64,000 bases of DNA, taken from positions 45,521-109,520 of the IMG/VR virus record IMGVR_UViG_3300005617_000004; one strand, given 5' to 3'. This document shows, piece after piece, positions 1 to 64,000 of the stretch. The notes under the pieces are model-generated. The model saw nothing but the letters and a program-made list of their open reading frames with translations. It searched no databases and was not told the origin of the DNA. How positions within the stretch are numbered: the first letter of the stretch is position 1; each line of letters starts with the position of its first letter. A program made the position numbers and the translations under genes. The DNA is from a virus.

Positions 1-470
1 TGGCGGCCGCCCTTACGGAAGGTCACGCGGATGCCGCGCTTGCTGGTGGAACGATGCGCCTTGCGGCGGGATTTGCGGCGCTTGGCCATGTGATGTCTCC
101 GGTGAGGGTTGGACTTGGTGCCGGCGGCGTCTTTGACGTCGTCGAGGTAGTAGTCGGCAAGGGCCTTGGCGACTTCCTTGCGGTCGGCGGGCGAAAAGGA
201 GCCGTACGACCCGTTGCCGGAGCCGCCATGCTCCTTGGTGTACTTCTGCGCGCCCCAGTTGGCGGCGTACAACCAACCCTTGACGGCGAGCGCAGGGTCG
301 TACGTGCCCTTCTTCATCTTCTTGGCGAGATTCTTGATGATGGGCTGTATGCTCTGTCGGTACATGTCACCGTCGTTGACGATGAATAGCTCGAGCTCGC
401 GTGCCTCGTCGCTCGGGTTGCGACGCCGGCGCCGTGACTTCCTGCGCTTCGGGGCGGCGAAGAACCCCAT
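1..470 (-). CDS. conserved phage/plasmid protein with basic tails (3' end cut off)
   Basis: The gene starts at ATG 470 and runs off the left edge, so the C-terminus is missing. The visible product opens with a basic stretch (PKRRKSRRRRRNP), then a soluble core containing DGDMYRQSIQPIIKNL and GWLYAANWGAQKYTKE, then a second basic stretch (MAKRRKSRRKAH). The core matches a small protein family I know from phages and plasmids (pattern: DLYRQ, then AxKLFxYLV, then GAKKY) with no assigned function. A GGAGA site precedes the internal ATG at 88, so a second in-frame product is possible. The flanking basic segments suggest nucleic-acid contact; that is inference. Confidence 0.7.
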   Translation of the reverse strand, partial: MGFFAAPKRRKSRRRRRNPSDEARELELFIVNDGDMYRQSIQPIIKNLAKKMKKGTYDPALAVKGWLYAANWGAQKYTKEHGGSGNGSYGSFSPADRKEVAKALADYYLDDVKDAAGTKSNPHRRHHMAKRRKSRRKAHRSTSKRGIRVTFRKGGR

Positions 471-473
471 GGC

Positions 474-974
474 TTACTTCCGGGCCCGGCGCGCAGCGCG
501 GGCGCTGATCTTGCGGACGACGCGGCGGCTCACCTTGCGACGGCCCTTGCGGACCTTGATGCGGCCGACGCGGAACCACTTGCCCTTGCGCTTGAACACG
601 CTGCCGACGCGCTTGCCCTTCGGGGGCTTCGGCAGCTTGCGGCGACGGACGGTGTGACGGGCCTTGCGGACGCGACGACCTTTGCGGCGAGCCATGGAAC
701 GCTTCTTTCCACGGCGCTTGCCGTGCTTGCGAGGGTTGGACTTGAGCAGCCGACGCAGCGCGACGCGCTGGGCGGCGGTGAGATGGCCGGGGTTGTGGTG
801 CCAGCGCCAGAACGCGAGCCGCGAGGCGGCGGCGCCCGCAGAAACCCGGCGGCCACGACGCGCGACGCGCTTGCCGCGACGCTTCGGATTACGGCGGCGC
901 ACGATGCGCACCGTGGCGATCTCGTTCTCGTTCGGGCGGGCGTTGCGACGATAACGGCGGTAGTGGCGTCTCAT
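474..974 (-). CDS. protamine-like Arg/Lys-rich DNA-condensing protein
   Basis: The 166-residue product is about 43% Arg plus Lys by direct count and has very few acidic residues. Basic clusters such as RRRNPKRRGKRVARRGRR run through the whole length, broken only by a short helical segment (residues about 48-78, with LAFWRWHH and AAQRVALRRLL). Such composition is typical of proteins that neutralise and compact DNA, for example viral core proteins and protamines. It lies next to candidate virion membrane proteins, which fits a packaged core protein. Function is inferred from composition; a ribosome-like or cell-penetrating role cannot be excluded. Confidence 0.6.
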   Translation of the reverse strand: MRRHYRRYRRNARPNENEIATVRIVRRRNPKRRGKRVARRGRRVSAGAAASRLAFWRWHHNPGHLTAAQRVALRRLLKSNPRKHGKRRGKKRSMARRKGRRVRKARHTVRRRKLPKPPKGKRVGSVFKRKGKWFRVGRIKVRKGRRKVSRRVVRKISARAARRARK

Positions 975-1023
975 GGGTGTGTCACCTTAGCGAACGAGGG
1001 ATTGTTTTCCAGCACATACTGCT

Positions 1024-1485
1024 TCACCGGTAACGTTCTTCGAGCGCGTTCTTGTTCTGGGCCTTCAGCAAGTAGACGGTGCCGACCGTCAACACGCCGA
1101 TGGCGGTCATGGCCAGCAGGCGCTTGTTGTCGCGCAACGTTGCCGGCAGTGCCTGCATCGTGCCGGAGAACTTGTCGCGCATCTTCGGGTTGGACGACAT
1201 CACCAGCGCAGAACCGGCAACGCCCACCACCGCACCGATCAGGGCCAGCGACTTGCCGGTGGCGTCCTGCGTCGCCTGTGCGGCGGTCAGCTTCATGGTG
1301 CCGGGCTGCTCGTTGGTGAAGATGGCACGCGCGGCCGGGTTGGCGCGCAGCAGCATCAGGCCGCCCAAGATGCCGACGGTCGCGCCGCCCAGCGACAGGA
1401 CTCGGCCCCAGGCTTCACGCTTGGCGTCGTCGGCGGTCAGCTTCAGGGTGACCGGCTTGGTGAACTCGGGAGCCAGCAGTCCCAC
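1024..1485 (-). CDS. three-helix membrane protein with internal duplication
   Basis: The 153-residue product has three hydrophobic segments (about residues 30-47, 79-96 and 122-140). The first two sit in a tandem repeat: KLTADDAKREAWGRVLSLGG and KLTAAQATQDATGKSLALIG are each followed by a GxxVGxxG helix, an NP turn and a basic end. The third helix has diverged and ends with a charged tail (ALEERYR). It belongs to the run of small membrane genes next to the core-protein gene, so a virion membrane protein is likely. No named family recognised. Confidence 0.6.
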   Translation of the reverse strand: MGLLAPEFTKPVTLKLTADDAKREAWGRVLSLGGATVGILGGLMLLRANPAARAIFTNEQPGTMKLTAAQATQDATGKSLALIGAVVGVAGSALVMSSNPKMRDKFSGTMQALPATLRDNKRLLAMTAIGVLTVGTVYLLKAQNKNALEERYR

Positions 1486-1488
1486 GGG

Positions 1489-1674
1489 TTACTTCCGCTT
1501 GGACCGGCGGCGCCACAGCCAGTAGCCGCCCCCAACCAGTGCCACCATCGTCAGGTAGCGCGTAACGCCGGGTACGCTGATGCCGCGGTGAACCACCAGG
1601 GGCTTCAACGTGACCGGGTCGACTTCGGTCACCGTCTGGGTGATGCCGATCTGATCAAGGAAAGGCGTCGGCAC
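1489..1674 (-). CDS. small tail-anchored membrane protein
   Basis: The 61-residue product has a soluble N-terminal half and one C-terminal transmembrane helix (YLTMVALVGGGYWLW) followed by the strongly basic tail RRRSKRK. This predicts an anchor with the N-terminus outside and the C-terminus on the cytosolic or virion-interior side. It is one of eight proteins in the window with this architecture. It lies 3 bases from each neighbour gene in the minus-strand block. Function unknown; a virion membrane protein is likely. Confidence 0.6.
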   Translation of the reverse strand: MPTPFLDQIGITQTVTEVDPVTLKPLVVHRGISVPGVTRYLTMVALVGGGYWLWRRRSKRK

Positions 1675-1677
1675 GGG

Positions 1678-2025
1678 TTACTTCTTGAAGATCAGGAAGC
1701 CGATGCCTGCAGCGACCGCGACGAGGCCGAGGTTCTTGCCGCTGAGCAGCGAACCGATGTCGAACGCGCCCATGCCGGGCATGTAGCCGCCAGCCAGCGC
1801 GTCCTGGTACCCGACCTGCACTTCGGTCTGGTCCATGTCCTCGACGAGGCCCAGGCCGCTGAAGCCGGGCAGGAACTCACCGCCGGCACGCGGCAGCTTG
1901 CGGGCCACCGGCGACCGCAGCCGACGATCGGCGCGGGGGTCCAGGTTCCGCGCCGCGGGCGCGCGCAGGTGCTTCACCTGCGGGGACGACAGACGGCGCG
2001 CAGGAGCGGCATTGATGGACTGCAT
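1678..2025 (-). CDS. tail-anchored membrane protein with short N-terminal repeats
   Basis: The 115-residue product begins with about 40 residues built from loose repeats of the type R-[LN]-x-[SD]-P (RRLSSP, HLRAP, NLDP, RLRSP, KLPR). A Gly/Met-rich middle (GYMPGMGAF) follows, and then a C-terminal helix (LGLVAVAAGIGFLIF) ending KK. The basic Pro-rich head could bind nucleic acid or another virion layer, and the tail anchors it in a membrane; both are inference. Confidence 0.55.
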   Translation of the reverse strand: MQSINAAPARRLSSPQVKHLRAPAARNLDPRADRRLRSPVARKLPRAGGEFLPGFSGLGLVEDMDQTEVQVGYQDALAGGYMPGMGAFDIGSLLSGKNLGLVAVAAGIGFLIFKK

Positions 2026-2089
2026 GGGGTTGATCCTGGACAGGGTTGCTGGAGGGTATGTCAGTTTGGCCGAAACTCAAGCGTGCGCA

Positions 2090-3241
2090 TCAACGGAAGA
2101 ACAGGAACGCGCCGATGGCGGCCGCGGTGCCGAGCAGGCCGGCAGCGCCGGTCGACTCGGCGGGCTTGCCCTGCGCCGTGTTGATGACGCCGGTAACCTG
2201 ATCGCTGGAGGTGAACGCCGCGTCGACCATCTTGTCGCGGGCCTTGAGCTCCTGTGCGCGCTGGGCGAACTGCGGATCGCCGCGCAGCCCCTTGGCGATG
2301 TTGACCCGCACCGCCTCGTGGTACTCGGGGGTCGCGGTCATCGCCAGGGTTTTGTCGCGGAACTCATCCATGTCGCGCTTGGCGGCGGCGACCAGGGACC
2401 CGGTCTTGTTGCGGATCTCGTGCACCGCCTGCTGGCCGCTGAACGTCCGGCCGATGGCGTCGATGTCTTCGGCGAACATGTGGTACGGGTTCTGCAGCTT
2501 CTTCTCGAACATCAGGGCGACGCGCTTGCTGTTGCGGTCCCAGGCGTCGTTCCACTTCTTGGCCTTGGCTTCGCCCTTCTTGTCGCCGACCAGCCGCGCA
2601 CCGGCAGCGCCGGTCTTCAGGACCGCGTCACCGACGACTTGCACCGACTTGGTCTGCGCCTTCGCGACGGTGCCGGTCAGGAACTTCTTGATACCCAGGG
2701 CGCCGAGCCCTTCGAGCAGCTGGCCGGACGCCGCCAGCTGCTCGGCAGCCGCGTACTCCTGCTCCCCCACCTGATTCTTGGCCGCTTGCACGGTGGCCTG
2801 CGTGCGGCGCCCGTAGCCTTGGATCTCGTCCTTGGCGGCCTCGATCATCTTGTGGATCTGCTTCTTGGCGATCGACCCACCGACCAGGGTGCCGATGGCA
2901 ATCAAGGCCGCCACGACCCAGCCGACGATGGGCACCACGCTGGCGGCGGTCGCTGCGGTCATGCCGGCCGCCATGGCGGCTCCGGTGGCGACCGCAACGC
3001 CCGCAGCGGTGTCGAACAGCACACCCGCCGCGACGCTGACCGCCATCTGGGCCACCGCCTGTTCGGTTGCGGCCTCGATCATGCGCTTCTTGAGCAACGC
3101 CGCTTGGTCGTTCATGCTGGTCAGGGCCAGCTGCGGTTCCTGCGCGACCTCATCGGCACCCAAGAACTCCGGCTCGAGATACCGCCGGTAGCGCGGCAGC
3201 ATCAGCGAACGGCCCGCGGGGTCGACGAGGTACTGCGGCAT
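2090..3241 (-). CDS. large membrane protein with hydrophobic hairpin and C-terminal anchor
   Basis: The 383-residue product is the largest protein of the left membrane cluster. Residues about 64-126 form a long Ala/Gly-rich hydrophobic region (AVSVAAGVLFDTAAGVAVAT, then VVPIVGWVVAALIAIGTLVG) that can make two or three membrane passes. A long, mainly helical charged region follows (about 130-350), and a last helix GLLGTAAAIGAFLFFR ends the protein. Its ATG shares one base with the stop of the upstream gene (TAATG). The architecture resembles membrane-remodelling or virion membrane proteins; no family is recognised. Confidence 0.55.
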   Translation of the reverse strand: MPQYLVDPAGRSLMLPRYRRYLEPEFLGADEVAQEPQLALTSMNDQAALLKKRMIEAATEQAVAQMAVSVAAGVLFDTAAGVAVATGAAMAAGMTAATAASVVPIVGWVVAALIAIGTLVGGSIAKKQIHKMIEAAKDEIQGYGRRTQATVQAAKNQVGEQEYAAAEQLAASGQLLEGLGALGIKKFLTGTVAKAQTKSVQVVGDAVLKTGAAGARLVGDKKGEAKAKKWNDAWDRNSKRVALMFEKKLQNPYHMFAEDIDAIGRTFSGQQAVHEIRNKTGSLVAAAKRDMDEFRDKTLAMTATPEYHEAVRVNIAKGLRGDPQFAQRAQELKARDKMVDAAFTSSDQVTGVINTAQGKPAESTGAAGLLGTAAAIGAFLFFR

Positions 3242-3681
3242 TACTTGCGCCGCAGGAACAGGTACAGGGCGCCGAGGGCGACCGCGCCGCCGAGCACGAG
3301 CGCCGGGGTCGGGATGGTGGTGCCGCCGACCTGAAGGCCGCCACCAGCGTCCTGCGCGGTGATCTGAGCTTGTGCGGCGGCAGCGGCGGCCTTGACCGCG
3401 GCGGCTTCCGCACGCTTCGCGTCCTCTTCCTTGGTGCGGGCGCGCTTCTCGTCCATCTGCTGCTGACGCAGGGTGTAGGCGGTCGACCCGACGGTGGTCA
3501 GTGCTTGGATCAGGGGCCCGATCGACTCGACCCAGCCGAGGTCTTCACCGGGCAGGTTCGACGGGGCTTCAATGTTGCCGCGTCGGATGATCAGGCCCGT
3601 GTTGGTGGTCGGCCACACGCTGTCGCCGCCATGACGTGACAGGGACCGCGTCATGAACGCCGGGGTATTGCGATAGCCCAT
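3241..3681 (-). CDS. tail-anchored membrane protein with coiled coil
   Basis: The 146-residue product has an N-terminal soluble part, a charged Ala-rich coiled coil (about 70-102, including EKRARTKEEDAKRAEAAAVK), and a C-terminal helix PALVLGGAVALGALYLFL ending RRK. It overlaps the downstream gene by one base and so is probably translated with it. Same tail-anchor design as its neighbours; function unknown. Confidence 0.6.
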   Translation of the reverse strand: MGYRNTPAFMTRSLSRHGGDSVWPTTNTGLIIRRGNIEAPSNLPGEDLGWVESIGPLIQALTTVGSTAYTLRQQQMDEKRARTKEEDAKRAEAAAVKAAAAAAQAQITAQDAGGGLQVGGTTIPTPALVLGGAVALGALYLFLRRK

Positions 3682-3717
3682 GGTGCGCAGTGTGCGCAGT
3701 TATGGAGCAAAGGCAAG

Positions 3718-4077
3718 CTACCCCTCGGGGTATTCCTCGTTCTCCTCCTTCAGCACCTCGTCAATGTTCTCGTCCGCACCGGCTTCGGTGTCGACCGCGT
3801 CGCTCAGGTCCGAGTCGAAGGTCGGGTTGAGCTCCTGCTCGTTGGCGGCCGCGCCCTGGGGTGGCGGCCGCTCACCCTCGACGTCCACCGCTTGGTAGCA
3901 GGCGGCGCACTCGATGATCGCGTCGCCGTTCTTGTCCTGGACGGTGATGGCGGTGCCACGAGGCACTTGGGTCGGCGGCAGGGCTGCCCGCAGGCCGCAG
4001 ATGCAGACCCATTCGATACGGGTGTCGGGCGGCGGCATGCGCCGGACGGGCTTATCCAGCAGGTGGTAGATCGTCAT
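3718..4077 (-). CDS. small acidic protein with zinc-ribbon-like cysteines
   Basis: The 119-residue product carries CIC at about residue 25 and CAAC at about residue 58, a possible four-Cys metal site. The C-terminal half is highly acidic and unstructured-looking (ending in repeated Glu). It starts inside the end of the next gene (25-base overlap). Function unknown; an acidic DNA-mimic or adaptor role is only a possibility. Confidence 0.5.
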   Translation of the reverse strand: MTIYHLLDKPVRRMPPPDTRIEWVCICGLRAALPPTQVPRGTAITVQDKNGDAIIECAACYQAVDVEGERPPPQGAAANEQELNPTFDSDLSDAVDTEAGADENIDEVLKEENEEYPEG

Positions 4078-4216
4078 GGTCGTCCTTCAGGAACAGGTCG
4101 CGGATGAGCCGCAGGGTGGTGTACATGCAGGCGTACAGCATCGCCAGGGTGGCGCCGGCGCACAGGATGGTCGTCACCAGCTGCGGGCTGATGTTGGGCG
4201 GTACGCGGTCAATCAC
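4052..4216 (-). CDS. single-span small membrane protein
   Basis: This is a 54-residue product from a GTG start at 4216 that overlaps the previous stop by 8 bases. There is one hydrophobic segment (LVTTILCAGATLAMLYACMY) and a charged acidic tail (FLKDDHDDLPPAG). GTG was chosen because no in-frame ATG lies nearby. Holin-like size, but the topology is not diagnostic. Confidence 0.45.
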   Translation of the reverse strand: MIDRVPPNISPQLVTTILCAGATLAMLYACMYTTLRLIRDLFLKDDHDDLPPAG

Positions 4217-4475
4217 GGTGGTAATGCTCGCCGCGCGGCCGCAGCTTGGCCAGGGTGGTGACGTCCTTGGCGATCGACGGGTCGTCCAGATACGCGCACA
4301 GCGCACGCTTCGTGGCGTCGTCGCGCTTGCTTTTCTCGTACTCGCCGCGCAGCCAATCGAGGTATAGCAGGCCGGCGTCGGTGCGGGCGATGTCGTCCAG
4401 CGCGGCGCCTTTGTAGCGGCCGAAGGTCAGGACGAAGCGGGTGGCTTCGGCGTAGGTCGTGGCGGTGGCGGGCAC
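4209..4475 (-). CDS. DUF3820 / ExoX C-terminal-like small protein
   Basis: The 88-residue product contains FGRYKGAALDDIARTD followed by YLDWLRGEYE. This is the signature of the short DUF3820-type module (FGKYKGxxLxxIPxxYLxWL), also seen at the C-terminus of exonuclease X-like proteins. The module is thought to help nucleic-acid binding. Here it stands alone. The match is by motif only; role in this virus unknown. Confidence 0.6.
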   Translation of the reverse strand: MPATATTYAEATRFVLTFGRYKGAALDDIARTDAGLLYLDWLRGEYEKSKRDDATKRALCAYLDDPSIAKDVTTLAKLRPRGEHYHRD

Positions 4476-4484
4476 GTAGTGTTC

Positions 4485-5249
4485 CTAGGGGATTTCGCGG
4501 TGGAGATAACCGTTGAGAACGCAGCGGACCCAATGGCCGCTGCAGTGCGCTTCGTCGGCCAGCTGCATTTTCACCATGAAGTTCTGCATCGAAGGCAAGA
4601 ACAGCGGCGTACAGAGGGCCGCACGGTAGTTGTCGTCGCGGGCCTTGTACAACGACTCGAACGGAAGGTGGAGATGCCACTTCTCGCCGATCTGCACGAT
4701 GATCTCGGTCACCTTGCCGTGGTAGCGGTTAGTCAGCCCCAAGGTGTCTGCGCCGGAAGACAACTGGAACTCCAATTCCCACACGGTGTGCTTCTTCGGC
4801 CAGTAGAGTTGGCCGATGGTCGTCGGATAGGAACGCCCGTCTTCTGGGCGCGAGCGTCGCGGTTGGCCCCACTCGGTCTCTCCCGGGTGCGTGATATCAT
4901 CCGCGCGGCCGCCGCTGAAGAAGTAGAGCGTCTTGGTTCCTCGCTCTACTGGAACGGTATCCCACAACGGCTGCCATATAGTCTCCAGCTTGATATCTCC
5001 GCGCAGAGAATCCTTCCACTGGGTCAGGAGGCATCCGCAGTTGCCGGGGCCCCCTTTCGGAGGTGGAAACCGCTTCGGGTCCGGGAAGGCTCGCTGACGC
5101 TTCGGGTTGAGCGACGTCACGACGTCGGTTTCGGTCAGTGGCGCCGGGAGGCGGAACTTCGGTTCCTTGGCCAGCCGAGCGCGCTTCTCGGCTTTCTGTT
5201 GTGCTGGGGTGAGAGGAGGGCAGTCGTTTCGTTGGAGATAGCGGACCAT
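4485..5249 (-). CDS. hypothetical protein, 254 aa
   Basis: ATG 5249 gives the product starting MVRYLQRNDCPPLTPAQQK. It has a basic N-terminal part, a GGPGNCGC turn near residue 70 and a beta-rich remainder with many aromatic residues. It lies 2 bases downstream of the nuclease-like gene. No family recognised. Confidence 0.5.
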   Translation of the reverse strand: MVRYLQRNDCPPLTPAQQKAEKRARLAKEPKFRLPAPLTETDVVTSLNPKRQRAFPDPKRFPPPKGGPGNCGCLLTQWKDSLRGDIKLETIWQPLWDTVPVERGTKTLYFFSGGRADDITHPGETEWGQPRRSRPEDGRSYPTTIGQLYWPKKHTVWELEFQLSSGADTLGLTNRYHGKVTEIIVQIGEKWHLHLPFESLYKARDDNYRAALCTPLFLPSMQNFMVKMQLADEAHCSGHWVRCVLNGYLHREIP

Positions 5250-5251
5250 GA

Positions 5252-5890
5252 TCAACTCCGGTAGATGGGAAAGCCACCCACAGGGCAGCCGTAGACGGCG
5301 GTATCGAAGGCGAAGGTGGGTTGGCCGGCGGACCACGCCTTGAGCTGCTTGGTGCTGATCTTCCAGCCCGGCATCGGCTCGTTCGGCTTGCCATTGCGCG
5401 ACGCGCTGCGGTAGTTCATCACCTGCAGTCGCTCGGTCGCAACGTAGTCGCGCACCGCCTCGTACGGCACGACGATGACCCGGTCGACGCCGACGGCCAT
5501 CGCACGGCGCAGGGCAAACAGGTCAGCGGAGTCCGACGCGCGGATGGTGTGGATCCAGAACACGTAGTGGAGTCGCACCCGGTTGCGGCGCACGAACCGC
5601 TCCGCGCGGTCCAGGATGTGCTCGTACAGGATGCCGTTCTTGCCCTTGCCGATCGACTTGCATTCCAGGTAATGCTTGCTGTCGACCTCGAGGTCGGGGC
5701 AGATGCCGGCACGGCCATCGGTGCACATGCGGCGGCCGCCGATCACCTTCGACACCGCCTCCTCGACGAAGTCACCGGTCGCGTTGCGACACTGGGCCCA
5801 GCTGTAGAACTCGACGTTGCCGACCCAGTCCCAGATGGGCAGCTGTGCACCGTCTTGCCGGCAGGCGGGGAGGCGGAGGGGCTCTACCAC
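5252..5890 (-). CDS. PD-(D/E)XK nuclease-like protein
   Basis: This is a 212-residue product from GTG 5890, which overlaps the upstream stop. It contains Glu43/Glu44 in a helix (GDFVEEAV), Asp66 in ICPDLEV, and Glu76-Cys-Lys78 in YLECKS: the PD-x(9)-ExK spacing and context of the PD-(D/E)XK nuclease core. These metal-dependent enzymes cut DNA (restriction, repair, Holliday junctions). A following helix and strand (HYVFWIHTI) complete the usual fold order. No partner nuclease subunit or specificity domain is visible. Which DNA it cuts, or whether it is active, is unknown. Confidence 0.6.
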   Translation of the reverse strand: MVEPLRLPACRQDGAQLPIWDWVGNVEFYSWAQCRNATGDFVEEAVSKVIGGRRMCTDGRAGICPDLEVDSKHYLECKSIGKGKNGILYEHILDRAERFVRRNRVRLHYVFWIHTIRASDSADLFALRRAMAVGVDRVIVVPYEAVRDYVATERLQVMNYRSASRNGKPNEPMPGWKISTKQLKAWSAGQPTFAFDTAVYGCPVGGFPIYRS

Positions 5891-6063
5891 ACGTCGCCCC
5901 ACTCGAAGCTGCACGCCCACAGGTTGATCGCAAGGTGCCAGCCGTCGTAGTATTCGCGGTAGATGCCCGGTGTGACGCCGGGAAACCAGTAGAAGCGGAA
6001 CGTACCGTGGCGCACGAACCGCCAGAAGGAGGGCGTCTCGTTGGGGCTCACCGCTGCCACCAT
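5884..6063 (-). CDS. conserved small phage protein, 59 aa
   Basis: Read from ATG 6063 to TAG 5884. The product is aromatic-rich (HGTFRFYWFPGVTPGIYREY, then WHLAINLWACSFEWGDVW). I recall similar short Trp/Tyr-rich proteins in other phage genomes, without a known function. It overlaps both neighbours by 7-16 bases, typical of a coupled operon. Confidence 0.6.
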   Translation of the reverse strand: MVAAVSPNETPSFWRFVRHGTFRFYWFPGVTPGIYREYYDGWHLAINLWACSFEWGDVW

Positions 6064-6356
6064 GGCTTCTTACCCATCCATGGCGGGCGTCGGTCACCGC
6101 GGCGCTGCGTTGCATCTGGCGCTAGCGGGTACATCTCAAGTATGAGGGAGGGACGAGGCGTATCCCGCATGCGCTGCTCAAGCCGCCGCAATTCCTCTTC
6201 GAGTGGTGGAGGCACGTCATCCGCCGCGATCAACGCCGCTTCCTGCTCGGTGGCGCGGCGAAGGACGCCGGCCCGCATCAACTCCTCCAGAGTCTTGTAC
6301 TCTGGTTTCCAGGCGCCGGCGTTGGCGATCGCATAGACGACGCCGTCGGGGCCCAT
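6048..6356 (-). CDS. hypothetical protein, 102 aa
   Basis: ATG at 6356 shares one base with the upstream stop. The product is mostly helical and charged (EEELRRLEQRMRD) with an aromatic basic end (WMGKKPWWQR). Not recognised. Confidence 0.5.
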   Translation of the reverse strand: MGPDGVVYAIANAGAWKPEYKTLEELMRAGVLRRATEQEAALIAADDVPPPLEEELRRLEQRMRDTPRPSLILEMYPLAPDATQRRGDRRPPWMGKKPWWQR

Positions 6357-6733
6357 TAGAACGGGGCGCTTTCAAGCGCCTGGACCTTCTCCACCCGGAG
6401 CTCGGCCTTGATGATCGGCATCAGCCACTTGCGGTAGATCGGAGATCCGAAGTTCTTGGCCCGCTGCTTGCGCCCCTCGCCGATCGCGCGGAGTGCGCGT
6501 ATCGTCATGATCCGCTTTACCCGGGTATCGGGTTTCCGGTGCCGCCGAACGCGGGCCGTCAGGTGCGCCGCGCACAGCTTCTGGTACCACTCCGGGTTCT
6601 CGCTGATCACCGTCCGGACCGCAGCCCCGACGTTCACTTCACGCTCGGCTGGGGTGAGGATCACCTCCAGCCGGTTCCGCTCCAACTCATCCGCCATCGC
6701 CAGGGCCATCCGTTGGATTGGTGTCTGCCGCAT
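6356..6733 (-). CDS. hypothetical basic protein, 125 aa
   Basis: Helical, basic product (ARVRRHRKPDTRVKRIMTIR) that begins 47 bases inside the end of the upstream gene. A later in-frame ATG (6709) is a possible alternative start. Net positive charge is compatible with nucleic-acid binding; no family recognised. Confidence 0.45.
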   Translation of the reverse strand: MRQTPIQRMALAMADELERNRLEVILTPAEREVNVGAAVRTVISENPEWYQKLCAAHLTARVRRHRKPDTRVKRIMTIRALRAIGEGRKQRAKNFGSPIYRKWLMPIIKAELRVEKVQALESAPF

Positions 6734-7160
6734 GGGGATCCGGTTGTGGCGACTCCATAGTGGCTGTCAACTGCTTCTCGAAGAACGCCAGCAGGTCGGC
6801 GATCTTGCCGCCGTAGTAGTCGGCTTTGTTCTCGGGGTCCTGCGCCAGCATGTAGGTGCCCGGCTCCCAGCCGTCGAGATGGAATCCCTCGGCCAACGCC
6901 TGCAATTTCTTCTTGCCGAGCAGCTCACCGGTCTTGAACACCCAGGTCTGTACGTCTGTGTGAGACAGGATGAACGTCGCGTGCACAGCGTCGCGGTCGT
7001 CCAGGTGCCGCAGGGTCAGGTTCGGCACCGGCGCGTGGTCGATCAGCTCCCAGGCGACGCCGGCCACGGTGATCAGGCCGACCCGCTTGCCGGCGGGCGT
7101 GTCCTTGTAGGCAGGGATGGCGAGGGGATCGGCCTTGCGGCTGAGGAAGGGGATTTTCAT
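6687..7160 (-). CDS. hypothetical protein, first gene of the left minus-strand operon
   Basis: The 157-residue product starts MKIPFLSRKADPLAIP and has a mixed alpha/beta pattern, ending in a Pro/Asp/Gly-rich tail. It is the promoter-proximal gene of the 1-7160 block: the palindrome at 7211-7236 lies in its 5' region. No family recognised. Confidence 0.5.
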   Translation of the reverse strand: MKIPFLSRKADPLAIPAYKDTPAGKRVGLITVAGVAWELIDHAPVPNLTLRHLDDRDAVHATFILSHTDVQTWVFKTGELLGKKKLQALAEGFHLDGWEPGTYMLAQDPENKADYYGGKIADLLAFFEKQLTATMESPQPDPHAADTNPTDGPGDGG

Positions 7161-7210
7161 GGGCGTACTAATTCCTGGGGTAATTCGGCCGTAATTCCGG
7201 GCCCTGAGAA

Positions 7211-7236
7211 GTTACGCAAGGGCTGCCTTGCGTAAC
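7211..7236. repeat. perfect palindrome with 11-bp arms
   Basis: GTTACGCAAGG at 7211-7221 is mirrored exactly at 7226-7236 with a 4-base loop GCTG. No T-run follows on either strand, so it looks more like an operator than a terminator. It lies upstream of the left minus-strand operon. The half-site GTTACGC recurs at 31768, 31782, 31816 and (reverse) 35271. Confidence 0.6.
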
Positions 7237-7333
7237 CGCGTGCAGAGCGTATTTCCGACGTAAGTCCTTGGTATCAGTGAAGATAAGCCAAGAAATCGGT
7301 AGGCCGTCCTCGGCATTTCCCGCGATTTTTCCA

Positions 7334-7367
7334 GGGGTTTGGGGTTATTTCGGGGATTTCCCTGGGG
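7334..7367 (+). other. possible G-quadruplex motif
   Basis: Four GGGG runs on the plus strand (7334, 7341, 7352, 7364) are separated by 3, 7 and 8 bases. It covers the last codons of the Phd-like gene and the region just after its stop. The last loop is one base over the usual limit, so folding is possible but not certain. Confidence 0.4.
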
Positions 7368-7590
7368 TTTTTCCCGGGATTTTCCGCACCGGTGCCGCGG
7401 GCCCCGCCGATGCGAGCGCGGTGGTGGGGTCGGATACCACCTCCTCCGACGCGATCGGCACCAGTACCGCCACGGGCTTGCCGTACCGGATAATGGTGAC
7501 CCGCTCGTTGCGGAACTCCACGCTGTTGAGGATGCTGTTGAGCGTCTTGCGCAACTGCGAGGTGTTGGCTGACATCATGGAGATGTACAT
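7345..7590 (-). CDS. orphan Phd/YefM-like antitoxin or repressor
   Basis: The 81-residue product contains MSANTSQLRKTLNSILNSV followed by ERVTIIRYGKPVAVLVPI. This is the Phd/YefM pattern (N-terminal DNA-binding fold; RHGKPVAxLVP strand). Family members neutralise a toxin and repress their own promoter. No toxin gene adjoins it, so it may act as a stand-alone repressor between two divergent operons. The C-terminal tail is Pro/Lys-rich. ATG 7590 is the outermost start; ATG 7578 or 7575 is also possible. Confidence 0.65.
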   Translation of the reverse strand: MYISMMSANTSQLRKTLNSILNSVEFRNERVTIIRYGKPVAVLVPIASEEVVSDPTTALASAGPAAPVRKIPGKTPGKSPK

Positions 7591-7606
7591 CTACGGCAAG
7601 ATGTAC
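7581..7606. promoter_or_regulatory. direct repeats at the start of the Phd-like gene
   Basis: AGATGTAC occurs at 7581-7588 and again at 7599-7606, 18 bases apart. The first copy spans the start codon of the antitoxin-like gene, and each contains the palindromic core TGTACA or TGTACG. This is where self-repressing antitoxins usually bind; binding by this protein is inference. Confidence 0.4.
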
Positions 7607-7621
7607 GAAAGCAAGCCATTG

Positions 7622-7650
7622 TTGCAACTCTGGCCCCGGATGCGTAGCAT
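7622..7650 (+). promoter_or_regulatory. candidate promoter of the structural operon
   Basis: TTGCAA (7622-7627), a 17-base spacer, and TAGCAT (7645-7650) lie 55 bases before the first structural gene. The same -35 hexamer and spacing recur at 60201-60229. Confidence 0.45.
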
Positions 7651-7704
7651 GCGCATCGTACACCTTTCCTCCGCGCTTATGCGCAAACCCCAAGGACGCT
7701 CACC

Positions 7705-8205
7705 ATGAGCCTGCTCGACATCACCGCCCAGGAACTCAACTCGCTGGCCGCACCGGTCCAGGCACAGGTCAAGGCCCTGCTGAACATCCGCCAGGGGCTG
7801 TTCGACATCCTCGGCGCGTTCCCGCAGGACAACGTCCTGCCCTACTTCTACAGCTGCCAGAACACCACGGCGGACAACACCGCGATCACCGCCAACGGCA
7901 CGGTGCAGAACTCGATCCGCATCAGCGCGGACTCGGCGTTCATCGCCATCTCGGTGCGCGGCACCTCGGACGGCGACTTCACCGCGTTCATGCGCCAGGA
8001 CGCCAGCGACCGGCAGCTGATGAACATCGCGGTCAACTCGAACGCGATCATGGGCACCGCCGAGCGCCCGGGCTTCTTCCACAAGCCGCTGCTGCTCGCC
8101 GCCTCGACCACGGTCAGCTTCGACTTCACCGACCTGTCGGGCTCCACGAACCAGCTGTGGTGGACCCTGGCCGGCTTCAAGGTGTACAACCGCAAGCTCG
8201 GCTAA
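7705..8205 (+). CDS. candidate virion/capsid protein A, 166 aa
   Basis: First gene of the rightward structural operon, with AAGGACG upstream of ATG 7705. After a short helical N-terminus (about 1-45) the product is nearly all beta strand. Alternating segments (SIRISADSAFIAISVRGTS, then TTVSFDFTDLSGSTNQLWWT) end in LAGFKVYNRKLG. The single compact beta-sandwich with a 'rPgffhkPllL' loop resembles small phage virion proteins and would suit a single jelly-roll. No database family can be assigned by eye. Confidence 0.5.
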   Translation: MSLLDITAQELNSLAAPVQAQVKALLNIRQGLFDILGAFPQDNVLPYFYSCQNTTADNTAITANGTVQNSIRISADSAFIAISVRGTSDGDFTAFMRQDASDRQLMNIAVNSNAIMGTAERPGFFHKPLLLAASTTVSFDFTDLSGSTNQLWWTLAGFKVYNRKLG

Positions 8206-8251
8206 TCCCGAGGCTTGCGCTTGATGGCCCTCGAAGCACCCTGGAGGCGTC

Positions 8252-8938
8252 ATGCCCCTTGATGAAGATGACAGCATCGTGTCGCATTCGCGTTACGACC
8301 AGTTGTTCGGCTCGCCGCCCACCGTCTCGCCCCTGGAACAACCAGGGGCGAAGGGGCGCATGCACTCTCGAGAAATCTTCGAGGGTGAGCCGCCGGGCAC
8401 CCTGCAGCCCGCGCCGCTGCTGACCCCCGTGCAGCGGGCGATCGTCGACGCAACCGTCGATCGTCTCGCCAAGATCGCGCGCAACACCAACTTCACCGCG
8501 TCGCTGCCCGCGCACTCGGTGCCGATGTACTGGTCCAACAACATCGACAAGTCGGCCACGGTCGTGGTGCCGGCCGCGGTGACCCCGTACCAGACGGTGG
8601 TCGAATACACCGCGCCGCCGAGCCGGTACGGCCGCATCAGCCAGTACGGGTTCGACGTCGCTGGGGGTGCCTATACCTACGACGGCTCCTTGCTGTGGCG
8701 GTTCATGCTCAACGGCGTGCCGGTGCAGGACCTGTTCGACATCGCCGAGCACCGCGGCTCCCTGGTGCAGCCGGCCGAGACCTTCATCATCGTGCCCATG
8801 GGCCAGAAGCTGCAGTTCCAGGTGGCACGTGCAGTCGCTGCCCTGGCAGACGACACGGTCGCCATGAAGTTCAAGGGCTGGGACTGGCTGCTGCGCCGCA
8901 ACGCAGAGGGCACCAAGTCGTCGATCACGGCGTTCTAA
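8252..8938 (+). CDS. candidate virion/capsid protein B, 228 aa
   Basis: The first 90 residues are helical or extended. The rest is beta-rich and includes GSLLWRFMLNGVPVQD and ETFIIVPMGQKLQFQV, ending at a GWDWLLRR segment. The pattern '(strand) WRF-x-LNG ... fiivp-g-kl-fqv' recurs in the next gene (FRFVFNGTL), which suggests related beta-sandwich folds. The position directly between other beta-rich structural candidates supports a virion role. Confidence 0.5.
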   Translation: MPLDEDDSIVSHSRYDQLFGSPPTVSPLEQPGAKGRMHSREIFEGEPPGTLQPAPLLTPVQRAIVDATVDRLAKIARNTNFTASLPAHSVPMYWSNNIDKSATVVVPAAVTPYQTVVEYTAPPSRYGRISQYGFDVAGGAYTYDGSLLWRFMLNGVPVQDLFDIAEHRGSLVQPAETFIIVPMGQKLQFQVARAVAALADDTVAMKFKGWDWLLRRNAEGTKSSITAF

Positions 8939-8950
8939 GAGGATCGCACC

Positions 8951-9475
8951 GTGGGCGAGCTGTCCATCCAAGATCAGGTGCTGGTCGCCGAGCTCCAGCG
9001 CGTGCTGCGCGACAGCAACGTGCCCTTCCGTCGGCCGTCGAACGAGCAGCCCACGTTCTGGTCGTACCCGGTCTGCGAGACCAACATCATCCCGCTGGCC
9101 AACGGCGGCTGGACCGACATCTTGACTCTGCGCGGGCTGCCGCAGTTCACGCAGCGGGTCGACAAGTACGTGGCGACCACGTTCGGCGACCAGTCGCTCA
9201 GCGGCGTCGAGTTCCGGTTCGTGTTCAACGGGACACTGGCCCCCAACATGACGCTGGCCAACGGCGTGGACCACAACAAGGTGACTCCCTCCACCTTCCC
9301 TGTGGTGTTCCAGACCACCTCCTTCCTGGTCGAGGAGAAGGACTACTTGATCCTGCAGGCCCGCAACACCAACGTCTTTCAGCAGCTGGTGTGCGCCGCC
9401 CTGACCGGCTGGCGCTACAACAACCCGAACAGCGTCGACAAGACTCAGCGCTCGGTGATCACCGATGATACCTAG
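8951..9475 (+). CDS. candidate virion/capsid protein C, 174 aa
   Basis: GTG start 8951 after AGAGGATCG. A short N-terminal helix precedes a beta-rich body with GVEFRFVFNGTLAPN, FLVEEKDYLILQARNT and a closing LTGWRY segment, parallel to the preceding protein. Likely a paralogous beta-sandwich virion protein. The stop overlaps the next gene by 11 bases. Confidence 0.5.
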   Translation: MGELSIQDQVLVAELQRVLRDSNVPFRRPSNEQPTFWSYPVCETNIIPLANGGWTDILTLRGLPQFTQRVDKYVATTFGDQSLSGVEFRFVFNGTLAPNMTLANGVDHNKVTPSTFPVVFQTTSFLVEEKDYLILQARNTNVFQQLVCAALTGWRYNNPNSVDKTQRSVITDDT

Positions 9476-10493
9476 CCCCCAGCAGCTGGCGTGGGCGCTC
9501 AGCAAGGTGCAGGGAGACCTGTCCCGGTGGCCGCAGGCCCGGTCGGCGAAGTTGATGTTCCACCAAGGCACGACGCCAGTGATTCTGGTCACCGGCGCAG
9601 CCCCGAAGCGCCCTGAGCAGCTGCCCAAGGCCGTCCGGGTGTTCGTCGACGCGCTGCCCTACAACGTCCGCATCCTGTGGAAGGGCCCCACCGACCCGCG
9701 CGCGTCGATGCCGATCCTGCCCTCGACACCGATGCAGGACAAGCAGCTCGACAACGACATGTGGGCAGGAGCCCCTGAAGTGGTCAATGCGCCGCTGAAG
9801 ATGTGGGGCCCGACCGAGCACCAGCCCGACCTGCCGATCGCCCAGGGTCCGCCGCTCGCCACCCAGGCCGAGTACCAGTTCGCTGCTTCCGTACGACTGC
9901 CGCAGTTCGCCACCCCGAACTTCTGGGCCAAGCCGTTCTACAAGACCGGCAACATCTGCTGCCCGCACTACGCGACCTTGACCCGCGTCTTCTCGTATCG
10001 GGTGCCGTCGGACTACCTGCTGATCATGACCGGGCTCAGCTACGAGTTCTCGGATCTCGTGACCTTCGACCAGTTCACCATGCACGTCCAGCGCGACGGC
10101 AACGAGCTCGGCCGCTGGAACGACATGCGCGCGCTCAACACGCCCGACCCGGCGGAGCAGTACGTGTTCGCCGGCCATTACCGGCCGTTCCCCTTCTACG
10201 GCCGGTTCGACCACGACCAGATGCTGTCCATCGCCGTGACCGTGCTGGGGCCGTATCCGTTCACCAAGACGCCGGCCGACACGCTCGGCGGCTGTGTCAC
10301 CGTCCACCCGTCCGGCTGGCTCGGTAGCCTGTACGACAACCGCGATGGCGGCGCACGGCCAGTTGACATGGGCGAATTGAACGACATTGCTTTGGGCGAA
10401 CCCAGCGATGACGGCGGATTCTCCCGTCTCCATGGTGGTGGCCACGCTCGTCAGGGTCAGTGGCAGCCCGATGACACAGGGACCAACGGATGA
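9465..10493 (+). CDS. candidate virion protein D, 342 aa
   Basis: Largest of the quartet. Residues about 1-65 carry an alpha/beta segment. A Pro-rich middle follows, then a beta-rich domain (about 160-290) with YLLIMTGLSYEFSD and FTMHVQRDGNELGRW, similar in style to the preceding proteins. The C-terminal 40 residues are Gly/Asp-rich. It could be a large capsid subunit or a penton/vertex protein; this is context-based inference. Confidence 0.5.
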   Translation: MIPSPQQLAWALSKVQGDLSRWPQARSAKLMFHQGTTPVILVTGAAPKRPEQLPKAVRVFVDALPYNVRILWKGPTDPRASMPILPSTPMQDKQLDNDMWAGAPEVVNAPLKMWGPTEHQPDLPIAQGPPLATQAEYQFAASVRLPQFATPNFWAKPFYKTGNICCPHYATLTRVFSYRVPSDYLLIMTGLSYEFSDLVTFDQFTMHVQRDGNELGRWNDMRALNTPDPAEQYVFAGHYRPFPFYGRFDHDQMLSIAVTVLGPYPFTKTPADTLGGCVTVHPSGWLGSLYDNRDGGARPVDMGELNDIALGEPSDDGGFSRLHGGGHARQGQWQPDDTGTNG

Positions 10494-11248
10494 GCGCCTG
10501 CCCTGATTGCCCGTCGACCTCCACCGCTCCGCCATGCGTAGCGCCAACGCCCCCGGACGGCTCGAATTGCTGCCTCAAGCTGCGCTACACGTGCACGCTG
10601 GTCGACGATGTCGCGACCTGGGAGCTCGACGCGGTCAACACCGAGTGCGTCGACAACGCGAGCTGCAGCCCGTACCTCGAGACCTGCACCGGTGACGAGT
10701 ACACGCTGGAGCAGCAGAACGGCTGCGTGTGCTTCGCGCTGCCGGATCCGCTGCCGGAGCCGTGCTGCGACCCGACCTGCGGCTCTACGACGACCACCAG
10801 CACCACGTCGACGACCAGCACCACGACCACGACGACCAGCACGACCACGACGACTACCACCACGACGACTACCACCAGCACAACGACTACCACCACGACA
10901 ACGACCACGACGACCACCGCCGGGGCGTGCCAGAGCTACTCGTTCTCCGACACCTTCACCATCGGAGGCGGCACCGAGCCGCACGACCGCACGTACACGC
11001 TGCCGTCGAACGCCTGCGCAGGCGCGGTCGAGTTCAGCATCAGCCCGAACGGGCAGCCGCCAGACGCGGGCGCCATCGTCTGCGTCACCTTTGATGGCGG
11101 ATCACCCATCTGCTCGGCCTGCATCACCTCTGGCGGCGGTCTGGTAGTGATACCGGCGGGCACCACCACCGTATTCATTTCCACCTCGGGAGGATGCAAC
11201 GACCCGCTGGGCCAAATTGAGAACGTGTTCATCACCATAACCGGCTAA
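10490..11248 (+). CDS. Cys-rich protein with 45-residue Thr/Ser tract
   Basis: The 252-residue product has three parts. Residues 1-98 hold 14 Cys (including CC pairs), suggesting a disulfide or metal-stabilised head. Residues 99-143 are only Thr and Ser. Residues 144-252 form a beta-sandwich-like domain with six further Cys. Such Thr/Ser-only linkers are classic O-glycosylation sites and rigid spacers. Two glycosyltransferase genes follow directly (9 and 800 bases on). A virion surface stalk is likely; glycosylation is inference. Confidence 0.6.
   Translation: MSACPDCPSTSTAPPCVAPTPPDGSNCCLKLRYTCTLVDDVATWELDAVNTECVDNASCSPYLETCTGDEYTLEQQNGCVCFALPDPLPEPCCDPTCGSTTTTSTTSTTSTTTTTTSTTTTTTTTTTTTSTTTTTTTTTTTTTAGACQSYSFSDTFTIGGGTEPHDRTYTLPSNACAGAVEFSISPNGQPPDAGAIVCVTFDGGSPICSACITSGGGLVVIPAGTTTVFISTSGGCNDPLGQIENVFITITG
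10784..10918 (+). repeat. ACG/ACC codon microsatellite encoding the Thr/Ser tract
   Basis: 135 bases of ACG, ACC, ACT, ACA, AGC and TCG codons give 45 uninterrupted Thr/Ser residues. The mix of synonymous codons shows that the protein sequence is being kept, but the low complexity makes slippage and length variation likely. Confidence 0.8.
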
Positions 11249-11257
11249 GGGGCGTTC

Positions 11258-12007
11258 ATGAGACCCTTCATCAGCGTCCTTTGCCCCACCTACGGCCGCA
11301 CCGCGCTGCTGTCGGAGCTCGTCGAGTCGTTCCAGCGCCAGACCTACGACGGTCGCGTCGAGCTGGTCATCCTGAACGACCGCAGCGACCAGGAGCTGCA
11401 ATACCAGGGCAGTAACCCGATCCGGATCATCAACGTGACCACCCGGTTCGAGACGCTGGGCCATAAGCGCAACGCGCTGGTCGACCTCGCCGACGGGTCT
11501 CATGTGTGCTTCTGGGACGACGACGACATCTACCTCGGCACCCACCTGGAGAAGCTCGCCGACCTGCTGGATGACATCGTTCCTCCGGTCAGCGGTGCCG
11601 CTGAAGCTCATCAATGGCAGATGCGCGCCGACGGTAGTGTGTTCATCCAGGGGTCGGGCCTGCTGCACTCGCTGCTGATCAAGAAGACCGCCATCGAAGC
11701 CGTGGGCGGGTTCCCCCTGACGGCCCAGCTGCAAGACGTCGGTCTGGTGCAGAAGCTCGTCAGGGCTCGGCTATTCCCGAACATCTACGGCGGCCGCGCT
11801 GCGACCATGCCGAGCACCCTGTACCGGGCGGCCGGCATCGACACCGCGCACGTCGGCGACTTCTCGGCCACCGAGGCGCATGACGGCTTTGTCGAGGCTG
11901 AATCGCAATTCTCTGAGCCGACCGGGCGTATCGTGCTCGTCCCTGAATGGCGAGAGAATTACGAGGCCAAGCTCCGCAAAGCCTGGGACGACTACATCCG
12001 GCAGTAA
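11258..12007 (+). CDS. family 2 (GT-A) glycosyltransferase
   Basis: The 249-residue product begins with the GT-A start ISVLCPTYGR (nucleotide-sugar strand), followed by ELVILNDRSD and the metal-binding acidic motif WDDDD (Asp87-Asp90), all diagnostic of family 2 transferases. These move a sugar from a nucleotide donor to an acceptor. The gene sits between the Thr/Ser-tract protein and a second transferase, so sugar decoration of a virion protein is the simplest reading. No membrane segment, so it is cytosolic. Confidence 0.85.
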   Translation: MRPFISVLCPTYGRTALLSELVESFQRQTYDGRVELVILNDRSDQELQYQGSNPIRIINVTTRFETLGHKRNALVDLADGSHVCFWDDDDIYLGTHLEKLADLLDDIVPPVSGAAEAHQWQMRADGSVFIQGSGLLHSLLIKKTAIEAVGGFPLTAQLQDVGLVQKLVRARLFPNIYGGRAATMPSTLYRAAGIDTAHVGDFSATEAHDGFVEAESQFSEPTGRIVLVPEWRENYEAKLRKAWDDYIRQ

Positions 12008-12048
12008 TCGCCTATTGCGTTGCTCCATAGGATGCCTATGCCTGGGGC

Positions 12049-13758
12049 ATGCTGACCTTCTTCGTTTATGCGCTGGCGTGCGTCGGCGTACACCGGATCT
12101 GGAACTTCGAGTCGATCTTCCAGGGTCCACGTACGTGGCTGCTGCGCTACTGGTGGGCCAAGCCGGTGACCTGCCAAGCATGCAACGCCCTGTGGATTGC
12201 CGTGCTGCTCCTGCCGTTGGCGTACATCGCCTCCGCGCCGGGGGCGTGGCTGGCCCTGGAGGCGCTGGCCGCCTACCCGCTGGTGCGCGGTGTCCTGTGG
12301 GTCTACAAGATGGCGAGCCACTGGGAGGTTTCCGCTCGCCGGTCTGCGGGAGTGACGCGCGCCGTGGTTGAACCTCCGACGGATGCCGTCCGAAAACCAG
12401 CGCCCGCCGAGCCGCAACCTCCCACAGACGGTGGCTGCCGCGACTGTGAACGGAAGCGATCGGCTATCGTCGCTGAACAGACGCATGCCAAGGGCTTCGA
12501 TCGTCGCATCGTGCTGCTCACCACCCTGTCGGACTTCTCCCCCAGCTACAGCCTGACCAGCGTCATCTGCGACCAAGCCCGGATGCTGGCCGACAACCCG
12601 CGCTGGCTGGTGCAAATCTGGGTCAACGAGAACGCCAACCTCAAGCAGGCGCCGACAGACTTGCCGGAGAACGTCGAGATCCGCCGCATCGTGCCGCAGG
12701 TGCCGTGGGCCGACGACATCGTCAATACCGAGGGCGCGCAGCGCCTAGAGCGCGAACTCCGGTTGAAGCTGCTGCCCCTCGGCAACGCTACCATCATCGC
12801 GCACGACCTGATCTTCCAGAGCGCGTTTGTCACCTTCGCAGCTGCAATTCATCGTCTGGGGTCGATGCCTGGGTTCGCGTGGCTGCACGTGTGTCACAGC
12901 GCCGTCGGGGTGCGCCCTCCCGGGCTGGCGTTCCCGCGAGCCCTGCGCTACACGCTGCCCGAGGGCCACAAGCTGCTGTGCCTCAACGAAGCCGAACGTA
13001 CTCGCTTGGCGGCCTACTACGCCGCCCCTTCCGTGGAGGTGCTGGTGTGCCCGAACGCACGCGACATCACGGCGTTCGGGGCGTTCAGCGCCCAGGCGGC
13101 CGAGGTCATCCGTGCCGGGCGGTTGCACTTGGCCGACGTGGTCCAGGTGTATCCCCTGTCCACTACCCGCATGAAGGACAAGGGGGTCCATCATGTCATC
13201 AGGATCCTCGCGAATCTAGGCCGGCTGGGCCGCACGACACGACTGGTGCTGGTGAACGCGCACGCGAACGGAGCGGCGGAGAAGGCTGCCTTGGCCGACC
13301 TGCGACAGTACGTGGTCGAGCAGGGGCTGCCGCCGACCGCTCTGGTGGTCACCAGCGAGGTGCTGCCCGCCACCGAGGCGCAAGGAGTGTCGCAGGCGGT
13401 GGTTCGCGACCTGTTCTCGGTCAGCAACGTGTTCATCTTCCCGTCGGTCAGCGAGGCGTCGCCCCTGGTGCTGGTCGAAGCCGCTCTCAGCGGGTGCCTG
13501 ATCGTCACCAACGCGTCGTTGCCGGTGCTGAAGACGATCGTGCCCAACGGCTTGGCGATTACCGCGCATTTTGGCAGCACGTTGAACCCAGAGGCCGACC
13601 ATGGGGTCACCGAGACGGTCGCCGCGCAGATAGACGACGTCCTGACGCGGTCGAAGATCAACCTCGCCAAGCGCCACGTGCTCAAGCATTCCAGCTTCCT
13701 TGCAGTTGGATCGCAATTGCGATCCCTGGTCGAAGGAGTTCCGCTACGGGGTAAATAA
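12049..13758 (+). CDS. membrane-anchored GT-B glycosyltransferase fusion
   Basis: The 569-residue product has an N-terminal membrane domain (residues 1-95) with helices and a CQAC motif (Cys42, Cys45), reminiscent of DUF1360-type proteins. A Pro-rich linker with a second Cys pair (CRDC, about 133) follows, then a GT-B transferase. The latter contains the family 4 signature E-x7-E (Glu469, Glu477 in SEASPLVLVEAALSG) and an upstream MKDKGV sugar-nucleotide loop. The fusion would place the enzyme at the membrane. Acceptor unknown; the neighbouring virion proteins are candidates. Confidence 0.75.
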   Translation: MLTFFVYALACVGVHRIWNFESIFQGPRTWLLRYWWAKPVTCQACNALWIAVLLLPLAYIASAPGAWLALEALAAYPLVRGVLWVYKMASHWEVSARRSAGVTRAVVEPPTDAVRKPAPAEPQPPTDGGCRDCERKRSAIVAEQTHAKGFDRRIVLLTTLSDFSPSYSLTSVICDQARMLADNPRWLVQIWVNENANLKQAPTDLPENVEIRRIVPQVPWADDIVNTEGAQRLERELRLKLLPLGNATIIAHDLIFQSAFVTFAAAIHRLGSMPGFAWLHVCHSAVGVRPPGLAFPRALRYTLPEGHKLLCLNEAERTRLAAYYAAPSVEVLVCPNARDITAFGAFSAQAAEVIRAGRLHLADVVQVYPLSTTRMKDKGVHHVIRILANLGRLGRTTRLVLVNAHANGAAEKAALADLRQYVVEQGLPPTALVVTSEVLPATEAQGVSQAVVRDLFSVSNVFIFPSVSEASPLVLVEAALSGCLIVTNASLPVLKTIVPNGLAITAHFGSTLNPEADHGVTETVAAQIDDVLTRSKINLAKRHVLKHSSFLAVGSQLRSLVEGVPLRGK

Positions 13759-13818
13759 CGACCTACCGCCACTAACCCCTTCGGATTGCATTATGGCAGC
13801 CATGCGTACCCTGTGCGC

Positions 13819-16296
13819 ATGGCAAGTCTCATTTTTGCAGTAGACGCCAACACCCTTCTCGACACTCCAACGGCCTCCGGCCTCGAGACGCTGGCCAACG
13901 CGCAGTTCGCGGCGCTGTTGAGCGACATCGTCACCGGCGTGTCGTTCACGACCGACGATCAGTCGCGCACCAGCCGCGACTTGCGGCTGACGGTCACCTA
14001 CACCGATGGCGCGGCGGCCATCTCGACCCCCTTCCTGGTCAAAGCCTTCACCGGCCGCACGGTCGCCGACGTTGCGGCCGCAGCCAACGCCTTCACCGCG
14101 GCCCACACGACCTACTTCTTCTCGGGCCTGTTCACCCAGGTGCTGACCAACACCGCACGTCGCTCCACGATCGTGTACGGCCTGATCGTGTACAACACGT
14201 CGCTGACCGACGGCGCGTCGCACTATGCGGGCAGCGGTGCCGGCGGAGGTGGTGGAGGCACCGTTGGCGGCTCGGGCACCGCCGGCAAGCTCGCAGTGTG
14301 GACGTCGGGCACCGACATCGGCGACAGCGCGCTGACCGAAGCCACCAACACCATCACCTCGTCGAAAGAGCTCATCACCCTTGCCACCGCTGCTGCCCGC
14401 GCAGGCTTCAACCTGCCGCACGGCACGGCACCCAGCGCGCCCGTCAACGGCGACCTGTGGACCACGACCGCCGGGCTGTTCGCCCGCATCAACGGCGCAA
14501 CGGTGACGTACGGATCCGGCACCATCGGTGGCACCGCCGTGCTCAACCGAGTCGCGTACGGCTCGGGCGCCAACACCCTGCAGTCGTCGGCCAACCTGAC
14601 CTACAACGGCACGACCCTCTCAGTTGCAGCCGGCGGTCGCATGGGCGTCGGCTCGGCCGGCCTGACGTCGAACGGACTGACCCTCAGCATGATCGGCACG
14701 CTGAGCACCGCGGATCAGTCCGGGTTGAACGTGTTCGTGACGGGCAGCGTTGCTGCCACGGCGACGGTTACCGGCGTCGTGAGCGGCGCCGGCACGGCGA
14801 CGTCGGCCACCACCGCCGACGTCATGGCCTTCTGGGCGCTGCCCATCACGCCGGGCAGCGGCAGCACCATCACGCGCGGCACCGGCATCCACATCAGCGA
14901 CCCGACGGCCGGCACCAACCGCGCATGGCTCTCGCTGGGTACCAGCGTCAGCGTACCCTCCTACGTGGGCAACTTCGCGATCTACAGCGACATCGCGCAG
15001 CCGAGCTCGTTCGCGGGCACCATCGCCATTCTGGACACCACGACCACGTCGTTCACGACCGCGGGCGGCGGCTCGTTTGCCAAGCTGCTGCAGACGGTTG
15101 CCTCGGCCAGCGGGTCCGCGGGCTTCAATCTGCCGCACGGCGCTGCTCCTTCCGCGCCAGTCAACGGCGACCTGTGGACCACCACCACTGCGTTGTTCGT
15201 GCGCATCAACGGCGCGACGGTGCAGCTGGGTGGAGGCGGCCTCACCGGCTCCCTGACCGCCACGCGCGTCCCGTTCGCCAGCGGCGCCAGCACCCTGACC
15301 GACAGCGCGTTCATGACGTTCAGCACCGCAGCAGGGCTGGTGGTCAACCGGTCGGGTGCGGCCAACGTCACCATGCTCGGCTCGAACGCCGGCAACACGA
15401 CCATGACGGCGGTCGACTGCGTACTGATCGGCGACAATGCCGGCAACGCGATCACCTCGGGCGCGCAGTGCACGTTCCTCGGCAAGGACGCAGGCCTCGC
15501 CAACACACAGGGCAGCGGCAACACCTTCATCGGGTTCTCGGCCGGCGTGCTCAACGGCACCAGTGGCGCGCGCTCAGGCATCACCGCGGTCGGCTACAAC
15601 GCCGGCAGCATGAGCACCGGCGGCAGCAACACCTTCCTCGGTGCCACCAGCGGCGCGAACTCGGTCACGGGTACCGCCAACATCTTCATCGGCCGGTCGA
15701 GTGGCGACGGCACCGGCACCGCCGCCAGCAACCGGTTCGTAGCTGGCTCCGACTCGTACCCGGTCGCCGATGTCTGGTTCGGCCAGGGCGAGACGAACGC
15801 GGCTGCGGTCGCGTGGACCCTGCACGGCACCAACGGCGCGGGCGCCGACAAGGTCGGTGGCGCACTTCAGCTCGCTGGCGGCCAGGGCACCGGCACGGGC
15901 GTCGGCGGCAACATCGTGTTCCAGACGGCGATTGCCGGCGGGTCCAGCAGCACCCTCAACGCGCTGACCACTGGCCTGACCATCAATCAGCGCAAGACGG
16001 CGGACTTCGCCTATGGCCTTGTGCTGCCCGTCCGCACGGTGACCGCGACCACCGACACGGCCACCTACACCGACTACACCATTCAGTGCGACACGACATC
16101 CAACAACATCGCGCAGACCCTGCCGGCATCGCCCCCGACCGGTCTCGTCATCAACGTGAAGAAGACCGCCGCAGGCAACACGCTGACCATCACCGCCAGC
16201 GCAGGCAACATCGATGGCGCCGCGAGCGTCGTGGTGACGACCCTGAACCAGTCGTACTCGTTCCAGTACAACGGCACACAGTGGATCATCCTGTGA
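13819..16296 (+). CDS. long spike/fibre protein, 825 aa
   Basis: The N-terminal domain (1-135) is shared with the proteins at 19809 and 23635 and probably docks the fibre to the virion. A Gly-rich hinge follows (about 134-150). A 35-residue module (AGFNLPHGxAPSAPVNGDLW) occurs twice, at residues 195-229 and 434-468. Residues about 525-640 contain GNTFIG / GYNAG-type repeats like the head of trimeric adhesins. The C-terminus (NVKKTAAGNTLTITASAGNI) is a common phage fibre ending. ATG 13819 was chosen because it aligns with the paralogues. Role: host binding. Confidence 0.75.
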   Translation: MASLIFAVDANTLLDTPTASGLETLANAQFAALLSDIVTGVSFTTDDQSRTSRDLRLTVTYTDGAAAISTPFLVKAFTGRTVADVAAAANAFTAAHTTYFFSGLFTQVLTNTARRSTIVYGLIVYNTSLTDGASHYAGSGAGGGGGGTVGGSGTAGKLAVWTSGTDIGDSALTEATNTITSSKELITLATAAARAGFNLPHGTAPSAPVNGDLWTTTAGLFARINGATVTYGSGTIGGTAVLNRVAYGSGANTLQSSANLTYNGTTLSVAAGGRMGVGSAGLTSNGLTLSMIGTLSTADQSGLNVFVTGSVAATATVTGVVSGAGTATSATTADVMAFWALPITPGSGSTITRGTGIHISDPTAGTNRAWLSLGTSVSVPSYVGNFAIYSDIAQPSSFAGTIAILDTTTTSFTTAGGGSFAKLLQTVASASGSAGFNLPHGAAPSAPVNGDLWTTTTALFVRINGATVQLGGGGLTGSLTATRVPFASGASTLTDSAFMTFSTAAGLVVNRSGAANVTMLGSNAGNTTMTAVDCVLIGDNAGNAITSGAQCTFLGKDAGLANTQGSGNTFIGFSAGVLNGTSGARSGITAVGYNAGSMSTGGSNTFLGATSGANSVTGTANIFIGRSSGDGTGTAASNRFVAGSDSYPVADVWFGQGETNAAAVAWTLHGTNGAGADKVGGALQLAGGQGTGTGVGGNIVFQTAIAGGSSSTLNALTTGLTINQRKTADFAYGLVLPVRTVTATTDTATYTDYTIQCDTTSNNIAQTLPASPPTGLVINVKKTAAGNTLTITASAGNIDGAASVVVTTLNQSYSFQYNGTQWIIL
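14401..15222 (+). repeat. two copies of a 105-base fibre module
   Basis: 14401-14505 and 15118-15222 encode near-identical 35-residue modules (AGFNLPHG, APSAPVNGDLWTTT, RINGATV). They lie 717 bases apart within the fibre gene and could recombine. Confidence 0.75.
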
Positions 16297-16679
16297 GCTT
16301 TGCGCCCTTGAACGTCATCGGGTCCCTCAAGTCTGCCAACTTCAACTCGACGGCCGATCAAGCCATCCCAATCCAGCTGCCGGCCGGCTTCACCAAGTAC
16401 GTGGTGACCGGGCTGGTGGCGTACAATCCCAGCACGAGCCTGACTACTGCGGCTGGAGGCCTGTACAACGCCACCAGCAAACCCGCGGGCGGCATCCTGG
16501 TAGCCGCAGCGCAGGTGTACACCGCGCTCACCGCGGCGGGGAAGTTCTTGCCCGTGACGTTGGCCGCACTCGCTGGCACTGACCTGCAGACCGCGGCCAA
16601 CGTGTACTTGTCGCTCACTCTCGCGCAAGGTGGAGCCGCTACGGCCGACGTCGCGGTCCTCGGGTATTTCCTGCCATGA
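16293..16679 (+). CDS. small virion/fibre-associated protein, 128 aa
   Basis: GTG 16293 overlaps the fibre stop (GTGA). The product has the pattern GSLKSANFNSTADQAIPI, then KYVVTGLVAYNPSTSLTTA with GGLYNATSKPAGG, and ends QGGAATADVAVLGYFLP. I know this as a recurrent small beta-rich phage protein found near fibre genes. Likely a virion or fibre accessory; exact role unknown. Confidence 0.65.
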   Translation: MSFAPLNVIGSLKSANFNSTADQAIPIQLPAGFTKYVVTGLVAYNPSTSLTTAAGGLYNATSKPAGGILVAAAQVYTALTAAGKFLPVTLAALAGTDLQTAANVYLSLTLAQGGAATADVAVLGYFLP

Positions 16680-16960
16680 CCTACACTCCTGGTGGAAGCG
16701 TGGCGGTCCAAGTCAACTTCGGCACGACGTCTAATTTCTCGGTGCGGACGACCGTCACCGGCGTGCCATGGGTCACCGCCGGGTCCCATTTCACCGTCAC
16801 ACCCGCGGGCAGCACCGTCGATCACGGCGTTGAAGACGCGGTGATCGAGGGCCTCACCGGCGGTGTGGAAAACCCGATCGCTGGTACCGGCTTTGACCTC
16901 GTCGTATCCAGCCCCAACGGCTCCAAGGGCCTCTACGCCTTCAACGTGATAGGAAACTAA
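16676..16960 (+). CDS. small beta-rich protein, 94 aa
   Basis: ATGA overlap with the previous gene. The product is nearly all beta strand, with the pattern VQVNFGTTSNFSVRTTV and a closing GLYAFNVIGN. It sits inside the adhesin cassette, so a virion accessory protein is likely. Confidence 0.55.
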   Translation: MTYTPGGSVAVQVNFGTTSNFSVRTTVTGVPWVTAGSHFTVTPAGSTVDHGVEDAVIEGLTGGVENPIAGTGFDLVVSSPNGSKGLYAFNVIGN

Positions 16961-16961
16961 C

Positions 16962-18440
16962 ATGTCCGTCAATATCCAGGGTGGCAGCAGCACTACCAAC
17001 CAAGCGAACGTCACTGACAACAACCTGAACGTCACGTTGCCGTCGGTTTATGACGAGTCGGGCTACAACCGGCCGCTGGGTGAAGTCGACGCCGGACTCG
17101 TGCGTGGCACGCCGACGCTGTTGGCGCCTGAGGTGTCGGAAGACTTCCGCCAGCGCGCAGAGCTCGACACCCTGCTCGCCTACGACGATTTCAACTACGT
17201 GGCGCAGGACACCGGCAAGTACATCTTCCGCAACACCACCATGACCGGCTCGTGGGGCGGCGGCGCGTTCAGCACCAACGCGTCGGCCATCACCACGACC
17301 ACCACCGGCTGTCAGCTGCTGACCCGTCAGTATTTCCCGGTGTTCGGCGGTGCCGAGACCTACGCCTACTTCAAGCTCGGCTTCACCGGCACCTGGGCGG
17401 TCACCAACAAGACCATCGACATCGGCCTGATGACCGCGAACACGACCACCCCGTTCGCCCCGACCGACGGCGTGTTCCTGCGCGCCAACTCCACGGGTCT
17501 GTTCGGCGTCGTCAGCGTCAACGGTGTCGAGCAGACTTCGTCGCCCTTCGTGGTCTCCTCCGGCGGCATAGATTGGGTTCCTACCATCGGCACGTTCTAC
17601 GACTGCATCGTTACCTGCGGTGAAAACGTCGCCGTGTTCTGGATGGACCTGCGCGACGGCAACGGCTACGTGATGATGGCCCGCATCAGCACGGCTCCGG
17701 GTTCGGGCGCGCCTCTCTACGCCGGCGCTCTCCAGTTCGGCATCCGCGACGCCAACACTGGCACCACGTCAGCCGTCATGGGTGCCAAGATCAGCCGCTG
17801 GTCGGTGTCGCAGGGCGGCTACCACACGACCCGCCCGTGGGCCGAGCAGGTGATATGCGCAGGCATGAGCGGCGCGCAGGGTCAGCAAGGCGGTACGATG
17901 GGCTCGACGGCCCTGTACACCAACTCGCTGGCCCCGGGTGCCGGCGCGGTGATGACCAACACCACCGCGGCACTGGGCACCGGCCTGGGCGGTCAGTTCG
18001 CCGCCCTGCCGACCCTGGCGGCCAACACGGACGGCATCGTTTGCTCCTACCTGAATCCGGTGCCGACCACCGGCATCACTGGACGCGTGCTGGTGGTCAC
18101 CGGCATCAAGATTTCCAGCATTGTGACCACGGTGCTGGCGGGCAACGCGTCGCCGGTGGTGTACGCCTACTCGGCCGCCTGGGGACATGACGCACTGTCG
18201 CTGGCCACCGCCGAAGCGGCCACGACCAAGGCCCCGCGCAGAAAGGCTTTGGGCTTCCACCAGTTCGCAGCCGCGGCTGCGGTCTACACGTCAGGAGGCG
18301 CCGACATTTTCCTGCCGGTAGACGACATCGCGGTCAACCCGGGTGAATACTTCCAGATCGTCGCCAAGAACATCGGCGTGGTCACCACCACCGGCGTGAT
18401 CATGTTCCACATCTCCATCCAGTCGCACTGGGAGGCCTGA
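16962..18440 (+). CDS. large structural protein, 492 aa
   Basis: The N-terminal 80 residues are polar (many Asn/Thr). The middle (about 95-270) is a beta-sandwich resembling carbohydrate-binding or lectin-like domains (YFKLGFTGTWAVTNKTIDIG and FYDCIVTCGENVAVFWMDL). The C-terminal 150 residues are another beta-rich domain ending ISIQSHWEA. Size and place between fibre genes suggest a spike or vertex component. Two-domain description is from strand pattern only. Confidence 0.6.
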   Translation: MSVNIQGGSSTTNQANVTDNNLNVTLPSVYDESGYNRPLGEVDAGLVRGTPTLLAPEVSEDFRQRAELDTLLAYDDFNYVAQDTGKYIFRNTTMTGSWGGGAFSTNASAITTTTTGCQLLTRQYFPVFGGAETYAYFKLGFTGTWAVTNKTIDIGLMTANTTTPFAPTDGVFLRANSTGLFGVVSVNGVEQTSSPFVVSSGGIDWVPTIGTFYDCIVTCGENVAVFWMDLRDGNGYVMMARISTAPGSGAPLYAGALQFGIRDANTGTTSAVMGAKISRWSVSQGGYHTTRPWAEQVICAGMSGAQGQQGGTMGSTALYTNSLAPGAGAVMTNTTAALGTGLGGQFAALPTLAANTDGIVCSYLNPVPTTGITGRVLVVTGIKISSIVTTVLAGNASPVVYAYSAAWGHDALSLATAEAATTKAPRRKALGFHQFAAAAAVYTSGGADIFLPVDDIAVNPGEYFQIVAKNIGVVTTTGVIMFHISIQSHWEA

Positions 18441-18462
18441 GCGCATCCTTGACTCCCTAGAA

Positions 18463-18493
18463 GTCTCCGTAGGGTCGAGGGGCCTACGGAGAC
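18463..18493 (+). promoter_or_regulatory. 11-bp hairpin covering a ribosome binding site
   Basis: GTCTCCGTAGG (18463-18473) and CCTACGGAGAC (18483-18493) are perfectly complementary, with a 9-base loop. The right arm holds the GGAG site, 3 bases before ATG 18497, so folding would hide the start site. A TTGACT lies just upstream at 18449. Confidence 0.6.
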
Positions 18494-18496
18494 TCT

Positions 18497-18970
18497 ATGG
18501 CTGGCCCCACCCCGCGCTTCTTCGTCGAACTCACCAGCACGCAGGCCTTTTGCCTCGCAAGCCTGCTGACCCGCGCCACCAACACGCCGGGCAGCCAGCA
18601 GACGCACCGCAGCCGAGTGCTGAACAAGCTGCACACCCAGCTGAAGGAGTTCAACGACGCGCGGCTGGGTCTCGTCAAGGCTCATGCCGTCCTCGACGAG
18701 GCCGGCGAGCCGGTTGTCAACGGCGACACGTACGCGCTGAAGGACAAGAAAGCCTTCGACGCCGCCTTCGATACCCTGCAGACGGAACTCAAGATCATCC
18801 TGGATGGCCGTACGGACGAGATCATGAACCGCGCGCTCGGTGCCGTGTACGAGATCCTGACCACCGACCAGTGCCCTGCGCTCCTGCCGCCGCAGCCTGG
18901 GCAGGCGTTCGAGCAGTCCGAGGCGTTCGTGTTCATGCAACTGGTGGACTCGTTTATCAAGACGTCCTAG
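18497..18970 (+). CDS. helical protein, 157 aa
   Basis: Almost wholly alpha-helical, charged product (residues 15-125 hold long helices such as HTQLKEFNDARLGLVKAHAV). It lies in the structural cassette behind the 18463 hairpin. Chaperone, scaffold or assembly factor is possible; no family recognised. Confidence 0.5.
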   Translation: MAGPTPRFFVELTSTQAFCLASLLTRATNTPGSQQTHRSRVLNKLHTQLKEFNDARLGLVKAHAVLDEAGEPVVNGDTYALKDKKAFDAAFDTLQTELKIILDGRTDEIMNRALGAVYEILTTDQCPALLPPQPGQAFEQSEAFVFMQLVDSFIKTS

Positions 18971-19088
18971 CCCCTACGCCCCGGTGTTGCATAAAGCAGT
19001 GCTGCGCATACCCTTTGCGCATGCTCCGGTGCCTATTTACCCGTGGATGGTCATCCATCCGCACGCGTATCCTTGCACCCGAAACACA

Positions 19089-19121
19089 CCTCGGTAGCCG
19101 CTGCCTGCGTGACTACCGAGG
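19089..19121. repeat. 9-bp inverted repeat in a 203-base gap
   Basis: CCTCGGTAG at 19089-19097 pairs with CTACCGAGG at 19113-19121. The gap 18971-19173 otherwise holds no gene. TTGACA at 19129 and CTACGGAG before ATG 19174 suggest a promoter and ribosome site for the next gene, and the hairpin may end the upstream transcript. Confidence 0.45.
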
Positions 19122-19173
19122 CGCATCGTTGACATCCAGCCACCCCCGTTCCTGATCTACGGAGTCCTCTCCT

Positions 19174-19806
19174 ATGCCTCCAGGCGACACCACGCGGAAA
19201 AGCGGCGAGCATCGGGCCAGCAACTACAGCTCTGGTGAGTTCGTCACCTTCGGCCATCTGGAAGGGGTAATGGGTCAGCTGACCAACGCCCTCAACGGGA
19301 AAGCGACCAGCGGCGAGGTACAGCTGCTGATTCAAGCGGTGAGTCAAGTGACCCGCAACCAGGAGATCCACAGCGAACGCATGGAGAAGGGGCTGAGCGG
19401 CATCTACAGCCGCTGCCAGCAGATCGCTGAAGTCCAAAGCGAGGAGAAGGCCAAGCTGGCTACCGGCATCGAACGCTGCAACGGGCACCATATCGGTGTC
19501 GCCGACCTGTACGAGAAGCACGCGGCGCTGGACCAGAAGGTCGACGCCATCGTCACCGCCAACGAGGTCCGCACCGCACAAGAGACGCAAGCCGAGAAGC
19601 TCGCGCAGCCCAGTAAGACCATCATCGAGACGGTGGTCAGCAACCTCATCACGGCCGCGGTGGTCGCCGTCATCGGCATCGTCGGCGCCCTGTGGATCAA
19701 CTCCGAAGCGGCCGCGCGCGATAAAGAGCGCACCCGCGATGCGCATGAGACTCGCGATGCTGCTGCCGGGCACGCTCCTCAGCCCGCCCCCAGCACTGGA
19801 CCCTGA
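19174..19806 (+). CDS. coiled-coil protein with C-terminal membrane helix
   Basis: The 210-residue product has a long, mostly helical region (about 40-150), then one hydrophobic helix NLITAAVVAVIGIVGALWI (about 162-180), and a polar charged tail (AAARDKERTRDAHETRD). It lies directly before a large spike gene. It could anchor or assemble the spike at a membrane, or act in lysis; no family recognised. Confidence 0.55.
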   Translation: MPPGDTTRKSGEHRASNYSSGEFVTFGHLEGVMGQLTNALNGKATSGEVQLLIQAVSQVTRNQEIHSERMEKGLSGIYSRCQQIAEVQSEEKAKLATGIERCNGHHIGVADLYEKHAALDQKVDAIVTANEVRTAQETQAEKLAQPSKTIIETVVSNLITAAVVAVIGIVGALWINSEAAARDKERTRDAHETRDAAAGHAPQPAPSTGP

Positions 19807-19808
19807 TC

Positions 19809-22628
19809 ATGCCTACCGCAGCTGTTATCGCCGCACAGAACGCCTCCATTACCGCCTCGGCCAGCGGCTCTGGTCTCGAGGATGAGGTCAATGCGCAGCT
19901 TGCGACGCTGCTGAGCCACATCGTGATGAGCCTGCAGATCAGCTCTGCTCAAGCGTCGTCGAAGCAGAACCATCTGCAGGCGGTCATCACCTATCAGGAC
20001 GGCGCAGCAACGATCGCCACGCCATTCGTGCTGAAGCTGTTCACTGGCCGCTCACTCGCCGACGCCGGTGCCGCGGTAGACGCGTTCATGGCGGCGAACA
20101 CCACGTATTTCTTCTCGCCGGTGAGCTTCAACGTCTCCGACGAGCCTCGCGCCGCGAAGCCGGTCGTCCTGGGCCTGCTGTACAACACCGACTACGCCGA
20201 TGGGCTGTCCCACTTCGGTGTCGGCGGATCCGGTGGCGGTGGTGGCGCTCCGAGCGGCCCCGCAGGTGGGGACCTCAGCGGCACCTACCCGGACCCGGAC
20301 GTCAGCGAAGGCCACATCCTGCCGACCGGCGCCGTGTCCACGCGGCTGCTGACCGAGTACCTCGCCGAGCCCTACAACACCTTGAACTTCGGCGGCTACG
20401 CCGACGGAGCGACGCACGCGCTCAGCGCCCCGGCCGCCGCCATCCTGAATGCGCAGTACGCGTCGATCGGGTTCCAGGGCATCTACGCCGCTGCGGCTGG
20501 CGACAGCGCCGACTGGGCGGCATTGCAGATCGCGCTGTACAAGTCGGCCTACACCGGCGCCGTAGTGCAGATCCCGATCGGCACGTCGGTCGTCAACCGT
20601 AACCTGACCTTGTACTGGGAGACGCCCAACCCCAACACCGCGCAGCCGGACCGGCCGATCGTATGCATCGTGCAGGGGTCGGGCCGCGGTTCGATCATCA
20701 AGGCCTACAACATCGGTGCAGGCCGCGGTGTATTCGAGATGTTGGGATCCACCAACCAGGACGCCGCCAACGTCAGCTTCCGTGACTTCACGGTCCTGCA
20801 GGACGTCTCGTGCAACGTCGGCTCCTACGCCTTCCGAGTCGGTGACGCGTGGTGCGGTTGGGACATGCACCGCGTGATCATGTACTGCGCCGGCGGCCTG
20901 CTGATGCGGGTAGCCAGCTCCTCGAGCTACGCGCAGCTGTGCACCACCATCCGCCAGTGTCAGATTTGGACCAACTACAACCAGACCTGGGGCATCTGGA
21001 GCGCTGTCGAGGTGTACGCCATCCAGGTGGAGACCGGTGGCGCGTTCTGGGACCAAGTCCTGATCCTGTCGTGTGCCATCAACGGCTGCTGCAACATCCG
21101 CGCGCACGTCATCAAGTTCATGCAGTGCAACATGTGGACGCAGTCTCAGCGTCCGCTGGGCACGTTCGGCTCCAACTGGAACATCGCGACCCACCTGGGA
21201 CGCCTCGACGCCGACACCTGCTACTTCGAGGATCATGCTCGGGCAATCGTGTGCACGTCCGACGACGCACCAATCGAGAACGTCACCATCCGCGGCTGCT
21301 GGTTCAGTGGTGTCCAGAACTCGGGCGGCCCGGCGGCCGACTACGCTATCGTCTGCGCGCCGAACCTGTGGGCCTTCGGTCCGATCACCATCGCCGACTG
21401 CGCTTTCCGCGACCAGCTGTACACCGGCGCCTCGGTGTTCGTGCCCAGCGTCTCGGCGTTCCTGTACAACAACTCCCGCATCGGTGTCACCTATACTGGC
21501 CTGCCTATCTCCGTGCTGGGCGACAGCGCGTCGCGTATCGTCAGGCTCGACCGCGACACGGCTGCGGCCTTCGACACGTTCGAGTTCGGCGACAATGTCC
21601 GCGCGCTATTCACCGAAGGCATCGTTGGACCGCTGGCCATCATCGAAGACACGGTCACGCAGGCCAGCGTCACGCTCACTAATCCCGATACCGCAGTCAG
21701 CAACGCCGCTAGCGCGGCTTTGATCGCGGCCTGCGGCGTCGCCCAGAGCCGTCAGATAGTGTTCGGACCGGCTCACGCGTCCTTCCCCAACCAAGTCTGG
21801 CTGTTCTCGACGGTCACCGGTGCCGCGCTGGTGCTCGGTGTCGGCGGCGCGAGCCGCGTTCAAGTCGACGACAATCAGGTGGCCGTCGCGCGCAGCTACG
21901 ACGGCAACTACGGGGTTACCGCATCGAACCCGCACGCCGGTTCCAACGCCTACGCGTTCCTGACCGCGTCCAACGGCACCAACAACATATCCATGGTCGC
22001 TTTCGGCACGGGCCATGCACTCGCAGGCCAGGGCTGGCTGTACACCGGGTCAGCGACGTTCCTGATCCTGGGCGTCGCCGGCGTCGAAGTGGCGCGTCTC
22101 GACTACAGCACGTTGCGCATGAAGATGCTCAACTACTCGGTGGTCGGCGGCGTCGGTTTCGAGGCGACCGCCTCGACTGCTGTTGGCAACACCGGGGCTG
22201 CGGTCTCCATCGTTCCGACCGGCGTCGGCGGCGTGGTGGTGCCGGCTGGCGTCTTCAAGGCCGGCAGCGGCCTGGAGATCGAGGCTTCCGGCTTCATCGA
22301 GACGGTCGGGGCCGAGAACATCACCTTCGCTATCATCATCCAGGGGCAGACGCTTGCCACCGTGGTGATCCCCGTGGCGGGCCTCGTCTCCTTCGTCGGG
22401 TACTTCCTGAAGATGTCGGTGGCGGTGCGCACGGCGGGCGCCGGCGGTACGCTCATCGGCCAGGGATATCTCATGTTCAACAACACCGCGCTGAACATCG
22501 TCGCCGGCTCGACGCAGGCGCTCGACACGACCGCGACTGCCCTGGTCGACGTGACGGTCCAGCACTCGGTGGTTGACCCCGGCAACGTGGTGTACACCAC
22601 CAACTACACCCAGAAGATCAAAAGCTGA
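19809..22628 (+). CDS. large spike protein, 939 aa
   Basis: The N-terminal domain (1-140) is related to those of the 13819 and 23635 products. A Gly hinge and the motif GGDLSGTYPDPDV (a common phage spike linker) follow. Residues about 190-600 look like a right-handed beta-helix with regularly spaced short strands and Asn/Cys turns, and include PIENVTIRGCWFSGVQ. Such spikes bind or degrade surface polysaccharide. The C-terminal 150 residues form another beta domain. Enzymatic residues cannot be assigned by eye. Confidence 0.7.
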   Translation: MPTAAVIAAQNASITASASGSGLEDEVNAQLATLLSHIVMSLQISSAQASSKQNHLQAVITYQDGAATIATPFVLKLFTGRSLADAGAAVDAFMAANTTYFFSPVSFNVSDEPRAAKPVVLGLLYNTDYADGLSHFGVGGSGGGGGAPSGPAGGDLSGTYPDPDVSEGHILPTGAVSTRLLTEYLAEPYNTLNFGGYADGATHALSAPAAAILNAQYASIGFQGIYAAAAGDSADWAALQIALYKSAYTGAVVQIPIGTSVVNRNLTLYWETPNPNTAQPDRPIVCIVQGSGRGSIIKAYNIGAGRGVFEMLGSTNQDAANVSFRDFTVLQDVSCNVGSYAFRVGDAWCGWDMHRVIMYCAGGLLMRVASSSSYAQLCTTIRQCQIWTNYNQTWGIWSAVEVYAIQVETGGAFWDQVLILSCAINGCCNIRAHVIKFMQCNMWTQSQRPLGTFGSNWNIATHLGRLDADTCYFEDHARAIVCTSDDAPIENVTIRGCWFSGVQNSGGPAADYAIVCAPNLWAFGPITIADCAFRDQLYTGASVFVPSVSAFLYNNSRIGVTYTGLPISVLGDSASRIVRLDRDTAAAFDTFEFGDNVRALFTEGIVGPLAIIEDTVTQASVTLTNPDTAVSNAASAALIAACGVAQSRQIVFGPAHASFPNQVWLFSTVTGAALVLGVGGASRVQVDDNQVAVARSYDGNYGVTASNPHAGSNAYAFLTASNGTNNISMVAFGTGHALAGQGWLYTGSATFLILGVAGVEVARLDYSTLRMKMLNYSVVGGVGFEATASTAVGNTGAAVSIVPTGVGGVVVPAGVFKAGSGLEIEASGFIETVGAENITFAIIIQGQTLATVVIPVAGLVSFVGYFLKMSVAVRTAGAGGTLIGQGYLMFNNTALNIVAGSTQALDTTATALVDVTVQHSVVDPGNVVYTTNYTQKIKS

Positions 22629-23209
22629 TGAGCGAACCCCTGTGGGCCATCGCCGCTGTCGCCCTGCTCGGCGTGACCTTCTGGTTCGCGCATGCCCCAG
22701 CCCCGTCGATCGCGGGCGACGTTGCGGTCGACACCTCTACCCACTTCCACCTCTGGCGAGGCGCCAACGATGCTGACGGTACGTATCAGGTGCGCGATGG
22801 CGCTGATCAGCTGGTGTCTGCTTTTCACGTGCGGTACAACCGGGTGTCAGAAGTCCCGCTCGACCGCCCCGCTGACGCCGCCCACTACCGCGGCCACTAC
22901 GACCGCGACTACTACGCCGCCGAGCCCGCTTTCGACATCGGCGTCTGGACCGGCTACGCCCGGTTCGGCGGCGACAACCGCCACTGGCAGTCCGGCGTCC
23001 GGTGCAGCCCCCTCCGCCTCCTGTACGGCACCATCGGCACCGATCTCGCCCTCTCGCAAGACGCAGCCGGTGCCGGCATCTCCCTCTACCCGCCGCCCGA
23101 CTATTTCGGCGCCCCCTGGGAGCATTTCGGATTGGGCGCTTGGTACATGGCTCCTTTTGATGGCGGCAGCCCTAGCTGGGTGTACGGCCTGTCATTCTCT
23201 GCTCACTAA
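22628..23209 (+). CDS. exported aromatic-rich protein, 193 aa
   Basis: ATG overlaps the spike stop (TGATG). An N-terminal hydrophobic signal-like helix (LWAIAAVALLGVTFWFAHA) is followed by a Trp/Tyr/Gly-rich body with possible beta strands (FGLGAWYMAPFDGG). Possibly periplasmic or outer-membrane located; a lysis or receptor-modifying role is conceivable but unproven. Confidence 0.5.
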   Translation: MSEPLWAIAAVALLGVTFWFAHAPAPSIAGDVAVDTSTHFHLWRGANDADGTYQVRDGADQLVSAFHVRYNRVSEVPLDRPADAAHYRGHYDRDYYAAEPAFDIGVWTGYARFGGDNRHWQSGVRCSPLRLLYGTIGTDLALSQDAAGAGISLYPPPDYFGAPWEHFGLGAWYMAPFDGGSPSWVYGLSFSAH

Positions 23210-23222
23210 CCCTGGAGGTTCT

Positions 23223-23573
23223 ATGAACTTCGGCGCCGCGTTCTCCGCTCTGTTCACCAAGGCCAAGGATGAGGTCGCCAAGGCCGACATCCCGCACCGC
23301 AACTGGTCATCCCTGCGATGGCTCGGCTTGCTGGCGGTGGTCGCGCTGGTGGTGTACAACGCCGCCTCGCACCTGCTGGCCGACGCGTCTCTGCAGCTGA
23401 TCGCCCACTGCTTCGTCATCTGGCTGGTGTGCAACACGGTGACCCGCGCAGTCACCACCGCCGCCAACGCCTGGAGCCGTGTGCGCATCACCGAAATCCT
23501 CGACAAGGACAACGAGATCACCCCCGGTGAGCAAGCGATCCTCGAGAAGCTGGATGCGCAGCCGGACAAGTAG
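23223..23573 (+). CDS. holin-like two-helix membrane protein
   Basis: ATG 23223 with GGAGGTT seven bases upstream. The 116-residue product has a charged N-terminus, two membrane helices (about 39-54 and 61-78) and a charged C-terminal tail. The last third reads KDNEITPGEQAILEKLD. Size and topology match holins or similar small membrane proteins. No separate endolysin adjoins it. Confidence 0.5.
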   Translation: MNFGAAFSALFTKAKDEVAKADIPHRNWSSLRWLGLLAVVALVVYNAASHLLADASLQLIAHCFVIWLVCNTVTRAVTTAANAWSRVRITEILDKDNEITPGEQAILEKLDAQPDK

Positions 23574-23634
23574 ACCCCTGCCGCTGGCTTTTTCGTCAAC
23601 CCGAGCCAGAATGGCTCGATCCTGAGGAGTCATC

Positions 23635-24033
23635 ATGGCACGCTCGTTCATCACTTCCGAGAAGCCCGGCTCTGCCGCCTTCATCCTGGACATCAACACC
23701 CAGCTGGCGCTGCTGACCGACCCCACCATCCGTGGTATCGAGTTCAACATCGACGAGCGCCAGCGGCGCAACCAGCGCCAGTACAGCGGCGTGATCAGCT
23801 ACGACACCGCCGGCGCGTCCCTGGCGACCCCGTTCCTGCTGAGCGTGCTGGAGGCCGGCACCATGGCGGAGCTCAACACCGCCCTGGCAGCGTTCATCGC
23901 AGCCAACCCGACCTACTTCTACTCGCACTCGGTCTACAAGTTCCTGTACACCGGCGCCCGCGATCCCCGCTACATCGCCCTGACGCTGTACAACACGACC
24001 GGCGGCGCCGACGCCAACTACCTGCCCTTCTAA
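23635..24033 (+). CDS. stand-alone copy of the spike attachment domain
   Basis: The 132-residue product aligns along its length with the N-terminal domains of the two large spikes. Shared features are 'LaTPFLLsvleAGTmaeLntAlaaFiaAnPTYFYS' (here PTYFYSHSVYKFLY) and a closing ALTLYNTTGG. It may be a spike base, a cap for vertices without a spike, or an assembly factor. GGAG precedes ATG 23635. Confidence 0.65.
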   Translation: MARSFITSEKPGSAAFILDINTQLALLTDPTIRGIEFNIDERQRRNQRQYSGVISYDTAGASLATPFLLSVLEAGTMAELNTALAAFIAANPTYFYSHSVYKFLYTGARDPRYIALTLYNTTGGADANYLPF

Positions 24034-24046
24034 GCGGAGCTGAGTC

Positions 24047-24613
24047 ATGGCTGACAACACCGCTGCCTTCATGGCCCTGGACCGCGAGTCACAGGGTGCC
24101 ATCGCGCCCTACCAGTCTGGCGTCGACATGACCGGTGCGCGCTCCTCGATGCTGGCTCTGCTGAGCAAGATCAACGTGATGTTCCCCTGGGCGCCTCCAG
24201 GCCTGTCGTCGATCGGCTCGCGGGTGTTCGACCTCGGCGCCTTCCCCCGTCTGCGCGCGTACCTGCCCGGTGGCGGAGCGCGGCCTGCGTGGCTGGCCGA
24301 CGAAGCCAAGTACCAGCAGTGGCGCAAGATGATCGAGCAGCTGTACCGACCGATCGACACGGCGTTCCTGAAGCAGAACTCGGCCCTCACCGCGGCGGAG
24401 ACCCAGGCGGCGGCCAACAACGTAGCCTTCTGGGACGACGTCTACAAGACGACCGACACCATCAACATGGCGAGCCCGCTGCGCATCGGCATGAACCTGC
24501 GCGAGTCGTACGAGAGCAGCCCGAAGACCTTCACCGCCGTCGTGGCTGCCGGAGCGCTGGCAGTGACCGGCATCTTCGCCTACTTCATGTTCCGCAAGCC
24601 GCGCCGCAAGTAA
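24047..24613 (+). CDS. tail-anchored membrane protein, 188 aa
   Basis: Soluble N-terminal 155 residues, then one helix FTAVVAAGALAVTGIFAYFM and the basic tail FRKPRRK. First of the right-hand membrane cluster and of the same design as the left cluster (1489-3681). Probable virion membrane protein; family unknown. Confidence 0.6.
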   Translation: MADNTAAFMALDRESQGAIAPYQSGVDMTGARSSMLALLSKINVMFPWAPPGLSSIGSRVFDLGAFPRLRAYLPGGGARPAWLADEAKYQQWRKMIEQLYRPIDTAFLKQNSALTAAETQAAANNVAFWDDVYKTTDTINMASPLRIGMNLRESYESSPKTFTAVVAAGALAVTGIFAYFMFRKPRRK

Positions 24614-24622
24614 CCGCGACCC

Positions 24623-25216
24623 ATGCCGAACGCGTACCGCTTCATTGAGGCCTGCGCGCTTCTGCCGTTGCTGTACGTCTCCGCGGCCGAGCCCAACACG
24701 ATCCTGTGCCTGGGTACCCACGCCGAGAAGCTCGCCGCGGATTGCCTGCGCTGGCGTGACGTCGCCAAAGTCTACCTGCTGTCGACCCCCATCATCCTGC
24801 GGGACAAACGGATCGAAGTGAACCTGCCCGCCGCCGGCAGCTGTGCAGCTGTGCTGACGTCGCCCGACGAACCCGCCGAGATCCACACGGCCGCGCTCAA
24901 GGCCGACGGAGTGTTCTGCGCCTCCACCATGAACCAGATCGCCGTCCCCGCCATGCTGCGGCAGGTGCGCGGCTTGTTCCCCCGTGCGGTCACCCCCTGG
25001 CGCGATTACCTGCCCGAGCCGATCTTCGGCGCGCTGGCGTCGCCGCGTGGCGTGCCCACCCGCAAACGCTCACCGCCGACCAGCGCGCGGCACCTGAGCG
25101 ACAAGTACCTGCCCTTCCTGTTCACCTTCGCCGCTGACGAAACCCCACTGGTTTTCGGGCCTCCGGCGGATAAGAAAGCTGCTGTCCCCGAGGTGCCGCG
25201 TGCCCAACCTGCTTGA
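24623..25216 (+). CDS. conserved phage protein, 197 aa
   Basis: Alpha/beta N-terminal half (TILCLGTHAEKLAADCLRW) and a Pro/Arg-rich C-terminal half with PWRDYLPEPIFGALASPRG and SDKYLPFLFTFA. I recall related small proteins beside virion genes in other phages. A Rossmann-like start hints at a nucleotide- or SAM-binding fold but key motifs are not convincing. The next gene begins 17 bases before its end. Confidence 0.5.
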   Translation: MPNAYRFIEACALLPLLYVSAAEPNTILCLGTHAEKLAADCLRWRDVAKVYLLSTPIILRDKRIEVNLPAAGSCAAVLTSPDEPAEIHTAALKADGVFCASTMNQIAVPAMLRQVRGLFPRAVTPWRDYLPEPIFGALASPRGVPTRKRSPPTSARHLSDKYLPFLFTFAADETPLVFGPPADKKAAVPEVPRAQPA

Positions 25217-25628
25217 CGTTCTCCGCGGCGCGACGTCGTCGATGCCGAACCTGATCAACACGGTGGTGCCGGCAACGCCTCGCCGCCGCGCGGACGTGGC
25301 AGTGCACGACGGCTACGCGGTGGCCGACGCCTGGGTGAAGGCAAAGCCAGCCGTATTCGTCGCCGGGCTCGCCGGCATGGCCTTGTCGCTCGGTGCCCTG
25401 TACCTGCGCCGCGGCAAGGGCGTCGAGTCGATCGCCATGTACGCGGGCACGTTCGCGGCCTCCGCTGGCGTGGCCTGGGTCGCTCGGCCCGGCGCCAATG
25501 GTGCCGTGTCACCGGGTGCGTCACCCAACACCGACAAGGTACTGGCATGGCTCGACGCGCGCGCCGCCAAGCTCGACAAGACCGAGCCCGGATGGCAGGA
25601 AGCCGCCGAGCGGCGGATGCTGAGCTGA
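25200..25628 (+). CDS. two-helix membrane protein, 142 aa
   Basis: GTG 25200. Two membrane segments (VFVAGLAGMALSLGALYL and SIAMYAGTFAASAGVAWV) lie between polar ends; the C-terminus is helical and charged. Located within the right-hand membrane cluster. Probably a virion membrane protein. Confidence 0.55.
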   Translation: MPNLLDVLRGATSSMPNLINTVVPATPRRRADVAVHDGYAVADAWVKAKPAVFVAGLAGMALSLGALYLRRGKGVESIAMYAGTFAASAGVAWVARPGANGAVSPGASPNTDKVLAWLDARAAKLDKTEPGWQEAAERRMLS

Positions 25629-25630
25629 GC

Positions 25631-26044
25631 GTGGCCCGGTTCGGCAAGTCCTTTCGGATTCGGTCACCGGTCGGCCCGGTCTACCGCGTCGATGGCGCGA
25701 AGGTGCGCCGCAAGCACACCGACTTCATCGGTGGAGGCCATGCTTTGGTCTACGGCTTCGTTCCGGGCGAAGAAGTCTGGGTCGAGAAGATGGCCGGCGG
25801 CGCCGTCGAAGAACGCTACCTGCTCGCGCATGAGATGGTCGAGATCGCCCTGATGCGGATCCTCGGCTGGAAGTACGACAGGGCGCACGCAGCAGCCAAC
25901 CGCGCCGAACGGCGGCTCCGCAAGGACGACTGCCCGCTCAAGGTCTTCACCGCAGTCCTGCGGCGCCATATGCCCGGCCGCTATCAGCTGGACGTCGATC
26001 GGGTTGCACTGCAATTCCACAAGGCCTATAAGGGCTACCGATGA
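25631..26044 (+). CDS. conserved small phage protein, 137 aa
   Basis: GTG 25631. Basic product with the stretch YLLAHEMVEIALMRILGWKY followed by AHAAANRAERRLR. I know this 'LAHExVExALMRxGwkYdxAHxxAxxAE' pattern from small phage proteins near structural genes. HExxE resembles a metal-site helix, but activity is unproven. Confidence 0.55.
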   Translation: MARFGKSFRIRSPVGPVYRVDGAKVRRKHTDFIGGGHALVYGFVPGEEVWVEKMAGGAVEERYLLAHEMVEIALMRILGWKYDRAHAAANRAERRLRKDDCPLKVFTAVLRRHMPGRYQLDVDRVALQFHKAYKGYR

Positions 26045-26196
26045 GCCGTACCCGCAAACAACCCTACCGCAAGTCCCGCCGGTTCGACGCCACCTGCCGC
26101 TGCCACGGGTCCTGCTCCTACTGCCGCGGCAACCGCCTGCACCAGCAGACCAAAGCCCAGGTCGGTGTCCGCGTACAGCTGCAGGAGCTGGCGTGA
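26041..26196 (+). CDS. tiny Cys-rich basic protein, 51 aa
   Basis: ATGA overlap at both ends. Contains CRCHGSCSYCRGNRLHQ: four Cys and His in 14 residues, a probable zinc knuckle as in other small phage proteins. Nucleic-acid binding is possible. Confidence 0.6.
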   Translation: MSRTRKQPYRKSRRFDATCRCHGSCSYCRGNRLHQQTKAQVGVRVQLQELA

Positions 26197-26330
26197 AGCA
26201 CCCCCGCCGCTTGCGCACGCCCACCCGCACCATCGTGTCGACCAACCCGCCCCGGGTCACCCGCGCAGTCGAACCGATCCCCAAGACCTGGGACACCCCA
26301 CCCCGGCCACCCGCCGGCAAGCGTCGTTGA
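26193..26330 (+). CDS. tiny basic Pro/Thr-rich peptide, 45 aa
   Basis: GTG 26193 overlaps the previous stop (GTGA). Product is Arg/Pro/Thr-rich without hydrophobic core (PTRTIVSTNPPRVTRAV). Supported mainly by position, coupling and frame continuity. Confidence 0.4.
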   Translation: MKHPRRLRTPTRTIVSTNPPRVTRAVEPIPKTWDTPPRPPAGKRR

Positions 26331-26388
26331 CCCGCCTGCCCCCGTGGCTAGGCTATGCACACTCGCTCAACCGTACCTGAGGCACACC

Positions 26389-26730
26389 ATGGACCAGCCC
26401 GACCCGCACGACCAGCTGCTGCTCACCGAGCGGCCGACCACGATCGTGACCCAGCACACCGCGGCCCACGACTCCATGCCGTCCCCCTACGGCTCGCAGG
26501 AGGATGAGGAAGCCCTGTTCTCGCAGGTCGGCGATGACGCCGGCTTCGCCCAGAACGCGGCCGCCAGCATCAACACCCGCAGCCAGACCGAAGACCGCGT
26601 CCCCGCGGTCATGCGCGAAGGCCCGGGACCCGGCGCGATCTCGATCATCCCGGCCGGCATGGACGGCAAGACGGTCGCCATCCTGGCGGGCCTCGGTCTC
26701 GGCATCGCGTACCTGCTGACCCGGAAGTAA
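26389..26730 (+). CDS. tail-anchored membrane protein, 113 aa
   Basis: Polar acidic N-terminal 90 residues, then helix KTVAILAGLGLGIAYLL and the tail TRK. Same anchor design as its neighbours. ATG 26389 is the first in-frame ATG. Confidence 0.6.
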   Translation: MDQPDPHDQLLLTERPTTIVTQHTAAHDSMPSPYGSQEDEEALFSQVGDDAGFAQNAAASINTRSQTEDRVPAVMREGPGPGAISIIPAGMDGKTVAILAGLGLGIAYLLTRK

Positions 26731-26734
26731 TTCC

Positions 26735-26977
26735 GTGGACAACTACCTGAGCGGCACGTACCTGGGTGACCTGTCGGACGACATGGGGGATGATCTCAGC
26801 GCCGACAACGCCACCACCGCGTTGTCGCCCGCGCGCGGCGAGCGCCCGCCCGCCGAGTACGTGACGCTGCCCGGCGGCATCATGATGGAGAAGAAGGCCT
26901 TCTATCTCGCCGTCGCCGTCCTGGCCGCCATCGCCATCTACCTCGCAACCCGCAAGAAGAAATCCTCGAGCGAATGA
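26735..26977 (+). CDS. tail-anchored membrane protein, 80 aa
   Basis: GTG 26735. Acidic N-terminal region, then helix AFYLAVAVLAAIAIYLA and a long basic tail TRKKKSSSE. Part of the right-hand membrane cluster; overlaps the next gene by 4 bases. Confidence 0.6.
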   Translation: MDNYLSGTYLGDLSDDMGDDLSADNATTALSPARGERPPAEYVTLPGGIMMEKKAFYLAVAVLAAIAIYLATRKKKSSSE

Positions 26978-27327
26978 CGCAGCCGTTCGTCAACCAGCAG
27001 CAAATGCTCCAGGGTCTCGGCGCGGTGCTGTCGACCCCGCTGGCACGTGGCGCGATGAAATACTGGTGGGTGACGGTTCCGCTGGGCGGCCTGGGCTGGT
27101 ACTACTGGCAGCAGCGCGCGAAGGAAGGCAAGGCCAACGTCGGCCAGCTGGTGCACGACATGGTGCCCGCTGTCGGTCTGGTGGCCACCGCCTTGACCCT
27201 CAACGCCATCCTGGCGGCCAAGGAAGCCGGCAAGCCCGCACCCGTCTCCGTGCTGCCCGCTGGCCCCATCAGGGACGCTGACTTCACTGCCCCCGGTCCC
27301 GTCTCGGCCGACATCGCTTCGTCGTAA
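26974..27327 (+). CDS. two-helix membrane protein, 117 aa
   Basis: ATGA start. Two hydrophobic segments, WWVTVPLGGLGWYYWQQR (about 31-48) and MVPAVGLVATALTLNAILAA (about 62-81), lie between polar ends; the C-terminus is Pro-rich. Probably a virion membrane protein. Confidence 0.55.
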   Translation: MTQPFVNQQQMLQGLGAVLSTPLARGAMKYWWVTVPLGGLGWYYWQQRAKEGKANVGQLVHDMVPAVGLVATALTLNAILAAKEAGKPAPVSVLPAGPIRDADFTAPGPVSADIASS

Positions 27328-27337
27328 GGACCACGCC

Positions 27338-27718
27338 ATGCAGCTCCGCCGCCAGTCGCTCACCAACGACGCCCACCCTTCGATCGACCCCGTCACCAGC
27401 TCCGGCCGCGGCACCGCGCACCGGGTCGACGGCAACGGCCTCGAAGCCGACCGCCGCAACGTGATCTCGGTCGCCAAGGGCCGCAAGATCGACGGCGCGC
27501 CGATCACCGAGGAGAAGACCGACCTCGTCACCGTGGGCCGCGCCCAGGTGCTGGCCCGCAGCGGCAACGACGCCGGGCAGCACGAGGAAGAGTGGGAAGG
27601 CGATGACGGTAACTTCGACGAGCTCGCGGCCGCCGACGTGTCCTCGACGGTCAAGACCACCCACGTGCTGACGCTGGTCGGCGTGGCGGCACTCCTGTGG
27701 TGGGCGTGGAAGAAGTAA
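27338..27718 (+). CDS. tail-anchored membrane protein, 126 aa
   Basis: The soluble part is charged, with a basic N-terminus and an acidic stretch (EEEWEGDDGNFDE). The C-terminal helix HVLTLVGVAALLWWAW ends KK. Its stop overlaps the next start (TAATG). Confidence 0.6.
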   Translation: MQLRRQSLTNDAHPSIDPVTSSGRGTAHRVDGNGLEADRRNVISVAKGRKIDGAPITEEKTDLVTVGRAQVLARSGNDAGQHEEEWEGDDGNFDELAAADVSSTVKTTHVLTLVGVAALLWWAWKK

Positions 27719-27930
27719 TGGACACCCAACAGCTGCTGGCGAGCGCCCAAGAACTCCTGAACGAGGGCAAGAACAACGCGTCGATGCAGTTCCTGGTCGA
27801 AGGTGGCGACATAGCCAAGGCCATGAAGAGCTGCCAGGAGAGTCATCGGCTGCCCGAGCTGAGCATCGAGCGCGCGTTGTACGTCGGCGCCTACATGGAC
27901 ACGATCCACCGACTCTCGAAGGCGAAGTAA
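27718..27930 (+). CDS. small helical protein, 70 aa
   Basis: ATG 27718. Wholly helical, amphipathic product (QLLASAQELLNEGKNNASMQ) with no membrane segment. Coupled to both neighbours by TAATG overlaps. Function unknown. Confidence 0.5.
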   Translation: MDTQQLLASAQELLNEGKNNASMQFLVEGGDIAKAMKSCQESHRLPELSIERALYVGAYMDTIHRLSKAK

Positions 27931-28061
27931 TGGTCGTCGACGAAAGTTTCCTCAGCAGGCCGCGCCGTCGCGTCTACAAGCTCTGGCGCTATCCGGGCGT
28001 GCCGATTCCGTGGCGTCTGCGGCGCGTCTATTCAAGTGATCCGCAGAAGTGCAGAAAGTGA
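27930..28061 (+). CDS. tiny basic protein, 43 aa, last gene of the plus operon
   Basis: ATG 27930 overlaps the previous stop. Arg/Trp/Tyr-rich peptide (RVYKLWRYPGVPIPWRLRRV). It ends 75 bases before the convergent minus-strand operon. Real by coupling, but unproven. Confidence 0.45.
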   Translation: MVVDESFLSRPRRRVYKLWRYPGVPIPWRLRRVYSSDPQKCRK

Positions 28062-28136
28062 GGCGCCTCTGAAGTAACCTAACCCCGACATCCTTGACAA
28101 GCCGCCAGTGCCGGAAGGCCCGACGCGGCATACCGT

Positions 28137-28433
28137 CTACGGGGTTACTGTTCTTCCGCGCCGCCCCATCTGCGCATCCGGAAATCGCCACAACTGCCGC
28201 TGCAAATCGTCTGCCTGCTCCCGGAACAGCCGCCGATACGCGGCCTCCATCGCCTCCGCTGACAGCACCGCCTCCGGCACGCCCAGCGTGAACTCCTCGT
28301 AGATCGTCAGTCCGCTGCCGCTCAGCGCCGGTTGGTTGTAGGGCTTGAGCTTCCACTCGTCGGGCGGGTCGCCGATGATGCCGGCCGCGATCATCTCGCG
28401 CTGCCGCAGGATCAACCGATCCGCCTCACTCAA
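28137..28433 (-). CDS. hypothetical protein, about 98 aa
   Basis: Probable TTG start 28433 overlaps the upstream stop (TTGA); ATG 28394 is an alternative. Helical product (SEADRLILRQREMIAAGIIG, then LSAEAMEAAYRRLFREQADD). Last gene of the large minus-strand block; not recognised. Confidence 0.45.
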   Translation of the reverse strand: MSEADRLILRQREMIAAGIIGDPPDEWKLKPYNQPALSGSGLTIYEEFTLGVPEAVLSAEAMEAAYRRLFREQADDLQRQLWRFPDAQMGRRGRTVTP

Positions 28434-29260
28434 GGCGTCAACCCCAACGCCAGCAACTGCGCGTTGTCCCGGCTGTACTCGGTCCACGGGCCGTTGGGCC
28501 CGTACGACGACCCGGACCACAGCAGCTGCCCATGGTACCGGGCGAGCCGCCGCACGTAGTAGGGCTTGCCGCGCTGCGGTGCTGCGACGGTGACGAGCTC
28601 GAAATACCGGTCATAGGGAGACCGCCGGATCTCGCTCTCCTGCGGGCACTCCGGCTCCTCGCTCTCGTACTGCGGGACGCCGTCGTCCGTCGCCTCGTTC
28701 GGGTCTTCCATGAAGCTGCGGCCGCGGTACATGCCGCTGGTGGGCCCCACCGGGCCCGGCGCCAGCCGCTCGACGTCGGCATCGCTCGCCCACCGCCACG
28801 TGGCCGGGTCGCCGAACCAGCTCGGATCCTTCGCGTACTTCGCCAGGATCGTGATGAAGTCCGCCGGTACCAGCGTGTGGCCGTTGGTCGTGAACACGAC
28901 CTTCTGCTTGAGCGGCAGGTCCACGCTGCCGCGGTGCGCCAGCAGGTCGATGAACTTCTCGAAGTCGATGGAGATGGACCCCGACAGCTCTTCCGGGTCC
29001 ATCTCCCGGTGGGTGACCATGCCGCGCTCTTCGACGGCCATCGCCTCCGACTTGCGGCCACCGGTCACCATGTCGATGTAGGCGCGCAGACCGTCCTTGT
29101 CGTCCCGGCTCATCCACCAGAACGAGCGTGGAATCTCGTAGGACGAGAACTGCAACGCGTTCACCACCTTCCAGCCCGCCTTGATCGGCATCATGGAGTA
29201 GCAGCGGTAGCCCCAGGCGAGGTCGGTCGGCCGGCGTGACGGGAACAGTTTTCCTTTCAT
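28430..29260 (-). CDS. hypothetical protein, 276 aa
   Basis: ATG 29260 overlaps the upstream stop (ATGA). The product starts MKGKLFPSRRPTDLAWGYRC and is a mixed alpha/beta, charged protein with acidic C-terminal middle (ESEEPECPQESE). No motif recognised. It forms a translational unit with the 29257 and 28137 genes. Confidence 0.55.
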   Translation of the reverse strand: MKGKLFPSRRPTDLAWGYRCYSMMPIKAGWKVVNALQFSSYEIPRSFWWMSRDDKDGLRAYIDMVTGGRKSEAMAVEERGMVTHREMDPEELSGSISIDFEKFIDLLAHRGSVDLPLKQKVVFTTNGHTLVPADFITILAKYAKDPSWFGDPATWRWASDADVERLAPGPVGPTSGMYRGRSFMEDPNEATDDGVPQYESEEPECPQESEIRRSPYDRYFELVTVAAPQRGKPYYVRRLARYHGQLLWSGSSYGPNGPWTEYSRDNAQLLALGLTP

Positions 29261-29781
29261 GGGATGCACACCAGGGTCGTCTCCAGCGACTGGCCCTCCC
29301 GCTGCGCATAGGACGTCGTCACCTTGACGGTCTCGAGCTTCAGCATGCCGGTCTCGACCCACTGCCGGACCCGGCTGTAGGCCTTCACCACGACCAGCGC
29401 GTCCCGCACGCAGGCGTCGAGCCGGTCTTGTGCGACGGTGCGCGCCCGGTTCTTGAACAGCTCGAACGCCTCGGTCAGCCGACGCGTGTCGGCGTCCTCC
29501 GACCCATTGCCGGTGGCGGCCGCGGCGACGCGCGCCAGCTCCTCCGCGCTGTCAGCCAAAGCGATCGGCACCTGCACCAGCGGCACGGTGACCGGGTCCA
29601 ACGCCACATAGATGCTGTCGATCGGCCGATACAGGGCCGTCGTCGGCGGCGGCACCTTGAACAGCAGCGAGAAGCAGAAGCTGTCTCCCCACCTTGATAC
29701 GCCGAGGCTCAAGTCGAACGTCACGTGGCCCAGGTCCGCCCCCGCGACGCTGCCGGGCCGAAGTGCCAGAATGCGCGGCAT
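29257..29781 (-). CDS. hypothetical protein, 174 aa
   Basis: Beta-rich N-terminal half (AGADLGHVTFDLSLGVSRWG) and helical C-terminal half. Coupled to the downstream gene by ATGA and 9 bases from the upstream gene. Function unknown. Confidence 0.5.
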   Translation of the reverse strand: MPRILALRPGSVAGADLGHVTFDLSLGVSRWGDSFCFSLLFKVPPPTTALYRPIDSIYVALDPVTVPLVQVPIALADSAEELARVAAAATGNGSEDADTRRLTEAFELFKNRARTVAQDRLDACVRDALVVVKAYSRVRQWVETGMLKLETVKVTTSYAQREGQSLETTLVCIP

Positions 29782-29790
29782 GTCGACCTC

Positions 29791-31743
29791 TCAGATGGGC
29801 GACGGGGGCGGGATCTTGGCGCCGGCCGGCGGAGCAGGCTGCGCCGGGGGCGCGATGGTCGCGTCTGCCGGCGGCGCGATGGCGGACGTGACGTCGGTTG
29901 CCAGGGTGGCGGCCACCGGCGGCTTCTGGGGCGGCAGGTCGTCCGGATTGGTGTGCTTGGCCAGGGCCGCCTCGTCGGCCTGCTCCCGTGCCTGCTGCGC
30001 CTGGAGACGCCGCTGCACGAATATGCCCGACTTGATGACCGATGCTTCGGCGAGCTTCTCGGTGGCCTCGCCGCTGACCAGCAGCCGGACGTCTTCAATC
30101 ACGTCGCGCAGGAAGCCCTGGTTCTCCTCGTCGGTGATCCACTGCAGGATCGTGGCGTTGCCGAGGGCTGCGCCCATGCCGGCCTGCATGACCGCCTCCT
30201 CGTTCTTGGCCTTGACCGCGTCGAGCATCGCCGGCGGCATCCACTCGACGATCCACTTGATGGCGTTCCACCGCTCGTTGGGCCGCACGATGCCCAGCGA
30301 CAGCTTCCGGGCGAGCAGCAGCGTGCCTTCGATGCGCTTGACGTCGGTGTAGGTGGCCGGGTCCTTCTTGGGCCGCTCGGGGCGCTGGACGCGGCGACGT
30401 GCCGGGGCCTGCGCATCGGCCGCGGGGGCTGATGCCGGGTTCGCCGCCACCTCGGGCGCCGGCTGCTTCACGCTGGGCCGGCGAGGCTGCGCAGGAGCGG
30501 CGGGTGCCGCGGGCTGCGGGGCATCAGGGGCCGCAGCGGGCTGCGCCTGCTGTTGCTGCTGGACGGCGGCGATGATCGGGCCGGCGATCTTGGCGATGCT
30601 GCTGAGCGTCGACTCCTCTTCGACCTTCGGCTGCGTCTTCATGTCCATCGTCTCTTTGAGCGTGGTCATGAGATTCTTGAACACAAGGCTGGTGGCCTCA
30701 GCCTGCATCTGCGCCGAGGTGCTGGCGCCGCTGGCCTGCAGCTGCATCGCCTGCCGGGTCATCTCGCCGTTGAGCTTCATCATGTTCTCGAACATGACCG
30801 CGTCGCTGCCCTTGTTGGTCAGGCTGCCCTTGACGAGCTCCAGCAGGATGGTCATCTCAGCGCTGGCGGCCTTGTCCTTGGGCATGAACAGCTGTTGGAT
30901 CACCGGCAGCACCAGCGGGATCATGGTCATCAGAGTGGTGCGGAACTCGGCGCGGCGCTGCCGGTCGCGTTCCTCCGCCTGAGCGGCGAGCGCCTGGGCA
31001 GCCTGCTGCTGGCTCTGCTGCATCTGCATCATGACCGCCATCTGCTGCTGGCTGGCCTGCTGCATCGTCATCATCAGGGTCATGGTCTCGTTGCTGCGCT
31101 TGCTCTCCTCCTGGCGCTCGGCGCGCAAGGCCCCGCCGACAGCGGCGAGGTCCAGTGGGGCCGGGGCGGGCGGCAATGGCGCGGGCGGGGGGAACGAGGT
31201 CTGCACTGGCATGGTGCCGTAGTCGGGCGTGTCGTCGACCTCCTCGCCTTCGACCTCTTCTTCTTCGCCGGGCTCGCCGACCTGCAGCTCCCACGCGGGC
31301 GGGTTGGCGACGGGCTTGTTGGTCTTGTCGTACCACTGGCACTTGTACAGGCCTGCGGGCGCGGTCTCGGGCAGCTTGTTCAGCACCAGCTCGTCGAGCA
31401 CGTCGTCCGACTGGTCCGGCGCGACACCGTTCAACGCCGACTCCACGTGGCTCGACAGCAGAGTCAGCACCGGCTTGCCGCGCGACCGACCGGTCGCCGG
31501 GTCGAGCTTGAAGATGTGCAGCTTGTCGTCCTTCGCGCGATTCGGGCTCAGGCCCTCCAGGCGCCGCTCGGCGGCGGTGCGCTGTACCCGGGCTTCCTGT
31601 GCCGCCGGATCGAGCGACGGCCGACCGACCGGGTTGCCTGCTGGCGCCTGAGGGCGCGGGACCGGTTGATAGCCGCCCGGGATACCGGGAGAGGCCAAGG
31701 GCACCGTGGACGGGATGGGCGGGAGGCCGGCGGGTTCGCTCAT
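29791..31743 (-). CDS. large Ala/Pro/Gln-rich coiled-coil protein, 650 aa
   Basis: Low-complexity N-terminal 120 residues rich in Pro. Then Gln/Met-rich helical region (about 220-300: MTLMMTMQQASQQQMAVMMQ) that likely forms a coiled coil. An Ala/Pro/Gln linker follows (about 395-450) and a globular helical domain (460-600). The composition resembles scaffold or internal structural proteins. Two GTTACGC sites precede its ATG. Function unknown. Confidence 0.5.
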   Translation of the reverse strand: MSEPAGLPPIPSTVPLASPGIPGGYQPVPRPQAPAGNPVGRPSLDPAAQEARVQRTAAERRLEGLSPNRAKDDKLHIFKLDPATGRSRGKPVLTLLSSHVESALNGVAPDQSDDVLDELVLNKLPETAPAGLYKCQWYDKTNKPVANPPAWELQVGEPGEEEEVEGEEVDDTPDYGTMPVQTSFPPPAPLPPAPAPLDLAAVGGALRAERQEESKRSNETMTLMMTMQQASQQQMAVMMQMQQSQQQAAQALAAQAEERDRQRRAEFRTTLMTMIPLVLPVIQQLFMPKDKAASAEMTILLELVKGSLTNKGSDAVMFENMMKLNGEMTRQAMQLQASGASTSAQMQAEATSLVFKNLMTTLKETMDMKTQPKVEEESTLSSIAKIAGPIIAAVQQQQQAQPAAAPDAPQPAAPAAPAQPRRPSVKQPAPEVAANPASAPAADAQAPARRRVQRPERPKKDPATYTDVKRIEGTLLLARKLSLGIVRPNERWNAIKWIVEWMPPAMLDAVKAKNEEAVMQAGMGAALGNATILQWITDEENQGFLRDVIEDVRLLVSGEATEKLAEASVIKSGIFVQRRLQAQQAREQADEAALAKHTNPDDLPPQKPPVAATLATDVTSAIAPPADATIAPPAQPAPPAGAKIPPPSPI

Positions 31744-31767
31744 GGGGAGTTCCTCAGGGGGTCGGAG

Positions 31768-31826
31768 GTTACGCAGCCGGCGTTACGCTGGCAACTGGCG
31801 GTAAACGGCACAAAAGTTACGCAGCC
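31768..31826. promoter_or_regulatory. cluster of three GTTACGC sites
   Basis: GTTACGCAGCC at 31768 and 31816, with GTTACGC at 31782, lies in and beside the 73-base gap between the 650-residue protein and the helicase. The same core forms the palindrome at 7211-7236. Likely binding sites of one regulator; which one is unknown. Confidence 0.4.
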
Positions 31827-33610
31827 CGTAGGAGGTTGAGGTAGTAGTCTTTTCCTTCCTTGTGGACGAACTGAGCCGTGGAGTCCTTCTGCAGGACGTT
31901 CTCGTAGACCGCCTTGTCAATTCCGTTCTCCGTAAGAAGATACGTATAAGAACACGGGTGGTTCTGGCCGATACGATGGATACGGTCCTGGCTCTGTTTC
32001 CACTCGATATAGTTGTAACTTAGCCCGCAGTAGATGTTATCGTAACATGGCACACCCGACTCGTTGCCGATGAGCGTCTCACCTTCGCTCATGCCCAGCT
32101 GACGTACGAAAACGGTGATGCTGGGGTCGTGGTTCCAGTTGTGCGCGTCGGCGTCACGCTGCCGCTGGGAGACGTCGCCGTCGACGTGCACGGCCTTGAT
32201 GCCGCGCGCCCTCAGCCCCGCGATCACCTGCGCGATCTCGTACTTGAAGTAGCACCAGACGATCACCTTGCGGCCTGACAGCGTGTCGGTCAGCATCTCG
32301 AACAGGGTGTCGGTCTTGACGTTGTTGAAGGGCCGCCCCTGCCGGTCGTCCGCCAGCACAAAACCCTGGCATACCTGCAACAGCTTCATCATGCGGGCGC
32401 TGGCCTGCTCGACCGTCACCTCGGCGTCCTGGATGTAGGCCACCGCTTCGTTCTTCAGGGTGTTGTAGTACCGCTCCTGGTCTGCCGTCATCTCCAGGTA
32501 CAGCGGGGTGTGGGTCTTCTTCGGCAGGAACGGCAGCACCTCTTCCTTGGTGACGAAGTGGGTGGACTCCGCCATCGCTGCGGCAATGGCTTGAGCAGCG
32601 CCTTCGTTCGGGATATTCTTGACGAATTGCCCGCGGTGCTCGGCGCGGAAAAACTTTTCGAGGAATGCCGTCTTGCTGGCGCCGAGCGCTTTGCCGCCGT
32701 CCAGGATCAGCAGCGGGTAGAAGATGCTCTCCAGGCTGTTGGCGATCGGGGTGCCGGACAGGCCGAGCTTCTTCTTGGCGCGCGACGCCAAGGTCAGGGA
32801 GAACTGCGTACGGTTGGTGTTGTTCGACAGCTTGTGGCACTCGTCGAAAATGATCCCTCCATAGCGGTTGTGGGCCACGAACTTGAGGCCGTCGTAATTG
32901 CAGACGTGGTAGTGGGTCGGTGTCGCGGCGAGGCGCTTCTTCTTGGTCGGCTCGCCGCGGATCAGGATCGACGACGCATTCTGCCAGTGCGACAACTCGA
33001 ACTGCCACGTCTTCATCACCGACTTCGGGCACACGACCAGCACGCCGCCTTGGACGCCCCACTGCCCGTCGTGCACCGCCGGCGACATGGGCTCGATGAG
33101 CCCGTTGCGGTACCAGCCGCCTGACGCATCGGTAGCGCCGCGGCTTTTGCCGACACCGGGGTCTTCCGCCATCAGCAGTCCACTGACGCGCTGCGACCAG
33201 TGGTAGTCGACCTGCTGGTGGTACAGCGGCGGGCACGGCACCTCGACGCCTTCTTTGATCTGCGTCATGCGCGTGACGTACGCGTCGAGCGGCGGCTTGT
33301 CACGGATGATCCGCTCCATCGCGAGCCGCACCTGATGCTCGGCGTCGGACTGCTTGAGATGCGCCTCGGCGAACTCCTTGAGGCCGTCCCGCCACTCGAT
33401 GGTCTCGCCGGTTTCGCGGGCTACCTTAGCAAGAGCTACCAACGCCGCCGGCGTGGTCGGGAAGTCCCAGGCAGACTTCTCGCCTACCCACCGAGCGGGC
33501 GAACCGACGCGCTGCAGTTTGTACTTCATCGTCTCCGAATAGAGCGACTGCTCGACGCGGAAGTGCACCGCCTTGGAGCGGGTGATGTGCTGATACGCGA
33601 TGAGGGTCAC
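31817..33610 (-). CDS. SNF2/superfamily 2 DNA helicase-like ATPase
   Basis: This is a 597-residue product from GTG 33610 (GTGA overlap). The two RecA-like lobes are visible. Lobe 1 has Walker A-type DPGVGKS (about 150-156), DECH (256-259), and motif III LSGTPIA (284-290). Lobe 2 has motif VI QDRIHRIGQ (541-549). These are SNF2-family motifs; members move along duplex DNA, remodel protein-DNA complexes or act in recombination. Viral SNF2 proteins usually serve replication or recombination. It lies upstream of unknown genes, not next to the polymerase. Confidence 0.85.
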   Translation of the reverse strand: MTLIAYQHITRSKAVHFRVEQSLYSETMKYKLQRVGSPARWVGEKSAWDFPTTPAALVALAKVARETGETIEWRDGLKEFAEAHLKQSDAEHQVRLAMERIIRDKPPLDAYVTRMTQIKEGVEVPCPPLYHQQVDYHWSQRVSGLLMAEDPGVGKSRGATDASGGWYRNGLIEPMSPAVHDGQWGVQGGVLVVCPKSVMKTWQFELSHWQNASSILIRGEPTKKKRLAATPTHYHVCNYDGLKFVAHNRYGGIIFDECHKLSNNTNRTQFSLTLASRAKKKLGLSGTPIANSLESIFYPLLILDGGKALGASKTAFLEKFFRAEHRGQFVKNIPNEGAAQAIAAAMAESTHFVTKEEVLPFLPKKTHTPLYLEMTADQERYYNTLKNEAVAYIQDAEVTVEQASARMMKLLQVCQGFVLADDRQGRPFNNVKTDTLFEMLTDTLSGRKVIVWCYFKYEIAQVIAGLRARGIKAVHVDGDVSQRQRDADAHNWNHDPSITVFVRQLGMSEGETLIGNESGVPCYDNIYCGLSYNYIEWKQSQDRIHRIGQNHPCSYTYLLTENGIDKAVYENVLQKDSTAQFVHKEGKDYYLNLLRAA

Positions 33611-33843
33611 AGGAGTTTCGTCGCGATGTCGACGGCCGCGGCGTGAATGACAGCCGCTTCGCTGTCCCGCCGGCGCTTCTCCGCAGGCGAGATCACCCCG
33701 CACTCTGGGCAGAACCGCACCTCGTTGCCGTACTCGCCATTTCCGACGGTAAACTCGCCGGTTTTCTCGTCTTCCGTGCATTCTTCGATCGCACGCTGGA
33801 AGCCGCGCGGCTGCGGGAGGGTCATCGAACAGTGATGGCTCAT
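33607..33843 (-). CDS. small zinc-ribbon-like protein, 78 aa
   Basis: ATG 33843. Contains FCPECG and an upstream ECT, a partial zinc ribbon; C-terminal helix. Ends on the GTGA overlap of the helicase start, so it is probably co-translated. Function unknown. Confidence 0.5.
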   Translation of the reverse strand: MSHHCSMTLPQPRGFQRAIEECTEDEKTGEFTVGNGEYGNEVRFCPECGVISPAEKRRRDSEAAVIHAAAVDIATKLL

Positions 33844-33909
33844 CGTGTCACCTTGGCAGAGACTAGCGCGGCGCGTGCCGGAGAAAATTACCGAGGACGG
33901 TACCGAACT

Positions 33910-34437
33910 TCACAGGGAAGCAGGTCGTTTCGACTTGATCGCGTCGGCCCACGCGATGATCAGGTCGTCATGGAACTTCTTGGTGGCGACGACGGAGGGC
34001 GAATCCGCTGGCTGCTCTTGCGGGATCCAGAACCGGGAGGAAGAGTCGGGCAGCATCCGCTCTTCCGCGCCAATCAGCGATGCCGTGTGTAGCCGCGCAC
34101 AGGCGTACTTGGTGCCCCCACACAGTGTCAGGTTGAACGCAGGGACCAAGCAACTCTCGAACGCTTTTCCAGGGGCGATGCTCATCAGCCGATGACGGAC
34201 CGTCCCGATGCTGGCGATTTCCGACACCCGTATCTTCGCCGATCCCTGTGGCGACTTGTCGTCCGCCAGCCACGTGTCGACGATGTCGCCGACCGCTGCG
34301 GCCCGCGCCTTCAGCTCCTGGTCCTGAGCGCATGCGTAATGCGCGTACTCGACATTGTGGCCATTCCCGTGAAGGATGACTCGAACCCCAGTGAGGTCGA
34401 ATTGGAGACCGCAAAGGCAACAAATAGTGTCGTTCAT
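33910..34437 (-). CDS. zinc-binding protein, 175 aa
   Basis: ATG 34437 (overlap with upstream stop). N-terminal CCLCG followed by HYAC, and a later CGGTKYACARLH segment, suggest metal sites. Mixed fold. Not recognised; 66 noncoding bases follow it. Confidence 0.5.
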   Translation of the reverse strand: MNDTICCLCGLQFDLTGVRVILHGNGHNVEYAHYACAQDQELKARAAAVGDIVDTWLADDKSPQGSAKIRVSEIASIGTVRHRLMSIAPGKAFESCLVPAFNLTLCGGTKYACARLHTASLIGAEERMLPDSSSRFWIPQEQPADSPSVVATKKFHDDLIIAWADAIKSKRPASL

Positions 34438-34616
34438 TTCTTTTTCCTCTTCGCATCCACCTCGCGCCAGAAAAAGTAGCTGCCGTCCTCTTCGCCGAAG
34501 TCCTTCTCCTTCCGCGCGCACTTGTCGCAGTAGGGGTGCGTGCCGGCGAACTGCGTCACGCGCTCCCAGGCGACGGGCTCGAAACAGTAGTCCTCTGAAC
34601 AGCTGTCGATGGTCAT
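34434..34616 (-). CDS. tiny CxxC protein, 60 aa
   Basis: ATG 34616 (ATGA overlap). Contains CSEDYC and CDKC, a possible four-Cys metal site, then a basic C-terminus (KRKKK). Function unknown. Confidence 0.5.
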   Translation of the reverse strand: MTIDSCSEDYCFEPVAWERVTQFAGTHPYCDKCARKEKDFGEEDGSYFFWREVDAKRKKK

Positions 34617-35254
34617 GGTTTCTTCCCCGCGTCTCTCATCTTGGCCCCGTTCTCCGCTGCGCGCCGCAGCCGGTCCTTCTGCGCCTCCGACCACCCGGCG
34701 ACGTTCACCCGGATGTCGGTCCATTCCTTGCCCTGCTTGAGGGCGCTGGTCCGGGTCCGATACCGCAGGTCGAGGTGCACCACGAAGTAGTGCTGGTTGC
34801 TCAGCCGCATGTTGCCGCCGGTGTCGTCGACCTCCCACGCACGGTCGGGATAGCTCACGCCCATGTACTCGTCAACCAGCACCTTCGACCCGTACGGTAT
34901 CAGCTGCGGGTCGGCGGCGATGCCATAGGGGTGGGCGACCGCGGTATCCCGCTGCTTCCAGGCCGTCTGGCGCAGGGGCTTGCCGTCGGGCCCCACGGGC
35001 GCATCCGGATCGTGATCGGTGTAGGCGGTGAGCACCGCCGGCACCAGCATCCACTCCTCGACCGGGTGAAACACCGCGGGCCCGAGGGGTGGCGACTCCG
35101 GGGCTGAAATAGCCACCGGGTTCGTTTGGGCCAGTACCGGCACGCTGTGGCTCGACACCGGAATCCCGGTGTCGAGGGTCTCGGACGGCCACAACACCGC
35201 GGCGCCGGTGAGGCCCAACAGCAGGAAGAGCAGGATCGTTTCGCGGTAGGTCAT
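34613..35254 (-). CDS. 3D-domain cell-wall enzyme (candidate lysin)
   Basis: The 213-residue product has an N-terminal signal or anchor helix (ILLFLLLGLTGAAVLW). The C-terminal domain matches the 3D/MltA-type double-psi fold: TAYTDHDPDAP, AVAHPYGIAADPQLIPYGSK, WEVDDTGG and HLDLRY provide the conserved aspartates. Such domains cut the glycan strand of peptidoglycan as lytic transglycosylases. The signal helix suggests export to the periplasm or virion. It is the only clear cell-wall enzyme in the window. Confidence 0.7.
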   Translation of the reverse strand: MTYRETILLFLLLGLTGAAVLWPSETLDTGIPVSSHSVPVLAQTNPVAISAPESPPLGPAVFHPVEEWMLVPAVLTAYTDHDPDAPVGPDGKPLRQTAWKQRDTAVAHPYGIAADPQLIPYGSKVLVDEYMGVSYPDRAWEVDDTGGNMRLSNQHYFVVHLDLRYRTRTSALKQGKEWTDIRVNVAGWSEAQKDRLRRAAENGAKMRDAGKKP

Positions 35255-35387
35255 AGGGGTGTTACTGGGGCTGCGTAACCGGCAGCGGATTTGTGGGTTG
35301 GTTCCATACTACAAGCCCTCGGGGGTTCAAACGGGGTGTATGTCGGCAAGGCGGACGGCACGTTCTCCGGCTGGTCAGTGTAACTCC

Positions 35388-36089
35388 TTATCGGACAACG
35401 ACTATGCTCTCCTGGTGTACGGTCACTCCGGGAATGACCTTCCCTGCCAGGGCGTCCTGGGTGATGCGCGCCATATCAGGAATCAGGTATTCGCGCGGCA
35501 GCAGCTGTGCGTTGACCACCTCGACGCGGGGGCGGCGTTGGAGGGGCGCCTCGATCGGGTCCGGCACGGTCATCGCCACCAAAGGCGCGGTGGGTCGGCT
35601 GGTGTCCAGTGCCGCGGCGATCTCGGCCGTCTGCCGTGCAAGCTCGTCGGCCCGCAGCTGCGCGTTGCGGGCGATCAGGTACGTGCCCTGCTGGTGCTTA
35701 CCCTCGTCCATGATGTCCTGCAGCCGCGCCAGCAGGGGCTTCGCCGCCGCGTCGATCTTGGTGCAGGCGTCCAGGTAGGGGGCCTTTACTCGCTGCCGGC
35801 AGGCTTCCAGGTCGTTCCAGACGGTCTTGGCCGCCTTGACCACCTTCTGCACCGCCGTCAGGGTGGTCTGGTCGACGATGGCCGGCGCGTCGATCAGCGC
35901 CTGCTCGCGCTCCCCTACCCGGGCGATCAGCTCCTGGTTCGCGACCACCGCGTACACCGGCATCGCCGGCGTGGCAACCACGACGTGTGCCGGCTCAGTA
36001 CACCCGGCGATCAGGTGCCGCTCGACGTCCGGCTCCTCGACCTCGATGTAGGTGTCGCTCTCCGGGTGGTACAGGGTCTTCTTGCTCAT
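35388..36089 (-). CDS. coiled-coil early protein, 233 aa
   Basis: Long central coiled coil (about 70-170: TAVQKVVKAAKTVWNDLEAC, DAAAKPLLARLQDIMDEGKH) with a beta C-terminal end. The pattern resembles phage proteins that accompany single-strand annealing proteins, but no such gene adjoins it. Function open. Confidence 0.5.
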   Translation of the reverse strand: MSKKTLYHPESDTYIEVEEPDVERHLIAGCTEPAHVVVATPAMPVYAVVANQELIARVGEREQALIDAPAIVDQTTLTAVQKVVKAAKTVWNDLEACRQRVKAPYLDACTKIDAAAKPLLARLQDIMDEGKHQQGTYLIARNAQLRADELARQTAEIAAALDTSRPTAPLVAMTVPDPIEAPLQRRPRVEVVNAQLLPREYLIPDMARITQDALAGKVIPGVTVHQESIVVVR

Positions 36090-36092
36090 GGG

Positions 36093-36464
36093 CTACAGCG
36101 TACCCTCCCAGATGCTCTTGCCACCAATGTCCATGCTGAACCCATGCCCGTAGTAGCCGTTGTGGTGGTTGAACAGGGTCAGGTAGACGTGCTCGCCGGC
36201 CGGGTCGATCAGCCGGAACTGCACGTGCGCCGTTTCGGGGTCCACGTCCTGCAGGTCGCAATACCCGGTGTCGAACGAGAACAGCGCCATCGCGAGGTTG
36301 ACCCCGTCGAGCTGCGCCACCCCTTCATCGCCGATCACCGTACCGTCCGACCGCTTGAGCGACCAACCGAACGACTCACAGCAGCTCTGGCCCATGTCGA
36401 ACCCGACCAGCACGTTGTGGTCGTCGACGAAGTTGACCTTGTTGTCCTTATTGAAAACCCGCAT
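36093..36464 (-). CDS. conserved phage protein, 123 aa
   Basis: Beta-rich product with LVGFDMGQSCCESFGW and YLTLFNHHNGYYGHGF. I recall these two signatures from a conserved phage/prophage family (probably DUF7448). No biochemical role is known. Preceded by CTCCATAG and a GGAG site. Confidence 0.6.
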   Translation of the reverse strand: MRVFNKDNKVNFVDDHNVLVGFDMGQSCCESFGWSLKRSDGTVIGDEGVAQLDGVNLAMALFSFDTGYCDLQDVDPETAHVQFRLIDPAGEHVYLTLFNHHNGYYGHGFSMDIGGKSIWEGTL

Positions 36465-36518
36465 GGCAGCCTCCTTGGGCTATGGAGAGCCTAGTGAGTC
36501 GATACGGGTGTCAATGGG

Positions 36519-36965
36519 CTATTTCTGCCCCAGCCAGCCGTGGATATGGGCCAGCAGCTTCGCTCGCGGCAGCCCGCAAGCTTCCAGCATCTTGATCGCC
36601 GCACAGCCTTCCAAGGCCATCGCCAGTAGAAAGTGCTCGGTGTCGACGAGATAATGGCCAAACCCCGCGCGGTCCCATGCTTCTATGTCGGCCGCGTAGA
36701 GCACCTTCTCAGCAATCGGCGCGAGGTCGAGCGGCGGCTTGTTGCGCGACAGGGGAATCTCCAACAGCAGAAGCTGGTGCAGCACCTGCGCACCGGTGAT
36801 GCCAAGTTCCTCCAGGATGCTCTTCGCGTTGTTGTGGGTGTCGCCCATGATCGCCGCCAGCAGGTGCTCGGTGCCGACCACCGGATGCTTGAGCCGCACG
36901 GCGTCGGACATGGCGAGCGCGCAGATACGCTTGCTGGCGTCGGTGAACTTGTCGGCGGAGATCAC
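36519..36965 (-). CDS. stand-alone Clp N-terminal-domain protein
   Basis: The 148-residue product consists of two Clp_N repeats: FTDASKRICALAMSDAVRL with GTEHLLAAIMGD, and AEKVLYAADIEAWDRAGFG with DTEHFLLAMALEG. In ClpA/ClpC this domain binds adaptor proteins and substrates. Here no ATPase domain follows, so it could compete for adaptors, deliver proteins, or protect phage proteins from Clp. TTGACA lies upstream of the downstream gene at 36509-36514 (minus). Confidence 0.75.
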   Translation of the reverse strand: MISADKFTDASKRICALAMSDAVRLKHPVVGTEHLLAAIMGDTHNNAKSILEELGITGAQVLHQLLLLEIPLSRNKPPLDLAPIAEKVLYAADIEAWDRAGFGHYLVDTEHFLLAMALEGCAAIKMLEACGLPRAKLLAHIHGWLGQK

Positions 36966-36968
36966 TGG

Positions 36969-37649
36969 TCACCACGCAAACGCAAGCCCGAACCGCACGT
37001 CGCGGTCGCAGGCGGTGACGGACGCCGTCGGGCATCCGATAGGGGTCATCTTGCCGACGAGCGCCAGGGTGATGCCGACCTTGCCCACCTCGTCGTGGTA
37101 ATGGCGTGCCGCGCCGGCATAGTCATGGCCCCACCAGCTGCGAGCCCAGACCTCCACCGCGACGTCCGCCCACGAGCCGCCGCAGCCGACCCGGCCCCAG
37201 CCGGAGTCGCCGCGATACGCGCCGTCCGCAGTCAGGTAACCCCAGTGCAGGTGCGCGCCGACCGTTGGCCGCAGGGTCGGCTCCTTGTCGTACGCGTAGG
37301 CGCAGGAGTACACCGCGTCGCCGTTCATCCGGTGCCAGCCGGCCTGCAGTCGCTTGCCGCCCAGGTTGCCCTGGTAGAAGGCTCCGAGGGTGAAGTCGGC
37401 CCAGGACGACATCGGCGACACGATCTCGACCGCCGCCTCGTCGACGCGGGTCTCGGCCTGTCGGTCGGTGATCACGGTATAGGTGCCCCACGCCATATAG
37501 GCGGGACGGCCCTCGGGCTTGCACTGGTGCCACACGAACGCGTCGAAGGTGTTGCGGTCGTCGGTCGCGTCGTCCTCGGTGGCGCCGAAGCCGGTGTCGA
37601 CGGCTGGCAGCGAGCACGCCAGCAGGAGCAAGAGCCCGGACCGGATCAC
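36969..37649 (-). CDS. exported Trp/Tyr-rich protein, 226 aa
   Basis: Signal peptide-like N-terminus (GLLLLLACSLPAVDTGFG). The body is rich in Gly, Trp and Tyr (AGWHRMNGDAVYSCAYAYDK) with paired Cys, in the style of outer-membrane or periplasmic beta proteins. Similar in composition to the product at 22628. Might alter the host surface; unproven. Confidence 0.5.
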   Translation of the reverse strand: MIRSGLLLLLACSLPAVDTGFGATEDDATDDRNTFDAFVWHQCKPEGRPAYMAWGTYTVITDRQAETRVDEAAVEIVSPMSSWADFTLGAFYQGNLGGKRLQAGWHRMNGDAVYSCAYAYDKEPTLRPTVGAHLHWGYLTADGAYRGDSGWGRVGCGGSWADVAVEVWARSWWGHDYAGAARHYHDEVGKVGITLALVGKMTPIGCPTASVTACDRDVRFGLAFAW

Positions 37650-38236
37650 AGCGACTCGATCATGCGGCGCAGCTGAGCCGCGACCGCCTCGCTCTCGGCG
37701 ATCTTGGCCAGGATCTCGGTCTTGGTGAACAGGGGCTGCCGGACGGAGGGCTCGGCCGTGAAGGGAACCTTGCCGTGCACCGAGGCCAGGGGAGCAATCA
37801 AGACTGCACCTCCGGGTCCCGCGTTGTCAGCCGCGTCTGCGCCGAACTCCGGCTGTGGCACATCATCGCCCACCACCTGCTTGATCGCGCCCGGCCCATA
37901 GGCGTGCACGCCGCCGATGTTGTCGGTCCAGCCCAGCGTAGCGGCGTCGACGCCGGCCGCCATCAGCGCCTCCGCGTACCCGACCTGCTTCGCTCCGCTG
38001 TGGGGCTGCAAGCTGAGCTCGGTCAGCGGGATCGTCGCGCGGTATGCCTCGGGCAGCTGGAGCTCGGCAGGCGGCTGTCCCTCGCGCTCCGGGTAGAAGC
38101 CGACGTCGGCAGTCTGGTCCGCGAAGTTGACCTCGTAGACCTTGGCCTTCATCTGAACCGTCGGATCCTCGTTGTCGCGGATATAGACGTCGCTGCCGAT
38201 CTTGGTGGGGACTTTGACGTTGAGGGGTTTGGTCAT
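37646..38236 (-). CDS. hypothetical protein, 196 aa
   Basis: ATG 38236. N-terminal beta domain (KVYEVNFADQTADVGFYPER), a Gly/Ala middle and a C-terminal helix (LFTKTEILAKIAESEAVAAQ). Coupled to the downstream gene by ATGA. Not recognised. Confidence 0.5.
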   Translation of the reverse strand: MTKPLNVKVPTKIGSDVYIRDNEDPTVQMKAKVYEVNFADQTADVGFYPEREGQPPAELQLPEAYRATIPLTELSLQPHSGAKQVGYAEALMAAGVDAATLGWTDNIGGVHAYGPGAIKQVVGDDVPQPEFGADAADNAGPGGAVLIAPLASVHGKVPFTAEPSVRQPLFTKTEILAKIAESEAVAAQLRRMIESL

Positions 38237-38240
38237 GGGG

Positions 38241-38447
38241 TCACTTCTCTGCGAGGCAGTCGCCGCTGGTGTTGTAGGGGTCCATGCTGAGCGGGCAGGT
38301 GCGGCGCGCGTCACAGGTCTCGCAGGTGTAGACGTGGCCGTCTTTGTCGGCGTAGTCTGCGTGATCGGGAAACTCGGTCAGCAGCTCGGCCTTCATGCGC
38401 GCGAGGTCTTCGTCGGTATGGGGAAGGGTCACGGCTTCCATCTCCAT
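38241..38447 (-). CDS. small Cys-containing protein, 68 aa
   Basis: Acidic helical N-terminus, then YTCETCDARRTCPLSMDP with three Cys plus a later Cys: probable metal knuckle. Overlaps the upstream gene by 19 bases. Confidence 0.5.
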   Translation of the reverse strand: MEMEAVTLPHTDEDLARMKAELLTEFPDHADYADKDGHVYTCETCDARRTCPLSMDPYNTSGDCLAEK

Positions 38448-38626
38448 TGCCGCTGATTGTCGGCGTCCAGGTAGTATTCGGCCTTGCCGGCTTTGACAGC
38501 GTCAGTACGCCAGCGCTCCGACACCCACGTGCCTGTAAGCAGGAACACCGCCATGCTAGTGACGGCGACGAGGACGACGGCATTCGTTATACTAACGCCA
38601 GGAGGATTGTTCGCGTCGTCGCTCAC
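38429..38626 (-). CDS. single-span membrane protein, 65 aa
   Basis: GTG 38626 (GTGA overlap). One helix (NAVVLVAVTSMAVFLLTGTW) and a charged tail ending RQWRWKP. Unknown function. Confidence 0.5.
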   Translation of the reverse strand: MSDDANNPPGVSITNAVVLVAVTSMAVFLLTGTWVSERWRTDAVKAGKAEYYLDADNQRQWRWKP

Positions 38627-39306
38627 TCCACCCTCCCGCCAGCCTTCTGATACGCGTCGAGCCACGCCTCGAACAGGTCGGTGCCCTCCGGGTACGGGCA
38701 GGTGACCTCCAGGTCCTTCGGACCCTTGGCCGCAGCCCGGCCGTACGCCTTGGCTTCGGCGATAGCCTCCGGCGGCGACGCGGCCGGCATATTGCCGCCA
38801 CCGGCGCCGAACCCTTCCATCCACTTGGTGTACGGCAGGGTCCCCGGCCGCATCGGGCAGGCGCTGGCCAGCCGGCCGAGCTTGGCGGCATCGACACCCA
38901 TGCCGAACGCGACGTCGCCCGAGATCGCGCGGCCAACGCCGACCCCGGTGCTGCCGATCATCGCCGCGAAGTCGCCGCCCGAGCCGAGGTAGCTGCCGTT
39001 ATCGGGCCGGGTGGTCACCAGAGCGTGCCCGGGTCCCTCGTCATCATCGTAGACGATCGCCGCGCGCTTGGGCTTCTCCGGCTCGGTGACGGCCACCGCC
39101 CGCGACGCCGATTCGGTCGACAGCTCGATCTGCTCGACGGTGACCAGCTTGCCCGTCTTCGGGTGCGGCACCTTCGCCTCCTTGCGGGCGATGATGGCGA
39201 AACCCTCCTTCTCCATCAGCTTGTCGAGCTGCTTGGGGGACAGGACGTCGAGGGCTTTACCTTCGCCGTAGTGCTGCGGGCTGACGTAGACGAGTTTGGT
39301 GGGCAT
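38623..39306 (-). CDS. protein with RMF-like C-terminal motif, 227 aa
   Basis: ATG 39306. N-terminal alpha/beta part, Gly-rich middle, then AYGRAAAKGPKDLEV with TCPYPEGTDLFEAWLDAYQ. The last matches the ribosome modulation factor pattern (A-x-G-x-A ... NPYPxGTxxxxAWxxGW). RMF makes inactive ribosome dimers. Whether this module binds ribosomes is unknown. The start is 2 bases from the upstream gene. Confidence 0.55.
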   Translation of the reverse strand: MPTKLVYVSPQHYGEGKALDVLSPKQLDKLMEKEGFAIIARKEAKVPHPKTGKLVTVEQIELSTESASRAVAVTEPEKPKRAAIVYDDDEGPGHALVTTRPDNGSYLGSGGDFAAMIGSTGVGVGRAISGDVAFGMGVDAAKLGRLASACPMRPGTLPYTKWMEGFGAGGGNMPAASPPEAIAEAKAYGRAAAKGPKDLEVTCPYPEGTDLFEAWLDAYQKAGGRVE

Positions 39307-39308
39307 GG

Positions 39309-39503
39309 TCAGGGGGCCTTGATCGTGGGCGGGATGAGGGCGAGCTTGCTGGAACAGAACGACCACAGCAGCTCCTTGGAGCCATACCGGTCGAACTTGA
39401 TCAGAACCGTCGTGCCGCCAGGAACCTTCCGTAGGCTCTTCACGGTGCCCTCGTCGAAGATCGTGTGCGTCACGCGGTCACCGGGCTTGGGAAGGGCGTC
39501 CAT
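39309..39503 (-). CDS. UvrD-C-terminal/Tudor-like small protein
   Basis: The 64-residue product (PGDRVTHTIFDEGTV, then TVLIKFDRYGSKELLW) closely follows the C-terminal Tudor-like module of UvrD/PcrA (GDRVxHPxFGxGTV ... VxFDxxGxKxLL). In those helicases the module binds RNA polymerase. Standing alone, it could target host polymerase; that is inference. A good TTGACG-N17-ATAGGA promoter lies just upstream. Confidence 0.6.
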   Translation of the reverse strand: MDALPKPGDRVTHTIFDEGTVKSLRKVPGGTTVLIKFDRYGSKELLWSFCSSKLALIPPTIKAP

Positions 39504-39519
39504 CGGTGTCTCTCCATAG

Positions 39520-39548
39520 TCCTATAACGGTTGACCGGCGAGCGTCAA
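39520..39548 (-). promoter_or_regulatory. promoter TTGACG-N17-ATAGGA
   Basis: -35 TTGACG (39548-39543) and ATAGGA (39525-39520) are 17 bases apart on the minus strand; CTATGGAG follows and supplies the ribosome site of the 39503 gene. The leader would be only about 10 bases. Confidence 0.55.
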
Positions 39549-40054
39549 GCCTTCGTCGCGGCCTTAGCTGCGATCTCGGCAATCAGCCGGGTTTCGAGCG
39601 CATTGAAGGCGTCGTTGATCTTGTCGAGGTCGAATTGATCGCCCTCGAACTCGGTCTCTGCTGTGTCGGCGCCACGAAACAAAACGGCCCACTGCAGACA
39701 GCTCATGCAGCGTTTCACTGGAGGAGTCGCTCGCGGTTCGGCCTTCTTGATCTCGGCGGAGAGACGGCGGCCAAACTCGCTCTCATCGTCAGAAACCGTC
39801 ACGTCCGGTTGCAGCGCGCGGCCTAGGCTGTGCTGCACGCAGAGATACACAGACAGCAACGGGGTGCCCTTATAGACCAACAGAACGTCCCGCTCGGCGC
39901 GCAGGTCGCTTGGCTTCTCCCCCTCGTTCTCGGGCCGCAGGTCGTACCAGTCGAGCTTTGCTTCTTTGCAGAGCTGCCTGATGAAACCGACGAGCTGCGC
40001 GTAGAAGCTCTTGCTGTAATCGTGCGATGCGTTGCTGTAGCTGAAATCGCCCAT
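39545..40054 (-). CDS. hypothetical protein, 169 aa
   Basis: Charged alpha/beta product with RCMSCLQ in the middle and a helical C-terminus (LIAEIAAKAATKA). It ends inside the promoter of the next gene. No family recognised. Confidence 0.5.
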   Translation of the reverse strand: MGDFSYSNASHDYSKSFYAQLVGFIRQLCKEAKLDWYDLRPENEGEKPSDLRAERDVLLVYKGTPLLSVYLCVQHSLGRALQPDVTVSDDESEFGRRLSAEIKKAEPRATPPVKRCMSCLQWAVLFRGADTAETEFEGDQFDLDKINDAFNALETRLIAEIAAKAATKA

Positions 40055-40087
40055 GTCAGGACTCCTTGGTTGGTTGAGCTGCGAGCG

Positions 40088-40429
40088 TCAAGAGTCGCGA
40101 GACCGGGCGGCTTTCGCGTCAGTAATGGTCTGCTGCACCATTCGTTCGACCGCTTTCTCTCCCTTAGCGCGAAGAGCGACCAGCCCGAAATCCTCCACCC
40201 CGGCCCGGGCCCAGGCTTCCGCCTGCCGCAGCTCGTCGACCCACATGTACGCGCGGACCTTGAAGGGATCCGCCGAGGTGGCTGACGGCAGCTTCAGCCA
40301 CATATCCTCGCCCATGATGAACAAGGCCTGCAGGGCTTCTCGCGCCGGCAGCGCGTTGACAGCCGACGCCTTCGCCACCAGAGGCGCGCGGGTTGGCGTC
40401 GTGTACAGGGTGTAGACGAAGAACTTCAT
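40088..40429 (-). CDS. small early protein, paralogue of 40668
   Basis: ATG 40429 (ATGA overlap). Begins MKFFVYTL, then helical (AREALQALFIMGEDMWLKLP). The same start and a similar strand-helix layout are found in the product at 40668, so the pair arose by duplication. Function unknown. Confidence 0.5.
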   Translation of the reverse strand: MKFFVYTLYTTPTRAPLVAKASAVNALPAREALQALFIMGEDMWLKLPSATSADPFKVRAYMWVDELRQAEAWARAGVEDFGLVALRAKGEKAVERMVQQTITDAKAARSRDS

Positions 40430-40671
40430 GCTTTGACTCCAGGTTGATTGACGATCTTGCCACACCAGACGCAGACGTCGCCCTGGTACTGGCGCGTAGC
40501 GCCCCCGGCTGTCAGGATGACCTCGGCCTTATGCGCGGAATCAGCGAAGAACGCCAGGGATTCAAGCGTAGCAGCGTCTACTAGAGGCGCGCTACCGCGC
40601 CCCGTTGAGTACCGCGCCTCGAACCGATGCTGCTGGCCGCCATTGTAGCAGCGAGAAGGAAAGAGCTTCAT
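40426..40671 (-). CDS. small CxxC protein, 81 aa
   Basis: Lies between the two paralogues and overlaps both by 4 bases. Ends with VCVWCGKIVN, half of a zinc ribbon; another Cys at residue 8. Function unknown. Confidence 0.5.
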   Translation of the reverse strand: MKLFPSRCYNGGQQHRFEARYSTGRGSAPLVDAATLESLAFFADSAHKAEVILTAGGATRQYQGDVCVWCGKIVNQPGVKA

Positions 40672-41039
40672 CCGCCGAGGCTCCCGAAGAGGTTCGCCAG
40701 CGATTCATCTCGGTCTCGCACCATCTTCACGTGCTTCGTCACCTCCGCTACCGACTCCGGCGTCATGACGTCCGGCACCTGCTCGTTGAAGTCCTGCGCC
40801 GTCTTGGCGGTCAGCATCTGCGCATAAGGCAGAAGTTCGGTGACCAGATAGCGCTCGACCACGAAAGTCGTACTGGGCGTAGACGCCGGCAAGCACAGGC
40901 AGAGCTTGCCCTGCTTCAACACCATCATCGACAGGATCTCGCGCAGCGGCTGGGCGCTGACATACTCCGACGAGGCGTGGTAGGCGTGGGCCTCGCCGCC
41001 AGATGGCAGTTTGGCCAGCGTATAGACGAAGAACTTCAT
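40668..41039 (-). CDS. small early protein, paralogue of 40088
   Basis: ATG 41039. Begins MKFFVYTLAKLPSGGEAHAY and continues with EILSMMVLKQGKLCLCLPAS, parallel to the copy at 40088. C-terminal half helical. Function unknown. Confidence 0.5.
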   Translation of the reverse strand: MKFFVYTLAKLPSGGEAHAYHASSEYVSAQPLREILSMMVLKQGKLCLCLPASTPSTTFVVERYLVTELLPYAQMLTAKTAQDFNEQVPDVMTPESVAEVTKHVKMVRDRDESLANLFGSLGG

Positions 41040-41200
41040 GCCTCGTTTTTCCTTATAACGCGAAATCCGGAGTGAGAGATGATAAGCACCGCAAGCAGAA
41101 ACCACCACGGTGACCATGCGCGCTGATCGACCAGATAGGCGGTGCCGGCGAGTACCCCGCCGTCGAACACCAGCATGAGCGCGTACGCACCCAGCGTCAT
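41036..41200 (-). CDS. small two-helix membrane protein, 54 aa
   Basis: ATG 41200 (ATGA overlap). Two hydrophobic segments (YALMLVFDGGVLAGTAYLV and WWFLLAVLIISHSGF) and a basic end. Function unknown. Confidence 0.5.
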   Translation of the reverse strand: MTLGAYALMLVFDGGVLAGTAYLVDQRAWSPWWFLLAVLIISHSGFRVIRKNEA

Positions 41201-41583
41201 GCCAGCCACAGCAGCCACCAGCGCTTCTTCGTCGACACGGGGGTGATCGGGAAATCGGTCGCGAGAAGTGGCGGCGGCATGACAGCCGGGGTGGGGTCAG
41301 CGATGGGGGCGTTCGGGTCGAACCGGATGAACGCGGTCAGCATCCGGGCCTGTGCCGCCGCCGTGTCGAACGGGTAGAGACCCTCGCTCAGAGTTGCGGC
41401 GCGGACCTCAGGTCCCGGACTGTACACAGCCCAGAACTTCGCCCAGAGATCGGGGTTTTCCCGGTCGTGCTCGTTGGCGCTCGCCAGCAATGACACGAAC
41501 CAGTAGCCCGCATCCTGCTCTACCGCGTCCATGGCCCCATCGAAGCCGGCCTCGCGCGCACTGTCGTTGAGATACTGTCCCAT
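41197..41583 (-). CDS. hypothetical protein with KKRWW tail, 128 aa
   Basis: ATG 41583. Helical product whose last residues are STKKRWWLLWLA, a basic-aromatic tail shared with the next gene (LKRWWQFWRRS). Such tails can bind membranes. Function unknown. Confidence 0.5.
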   Translation of the reverse strand: MGQYLNDSAREAGFDGAMDAVEQDAGYWFVSLLASANEHDRENPDLWAKFWAVYSPGPEVRAATLSEGLYPFDTAAAQARMLTAFIRFDPNAPIADPTPAVMPPPLLATDFPITPVSTKKRWWLLWLA

Positions 41584-41825
41584 CAGCTCCTCCGCCAGAA
41601 TTGCCACCACCGCTTCAACGGCGGGGCCGGTGCGATGACCAGGAACCGGTCGGGCCGGACGGCTTCGACCGGGTTGCCGTCGTGCATGACGACCGACCAC
41701 AGGCCGTCCGGCTCCAGCCGCGCCAGCACCGCACGCTCACTGACGTACCGGCGCCAGAACGTAGAGTCCTGGTTGTCGGCGGAGACCTTGACCAGCAGGG
41801 TACAGCCGGGGGTGGGAGGGATCAT
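41583..41825 (-). CDS. hypothetical protein with KRWW tail, 80 aa
   Basis: ATG 41825. Beta-rich SH3-like body (GCTLLVKVSADNQD, GLWSVVMHDGNPVEAV) and the tail LKRWWQFWRRS. Overlaps both neighbours. Function unknown. Confidence 0.5.
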   Translation of the reverse strand: MIPPTPGCTLLVKVSADNQDSTFWRRYVSERAVLARLEPDGLWSVVMHDGNPVEAVRPDRFLVIAPAPPLKRWWQFWRRS

Positions 41826-42250
41826 TCGCGGACCGCCTTCCGAACGGCGGCGAGGATGGCGGCGTCCTCCTTGAGGTGGCGGATTGCGCTCCCGACGAGA
41901 AGGGAAAGATTCCAGTCTCGGAGCCCCGCTCCGGTGAGACCGACCGCGGCGCGCAGGTCGATGATCTGCTGCACGTCTGGCATCGCTGCGCGGAGCGCGT
42001 CGCGTTCTGCCGTCACCGCTTCCAGCGCGGCAGTCAGCGAGGCTTTCCAGTCGGATCCCTCCACCGACTGATTGACGCCCTTCAGGGTCAAGGTCACACC
42101 CGCCTCCCAGGCGAAAAAGTGCTGCCACCGCTCCTGGATATGCTGGATCGCGGCCAAGGGGGTGTCGGCGTCGATCTCTTCCGTCCGGTCATACGGGCCG
42201 GTCGGCAGGATCTTGCGGTCGATGGAGAAGGTGACGGCGTAGCGGGGCAT
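41822..42250 (-). CDS. hypothetical protein, 142 aa
   Basis: N-terminal beta-alpha domain (MPRYAVTFSIDRKILP with TPLAAIQHIQERW) and a C-terminal coiled coil (LTAALEAVTAERDALRAAMP). Not recognised. Confidence 0.5.
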   Translation of the reverse strand: MPRYAVTFSIDRKILPTGPYDRTEEIDADTPLAAIQHIQERWQHFFAWEAGVTLTLKGVNQSVEGSDWKASLTAALEAVTAERDALRAAMPDVQQIIDLRAAVGLTGAGLRDWNLSLLVGSAIRHLKEDAAILAAVRKAVRE

Positions 42251-42261
42251 GGTGGTATCCT

Positions 42262-42723
42262 TCAGCGCTTGGACTGATTCAGCAAGGCGCGCAAGTTTTC
42301 GGTCGAATGGTGAACCAGCTCTGCGGCCTTGATGCGGAGTTCCTGCTGGACCTTGTCGTTGATGCGGTTGCATTCGGCGTACCAGACACCGAAATCACTC
42401 GAAGATGACTCTGGCGGCGTGGGGTTCTGCTGCTCCAGCTCACGCTGATACTGTGCCACCAGGGCGTCGACCAGCTGCGAGCGATCACACTGGTTGCTGT
42501 CGAACCCGGCGTCCTGCTGCCCTGCGTGCATTCCGGCAGGCTGTTCGGGCAGAAAAGGTGCATGGGGACTGTCGGGGCCTTCCGGGTTCGGCTCGGTACG
42601 GCCGAGAAAGTCGAGGTTCTCGAACTCATTCTTGCCGAGCCGGGGGCGACGCCGGCGCAGCAGGAACACCACGGCCAGCAGCAGAGGGAGGGCGAGCGCG
42701 GCCAAGACGTAGATGGCGAACAT
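42262..42723 (-). CDS. N-anchored membrane protein, 153 aa
   Basis: One N-terminal membrane helix (FAIYVLAALALPLLLAVVFL) followed by RRRRPR and a soluble charged tail with helices. Adjacent to the Band-7-like gene, so the two may act together at the membrane; unproven. Confidence 0.5.
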   Translation of the reverse strand: MFAIYVLAALALPLLLAVVFLLRRRRPRLGKNEFENLDFLGRTEPNPEGPDSPHAPFLPEQPAGMHAGQQDAGFDSNQCDRSQLVDALVAQYQRELEQQNPTPPESSSSDFGVWYAECNRINDKVQQELRIKAAELVHHSTENLRALLNQSKR

Positions 42724-42734
42724 GGTGGGATCCT

Positions 42735-43175
42735 TCAGTGCGCCGGCGTCTGCTGCGGGGCCTTCACGCGCCGCTCGCGCGTGCCGGCTTCCATCAGCGG
42801 GATACCCGCCTCGGTCGGGACGTAGATCACGTCGTTGCGGCCTTCGTGCAGGTTGTTGATCCACAGGTAGTGCAGGTACAGCTCGTTGTTCTCGAGCGAC
42901 TTGCCGATGATCTCGTTGGCCTGCGCCACGCCGCGAGCGCGGGCCACCTCGGCTTCGGCCAGCATCTTGGCGGAGTCGAGCTTCGCCTGTGCCTCCAGCA
43001 CCGCCACGCGGCGCGTGCTCTCGGCCTTCATCAGGTCGCCCTGGCCTTCCTTGTCCTTCAGATACACGCTGTAGGAGGGGCAGCCGGTCAGGCACCCGAT
43101 GATCAGGCCCAGCACCAGGACGATGGTCAGGGTAATGGTGATCTCGCCTTCGGCGCGACGGGGGAGGTTCGGCAT
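42735..43175 (-). CDS. Band-7/SPFH-like membrane protein, 146 aa
   Basis: Membrane or lipoprotein-like helix (LTIVLVLGLIIGCLTGC, with Cys in lipobox-like position). Then a charged helix (VLEAQAKLDSAKMLAEAEVA) and LYLHYLWINNLHEGRNDVIY with VPTEAGIPLMEA. This is the C-terminal half of prohibitin/HflC-like proteins, seen in short form in phages. HflC-type proteins restrain membrane proteases; a decoy role is possible. Confidence 0.6.
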   Translation of the reverse strand: MPNLPRRAEGEITITLTIVLVLGLIIGCLTGCPSYSVYLKDKEGQGDLMKAESTRRVAVLEAQAKLDSAKMLAEAEVARARGVAQANEIIGKSLENNELYLHYLWINNLHEGRNDVIYVPTEAGIPLMEAGTRERRVKAPQQTPAH

Positions 43176-43184
43176 GGTGTGGTC

Positions 43185-43391
43185 CTAGGAGCTCTTGGTG
43201 TTGTCGAACATGCAGTTGGTGAAGGAGGTGCCGTTGGTCGCGCACAGGCTGCTGAGGGCTTCCAGGGCGGCGGTCTTCGCCGCGTCGCACGCCGGAGACG
43301 CCAGGATATCGTTGATCGCCGCCCGGGCCTCCTGGATCGTGTCCTTGTGGGCTCCGACGTGGACGAAGGGTTGTACGGCGCGCTTGGCCAT
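43185..43391 (-). CDS. hypothetical protein, 68 aa
   Basis: ATG 43391 with GGAG upstream and a TTGACC...ATAGGA promoter-like element at 43422-43448. Helical product with four Cys (ASPACDAAKT, SSLCATN, NCMF). Function unknown. Confidence 0.5.
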   Translation of the reverse strand: MAKRAVQPFVHVGAHKDTIQEARAAINDILASPACDAAKTAALEALSSLCATNGTSFTNCMFDNTKSS

Positions 43392-43444
43392 GGGAGACTC
43401 CGTAGGAGGTATGGACAGCAGTCCTATTGAGCGGCTAGGGAGGG

Positions 43445-43873
43445 TCAAGAGGGAAGTTTCTCGCTCACTATGGGAGTCAAGGACTGCCCATCCCAGGTGC
43501 CAATGGAACCGTCCCGGCGCAAGGCAGCGAGAACAGGACACAGATGGACGAGGCCCCCATGCTGGTCGGTGTGAAGGTTCAGTGTCTCCAGAGACATGAT
43601 CACGTACCCTTCCGGAAGCCCATACGCCGGGCCGCGCAGGATGTAGACGACGCGGCGCCAGAGTTCCTTGCCGGTGTAGTGCGGTTCGAGATAGACGTCG
43701 ACGACCGCCATTCCTGGCGGCGCGGGTGGATTGCCGCCCGGGAACCACTCCCGCAGCCGCAGCACGTCGCCCACCGCGAACCCGCGGTCATCCTTGCGGA
43801 GGTCCCAGGGCTTGATGCCTTGACCGATGGCGGCGAAGACGTCGGGGTGGGTTTTCAGGTCGTGGAGTTTCAT
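43445..43873 (-). CDS. DUF3850 / ASCH-like protein
   Basis: ATG 43873. Product starts MKLHDLKTHPDVFAAIGQG, then KPWDLRKDDRGFAVGDVLRL and RVVYILRGPAYGLPEGYVIM: the classical DUF3850 pattern of the ASCH/PUA-like fold, thought to bind RNA. Common in phages. A C-terminal 50-residue extension follows the usual domain end. Confidence 0.75.
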   Translation of the reverse strand: MKLHDLKTHPDVFAAIGQGIKPWDLRKDDRGFAVGDVLRLREWFPGGNPPAPPGMAVVDVYLEPHYTGKELWRRVVYILRGPAYGLPEGYVIMSLETLNLHTDQHGGLVHLCPVLAALRRDGSIGTWDGQSLTPIVSEKLPS

Positions 43874-43874
43874 G

Positions 43875-44489
43875 TCAGCACGAGCACGTGAAGCTGAAGT
43901 TCTCGTCGTCGAAGTCGACCGTGCACCCAAGCACGATCTCGGCATGGTATTTCAGCTCCACCTCGTCGACCAAGTCACCGCGACTGTGCATGTCCCTACC
44001 GGAATAGTGAATCTCCTTGTTCCTGAGGCCGTCCAGCAGGCGTGCGTACGCCACGTCAGCGTCGTCATACGGACTGGTGCGAGCGGCGTACTGCCGCAGC
44101 CAGGACTTCGACACTTCCTTGTCGTCTCGGCTCTGCTGATCCACCTTGTCCACCGCCGGGAACGCCGGGTGGGTCCACTCGTGGCGCAGGGTGGTGACTT
44201 GGCCCTGGTAGAGGCAGAGCCAGAAGGTCTGGCCGATCTCGACGGTCTTGGGCAAGAACGGGTCGACGATGCCGACTGCCGTGGTAGAGCCGGCGACATC
44301 GCCATAAGCCTCCGCGTTCGTGCCGTCGTGCAGGATGGATACGTGCATTCCGGGGCGCAGCCGCTCGCGCGCCTTCACCGGCACCACCGCGATGTGGATC
44401 GCGTCGCGCTGGTTCTGCTCGCCGAGCTTGGTGATCAGTTCACCGAGCCGAGCCTCCTTAGTCTTATTGCGGTTGAAGGGGTCGTTCAT
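43875..44489 (-). CDS. conserved phage protein, 204 aa
   Basis: ATG 44489. Contains AIHIAVVPVKARERLRPGMH, then VGIVDPFLPKTVEIGQTFWL and RHEWTHPAFP, a set of signatures I recall from conserved phage proteins. HEWTHP might suggest metal binding. C-terminal half helical, ending TCSC. Function unknown. Confidence 0.6.
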   Translation of the reverse strand: MNDPFNRNKTKEARLGELITKLGEQNQRDAIHIAVVPVKARERLRPGMHVSILHDGTNAEAYGDVAGSTTAVGIVDPFLPKTVEIGQTFWLCLYQGQVTTLRHEWTHPAFPAVDKVDQQSRDDKEVSKSWLRQYAARTSPYDDADVAYARLLDGLRNKEIHYSGRDMHSRGDLVDEVELKYHAEIVLGCTVDFDDENFSFTCSC

Positions 44490-44491
44490 GG

Positions 44492-44860
44492 TTACTTCTT
44501 TCCGAGCACTTGCCGCTCGTAGATGCTGTCGACTGTGTCTGGCTCGATCGTCGTGCTGAGCAAGGGGCCCAGCTGGATACACGACATGGCGTGGCCCATC
44601 GACCCATACGACTTCTCGACGACACTGATGCTCGGATGGCTCTCGAGATAATTGTCAGCGTAGTCGGCCAGATGCTGCGCCATCTCCGGCTTCAGGTCGC
44701 CACGCTGGATAGCGCGGGCAATCCCGTTCGGGTCAACCTTGTAGCCGACCTGCAGTCCGTCCGGGCCGTAGACCGCGCAGCCGAGATTGGTGCACTCACC
44801 GACGCGCCGGTGGTTGACGGCGCGGAGGATGAGGTATTTGCCCCAGATGCGGTCGGTCAT
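44492..44860 (-). CDS. possible DUF3037-like protein, 122 aa
   Basis: ATG 44860. Contains YLILRAVNHRRVGECTNLGC followed by AVYGPDG, similar to the DUF3037 start (RYVPDxxRxExxNxGvvvFdP). The rest is helical. Resemblance is short, so tentative. Confidence 0.5.
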   Translation of the reverse strand: MTDRIWGKYLILRAVNHRRVGECTNLGCAVYGPDGLQVGYKVDPNGIARAIQRGDLKPEMAQHLADYADNYLESHPSISVVEKSYGSMGHAMSCIQLGPLLSTTIEPDTVDSIYERQVLGKK

Positions 44861-45327
44861 CGTACCCTCTTGAGCGTGTTGCGCCATATCCAGAAGTGGA
44901 ACACGACCTTCTGGCCGATCGCCAGCGAGTCAACGATCTCCATAGCCTTGCGGGCGTGCACCAGAGACACCCCGCGATGGTGTTTGTGCTCCAGCGCTCG
45001 GTTCCTCTGCACGAACCGGTCCAGGCTCTGCAGGCGCGACCACCTACCTTCCTCGGAGTCGAACACCTTGAAGGCGCGGTGCTTACCGGTCTGGCGCTTG
45101 AACCGGCCGTGCGGGACGGCGGTGAAGAAGCCGAACAGGCCGTTGTCGTAGTGGCCGACAGTCTTCAGCAGGCGCATGCCGGGCAGGAAGGGCTTGCGGT
45201 ACGAGGCGCGGCGCTTGTGGACCATCTCGGTGAGGAGCACGTCGAACTCGGTCTCCGATATGGCCGGCAGCGGGTTCGGCTGCTCGGCGGCGATGGAACC
45301 ATCGGGGTTGATAACGACGTCGGTCAT
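44857..45327 (-). CDS. hypothetical protein, 156 aa
   Basis: ATG 45327. Basic, alpha/beta product (LFGFFTAVPHGRFKRQTGKH, then RFVQRNRALEHKHHRGVSLV). Coupled on both sides by ATGA. Not recognised. Confidence 0.5.
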   Translation of the reverse strand: MTDVVINPDGSIAAEQPNPLPAISETEFDVLLTEMVHKRRASYRKPFLPGMRLLKTVGHYDNGLFGFFTAVPHGRFKRQTGKHRAFKVFDSEEGRWSRLQSLDRFVQRNRALEHKHHRGVSLVHARKAMEIVDSLAIGQKVVFHFWIWRNTLKRVR

Positions 45328-45560
45328 TCGAGATCCTTCGCCGCCTTCTCCAGCCGCTTCGCGCGATTGATGGTCGCCTTCGAGCACGGCTCGATCCACG
45401 ACTGCGCGTGCGCGTGGCTCGCGTTCATGGCGCGCAGCTGCTTGGCGGTGTTCTTGAGGAGACAGATCAGCTTGGCGTGGGGGTTGACGTGCTTGTAGAC
45501 CGGCGGCCCGGGGTACAGCAGACTCGCGAAGTTCGTTGGTGCGTATCTGCGGTGTGACAT
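45324..45560 (-). CDS. small helical protein, 78 aa
   Basis: ATG 45560 chosen because GGAG lies 8 bases upstream; ATG 45572 is also in frame. C-terminal basic helix (NRAKRLEKAAKDLE). Function unknown. Confidence 0.5.
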   Translation of the reverse strand: MSHRRYAPTNFASLLYPGPPVYKHVNPHAKLICLLKNTAKQLRAMNASHAHAQSWIEPCSKATINRAKRLEKAAKDLE

Positions 45561-45571
45561 GGCGAGCTCCA

Positions 45572-45883
45572 TCAGGGGTTATAGGCTTCGATGCGGCGAT
45601 GCTTCTCGTCCGTGGTGTGACCGTCCCACGTGTACAGCTTCGTCGGCAGGTGGACGAGTTGCGGCAGCATGTCCTTCGGGAGATGCCACGACGCCTGCCC
45701 GGTCGGCAATTCGATGATCACGACGGGCCAGTCGGGCTCCTGTGGATCGACTTCGACGGAGGCGGGGAAGAGCTTCGACAGCAGGACGACAAGGCGGTTG
45801 CGCTCGTCGTAACCTTGGTCGATCTTGCGAACGAGGTCGTTGACGGCGGCCTGGATGTCGCGTACGCGGGGGTCGTCGGTCAT
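45572..45883 (-). CDS. conserved phage protein, 103 aa
   Basis: ATG 45883. Helix-rich N-terminal half and a C-terminal beta part ending YTWDGHTTDEKHRRIEAY. I know the WDGHTTxEKxRR ending from other phage proteins of unknown function. Confidence 0.55.
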   Translation of the reverse strand: MTDDPRVRDIQAAVNDLVRKIDQGYDERNRLVVLLSKLFPASVEVDPQEPDWPVVIIELPTGQASWHLPKDMLPQLVHLPTKLYTWDGHTTDEKHRRIEAYNP

Positions 45884-46140
45884 GCTGGTGTCCTCGGTGG
45901 TGCCGGCAGCTTCGCCCAGCCGAGCACCTCGCGCGCCTCGTCGATGTAGGCGGCGCACTGGGCGCAGTGGTGGTCGCCGCCGTTGTGGGCGTGCATCGCG
46001 GGGGAGCCGGAGGCGACGTGTTCGAGGGCGACGCGGAGGGCTACCGGCACGGTACCCGTTCCCTGGCACGCTACGCAGGTCATCTGAAGACCTTGGATCT
46101 TCCGTACGCCGTGGCCGAAGCAGATGAGGCACTTCTTCAT
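45880..46140 (-). CDS. DnaJ-type zinc-finger protein, 86 aa
   Basis: ATG 46140. CLICFGHG and CVACQGTG form the two halves of a DnaJ-like zinc motif; a later HHCAQC may bind another metal. Function unknown; perhaps a protein- or RNA-binding adaptor. Confidence 0.6.
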   Translation of the reverse strand: MKKCLICFGHGVRKIQGLQMTCVACQGTGTVPVALRVALEHVASGSPAMHAHNGGDHHCAQCAAYIDEAREVLGWAKLPAPPRTPA

Positions 46141-46364
46141 ACCGGCCTCACCCAATTCGTCCACACGCCCTTGAGCCAGGACAGGGTGTACAGGATGCTC
46201 AGCGCGAAGATGCCCCACTGCTCGGCCTGCCACGTGGTGTAGAACCAGAACGGCTGGGAGGCGAGGCCGAACAGGCAGGCGAAACGGCGGACGCTGGCGC
46301 GGCTGTCCTGCGTCAGGTAGATGGCGATCACGCCGAGGACGCCGAGGGCGAGCTGGGCGATCAT
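46137..46364 (-). CDS. small membrane protein, 75 aa
   Basis: Two or three hydrophobic segments (MIAQLALGVLGVIAIYLTQD and FWFYTTWQAEQWGIFALSIL). I recall similar phage proteins with WGIFxLSxxY. Function unknown. Confidence 0.55.
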   Translation of the reverse strand: MIAQLALGVLGVIAIYLTQDSRASVRRFACLFGLASQPFWFYTTWQAEQWGIFALSILYTLSWLKGVWTNWVRPV

Positions 46365-46627
46365 ATCGTCTTCGTCGCCGGATTGTTCGTCGCCGGAATG
46401 CGGCGACGCGCCAGCATCATGGCGTCGGCGACGGCGTACGCATTTGCGGCGATCTTCTCGTGGTGGTTGTCCTGCGACGCCCCCGGCATCATGAGGGTCG
46501 CCGCTATCTTCGCGGCGAAGTAGTCCCGAAGGTCCATACCGGCGTAGTGCACGGGCTCCATGTGGGCGGTGAGACCGGTGCGCTCCATGCGCGTGGTCGG
46601 GAACGCTGGTTGGCGGGGCAGGCTCAT
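46361..46627 (-). CDS. small phage protein, 88 aa
   Basis: ATG 46627. Central GMDLRDYFAAKIAATLMM followed by YAVADAMMLARR, the 'GMtLRDYFAAkA' pattern frequent in short phage proteins of unknown function. Confidence 0.6.
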   Translation of the reverse strand: MSLPRQPAFPTTRMERTGLTAHMEPVHYAGMDLRDYFAAKIAATLMMPGASQDNHHEKIAANAYAVADAMMLARRRIPATNNPATKTI

Positions 46628-47211
46628 GACGGCTTCACTCCATTGGTGTACACCTGTGAGGGCTTCTTCCACTCCGCGTTCAGCTGGACGCGGCGCGCGA
46701 CGAACCAGTACAGCACCGATTTGCCGCCGTTGCGCTTCGGCGCATCGCAATCATTCCCGGCTTGCGTGGTACACCACGCGTCCTCGATACGAAAACCGTT
46801 GCCGATGAAAAACGCCTGGATCATCTTGTAGTCCGTGACGTGGATCCCATGCCCCTCCCACCCCGCCACCGGCGACTGCCCGATGAAGTGGCCGCCGAGG
46901 CGCACCATGGACGCGGCGTTGACGTACGCCTGATGCGCGTCCCAGACGTGCTCCAGGGTGCCGAGATTGAAGACGGTCTCGAAGTGCTCCTCCAGGATGC
47001 GGAACGGGCTTGCGAGAGTGACGCCGTCTCGCTTGCGCCACAGGGGCTCCCCCAGATTGCACTCGTAGTCCCCACCGTCCAGGTCGAGCGTCTTGTACTC
47101 GCACGGGAACCGGAAGCTGCTTGTGTTGGTCTGGCGACCGAGCATCAGCATGTCGGGGTGGCAGTATTTCCGGAGACGGGTGAAGGACTGCAGGTGGTCG
47201 TTGGTGATCAT
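46624..47211 (-). CDS. class I SAM-dependent methyltransferase-like protein
   Basis: The 195-residue product contains YKTLDLDGGDYECNLGEPLW (motif I/II region, acidic), FETVFNLGTLEHVWDAHQAY (motif IV-like strand with LEHV) and MVRLGGHFIGQSPVAGWEGH. This matches Methyltransf_11-type proteins. The classical GxGxG loop is missing at the N-terminus, so the domain is shortened or degenerate. Substrate unknown. Confidence 0.6.
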   Translation of the reverse strand: MITNDHLQSFTRLRKYCHPDMLMLGRQTNTSSFRFPCEYKTLDLDGGDYECNLGEPLWRKRDGVTLASPFRILEEHFETVFNLGTLEHVWDAHQAYVNAASMVRLGGHFIGQSPVAGWEGHGIHVTDYKMIQAFFIGNGFRIEDAWCTTQAGNDCDAPKRNGGKSVLYWFVARRVQLNAEWKKPSQVYTNGVKPS

Positions 47212-47324
47212 GTGTCGGAGTTCCTGAAGAACCGGTCCATGGTGTAGCTGAAGACGAGCCAGACTGCCACGAATACCGCGATAGCGGTGCCGAGGCGGTA
47301 CGAGACGTAGAGGAAGGCGCTCAT
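47208..47324 (-). CDS. tiny membrane protein, 38 aa
   Basis: ATG 47324 (ATGA overlaps). One hydrophobic helix (YRLGTAIAVFVAVWLVFSYT). Supported by coupling to both neighbours. Confidence 0.5.
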   Translation of the reverse strand: MSAFLYVSYRLGTAIAVFVAVWLVFSYTMDRFFRNSDT

Positions 47325-47641
47325 CCGAGAAACTCCAGCGCCTGATTGTGGTCGGAAATCTCCGCCGCGTACTCCGGGTACAGGGCCGGCGCCTTGTCGG
47401 GGCAACGCTTCAGCGCGTGCAGCAGGCCGCAGGTGCAAAGTAGGTGGTGCTTGTGGTAGAACTCGCAGTCGACGTCGTGGATCAGGAAGCTGCTTGCCGC
47501 GGTAGTGCGGCGCCAGTGCGAGAAGTGGTCATCGGCGGCGTACTGCGCGAGAACCTGCGCGAAACTCTCACGGGTGAACGTCGGCTGCCGGAACAGTGAC
47601 GTGATCTGGGTGATGGCGCGGTTGAGGGCTTCTTGGTTCAC
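47321..47641 (-). CDS. hypothetical protein, 106 aa
   Basis: Helical product with a His/Cys cluster (DCEFYHKHHLLCTCGLLHAL) that could bind metal. Function unknown. Confidence 0.5.
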   Translation of the reverse strand: MNQEALNRAITQITSLFRQPTFTRESFAQVLAQYAADDHFSHWRRTTAASSFLIHDVDCEFYHKHHLLCTCGLLHALKRCPDKAPALYPEYAAEISDHNQALEFLG

Positions 47642-47988
47642 GTGATGTCCTTCGGCGGCTTCGGCTCAGGCCGCCAGTGCGTCGGGCGAATCGGCCCGTG
47701 GTACTCACCGCGCGCAACGCCGTCGTCGGCGTCCCAGAACGCCGAGCACACCGCGGCCGCGTAACGGCAGCCGTCGAACTCGCCGGCCGGGTGGTAGAAC
47801 ACGTAGCAACCCGACGGCGGCTTCTGGTCGGACAGCTTGGTCCAACCGTCGTTTACTGCAGCCACGTACTCGTCGTGGCTGACCCACGCGCCCGTCGGCG
47901 ACTCTTCCATGCTGGTAAGGATCGGGATCCGACCGTGGCCGTTGATGGTCAGGTACAGCTCGGCGAGGTTGTAGCGTTTGACGGTCAT
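47638..47988 (-). CDS. hypothetical protein, 116 aa
   Basis: Alpha/beta product with aromatic-rich C-terminus (EYHGPIRPTHWRPEPKPPKD). No family recognised. Confidence 0.45.
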   Translation of the reverse strand: MTVKRYNLAELYLTINGHGRIPILTSMEESPTGAWVSHDEYVAAVNDGWTKLSDQKPPSGCYVFYHPAGEFDGCRYAAAVCSAFWDADDGVARGEYHGPIRPTHWRPEPKPPKDIT

Positions 47989-48197
47989 ATGATGCCCAGG
48001 TACCAGTTACGCTTCCGCTGTGCGCTAACCGCCAGCGCGATAGCCGAGCCGCCGACATAGCCCGGGTCGGAGCTGCAAGCATTGTCGAGAGCGCGGAACG
48101 CTGCCATCGCTCGCTTCCGGAAGAACCGCAGCCGGGCTTCCTGGCGGGCGACGATGGCGCACTGGTGGAGGGCTTCGCGGTCGGCGGGGGTGATCAT
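47985..48197 (-). CDS. hypothetical protein, 70 aa
   Basis: ATG 48197. Basic helical product (ALHQCAIVARQEARLRFFRK). Coupled on both sides. Confidence 0.45.
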   Translation of the reverse strand: MITPADREALHQCAIVARQEARLRFFRKRAMAAFRALDNACSSDPGYVGGSAIALAVSAQRKRNWYLGII

Positions 48198-48376
48198 GAC
48201 TTCTTCACCTTTCTCGGCTCCATGAGGTCGATGACCCAGTCCAGGGACTCCAGGTAGCAGCCATAGTCGCGACGCTTGCGCGCAGACTTCTGCGCAAAGC
48301 CTTCCTCGGCGACTTCGCTGCGCTTGCGCCGGACCGCAGCGACGAGTGCGCGGCATTTGCGCTGGTAGGGGCTCAC
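48194..48376 (-). CDS. hypothetical basic protein, 60 aa
   Basis: Arg/Lys-rich helical peptide (RKCRALVAAVRRKRSEVAEE) with a short C-terminal acidic-aromatic segment. Coupled by ATGA. Function unknown. Confidence 0.45.
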   Translation of the reverse strand: MSPYQRKCRALVAAVRRKRSEVAEEGFAQKSARKRRDYGCYLESLDWVIDLMEPRKVKKS

Positions 48377-48633
48377 GACTTGTCCTCCACGACCTTGAGG
48401 TTCTTCTCCAGGTCGTCGATCTGGGCGCCGATCATCCCGTCGTGCGCGCCCTTCTTGGACTCGGCGAAGGCCTTGATCAGCTTCTTCTCGTCGGAGAAGC
48501 CCACCTTCATGCCGACGTTGGTGCCATTCTTCAGCCGGAAGACGATGTGCAGGTTGAAGCCCTCGTCGGACGACTCGGTGTAGAGCAGCACCTGCCGGTC
48601 GCGGAGGGTGTGGATGTGGGCGAAGTCGTTCAT
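48373..48633 (-). CDS. hypothetical protein, 86 aa
   Basis: ATG 48633. Beta-hairpin start (RQVLLYTESSDEGFNLHIVF) and a charged helix (DEKKLIKAFAESKKGAHDGM). Not recognised. Confidence 0.45.
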   Translation of the reverse strand: MNDFAHIHTLRDRQVLLYTESSDEGFNLHIVFRLKNGTNVGMKVGFSDEKKLIKAFAESKKGAHDGMIGAQIDDLEKNLKVVEDKS

Positions 48634-48863
48634 GGCGCCACCACGAACCGCGTCACGCCCGGCCGCGCTTCGTCGGACCACATCGCCAGCGGCCGCACCC
48701 AGGTGTTGCCCTGCGGGTCGCGGTAGGCCACGACAAGTTCGCCGGTCTCGGAGTGGTGGCCGACGCCGTCCACGGTGTAGAACTCACCAGGATGCTTCCA
48801 GTGGGTCCAACGGGAGCCGCGCTGGGGAGCGTTGGCGGGGATAGGAGCAGGGCTGGTGAGCAT
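48630..48863 (-). CDS. DUF1653-like protein, 77 aa
   Basis: RWTHWKHPGEFYTVDGVGHH, ETGELVVAYRDP and WVRPLAMWSD with VTRFVV follow the DUF1653 pattern (WxHYKGxxYxVxxxAxHSETxExxVxYR ... VRPxxMF). Family function unknown, common in phages. Confidence 0.7.
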   Translation of the reverse strand: MLTSPAPIPANAPQRGSRWTHWKHPGEFYTVDGVGHHSETGELVVAYRDPQGNTWVRPLAMWSDEARPGVTRFVVAP

Positions 48864-48864
48864 C

Positions 48865-49029
48865 TCAGTTCTCGGGGTTGTAGGTGGGCGCGTTCAGGTA
48901 CTGGGACTCGGGGGAGGTCGGATCGGCCAGCTGCTTGGCGACGGTGTCGAGCGCGGCCGCGAGTGCCTCGGTGAAGCGGCCAGCGATACAGACCGAGCGC
49001 TGTAGCTCGGGGGAGGGGTGATCGTTCAT
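48865..49029 (-). CDS. small protein, 54 aa
   Basis: Read from ATG 49029 to TGA 48865. Helical product (GRFTEALAAALDTVAKQLAD) ending TYNPEN. It fills exactly the gap between two genes (1 base each side), which supports it. Confidence 0.55.
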   Translation of the reverse strand: MNDHPSPELQRSVCIAGRFTEALAAALDTVAKQLADPTSPESQYLNAPTYNPEN

Positions 49030-49030
49030 G

Positions 49031-49678
49031 TCAGTTCTCCGTCAGTCTGACGAGGTAGAAGCGCCGGCCCTCGATCTCGACGTACGGGTACATGCGCGCC
49101 GCCACGCCGTCGAGGGTGCCGGGTTGGCTGGCGCGGTGCATGGCGTGGAAGACCGACTGCCCCAGGGTGAAGCCGGACGTCGGCAACCGGTCCTCGGGCT
49201 CGTACTGCACGCGCAGTGTCGGCCGCTGGCCCGAGCCGCCGCACTCCCGGCACTTGTCGCCGTCCGGGTTGCCGCCGTCGGCGTCGATGGTGGATTGGTC
49301 GGTGCCGGAGCCGATGCACGCAGGGCAAGCGGTCTCCACGGCCTTGGCGCGCATAATGTGGTCGGAGGTGGCCATCATCGCATTCGCGAACCACCCCGTC
49401 ATCGTGTCGACGTCCGCGGCGATGTGGGGCAGGATGCTGATATGCTCGACGAAGGACTTGGCCCAGGCGTGGGCGTCGGTGCTGCCAAGCGGAGGCTTGG
49501 CAGGTTCGGGCCTGATGCGGTAGTTCTCAGGCGCGTCGTCGAACTCCAGGCCGCCGCCATACGCGATCCAAGTGAACGCGCCCGCAGCGTCCAATGGACC
49601 ACTACGATGTTCGATCGTCTTACCCGCGGCGAACGCCAGGAAGATCGGCAGCAGGGCTCTGGCTTGGTCGGGGGTCAT
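49031..49678 (-). CDS. conserved early protein with zinc finger, 215 aa
   Basis: N-terminal domain contains WIAYGGGLEFDDAPENYRIR followed by PEP, a 'YRIKPEP' module common in phage proteins. The middle has CPACIGSGT and CRECGGSGQ, a DnaJ-type zinc motif. The C-terminus is beta-rich. Function unknown. Confidence 0.6.
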   Translation of the reverse strand: MTPDQARALLPIFLAFAAGKTIEHRSGPLDAAGAFTWIAYGGGLEFDDAPENYRIRPEPAKPPLGSTDAHAWAKSFVEHISILPHIAADVDTMTGWFANAMMATSDHIMRAKAVETACPACIGSGTDQSTIDADGGNPDGDKCRECGGSGQRPTLRVQYEPEDRLPTSGFTLGQSVFHAMHRASQPGTLDGVAARMYPYVEIEGRRFYLVRLTEN

Positions 49679-49679
49679 G

Positions 49680-49955
49680 TCAGGAATCCTTGTTGAGCTT
49701 GACGCCCCGAATGTCCGCGATGTCCTGCGCCAGTTGCTGCACTACCGCGCGTTTGACCCGCAGCCGCTTCTGGTGTGCCTTCCGGAACCGCTCCGCGGCG
49801 CGCTTGGCGGCTGCCAGGGCGAGGTCCATACTCGCGTAGCCGGAGCGGCGCCAGCGCCTGAGAACCGCGGCCGACCAGCACTCACAGACCACGGCGGAGT
49901 AGGTGGAGCCGCGATTGAGGTAGGCGCGGGGCCGGAAGGAAATGGGGCGGGTCAT
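49680..49955 (-). CDS. hypothetical basic protein, 91 aa
   Basis: Strongly basic, helical C-terminal part (AKRAAERFRKAHQKRLRVKR). Possibly nucleic-acid binding; not recognised. Confidence 0.5.
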   Translation of the reverse strand: MTRPISFRPRAYLNRGSTYSAVVCECWSAAVLRRWRRSGYASMDLALAAAKRAAERFRKAHQKRLRVKRAVVQQLAQDIADIRGVKLNKDS

Positions 49956-50326
49956 GGCTTCTCCGCCGCACTCGGCCTGATCACCGGCGACGGTGGCGTC
50001 ACCTGCACCGGCCGGCTCAAGTCATTGATCTTTGCTAGGTTCCAGGTGTAGACACTGGACACCGCGTAACAGCACCAGGGGACCGTGAGCCATGAGCAGA
50101 GGAGCGAGACGGTGAGCGCCGCGGCGACTTTCCTGCGCCACGTGTTCTTCGGCCGCCACTTGGCATACGCGGCGTCGTATGCGGCGCTCTCCTCCTTGTA
50201 GCTGCTGTAGCCGTACATGGACGGCTTCACGGGGGCGCCGCAGTGGAGAACGGCGACTACCCCCACTGCCTGCGCCGTCGCAGCGAAGAAGATCGCGAGA
50301 TTGAGAGTGGTGTTGTCGATTTCCAT
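49952..50326 (-). CDS. two-helix membrane protein, 124 aa
   Basis: Hydrophobic segments near the N-terminus (LAIFFAATAQAVGVVAVLHC) and at about 68-90 (AALTVSLLCSWLTVPWCCYA), with polar loop and Pro-rich tail. Function unknown. Confidence 0.5.
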   Translation of the reverse strand: MEIDNTTLNLAIFFAATAQAVGVVAVLHCGAPVKPSMYGYSSYKEESAAYDAAYAKWRPKNTWRRKVAAALTVSLLCSWLTVPWCCYAVSSVYTWNLAKINDLSRPVQVTPPSPVIRPSAAEKP

Positions 50327-50328
50327 GG

Positions 50329-50706
50329 TCAGGTCTCCTTTGTCGGAGGCAGGAGCGCGACCATGGCGCGCAGGTTGGCGAGGGGTATGTCGGAGCGGCC
50401 GTGACCTGAAAATACGCGGCAGAGGCGGCGTTCAAGCTGCTCGGCCTCTTTGTCGTCGAGCCACTCCTGCTCGGAAGCGAACAGGTAGTGATCAGCGGTG
50501 TAACCGTTGCTGCGTTGGGCCCAGTCGCTGAGGTGGTAGCCGACCCCTTCGTAGTGCAGCGGGTCGTTAGCCTGCTTACAGAAGAAGTATTTGCGGCCGA
50601 CCTTGACGACGATAACCGGGGTCAACTTCTGCTCGCAGCGACGGGCGGCGTTGCCGACGTTGAGGTCGTACAGGGTCTGGCCGACGGTGGGAGTGGGACG
50701 GGCCAC
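50329..50706 (-). CDS. conserved phage beta-barrel-like protein, 125 aa
   Basis: TVGQTLYDLNVGNAARRC with VIVVKVGRKYFFCK and later ADHYLFASEQEWLDDKEAEQ. I recall this 'VGxxLY...VxxVGRKYf...lysS.qe..d..E' pattern in small phage proteins. Function unknown. Confidence 0.6.
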   Translation of the reverse strand: MARPTPTVGQTLYDLNVGNAARRCEQKLTPVIVVKVGRKYFFCKQANDPLHYEGVGYHLSDWAQRSNGYTADHYLFASEQEWLDDKEAEQLERRLCRVFSGHGRSDIPLANLRAMVALLPPTKET

Positions 50707-50709
50707 GAC

Positions 50710-50892
50710 TCAGCGCCCCTGCTCGCGGTCGGCCTGCGCGATCTCGGCGCGGTGGACTTTGGCGTAGTCGCGGGCCAAGCCGACCACGGCTAGCATGATG
50801 CCACACAGCATCATCCAGATGCAGAACAGCTGCCCGAACAGTCCACCGGTGCTGGTGATCGACACCTCCCGCCTCTCCGCGTCGTTGGTCAT
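50710..50892 (-). CDS. single-span membrane protein, 60 aa
   Basis: One helix (GQLFCIWMMLCGIMLAVVGL) with charged ends. A CTCCATAG element (50929-50936, minus) lies upstream in the 68-base gap, with AGAAGGAG as ribosome site. Confidence 0.5.
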   Translation of the reverse strand: MTNDAERREVSITSTGGLFGQLFCIWMMLCGIMLAVVGLARDYAKVHRAEIAQADREQGR

Positions 50893-50960
50893 GGCTGGGC
50901 TCCTTCTGGCACGGGTTCTAACGCGCCGCTATGGAGTGCAAGGGGTAATCTAGGGAGAGG

Positions 50961-51167
50961 CTAGGGAGCGGGCAGAACCCAGGCAGTCCACTCGGCGTAG
51001 GTGCATGTCTTGCGCGCCGGCTTGCGTTTGAGGCCGCGCCCAGCGAGGTAGTAGATGTCCCCGCCGAGATTGGCGTCATACGGGCGGCGCCATTCGAGAC
51101 GATGCGTGACCGGGTTGCGACCGCGGTAGAGTTCCTCCATAACGATGCCGTGGTAAACGCGGGTCAT
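50961..51167 (-). CDS. hypothetical protein, 68 aa
   Basis: ATG 51167 overlaps the methyltransferase stop. Basic beta-rich product (RLEWRRPYDANLGGDIYYLA). Function unknown. Confidence 0.5.
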   Translation of the reverse strand: MTRVYHGIVMEELYRGRNPVTHRLEWRRPYDANLGGDIYYLAGRGLKRKPARKTCTYAEWTAWVLPAP

Positions 51168-52453
51168 AGGGATGCCTCCACCCGCGCCATGCGCCGCTCG
51201 ATGTCCTTGACGTATTCGTCCTCGCGCTCGGCCAGGATCACGTTGAAGCCCTCCAGCAGGGCAGCTTCGCCGGTGGTGCCGGAACCAGCGAAGGGGTCGA
51301 GAATGGTGCCGCCCGGCGGGGTGATGAGACGGGAGAGGTAGCGCATCAGGGCGATGGGTTTGACGGTTGGGTGTTTGGAGCCTTCGAGCTCCTTCTTGGT
51401 GGCCTTCGAGCTGTAGTGGAAACGATGAAACTGCTCCTCGTCGGTGTAGGGGCACGACTTGAAGAAGCGTGCAGCGCTTGTCTCGGTCTCGACGCGCGGG
51501 GTTGAGGTATGGCGGCGATCCATGACCCCGTAGCAATTCTGGTCTGAACCTCCGGCCCGGAGACTCGGTTCGTTGCCGGTAAGACCGCCCTGCTGGCCCT
51601 TCGCGTCAGGGAACGCCGCGAGCACCTCGTCACTGCCGTCGTGCAAGACGTTGGCGGGGAAGCGGCTGGTCGGCACCTTGATCAACCCCTGCGCATACGC
51701 GCCCTTCTGCCCTTCGCTGACCTGCCCGATGCGCCCATCGCCGCCCGCCTTGCCAGACGACCCGAGGCGGTTCCATTCCTCTTGCGATGGTGTCTCGTCG
51801 CCCCAACCGACACGACTCGCTTCAATATTGATCCCGCCCACGCCCCACCGCAGCACGTTCGCCGCCACCGTCGGCTCCGAGCACGGCTTGCGCGCAAGGA
51901 TGATCGGCTCGTAGGCCGGCTTCAGCGCGGTGCCCCAGCCGTCCCACTGCTTGGCGGCGTCGGTGGAAGGGGCGGTGATCTGACACTCCTTCTCGCGCTG
52001 CTCGGGGGTCTTCGAGGTGAAGCCCTCGCCGAACGCCTCGCCGCCTGCGCAAGCATTCAAGTGGTAGCCCGGCTGCCCGAGCTTGCTGCCGACCACCTCC
52101 CGCTCCGCGCCCGCCGCCTTGTCGATCGCCTTCGAGATGTCCATGCTCTTCGGGAAGCCCGTGCCGAACATCCACATGAGCGAGTCGCGGAGCTCGAACC
52201 CCGCGTCCTCGATCGCGACGGCGAGGCGGTGGTACAGCCGCGGCGCGCCAAAGCACACGAGGTGCGCGCCGGGCTTGAGCACACGGTACGTTTCCTTCCA
52301 GAAGGCGACGTCAAACGCGATGCCGCTGTTGTCCCAGCCCTTCCCCATGAAGCCGAGCTCGTAGGGCGGGTCGCTGACCAGCGAGTCGAGGGAATTGTCC
52401 TCAATCGACGCGAGCATCTCGCGGTTGTCGCCGTGCCACAGGTCCCAGGTCAC
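51164..52453 (-). CDS. DNA methyltransferase (N6-adenine/N4-cytosine type)
   Basis: The 429-residue product has motif IV SDPPY (residues 27-31) near the N-terminus and the SAM-binding motif I DPFAGSGTT from Asp386 at the C-terminus: the order of beta-class enzymes. About 350 residues lie between, longer than the usual core and likely holding the target-recognition region. It would methylate viral DNA, probably against host restriction, since no matching nuclease adjoins it. Confidence 0.85.
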   Translation of the reverse strand: MTWDLWHGDNREMLASIEDNSLDSLVSDPPYELGFMGKGWDNSGIAFDVAFWKETYRVLKPGAHLVCFGAPRLYHRLAVAIEDAGFELRDSLMWMFGTGFPKSMDISKAIDKAAGAEREVVGSKLGQPGYHLNACAGGEAFGEGFTSKTPEQREKECQITAPSTDAAKQWDGWGTALKPAYEPIILARKPCSEPTVAANVLRWGVGGINIEASRVGWGDETPSQEEWNRLGSSGKAGGDGRIGQVSEGQKGAYAQGLIKVPTSRFPANVLHDGSDEVLAAFPDAKGQQGGLTGNEPSLRAGGSDQNCYGVMDRRHTSTPRVETETSAARFFKSCPYTDEEQFHRFHYSSKATKKELEGSKHPTVKPIALMRYLSRLITPPGGTILDPFAGSGTTGEAALLEGFNVILAEREDEYVKDIERRMARVEASL

Positions 52454-53214
52454 GGCGTCACTTCCACCAGCAACTGGCTGTCGAACTTCGGGTTCTCCTT
52501 CGCGGTGTAGCCGCGTGGATTGCAGACGACGCGCGTCTCGCCGACCATGTAGTCGCAGCTGCTATGCGTGTGGCCATGAATCCACAGCTTGATGTTCGGC
52601 GTCATCAGGTCTTCACAGTTGGAGCAGAAGTAGGGGTTGAGTTCACTGGCGGCAAATTGCGGGTCGATCGACTTGGGGCTGGGCAGGAAGTGGGTGATGA
52701 AGACGGTGGGAACGTCAGTATCGCAGTACAGGCGCAGGTGCTTGCGTGCTTTCATGTGCGAGAAGACCGCATGTGCCGGCTCGAAGTTGGTGATCCGATG
52801 GAAGTCGGAGATACCTTGAGCTGCGAGACGCTTGGCGAGTTCGGGGTTGGACGCGGTCTTCCCCTCGTGCACGAACGGCAAGCTGAAGTCGGTCCACAGC
52901 GTGGCGCCGACGAACCGGATGCCGTCGATCAGCTCGTGCGGGCGCCGGTCGAGCCGGATCACGTTGGGAAAGGGGTGGAATAGCGTTTCGAGTTCGGCGT
53001 CCACCAACGGAAAGGTGTTCAGGTAGTATTCGTGGTTGCCGGGGATGTAGAGCGTCGGCTTGCCGTCGGTCTGCTTGAGCAGGGTGCGGAACCGATCGTA
53101 GCTGCGTTGAGTGGTGATGTCGCCGGCAAGCACGATGACGTCGGCGTCGGGGTGGGGTTTGAGGGTGAAAGACTGGGCTTCGAGGTGCAGGTCGGAGAGG
53201 ATGTGGAGTTTCAC
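52450..53214 (-). CDS. calcineurin-like metallophosphoesterase
   Basis: The 254-residue product has the complete metal-site series: LSDLHLE (Asp8, His10), LAGDIT (Asp32), GNHEYY (Asn60-His61-Glu62), a later VFITHFLPSP and HGHTHS. Such enzymes hydrolyse phosphoesters of nucleic acids or nucleotides. Coupled by ATGA to the methyltransferase. Substrate unknown. Confidence 0.85.
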   Translation of the reverse strand: MKLHILSDLHLEAQSFTLKPHPDADVIVLAGDITTQRSYDRFRTLLKQTDGKPTLYIPGNHEYYLNTFPLVDAELETLFHPFPNVIRLDRRPHELIDGIRFVGATLWTDFSLPFVHEGKTASNPELAKRLAAQGISDFHRITNFEPAHAVFSHMKARKHLRLYCDTDVPTVFITHFLPSPKSIDPQFAASELNPYFCSNCEDLMTPNIKLWIHGHTHSSCDYMVGETRVVCNPRGYTAKENPKFDSQLLVEVTP

Positions 53215-53450
53215 GCGCGGTATCCCGGGTTGATGTTCGCCCGCTTCTCAGGTGGCCATGACGTGACCTCGCGCGACGCGGCGTCGAGGCGACGGTATAG
53301 CCAGTTGTCCGGGCGAGTCGGGTGCCGGAGAACGCGGCCGGTGCCGCTACAAGGGCAGCCGGAGAGCACTTGGCCAATGACATAGCCGCGGCCTTTGCAG
53401 GTCGGGCAGGTGGTGAGTTCGCACCACCATTCGAGGGTAGGGCGGCTCAT
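53211..53450 (-). CDS. DnaJ-type zinc-finger protein, 79 aa
   Basis: CPTCKGRGYVIG and CPCSGTGRV form a DnaJ-like zinc motif; the C-terminus is basic. Coupled to both neighbours. Function unknown. Confidence 0.6.
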   Translation of the reverse strand: MSRPTLEWWCELTTCPTCKGRGYVIGQVLSGCPCSGTGRVLRHPTRPDNWLYRRLDAASREVTSWPPEKRANINPGYRA

Positions 53451-53962
53451 TTGCGGAGTGCCTCTCGGAGACGCTGCGCGGTCTTAGTAGTCACATGGAA
53501 CTCCGCACAGCCGCCCGGGTCGCTCGTCTGATACCGCGTCACCTGATGGACGGGTTTCTCCGGCGACACCACCTCTCGGCCCATCAGCCGATACCGCTCT
53601 TCGGTTATCAGCTTGAGCGCCCCGACGAAGCCGATGCGCTCGATCTTCCGCCGTTTTCCAGGGCGTACAGCGTTTGACGCCCAACCCGCGCCTCCGGCAA
53701 TCGCCTGCACGATGTCAAGCGTGTCGCCGTCCTTGAAGACCGTCTTCATGCCGTCGAGGAACCGGATGTCTTCTTCGCCGACGAACAGGTTGAACCAGCG
53801 GCGCGGCTTGGCGCCGTCGAGCAGCTTGTCCTTGATGCCGGGGTAGTGGCGGTCGAGGTAGGCGATGGCGTCTTCGACGGAGTCGGCGTAGAGGTGGAGG
53901 ACGGGCTGGTCGGCGACGAGAGGTCGCAGGGTAGAGGGGATGGAGACGGTGATGTAGTTCAT
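53447..53962 (-). CDS. MoaD/ThiS-like beta-grasp protein with C-terminal extension
   Basis: Residues 1-91 follow the MoaD/ThiS pattern closely: ITVSIPSTLRPLVADQP, HYPGIKDKLLDG, RRWFNLFVGEEDIRFLDGM, KDGDTLDIVQAIAGG. The last ends in Gly90-Gly91, where sulfur-carrier and ubiquitin-like proteins are activated. Here 80 further residues follow, so the GG end would be exposed only after cleavage. No E1/ThiF or JAB protease gene is visible in the window. Possible roles: conjugation, sulfur transfer, or simply a structural use of the fold. Confidence 0.75.
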   Translation of the reverse strand: MNYITVSIPSTLRPLVADQPVLHLYADSVEDAIAYLDRHYPGIKDKLLDGAKPRRWFNLFVGEEDIRFLDGMKTVFKDGDTLDIVQAIAGGAGWASNAVRPGKRRKIERIGFVGALKLITEERYRLMGREVVSPEKPVHQVTRYQTSDPGGCAEFHVTTKTAQRLREALRK

Positions 53963-54630
53963 CGCGGCTCCTCCGGGAAGAATCGCTTGAATACCCCGTC
54001 CGGATTATCGACCAAGTCCTGCGTGAACATCCAAGTATGGAGCCACGTACCGTCCATCAACGGCAAATGTGACAAGAAAGGCAGTTCGTTGCGATTACCG
54101 TTTTTATCGCGGAACGAGAACCCGTCGCGCTTTATCATAGCCTCCAGCTTCAGCACGTCGATGTCGTAGAGCGCGATCTTGTGAGCGGCACAAAACCGCC
54201 GTTTTTGCGGGGTTATTGGCGTCGTAGCGGTAAGCTCAAACACCGCTGTCAATCCAAGATTACTCTCGCAGGCGACGTCAAATATGAACATGGGCTTGAG
54301 GTTGACCTCCAACGCGGCCTCGGGAGTTGGATAGCACCACGACTCATTTTCGTGCAACCAGTTCTGGGCGCCGAACTTTATCCCTAGCTGCGTCCACGAA
54401 AACGTACGACCCTTCGCCTTATGTGGACCCGGGTAGACATACTCAACCACAACGTGCCCGTTGGCGTGGTCGCTGCGAATGGGGCCATAGCCGGTCCAGA
54501 GCCGTTTGATAACACTCTGCACGACCAACTTGGCGTCGAAGTGCGCGTCGGACTCGCGGTTTCTGAACGCGGTCTTCTGGCGGTACTCCGCCGCAGACAT
54601 TCCATAGGGGTAGTCGCCATCATCGTTCAT
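53959..54630 (-). CDS. hypothetical protein, 223 aa
   Basis: ATG 54630. Mixed alpha/beta product with HFDAKLVVQSVIKRLW near the N-terminus and LGLTAVFELTATTPITPQKR with CAAHKIALYDIDVL later. The latter 'vfE-x-K/T-T...P...K..y....i...e' order is reminiscent of competence-CoiA-like nucleases but key residues are unclear. Lies directly downstream of the polymerase fusion. Confidence 0.5.
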   Translation of the reverse strand: MNDDGDYPYGMSAAEYRQKTAFRNRESDAHFDAKLVVQSVIKRLWTGYGPIRSDHANGHVVVEYVYPGPHKAKGRTFSWTQLGIKFGAQNWLHENESWCYPTPEAALEVNLKPMFIFDVACESNLGLTAVFELTATTPITPQKRRFCAAHKIALYDIDVLKLEAMIKRDGFSFRDKNGNRNELPFLSHLPLMDGTWLHTWMFTQDLVDNPDGVFKRFFPEEPR

Positions 54631-57600
54631 TTTCCATACCTCCTGGACATGATTTCTGGTTTGCTGAACACAGGCATTCCTGGCGCCCACGACGGTGCGA
54701 TTCGCATCTCGCGCTCCAGCCAGTCACGCCAAGCGATACCGTGCTGCTCGGGAACTTCCAGCACGACTTCGTCGTGCACGTGGAAAGCGATCGGCGCTCC
54801 GGCGCGATCTACCCGCAGCATGACGTCGGCGAGCAGGTCGCGGCAGAAGCCCTGTACCGCGTTCTCGTAAATCTTACCGCCGTAGGTGCGACGCTGCAGA
54901 ACCTTGCCGTTGACCGCGTTGTCATAGACGATCACCTTTCGCCAGTCGGCATAGGGGTCGCGCTCCATGCGCGCGTTCCAATAGGTGATGGGTCGCCCGC
55001 TAGGCAGAATCATCTCCACACGATCCGGGTGCTTGACGAAAGTCAGCTTCCCGCATTGGCGCACCGTCGTGCGGTTGTTCTCCAACACGAGCTTGAACAT
55101 CTCTTCACAGGCCCACCAAGACTTCTGCACCTTCTGGTACTTCGACCGGTATCCGTCGATGATGGTCTGAGGGTCGATCCCAAGCCCTACAAGGTCAACG
55201 CCGAGCGGGCCGGCCATCCGAAGCACAGCGTTTGCGCCGCCGCCAAAACCCGCGCTAAGGATTCCAATCTTACCCCCTCCGCGCTCGCGCTTGGTAACGG
55301 TCAGGGGGTTCTTGCCGAAGATGGTGCCGGCCAGAATCTGGTAGGTGTCAGGAACGTTCGGGTCTTTGCCTTCGGGGTGAGCTTCATCGGCAGCATCCTT
55401 CCGGCGATAGTCGATGAGACCATCCTCGTCGTCGGCCAGCCACAGTACGCCGCGCGCTTCTACCGAAGCGAAGTCACCAACCACAAACACGTTGCCCGGC
55501 GCCGGCACAATGATGCCGCGAATCAGGGACCCGAGCAGCTCGTAAGGCGGCTGGTCCTTGCACAGCTCAACAAACCGGGCCCGGTCCTTCTCTTCAATGG
55601 CGGCCGCAGCCGCGGCGAGGTCAAACTCCTCGTTGGGCCTCTTCATGTTCTGAACCTGGATCTGATACCCGCTCCACCGACCTGTTGACGCACCACAGTA
55701 CCGCAGCTGCCCCTTAGCCCGTCCGTCGGCCGACACGCATTTCAACGCTTTCTCGACCTTGGCCAACGCGGCTCGCGACACGGTCAGCCGGCACTTGATG
55801 GCCTCTACGACTTCGTGTGAGATGGGGCCGACCTGCTCGGGGTCTGTCTTCCGTTCCTCCTGCTCCTCGTACATCTCCACGACGGCCCGCAGCGAAGTCA
55901 CGGTCGTATCTTCGAGTTGCGCGTGCGGGGGTAGGTTCTGGTTCAGCTGCTCGCGCAAGAACTCTACGCGGGTGAGGTCGGCCCGGGTGATCGCGCCGCC
56001 CGTTACCTTCTCAATCTGCGCGCCGGCCAGGGCCTTGAACTCATCGTCGAAGTCCCGCAGCGTCGCGGCGAACTCTTTATCGATGCAGATACCCCAGTAG
56101 TTGATCTTGTGGTGCAGGTCGCACACCTCCTGCTCCCACGCCGGGCTGGCGTCGAGGCCGAACTTCTGCGCGATCCAGTAGCTGATGTCGGTGTCGCGGA
56201 AGTTGTAGCTCAAGATGCTCTGAATCATGAAGTCTGTGAGCTCCGGCAGCTCGCCCGTCTTGGGGTCGGGGCCCCATATCTGGCTGATGAACCGCTTGCC
56301 GGCCACGTCCTTGCCTAGGCCGAACAGCGTCAACCCAGCCTCGTCGGCGCCGGCGGCCAGCCCCTTGGACAAGGTGCGGTCCATCGTGTCGCGCCACGCG
56401 ATCGGCTCCGGCAGCTTCAAGGTGCGGGTCCAGATGGCGCGCTCGAACCCGACGTTATGTGCTACGATCACACACCCAGACGGGTCGGTCACCATGTCGT
56501 GCAAGAAGTCAATGCCGTGCTCATACTCGACGCCCTCCGGCATCGTCAGGTTGTACTTGCTCGTGGTCCAGTAGATCCGACGTCCCTCTACGATGATGGC
56601 GGCGCACATGACCTTGGTGGAGGCATCCTCCGCGTACACGTAGCTGCCATGCTGGGGTAGGTTGCAAGCTGACTGGGTCTCGAAGTCCAAGTACACAATC
56701 AGCGGGTCGGTGTACTCGTCGGGGTCCAGCACGAGGGGCTCCTGGTCGCCGAGTGCGGTGAGTTCCTGAAGCGCTTCGACAGCGACTACGGCCGCCCCCT
56801 CCGCGGAGGTTTCGACGGGCGGCCGTGGCTTCGGGGGCCACGTGTTGAACAGCTCCGCGTTGACGCTGCGGGTGCGTGACCGTGCGCGGCCTCCCTCCGC
56901 CATCCGAACGTAGGAGCGTGCGCCCCAGTTCCGGATCTCGAACTCGACGGTCTTTATACCGTCCTTGAACGCGTACATTTTGGGCAGGTGCAACTGGAAC
57001 GGGTCCAACACGTGCTTCAAGCTCTCCGCGGCGTGCAGCCTGTCTTCGTCGCGCTGGCCACTGCTGCCCTTACCCAGGGACTCGACCAGCAGCTGGCACG
57101 TAGCGCCGACGGTGCCGGCCTTGTTCCAGTCGATGAAGCGGGCACCGCGGCCGACGCGCTTCTGGGTCGTCGCATCCTCCTCGGGGCTGCCGGCGATACG
57201 CTCGATCAGCTCGACCACCAAATCGCGGATGGCTTCGTGGGTATCGGTTCTGTCGACCTCCTCCTCAAGCCTCGGGATCTTCAGCATCTGCATCTTGACG
57301 GCGAACGACGTCTCGCAGTCGGCCGGGAAATACTCGTCTACGACCCAGGAGTGCAGGGCCTGCGCTGCCTGGGTGAGCTCCGGCGACGACATCCACCACT
57401 TCTCGACCATATGGCCGATCTTCTCCCAGCTGGTGGTCAACCGGGTCTCTAGGCGCAGCAGGTGCACGCGCCGACCAAACTGCTGATCATGCGAGAAGAA
57501 CGCAGGGATACGCCAGTCGGTGAATATCACCGCATTATTGAACGGGGGGCTCTCCGCGCCCTTGTAGTTCTTATAGTGGGTGAACGCGGCGCGGTTCAGC

Positions 57601-59525
57601 CGGGTAGCGAATGTGTGCAAATACTGGTAGTCGGCGGGCTTCTTGGCGAAGTCGTCGAACACCAAGAGCCGCGACAGCCGCATCGCGTCGCCGACCGACT
57701 GGTTCAGCCGGTCCTCCTGGATGCCGGACATGTCCTGAAACAGCTCGCCATACATCTCGGTCACCACGCGGATGGTGGTGGTCTTGGCGGCTTCGGTCGG
57801 GCCCGTGGCCCACAGCATCGGAGGCGGCCCTTCGCCGGACTCGGCGCAGCCCATAGCGATGATCAGAGCCTTGAGGTACAAAACGTTGATTCCGGGAAAA
57901 TGTGCTTCAATCGCCGCCTCTGCGCTGGCCAGCGGCATGCGGTGTTTAGGGGCCACGTAGGTAACCCGGTCTTGCGTGGTACGTACTCTCGGCTTACACC
58001 GGATGATGCCGTTGTTGAACGTATCACGATTGTGGTGTAGAAATATGGGCTCGAACAAGTACGGCTGGATCGGGATCCAGCCGGGCAGTCGGCCATTGTT
58101 GGTGTGCGCCGTCACATACGCCTGCATCGGCTTGAGCGCGTCTTCCTCTTTATCGTAGTGCTGGCATGATGGAAGGATGGCCACGTCCTTGCTGGCCAGC
58201 CGCTGAGCCTCCAACAGCGTGTCCTTGTGCAGCCACTGGCTCTCACCGCGGACGAAAAAGAAGGGGTGGAACGCGGCCTTGATACGCTTGACGCTATCCT
58301 TTCCGGCGTCGATGGACTCCTTATGCGTGGCCTTCAGCTGCGCCGAGTACACGTGCTCCCGTAGTGAGGCGGGTAGGTTAGGAAACAGCTCCGCGAACAG
58401 GTAGCCGACATGCTCCGCATGAACAATGTTCTCAAACGCGAGGCGAATCGGCGCCAACGCGTAGCTGTTTTCGAGCGCCAACCCGTGCTTGCGCCGCAGG
58501 CTGCCCCACGTCATAAGGCCGCGTCCGAGGCGCCCATGGCACGAATGGCAATACAAGCCCTGCTTGCTGTCGACGAACACCGGGGTGGCACTGGTCGACA
58601 CGTGGTCCGGGTCTATGGAGCAGTATGAATGGGGGAGCCGCTCTCCGCCTTTGAGCCCGAGCAGTTCCATGATCTCGGCAACCTCTTCCTCGGTCGCCTC
58701 GGCTTTGGAGAACCGCTCCAGCACCTTGAAGTTCTCATCGGGGAGGCTCTCAACTACACGTCCGCAGCGCTGACCTTTCTGGGTAGAGCCCGGGTGCCGT
58801 GTACGGTTGATCACTTCGACCGTGCCGCGAGCCCGCAGAACCGGAATCAAAGTGAGAAGCTGTGCAGCAGCGGCAGCGGCGAGTTCCTGCGCGGTGTAGC
58901 GGTCGTTCGGCGTGGAGGTGTAGATCGCCTTGATGCCGCCGCCCTGCGTGCGCCACCAGCACACAGGTGCGGGTGCGAGATTGCGGCCGAGGTCGTCGAG
59001 GCTCTCGACCGTCATCCGCTCCGGCGCTTCGTGGTCGTGGAAGTCTACGTCCAAGCAGGCCAGGAACGGCAGCGTGTCGGCATCCCATTCCAGTAGTGTG
59101 TCGGGTGCTTCGATCTGCTTGCGCAAGATTGCCGTCATGGCGGCAGCGGTGTTGATCTCTTCGTAGACCAGCGCCTCTTTTTTCGTCTGCCGAATAGTCC
59201 GCTGGCTCAGCTGATACGGTGGTGTGGGCTTCCAGGTTTTTTCGGCTGGCGCAGCTGTTTCCGCCTTCTTCTGCTCGGCGATCTCGGCCAGCCAGCCTTT
59301 GTACAGACGGGTCAAGTGTAGAAACTCGCCGGGCCCTATATTGATCTCGCGCTCGAGCTGGCGCGCGGCGGCGCCGCCGCCCATGTTGAACGCGGAGAAG
59401 AAACGCTCCTGCCCTTGGGAGTCTTGGTAGTCGATCCGGACGAAATCAGGAAAGCCTTTGTCTGCGGGGCTGAGTTGCAGCGTCCGACCTCCGGTGAGGT
59501 CGACAATCAAAGGCTCGATCAGCAT
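54627..59525 (-). CDS. primase-helicase-exonuclease-DNA polymerase A fusion
   Basis: This is a 1632-residue one-chain replisome. Residues 140-260 look like an archaeo-eukaryotic primase (CLDVDFHD with Asp159/Asp161; RHPGSTQK 243-250). A Cys/His cluster follows (302-330). Residues 540-700 hold a helicase-type ATPase: GPTEAAKTT (575-583, Ala in place of the usual Gly) and LLVFDDF (620-626). Residues 940-1120 are the 3'-5' exonuclease (DFE 947-949, AHNVGFE, YNFRD). Residues 1270-1632 are family A polymerase: motif A DFASVEAR (1351), motif B R-x3-K (1415-1419) with Leu1423, motif C HDE (1584-1586). It replicates the viral DNA. Confidence 0.85.
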   Translation of the reverse strand: MLIEPLIVDLTGGRTLQLSPADKGFPDFVRIDYQDSQGQERFFSAFNMGGGAAARQLEREINIGPGEFLHLTRLYKGWLAEIAEQKKAETAAPAEKTWKPTPPYQLSQRTIRQTKKEALVYEEINTAAAMTAILRKQIEAPDTLLEWDADTLPFLACLDVDFHDHEAPERMTVESLDDLGRNLAPAPVCWWRTQGGGIKAIYTSTPNDRYTAQELAAAAAAQLLTLIPVLRARGTVEVINRTRHPGSTQKGQRCGRVVESLPDENFKVLERFSKAEATEEEVAEIMELLGLKGGERLPHSYCSIDPDHVSTSATPVFVDSKQGLYCHSCHGRLGRGLMTWGSLRRKHGLALENSYALAPIRLAFENIVHAEHVGYLFAELFPNLPASLREHVYSAQLKATHKESIDAGKDSVKRIKAAFHPFFFVRGESQWLHKDTLLEAQRLASKDVAILPSCQHYDKEEDALKPMQAYVTAHTNNGRLPGWIPIQPYLFEPIFLHHNRDTFNNGIIRCKPRVRTTQDRVTYVAPKHRMPLASAEAAIEAHFPGINVLYLKALIIAMGCAESGEGPPPMLWATGPTEAAKTTTIRVVTEMYGELFQDMSGIQEDRLNQSVGDAMRLSRLLVFDDFAKKPADYQYLHTFATRLNRAAFTHYKNYKGAESPPFNNAVIFTDWRIPAFFSHDQQFGRRVHLLRLETRLTTSWEKIGHMVEKWWMSSPELTQAAQALHSWVVDEYFPADCETSFAVKMQMLKIPRLEEEVDRTDTHEAIRDLVVELIERIAGSPEEDATTQKRVGRGARFIDWNKAGTVGATCQLLVESLGKGSSGQRDEDRLHAAESLKHVLDPFQLHLPKMYAFKDGIKTVEFEIRNWGARSYVRMAEGGRARSRTRSVNAELFNTWPPKPRPPVETSAEGAAVVAVEALQELTALGDQEPLVLDPDEYTDPLIVYLDFETQSACNLPQHGSYVYAEDASTKVMCAAIIVEGRRIYWTTSKYNLTMPEGVEYEHGIDFLHDMVTDPSGCVIVAHNVGFERAIWTRTLKLPEPIAWRDTMDRTLSKGLAAGADEAGLTLFGLGKDVAGKRFISQIWGPDPKTGELPELTDFMIQSILSYNFRDTDISYWIAQKFGLDASPAWEQEVCDLHHKINYWGICIDKEFAATLRDFDDEFKALAGAQIEKVTGGAITRADLTRVEFLREQLNQNLPPHAQLEDTTVTSLRAVVEMYEEQEERKTDPEQVGPISHEVVEAIKCRLTVSRAALAKVEKALKCVSADGRAKGQLRYCGASTGRWSGYQIQVQNMKRPNEEFDLAAAAAAIEEKDRARFVELCKDQPPYELLGSLIRGIIVPAPGNVFVVGDFASVEARGVLWLADDEDGLIDYRRKDAADEAHPEGKDPNVPDTYQILAGTIFGKNPLTVTKRERGGGKIGILSAGFGGGANAVLRMAGPLGVDLVGLGIDPQTIIDGYRSKYQKVQKSWWACEEMFKLVLENNRTTVRQCGKLTFVKHPDRVEMILPSGRPITYWNARMERDPYADWRKVIVYDNAVNGKVLQRRTYGGKIYENAVQGFCRDLLADVMLRVDRAGAPIAFHVHDEVVLEVPEQHGIAWRDWLEREMRIAPSWAPGMPVFSKPEIMSRRYGK

Positions 59526-59548
59526 GGAGTCTTCCCTGAGAGGCGACT

Positions 59549-59635
59549 CGGCTTCCGAAGCACCACCCCACCAGGGTCGGTTGCCGCCGACCTACCCCGG
59601 GAAGGGAGGGCGGTGTGGCAGTGCTTCGGAAGCCG
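59549..59635. repeat. long inverted repeat in the leader of the polymerase gene
   Basis: CGGCTTCCGAAGCAC (59549-59563) pairs perfectly with GTGCTTCGGAAGCCG (59621-59635). Each arm is itself a palindrome (GCTTC-C/G-GAAGC), and a smaller hairpin (GGTCGG/CCGACC) lies inside. It could be a cruciform, a protein-binding pair or a structured leader. Confidence 0.6.
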
Positions 59636-59665
59636 AATGGCTGGTAGGCAGTACCAGCGTGGTCG

Positions 59666-59694
59666 CACTATGGCGCCTCGGTTGAGAACGTCAA
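59666..59694 (-). promoter_or_regulatory. promoter TTGACG-N17-ATAGTG of the replication operon
   Basis: -35 TTGACG (59694-59689), exact 17-base spacer, ATAGTG (59671-59666), reading toward the polymerase fusion. The structured inverted repeat lies in its transcript leader. Confidence 0.6.
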
Positions 59695-59847
59695 GGGTGC
59701 GGCCGGGGGTGGACCGGTGACTCTAGGTACCGGGCTGGAGAGTTGCAAGGTTGTGTTTGTCTTGGTGCGGTCTGTTTCGTCCTACCAGAGTGTGGTAAGC
59801 GCCGATTGTGCTAGCTCTCGGCTATCGGGGCTGCTTTGTAGTCTACG

Positions 59848-60180
59848 GCAGTCTATTTTCGACTACTCAATACCTAAGCCCCGGTGTAACAAGCACCTGA
59901 TAGCGACTGCTACAGCGCACAATTGGCACTTGTGCAGTCAAGTGGTTTATTCACAGGATGTTATCCTCGACTGCTACAATACTACTAAAACGATTCCTGA
60001 GTTTCCCTCTGCTGGGGGTTGTATGTATCGGTTCAATCGTTACGGTGCCGCGCTTTCGCTGCCGCCTCCACCTCCCCACAAGTAACAATAGGGGGTCATT
60101 TTGTAGCGGTCGCACCTAACCCCTTTTCGCGACTGCGCGTAGGTCAGTTGTGCAGTCGTTGTGCGAACCCTGTGCAGTCG
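59848..60180. other. candidate replication origin
   Basis: The gene-free stretch 59526-60240 is visibly richer in A/T than its surroundings. It holds seven copies of GCAGTC or its complement GACTGC (59848, 59905, 59934, 59969, 60131, 60152, 60174). Three sit in TGTGCAGTC and two in CGACTGCTACA. TTATTCACA at 59947 fits the DnaA-box consensus TTATNCACA. It separates the divergent replication and regulator operons. Origin function is inferred. Confidence 0.6.
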
Positions 60181-60200
60181 CACCCATACCGACAACCCGC

Positions 60201-60229
60201 TTGCAATCTACTGTAGACTGACTTAGACT
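60201..60229 (+). promoter_or_regulatory. promoter and tandem operator of the RHH regulator
   Basis: TTGCAA-N17-TAGACT reads toward ATG 60241. TAGACTG occurs at 60214 and 60224, exactly 10 bases apart (one helix turn), overlapping the -10: a typical ribbon-helix-helix operator layout. Confidence 0.5.
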
Positions 60230-60240
60230 GGCGGAAAATC

Positions 60241-60594
60241 ATGCCCACCACGAAACAAGTCCCCATCCAGTTCACCAAAGACCAGTTGACCCGCCTGCGG
60301 TCACTCTCGTCCGAGTCCGGCCGATCCATCGCCGCCCTCGTCCGCGACGCCGTCGACCGCATGCTGGCCCCTTCAGCAGGCGTTCCTGCCGAAGCCCTGT
60401 GGCTGATCCTGCGCGACCCGGCGCACTGGCAGACCTTCAAGGAGATCGCCCTCCAGCACGAGGCCGCCAACGCGCCCCCGCCAGCGCCCACGACGTGGCG
60501 ACACCGGAAGTCTGATGATGTTCCGCCACGCCCCGCACGTGTTGTACCGCCGCCTCCGCCCGAAGGCCCCATGCCCTGCCCGTTCACGTCATGA
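60241..60594 (+). CDS. ribbon-helix-helix regulator
   Basis: The 117-residue product starts with a ribbon (TKQVPIQFTKDQLTRLR) and helices (SGRSIAALVRDAVDRML), the CopG/Arc/MetJ fold. The second half is Pro-rich and probably flexible. CopG-type proteins repress their own promoter and can control copy number. Its place beside the origin-like region fits such a role. Confidence 0.75.
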   Translation: MPTTKQVPIQFTKDQLTRLRSLSSESGRSIAALVRDAVDRMLAPSAGVPAEALWLILRDPAHWQTFKEIALQHEAANAPPPAPTTWRHRKSDDVPPRPARVVPPPPPEGPMPCPFTS

Positions 60595-60869
60595 GCTCCT
60601 CCAACTTCACCCCCTCCACCCTCGGCCATTGGGGCAACGCCCCGGTCGAGCAGGTCAAGCGCCCCAACGTCGAGCGGCAACGCATCCTCGCGTGGTTGGC
60701 GCTCAATGGCCCCGCGTCGATCGCCGCTGTCCACTGGGGCGCCGGCGTCGCTGGCCCAGGCTGGACCCAGCACAAGACCGGCAGCGCCCTGTCGTCGATG
60801 GTGCACTACGGGTACGTGGCGAAGATAGCGGGCGGGTTGTTCAAGACGACGCAGAAAGGGAAGCCTTGA
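60591..60869 (+). CDS. winged-helix-like small protein, 92 aa
   Basis: ATGA overlap. Helix-turn-helix-like core (RQRILAWLALNGPASIAAVH, then ALSSMVHYGYVAKIAGGLF) resembling a winged helix with wing strands. May bind DNA. The stop overlaps the next TTG start. Confidence 0.55.
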   Translation: MSSSNFTPSTLGHWGNAPVEQVKRPNVERQRILAWLALNGPASIAAVHWGAGVAGPGWTQHKTGSALSSMVHYGYVAKIAGGLFKTTQKGKP

Positions 60870-61069
60870 CCAGGAAGGAGCGCACCCTGATCAACGCCGT
60901 GCTGAAGTGGTGCGCTGCAGACCTGACGCCGACCACCCACCCCTATCACGACAACTACGGCGAGGGGGAGCTGTACGACGCGATGCAGAACGCCGCAGTC
61001 GACGTGATGGCCGAACGCGACCACGGCATCGAGCACTACTTCTCTGCGCCGCCCAGAACTACGCCTTGA
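60866..61069 (+). CDS. small protein, 67 aa
   Basis: TTG 60866 (TTGA overlap). Helical product (TLINAVLKWCAADLTPTTHP, then LYDAMQNAAVDVMAERDHGI). It ends within the next promoter. Confidence 0.5.
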   Translation: MTRKERTLINAVLKWCAADLTPTTHPYHDNYGEGELYDAMQNAAVDVMAERDHGIEHYFSAPPRTTP

Positions 61070-61094
61070 CACGCTACCGAGCTGCTCCATAGTC
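61066..61094 (+). promoter_or_regulatory. promoter TTGACA-N17-ATAGTC
   Basis: TTGACA (61066-61071), 17-base spacer, ATAGTC (61089-61094). The downstream leader before ATG 61112 is very short and begins with GGAG. Confidence 0.6.
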
Positions 61095-61111
61095 CAGAAC
61101 GGAGCCTGACC

Positions 61112-61762
61112 ATGACGCAAATCGAATTGGAGCAGCAGGCCTACGCGTGGCAGATGGTCGTCGAGGCGCTGGAAAAGGAGGGCCCGATCCCTGCGGTGGT
61201 CGGCGAGACGATGACCAAGGCCGTCTGCGACCAGATCCGCGCGCTGCAGCAGGAGCGCCGCCGCAACGACATCCTGGCCCACGATCTCGGGGTGGCCAAG
61301 GAGCGGATCGAGAAGCTCTTGGAGGAGCGCGACGAGCTGAAGCAGCGCCTGGACCTGTCGATCCAGGCCAACGGCGACCTGACCGACGAGCGCGACGCCC
61401 TCAAGGCCCAACTCGCCGACGCTCACGCAATCGAGTTCCACAGCAACGGCCTGCTGCGCTCCGCCTACAGCATCGCCGCCCGGCAAGGTGTGCAGACCAA
61501 CTGGAACGCGTTTTCGACGCAGGTGTTCGCGCACCTGAGGGCCCACAACCCGTATCGGAGCGATGTGGCTGCGGCGCCCACCAGCGTCCAGCTCAAGCCC
61601 GGTGACAAGGTCACCAAGTCCAAAGGATTCAAGTTCCCCGGCATCGTGGTCTCCCTGTTCACCACCTCCGCTGGTGCCGAGCGGGTAGTGGTCGAGGCGG
61701 ATCACCCCGACTTCGCTGGGATGCTGCACATCTACAACCCCGAGCAGCTGGAGAAGCGATGA
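61112..61762 (+). CDS. coiled-coil protein with KOW/SH3-like end, 216 aa
   Basis: Coiled coil (about 50-110: ERIEKLLEERDELKQRLDLS), a helical middle, then a beta domain (KPGDKVTKSKGFKFPGIVVS, with HPDFAGMLHIYNPEQLE) of a type common in phage proteins. Function unknown; perhaps an early DNA- or protein-binding factor. Confidence 0.55.
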   Translation: MTQIELEQQAYAWQMVVEALEKEGPIPAVVGETMTKAVCDQIRALQQERRRNDILAHDLGVAKERIEKLLEERDELKQRLDLSIQANGDLTDERDALKAQLADAHAIEFHSNGLLRSAYSIAARQGVQTNWNAFSTQVFAHLRAHNPYRSDVAAAPTSVQLKPGDKVTKSKGFKFPGIVVSLFTTSAGAERVVVEADHPDFAGMLHIYNPEQLEKR

Positions 61763-62157
61763 CCCTTTACCGCAAGAAGCCTGTCCCGGTGGCGGCGTCG
61801 CAGTGGTTCAAGGATGGCGATCATCCCGCGGTGCAATTCCTTGCTGCCGATTCCCGCTTTCGACAGCTGGCGGGCATGCGCCCAGAGCAGGGCTGGTGCC
61901 CGACGCTTGAGGGTGGCCACGTCGTCACCCCCGGCGACTGGATCATCACCGGCGTTCGTGGCGAGCACTACCCGTGCAAGCCCGACATCTTCACCGAGAC
62001 GTACGAGCTGGCCACAGGAGAGCCCTCCGACGCCGACATCGACAAGGCCGTCGAGGCGTGGAACGCGACAGCAGGCCACCCGCAATTCGCGCACCTGATC
62101 CACAACCGTTTCGAGCGTGAGCAGATGCGCGCGGCATTGAAGGCGGTGCACTCATGA
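61759..62157 (+). CDS. conserved phage PGDWI-type protein, 132 aa
   Basis: Starts MTLYRKKPVPVAASQWFKDG, with TPGDWIITGVRGEHYPCKPD followed by IFTETYE. This 'YrKKPVxVxAxQW ... GDWIitGxxGExYPCKpdIFxxtYE' family is widespread in phages, with no known role. The C-terminal 40 residues are extra. Confidence 0.7.
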   Translation: MTLYRKKPVPVAASQWFKDGDHPAVQFLAADSRFRQLAGMRPEQGWCPTLEGGHVVTPGDWIITGVRGEHYPCKPDIFTETYELATGEPSDADIDKAVEAWNATAGHPQFAHLIHNRFEREQMRAALKAVHS

Positions 62158-62315
62158 CCGCCCCACGCTGCCCCGTCTGCGGCGGCCGTATGCTGCGACG
62201 CCACACGTCCGAGCAGGAGACTCGGGTGCTGGTGATTTGGTGGTGCGCCGGTATCGACAAGCATCTGGTGCTCCACAACCTCACCCTTACGCAGACGAAG
62301 AAGGACAAGCCATGA
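62154..62315 (+). CDS. zinc-ribbon protein, 53 aa
   Basis: ATGA overlaps on both sides. CPVCGGRM and a later WWC, with basic ends. Function unknown. Confidence 0.55.
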   Translation: MTAPRCPVCGGRMLRRHTSEQETRVLVIWWCAGIDKHLVLHNLTLTQTKKDKP

Positions 62316-62662
62316 AGCCGCTGATCAAAGACGGCCTCATCATGCGCGACGAGCACGGCAACTGGACAGCGCACTCAGTGCCACTGCGCTGCCGCAAGGA
62401 CGTGTACATGCCTGTGCTGGAGGTGCTCCTCACGCAGGGACCGCAGACCGTCGAGTCGTTGTTGGTGTTGGTCGGCACCGCGCGGTTCGGGTTGAAGCCC
62501 GCTCTAGGGTTGCGCTGGTGCCTGGAAGACCTGGAGAAAGTCGAGTGCGCGCGGGTTGATGGGCTGCGCTGGGTTGCTATCCGCAACCGCGATCGAAAGA
62601 TGAAGGGCTGGCCGTTTCCGGCTGACCATCCTCTGTTCGGCGCCTACCCGAACCATTCGTGA
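62312..62662 (+). CDS. winged-helix-like protein, 116 aa
   Basis: ATG 62312. Helical core with a wing-like strand pair (VYMPVLEVLLTQGPQTVESL, GLRWCLEDLEKVECARVDGL) as in small DNA-binding regulators. Tentative. Confidence 0.5.
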   Translation: MKPLIKDGLIMRDEHGNWTAHSVPLRCRKDVYMPVLEVLLTQGPQTVESLLVLVGTARFGLKPALGLRWCLEDLEKVECARVDGLRWVAIRNRDRKMKGWPFPADHPLFGAYPNHS

Positions 62663-62835
62663 GCCCCTCATTCTGGTGGGGCTATTTCCTGCTGCCTGCC
62701 GCCTTCACCGACGACGGCACCGTCCAGATCCACGACGTCCACGGCAAGGTGTTCTTCCAGTGCCCGTCGATCGACGCTGGCCTCCACTACGTCGACACCT
62801 GTCTCGCCGAGCGCCAGCAGTGCGCCGCCCCGTGA
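62659..62835 (+). CDS. small protein, 58 aa
   Basis: GTG 62659 (GTGA overlap). Aromatic N-terminus (SFWWGYFLLPAAFTDDG), then beta-rich with two Cys. Supported by coupling to both neighbours. Confidence 0.5.
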   Translation: MSPSFWWGYFLLPAAFTDDGTVQIHDVHGKVFFQCPSIDAGLHYVDTCLAERQQCAAP

Positions 62836-63059
62836 CCTGCTCCTGCGGTCGGCCGGTCTCCGCCCAGGAGGTCGCCCTGCTGCACACCGCCGCGGTCGCC
62901 ACCGCCGTCAAGCGTGGTCAGCCGCCCGCCTCAGTCCTGACCCTGTGCGACGACTGCGGCGCCACCTTCGGCCTGATCCTGGGCGACGACGGGTACAACC
63001 TGCTGCAGCTGCCGGAGCCAGGGGTCCTGGCGCATAAACACACAAACTCGGTCAATTGA
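62832..63059 (+). CDS. CxxC protein, 75 aa
   Basis: GTG 62832 (GTGA overlap). CSCG near the start and CDDC in the middle suggest a zinc site; helical centre (AQEVALLHTAAVATAVKRGQ). Function unknown. Confidence 0.5.
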   Translation: MTCSCGRPVSAQEVALLHTAAVATAVKRGQPPASVLTLCDDCGATFGLILGDDGYNLLQLPEPGVLAHKHTNSVN

Positions 63060-63084
63060 GGGGGTTAGGAGGCTTGTGTGATAC
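63056..63084 (+). promoter_or_regulatory. promoter TTGAGG-N17-TGATAC
   Basis: TTGAGG (63056-63061) overlaps the previous stop; TGATAC (63079-63084) follows after 17 bases. CTATGGAG occurs downstream at 63113 in the leader, before ATG 63168. Confidence 0.5.
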
Positions 63085-63167
63085 ACTCGGTCTGGTGGTG
63101 GCCGAGAAAAGACTATGGAGAGGCTAAGGAGCTGTATCTTTCGGGCATCACTCGCACGGAGCCCGCC

Positions 63168-63335
63168 ATGGACGCCACGATCAAAACCGCCACCTGCCCG
63201 CACTGCAACCGCAAGGTCGAGCTGGAGAGCAGCTACAACGAGTGCGCCTGCGAGATGATCGCCTTCAACCTGTTCGGCCAGAAGCTCAAGACCCACGCCG
63301 ACGCGCAGGCGATCGAGCTGGGCTTCGACAACTGA
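63168..63335 (+). CDS. zinc-ribbon-like protein, 55 aa
   Basis: ATG 63168 with GGAG 8 bases upstream; an upstream in-frame GTG (63078) overlaps the promoter and was not used. CPHCNRKV and CAC suggest a metal site. Function unknown. Confidence 0.55.
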   Translation: MDATIKTATCPHCNRKVELESSYNECACEMIAFNLFGQKLKTHADAQAIELGFDN

Positions 63336-63362
63336 TCACCAGAAGCCTAGAAAGGGCACCCC

Positions 63363-63731
63363 ATGACCAGAACCCGCTACTGCTCCGAGTGTGAAGCCTG
63401 CGAACGCAAGGAGGTCGCCACGGTCTGCCTGAGCTACCGGAACGACAACAACCACTTCATCCGGAAGAAGCACGTGTGCAGCGACCACGCCGAGATGCTG
63501 GTCAGCGACTACCCTGACGCGGCCCAGCGCGACCTGCTCCCGCGCACCAAGGAAGAGGCCCAGGCCTGGGTGCCGCTCATGACGCCCAACTACCTGGAGA
63601 TCGTCGAAGGTCGTCGTGTCGGGATGCCGACCCTCGACCGCGACGACCCGATCCAGGTGGCGGCCGGGATCCTGAGCGGCAAGCCGGTGTCGTGGATGAC
63701 CTCGCGCCGCCGGCGTTTGTGCTTGACTTGA
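63363..63731 (+). CDS. zinc-binding protein, 122 aa
   Basis: CSECEAC and a later VCSDHAEML (Cys/His) form a probable zinc site in the first half; the C-terminal half is helical with a basic end. Function unknown. Confidence 0.55.
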   Translation: MTRTRYCSECEACERKEVATVCLSYRNDNNHFIRKKHVCSDHAEMLVSDYPDAAQRDLLPRTKEEAQAWVPLMTPNYLEIVEGRRVGMPTLDRDDPIQVAAGILSGKPVSWMTSRRRRLCLT

Positions 63732-63752
63732 CTCCCTAGAGGCTCCATAGTC
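63723..63752 (+). promoter_or_regulatory. promoter-like TTGACT-N18-ATAGTC
   Basis: TTGACT at 63723 (repeated at 63728) and ATAGTC at 63747-63752. It contains CCCTAG and CTCCATAG, as at other promoters here, and reads toward ATG 63782. Confidence 0.5.
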
Positions 63753-63781
63753 TCGTAACCGAAGCCTGGAAAGGGCACCAC

Positions 63782-64000
63782 ATGGAACTCGCCACTGCCT
63801 TACCTATTGCCCGCGGCCTCGATGAGCACATCTTCTACTCGCCGACCAAGGCGAAGACGGTGTGTACGAGCCACGTCCTGGCGGCGTTCGGCATCGACCC
63901 GAGCACCTACCGCTACAGCGGCCACCACGTGCAGCGCGTGGCGATCCTCAACCGGAACGGCTACTGCGTCCGCTCACGCCTGTCCGCCCTGAAGGGTGAT
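63782..64000 (+). CDS. conserved phage protein (3' end cut off)
   Basis: ATG 63782; 73 residues visible. HVLAAFGIDPSTYRYSGHHV with AILNRNGYCVRSRLSAL follows a 'HVQRxAILNRxGYxVRSRxS' pattern I know from phage proteins of unclear function. The gene continues beyond the window. Confidence 0.6.
   Translation, partial: MELATALPIARGLDEHIFYSPTKAKTVCTSHVLAAFGIDPSTYRYSGHHVQRVAILNRNGYCVRSRLSALKGD

What the first reader, a model, noticed from the sequence alone, without database searches (positions are those of the whole stretch)
54627..59525. One polypeptide carrying primase, helicase, proofreading and polymerase domains
Seen: 1632 uninterrupted residues hold primase-like Asp159/Asp161, a Cys/His cluster, a Walker-type ATPase, a complete 3'-5' exonuclease and a family A polymerase. 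Known: in T7-like phages primase-helicase and polymerase are separate proteins that must assemble. Inference: this virus has fused the whole elongation machine, which fixes stoichiometry and could couple leading- and lagging-strand synthesis within one chain. I do not know of a well-described phage enzyme with this full set.
Basis: partly seen in the sequence, partly recalled or inferred. Interest (0 to 1): 0.82.

Follow-up and report, generated by a model that had tools for sequence, protein, structure and literature searches.

The report
Phage single-chain primase-helicase-proofreading DNA polymerase
One very long virus gene encodes a proofreading DNA polymerase joined to a probable primer-making enzyme and a probable DNA-unwinding motor; this combination is known elsewhere but not, to my knowledge, with these particular parts in a phage, and the gene's messenger starts with a conserved folded RNA element that matches no known RNA family.

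Summary
The ORF is real: minus strand, 54627-59525, 1632 codons. Three further IMG/VR contigs carry it full length (80, 58 and 55% identity). The C-terminal 690 residues are a secure DnaQ-like exonuclease plus family A polymerase. Residues 1-900 match no Pfam or PDB profile, but motif conservation and profile-profile alignment with AEP-PriCT2-DUF5906 primase-helicases of other phages support an SF3-like ATPase (0 of 200 shuffles reach the score) and, more weakly, an archaeo-eukaryotic primase (5 of 200). Those phages carry the two halves as separate genes. No other DnaB, TOPRIM, Prim-Pol or DUF5906 gene was found in the record. What differs here is AEP + SF3-like ATPase + PolA in one phage chain. 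Two unreported features: (1) a ~136-nt structured leader RNA, covarying in all four members (13 doubly changed pairs, 0/500 shuffles), no Rfam match; (2) a GTG with a Shine-Dalgarno-like sequence at the linker/polymerase junction in all four, which could also yield a stand-alone polymerase. Verdict: new variant of a known kind.

The parts
54627..59525 (-). Fused replicase ORF, 1632 aa (P0001)
   Evidence: full-length homologues L002, L003, L008
59523..59658 (-). Conserved structured leader RNA directly upstream of, and reaching, the start codon: small hairpin, 22-bp stem, inner junction
   Evidence: Fold z = -5.3; same fold in three relatives; 13 doubly changed pairs, 0/500 shuffles; one strong sense-strand hit per record; no Rfam match
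59175..59525 (-). Residues 1-117, N-terminal extension of unknown function
   Evidence: Partly confident strands and helices in a poor AF2 model; least conserved folded region
58701..59174 (-). Residues ~118-275, predicted AEP primase domain
   Evidence: Register match to the Prim-Pol DxD and GGxH motifs of phage primases; 5/200 shuffles reach the score
59043..59051 (-). AEP motif I, D159-x-D161
   Evidence: Invariant in 4 members; fits hhhDhD/E (definition in PMC5862659)
58476..58700 (-). Residues ~276-350, predicted Zn-binding domain (C302, H308, C326, C329)
   Evidence: Invariant in 4 members; only confident part of AF2 model 2, pLDDT about 70-90; profile match to AEP-linked Zn region not significant (33/150 shuffles)
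57891..58475 (-). Residues 351-545, linking region before the ATPase, no identifiable family
   Evidence: Conserved 50-76%; no profile match
57321..57890 (-). Residues ~546-735, predicted SF3-like (DUF5906-like) ATPase/helicase core
   Evidence: Profile-profile P 2.5e-4, and 9.3e-5 at domain level, 0/200 shuffles
57780..57803 (-). Walker A, 575-GPTEAAKT-582 (GETGSAKT in L008)
57651..57665 (-). Walker B, 621-LVFDD-625
56835..57320 (-). Residues 736-897, C-terminal part of the helicase half, unknown
   Evidence: Conserved, no family found
56712..56834 (-). Residues 898-938, Pro/Ala/Glu-rich interdomain linker
   Evidence: 24-48% identity, much below its neighbours
56730..56743 (-). Candidate internal start: AGGAG-6 nt-GTG at V932
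   Evidence: Present at the linker in all four members; synonymous-shuffle joint P = 0.023
56121..56711 (-). Residues ~939-1135, DnaQ-like 3'-5' exonuclease
   Evidence: phrog_17 E = 5e-68 over 940-1632; motifs Exo I-III aligned with six stand-alone phage PolAs
54630..56120 (-). Residues ~1136-1632, family A DNA polymerase
   Evidence: PF00476 41.4 bits against cut-off 34.3; motifs A, B, C
53959..54630 (-). Downstream gene, 223 aa, start overlaps the replicase stop by 4 nt; a homologue lies downstream of the replicase in L002
   Evidence: no Pfam family

Best explanation
The gene encodes a single-chain replicase of an uncultivated virus of bacteria. Order along the chain: short N-terminal extension, AEP-type primase, Zn-binding module, SF3-like ATPase, flexible linker, DnaQ-like 3'-5' exonuclease, family A DNA polymerase. 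Most likely mode of action (inferred): the ATPase part oligomerises on single-stranded DNA and unwinds the fork, the AEP part lays primers, and the tethered PolA extends and proofreads them, possibly in trans between subunits as shown for GP55. It probably arose by joining an AEP-helicase gene to a complete phage PolA gene, genes that sit side by side in other phages. A structured leader RNA probably controls its translation. Shown here: the ORF, its conservation, exonuclease and polymerase family membership, the covarying leader structure. Supported but not proven: SF3-like ATPase, then AEP. Inferred: activities, oligomeric state, regulation.
For: Full-length conservation in four members with purifying selection in every domain. 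Exonuclease/polymerase: PF00476 above cut-off, phrog_17 E = 5e-68, all catalytic motifs aligned with stand-alone phage PolAs; the fused PolAs form one clade (support 1.0). ATPase: hhalign P = 2.5e-4 and 9.3e-5 against 14 AEP-PriCT2-DUF5906-type proteins, 0/200 column shuffles. Primase: two independent phage primases align motifs I and II in the same register (Fanboy-group profile, Ab18); P = 0.015-0.034; 5/200 shuffles; AEP motifs hhhDhD, [K/H] at motif II, hE and a conserved Arg are present (definitions in PMC5862659). The matches fall in the AEP-then-ATPase order. Partner genes in other phages: PolA next to a primase-helicase-type gene in VP2 and ct8d5349, and in NatCom_34063 as annotated. 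No DnaB_C, Toprim_3, Prim-Pol or DUF5906 match elsewhere in the record.
Against: No Pfam or PDB sequence profile and no significant PHROG matches residues 1-905. Both AF2 models were poor (pLDDT 36 and 45) and the PDB fold search gave nothing, so neither the primase nor the helicase fold is confirmed. The motif II His is Lys in three of four members; the Walker A Gly before Lys is Ala; the SF3 motif C Asn appears to be Asp. The primase score alone is reached by 2.5% of shuffles. No SSB was found in the records searched, so the replisome is not complete in one chain.
Confidence: 0.72

Rival explanations
1. Polymerase plus initiator: the N-terminal half is an origin-recognising, ATP-using initiator or loader derived from an AEP-SF3 protein whose primase site no longer works; priming is done by the host or by the polymerase.
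For: Degenerate Walker A and Lys instead of His in motif II; primase match statistically weak.
Against: D159, D161, E237 and R243 are invariant across members down to 55% identity; the AEP region is under purifying selection (dN/dS 0.15); DR0530-like AEPs carry Arg or Lys in motif II (PMC5862659).
Confidence: 0.17
2. Two-product gene: the ORF yields the full-length chain and, by internal initiation at V932, a free exonuclease-polymerase of about 701 aa, so the two strands could be served by tethered and free polymerase.
For: A GTG with an AGGAG-type sequence 6-8 nt upstream lies in the linker of all four members; joint P 0.023 under synonymous shuffling; in three of the four genes SD-start sites overall are fewer than the shuffled mean. 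The product would be the size of stand-alone phage PolAs (645-757 aa).
Against: Found after the fact; the linker is Glu-rich, which favours GAGGAG; P is modest; the four genes are related, so not independent. Compatible with the best explanation rather than exclusive of it.
Confidence: 0.3
3. N-terminal half unrelated to primase and helicase (for example a nucleotide-modifying or structural module) fused to PolA.
For: No family profile hit and no fold match.
Against: Helicase-core score above all 200 shuffles, matches in the domain order of AEP-SF3 proteins and in motif register; no other primase or replicative helicase recognised in the record.
Confidence: 0.1

Closest known systems
GP55 four-in-one replicase, lactococcal phage 1706 (PMC12205980)
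   Same: One phage polypeptide with AEP primase, SF3 helicase, 3'-5' exonuclease and polymerase; activities shown there; dimer; primase and polymerase can act in trans.
   Different: GP55 is 1317 aa, order helicase-AEP-alpha-helical domain-PolB (phi29-like). Here 1632 aa, order AEP-Zn-ATPase-exo-PolA, family A polymerase.
PfPrex, apicoplast replication enzyme of Plasmodium (PMC7341739)
   Same: Single polypeptide with primase, helicase, proofreading exonuclease and family A polymerase.
   Different: Nuclear-encoded eukaryotic protein, split after import. Its primase-helicase is, from my own knowledge, of the T7 gp4/Twinkle kind (TOPRIM + DnaB-like), not AEP + SF3.
AEP-PriCT2-DUF5906 primase-helicases of phages with stand-alone PolA (Brevundimonas phage Fanboy, Pseudomonas phages PaMx28 and PA_LZ02)
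   Same: AEP then SF3-type ATPase in one protein, in phages whose PolA is among the nearest known to this one (28-30% identity).
   Different: PolA is a separate gene; their AEP and ATPase match Pfam clearly, the present ones do not; they have PriCT-2, which was not detected here.
NrS-1 PrimPol (PMC7102993, PMC8718748)
   Same: Phage AEP followed by a helicase-like ring ATPase.
   Different: The AEP itself is the polymerase; no PolA or exonuclease.
T7 gp4 + gp5
   Same: Family A polymerase with exonuclease working with a primase-helicase (own knowledge).
   Different: Separate proteins; TOPRIM primase and DnaB-like helicase, neither found here.

Membership tests
Family A DNA polymerase (PF00476) | Profile match above the curated cut-off | tested here: met
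   41.4 against 34.3 bits, residues 1197-1609
Family A DNA polymerase (PF00476) | Motifs A, B and C with catalytic acidic residues | tested here: met
   GDFASVEAR, RGGGK, HDE aligned with six phage PolAs
DnaQ-like 3'-5' exonuclease | Exo I DxE, Exo II Nx3(D/E), Exo III Yx3D | tested here: met
   D947/E949, N1024/E1028, Y1107/D1111; stand-alone phage PolAs also have Glu in Exo II
Archaeo-eukaryotic primase superfamily | Motif I hhhDhD/E | tested here: met
   ACLDVD; both Asp invariant; aligned with Prim-Pol motif I
Archaeo-eukaryotic primase superfamily | Motif II sxH | tested here: not met
   His only in L003; Lys in window, L002, L008. Some AEP families vary here (PMC5862659), so not excluding
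Archaeo-eukaryotic primase superfamily | Motif III hD/E | tested here: inconclusive
   E237 and R243 invariant in a plausible place, but not covered by the profile alignment
Archaeo-eukaryotic primase superfamily | Match to a known AEP profile (PF09250 and others) | tested here: not met
   No Pfam hit; profile-profile P 0.015-0.034 only
Archaeo-eukaryotic primase superfamily | AEP fold | tested here: inconclusive
   AF2 pLDDT 45, no PDB fold match
SF3 helicase / DUF5906 ATPase | Walker A and Walker B | tested here: inconclusive
   K581, T582, D624, D625 invariant; Gly before Lys is Ala
SF3 helicase / DUF5906 ATPase | Motif C ending in Asn | tested here: not met
   VIFTD / VILTD, Asp at that place
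SF3 helicase / DUF5906 ATPase | Homology to the family | tested here: met
   hhalign P 9.3e-5, 0/200 shuffles; direct PF19263 search negative
GP55-type four-in-one replicase | PolB domain C-terminal to helicase and AEP | tested here: not met
   Polymerase is family A; AEP precedes the ATPase
PfPrex / T7-like primase-helicase fusion | TOPRIM primase and DnaB-like helicase | tested here: not met
   No PF13362 or PF03796 match in the record

The most novel reading that the evidence does not exclude
A so far undescribed class of phage replicase (AEP + SF3-like ATPase + exonuclease + PolA in one chain) whose gene makes two nested products, the full chain and a free polymerase from an internal GTG, and whose translation is controlled through a new structured leader RNA, perhaps bound by the replicase itself in the manner of T4 gp43.
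Probability: 0.2. Interest if true: 0.82.

Novelty: new variant of a known kind. Interest (0 to 1): 0.6.

Why it matters
With GP55 (PolB) and PfPrex (PolA in an organelle), a phage AEP-SF3-PolA fusion would be a third combination of parts for a single-chain replicase, which suggests repeated origin of such fusions and offers a compact enzyme for primer-free DNA amplification. The leader RNA and the candidate internal start make it testable how a virus adjusts the dose of fused and free polymerase.

Tried and rejected
AF2 of residues 1-905 (3 sequences, pLDDT 36) and of 98-350 (4 sequences, pLDDT 45), and the PDB fold search, were uninformative. Seven viral-contig scans and two genome scans with different pieces found only the same three relatives plus one copy of L008's phage (100% identical over the primase region) in a MAG contig, so the family stayed too small for deep alignment. 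tblastn of the N-terminal half against phages and plasmids gave nothing even at E = 1, and at E = 10 for the L008 version against phages. HMMER with my own profiles against about 1000 ORFs gave only weak matches, though VP2 and Ab18, both AEP-helicase proteins, came near the top. The leader as a DNA cruciform or origin was considered; the model scores the sense strand far higher (131 against 24 bits) and a U-G pair is kept in all four, so RNA is favoured. The long phrog_17 profile (1445 positions) suggested known long PolAs; the stand-alone PolAs I opened were 645-757 aa. One search used a wrong family (PF03772) and carries no weight.

Full report
WHAT IS THERE. The open frame lies on the minus strand, 54627-59525, 1632 aa, starting with ATG. 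The window is part of a 109,520-base IMG/VR virus record. Three other IMG/VR contigs encode the protein full length: L002 (80% identity), L003 (58%) and L008 (55%, 96.8-kb contig). Against L002, dN/dS is 0.10-0.26 in every domain and 0.42 in the linker; amino-acid identity in the linker falls to 24-48% while both halves stay at 38-88%. The fusion is therefore an old, selected feature of this small lineage, not an assembly or frame artefact.

C-TERMINAL HALF. Pfam PF00476 matches residues 1197-1609 above its cut-off, and phrog_17, a phage DNA polymerase family, matches 940-1632 at E = 5e-68. In an alignment with six stand-alone phage PolAs all exonuclease motifs (D947/E949, N1024/E1028, Y1107/D1111) and polymerase motifs A, B and C are in register, and the four fused PolAs form one clade with support 1.0 on a long branch. 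The known phage matches listed are below 30% identity and cover this half only.

N-TERMINAL HALF. Residues 1-905 match no Pfam family at E = 10, no PDB sequence, and only chance-level PHROGs. tblastn against 50,697 phages and 72,556 plasmids found nothing. I therefore looked at the phages with the nearest PolA. They carry a separate protein with Prim-Pol (PF09250), PriCT-2 and DUF5906 domains. A 14-member alignment of such proteins was compared with my 4-member profile by hhalign. The ATPase core (residues 574-675) matches the DUF5906 region with P = 2.5e-4 (9.3e-5 at domain level), above all 200 column shuffles. Residues 153-209 match the Prim-Pol region containing catalytic motifs I and II, P = 0.015-0.034, reached by 5 of 200 shuffles. 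HMMER alignment to a second group (phage Ab18) gives the same register: NPAPTIIIDSGGGFQAFW against APAPVCWWRTQGGGIKAIY. P-values are for single comparisons chosen with knowledge of the expected domains. The cysteine/histidine cluster (C302, H308, C326, C329) lies where AEPs often have a Zn-binding domain (PMC5862659) and is the only confidently folded part of the second AF2 model, but its profile match is not significant (33/150).

DEPARTURES FROM THE FAMILIES. AEP motif II His is Lys in three members and His in L003; published AEP families vary at this position, and DR0530-like ones carry Arg or Lys (PMC5862659). Walker A has Ala before the catalytic Lys in all four and Glu in place of the inner Gly in three (L008 is GETGSAKT). 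The SF3 motif C Asn appears to be Asp. Enzyme activity of both modules is therefore prediction.

CONTEXT. In other phages the equivalent genes are neighbours: VP2 PolA overlaps its primase gene, and in ct8d5349 and NatCom_34063 PolA is followed by a VirE- or primase-annotated gene; the order there is PolA first, the reverse of the fusion. In the present record there is no match to DnaB_C, Toprim_3, Prim-Pol or DUF5906 elsewhere and no SSB in three of the records. An SNF2-type helicase and further helicases are encoded.

The 135 nt directly upstream fold at -76.9 kcal/mol, z = -5.3. All four members have the same architecture at the same place: a long stem capped by a junction, with a 7-bp hairpin before it in three of them. 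On the alignment, 92.5% of cells pair, 13 of 42 pairs have changes on both sides, no shuffle of 500 reaches any of the five measures, and sliding the partners collapses them. The controls do not remove relatedness entirely, and the structure was derived from these same sequences. A covariance model finds one strong sense-strand copy per record, always before the replicase. Rfam has no match. Autogenous translational control, as known for T4 gp43 (own knowledge), is the simplest guess for its function.

CANDIDATE INTERNAL START. At the linker/exonuclease junction all four genes have a GTG preceded by an AGGAG-type sequence at 6-8 nt (V932 in the window). Under synonymous codon shuffling all four keep such a site in the linker in 2.3% of trials; in three of the four genes SD-start sites are fewer than the shuffled mean. 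The product would be about 701 aa, like stand-alone phage PolAs (645-757 aa). This is suggestive only.

COMPARISON WITH THE KNOWN. GP55 of lactococcal phage 1706 is a demonstrated four-in-one replicase with SF3 helicase, AEP and PolB, a dimer, with over 1000 homologues (PMC12205980). PfPrex is one polypeptide with polymerase, primase and helicase activities that is split in the apicoplast (PMC7341739). I found no description of an AEP-SF3-exonuclease-PolA chain in the papers searched, which cover open-licence papers only. Verdict: new variant of a known kind.

Noticed in passing
window 59523-59658 (-): Conserved, covarying structured RNA in the leader of the replicase gene, one copy per record in four viruses, no Rfam match.
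   Followed up: yes
window 56730-56743 (-): SD-like AGGAG plus GTG at the linker/exonuclease junction, present at the same place in all four fused members; possible internal start for a free polymerase.
   Followed up: partly
G000 whole record; window 1-34000: No terminase match (PF03237, phrog_2) in the record and no head or tail PHROG among 45 genes of window 1-34 kb: virion type unknown, possibly not a tailed phage.
   Followed up: partly
window 1024-1485, 1678-2025, 3241-3681 (-); 24047-24613, 26389-26730, 26735-26977, 27338-27718 (+); L046:9160-11724 (-): A set of proteins each ending in one hydrophobic helix and a Lys/Arg-rich tail, including an 855-aa protein whose start looks transglutaminase-like (by eye); reminiscent of membrane-anchored virion proteins.
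   Followed up: partly
window 474-974 (-): 166-aa extremely Arg/Lys-rich protein, protamine-like, possibly a DNA-condensing core protein.
   Followed up: no
window 53447-53962 (-): ThiS/MoaD-like (ubiquitin-fold) protein two genes downstream of the replicase, with a GG followed by an extension (PF02597, E = 4e-7).
   Followed up: no
L040 (PLEW01000003.1): A 29-kb contig binned in a Planctomycetota MAG from a bog carries a stretch 100% identical (primase region) to the L008 virus: a weak host hint or a binning error.
   Followed up: no
L027:4437-8093, L028:4176-8045, L029:4470-8078: Large (1200-1290 aa) proteins annotated hypothetical in Caulobacter, Ruegeria and Brevundimonas phages match the AEP/Zn part of the Lacusarx primase and carry an ATPase-like region with a degraded P-loop (KPTPGTG, no Lys): probably unrecognised primase-helicases.
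   Followed up: partly
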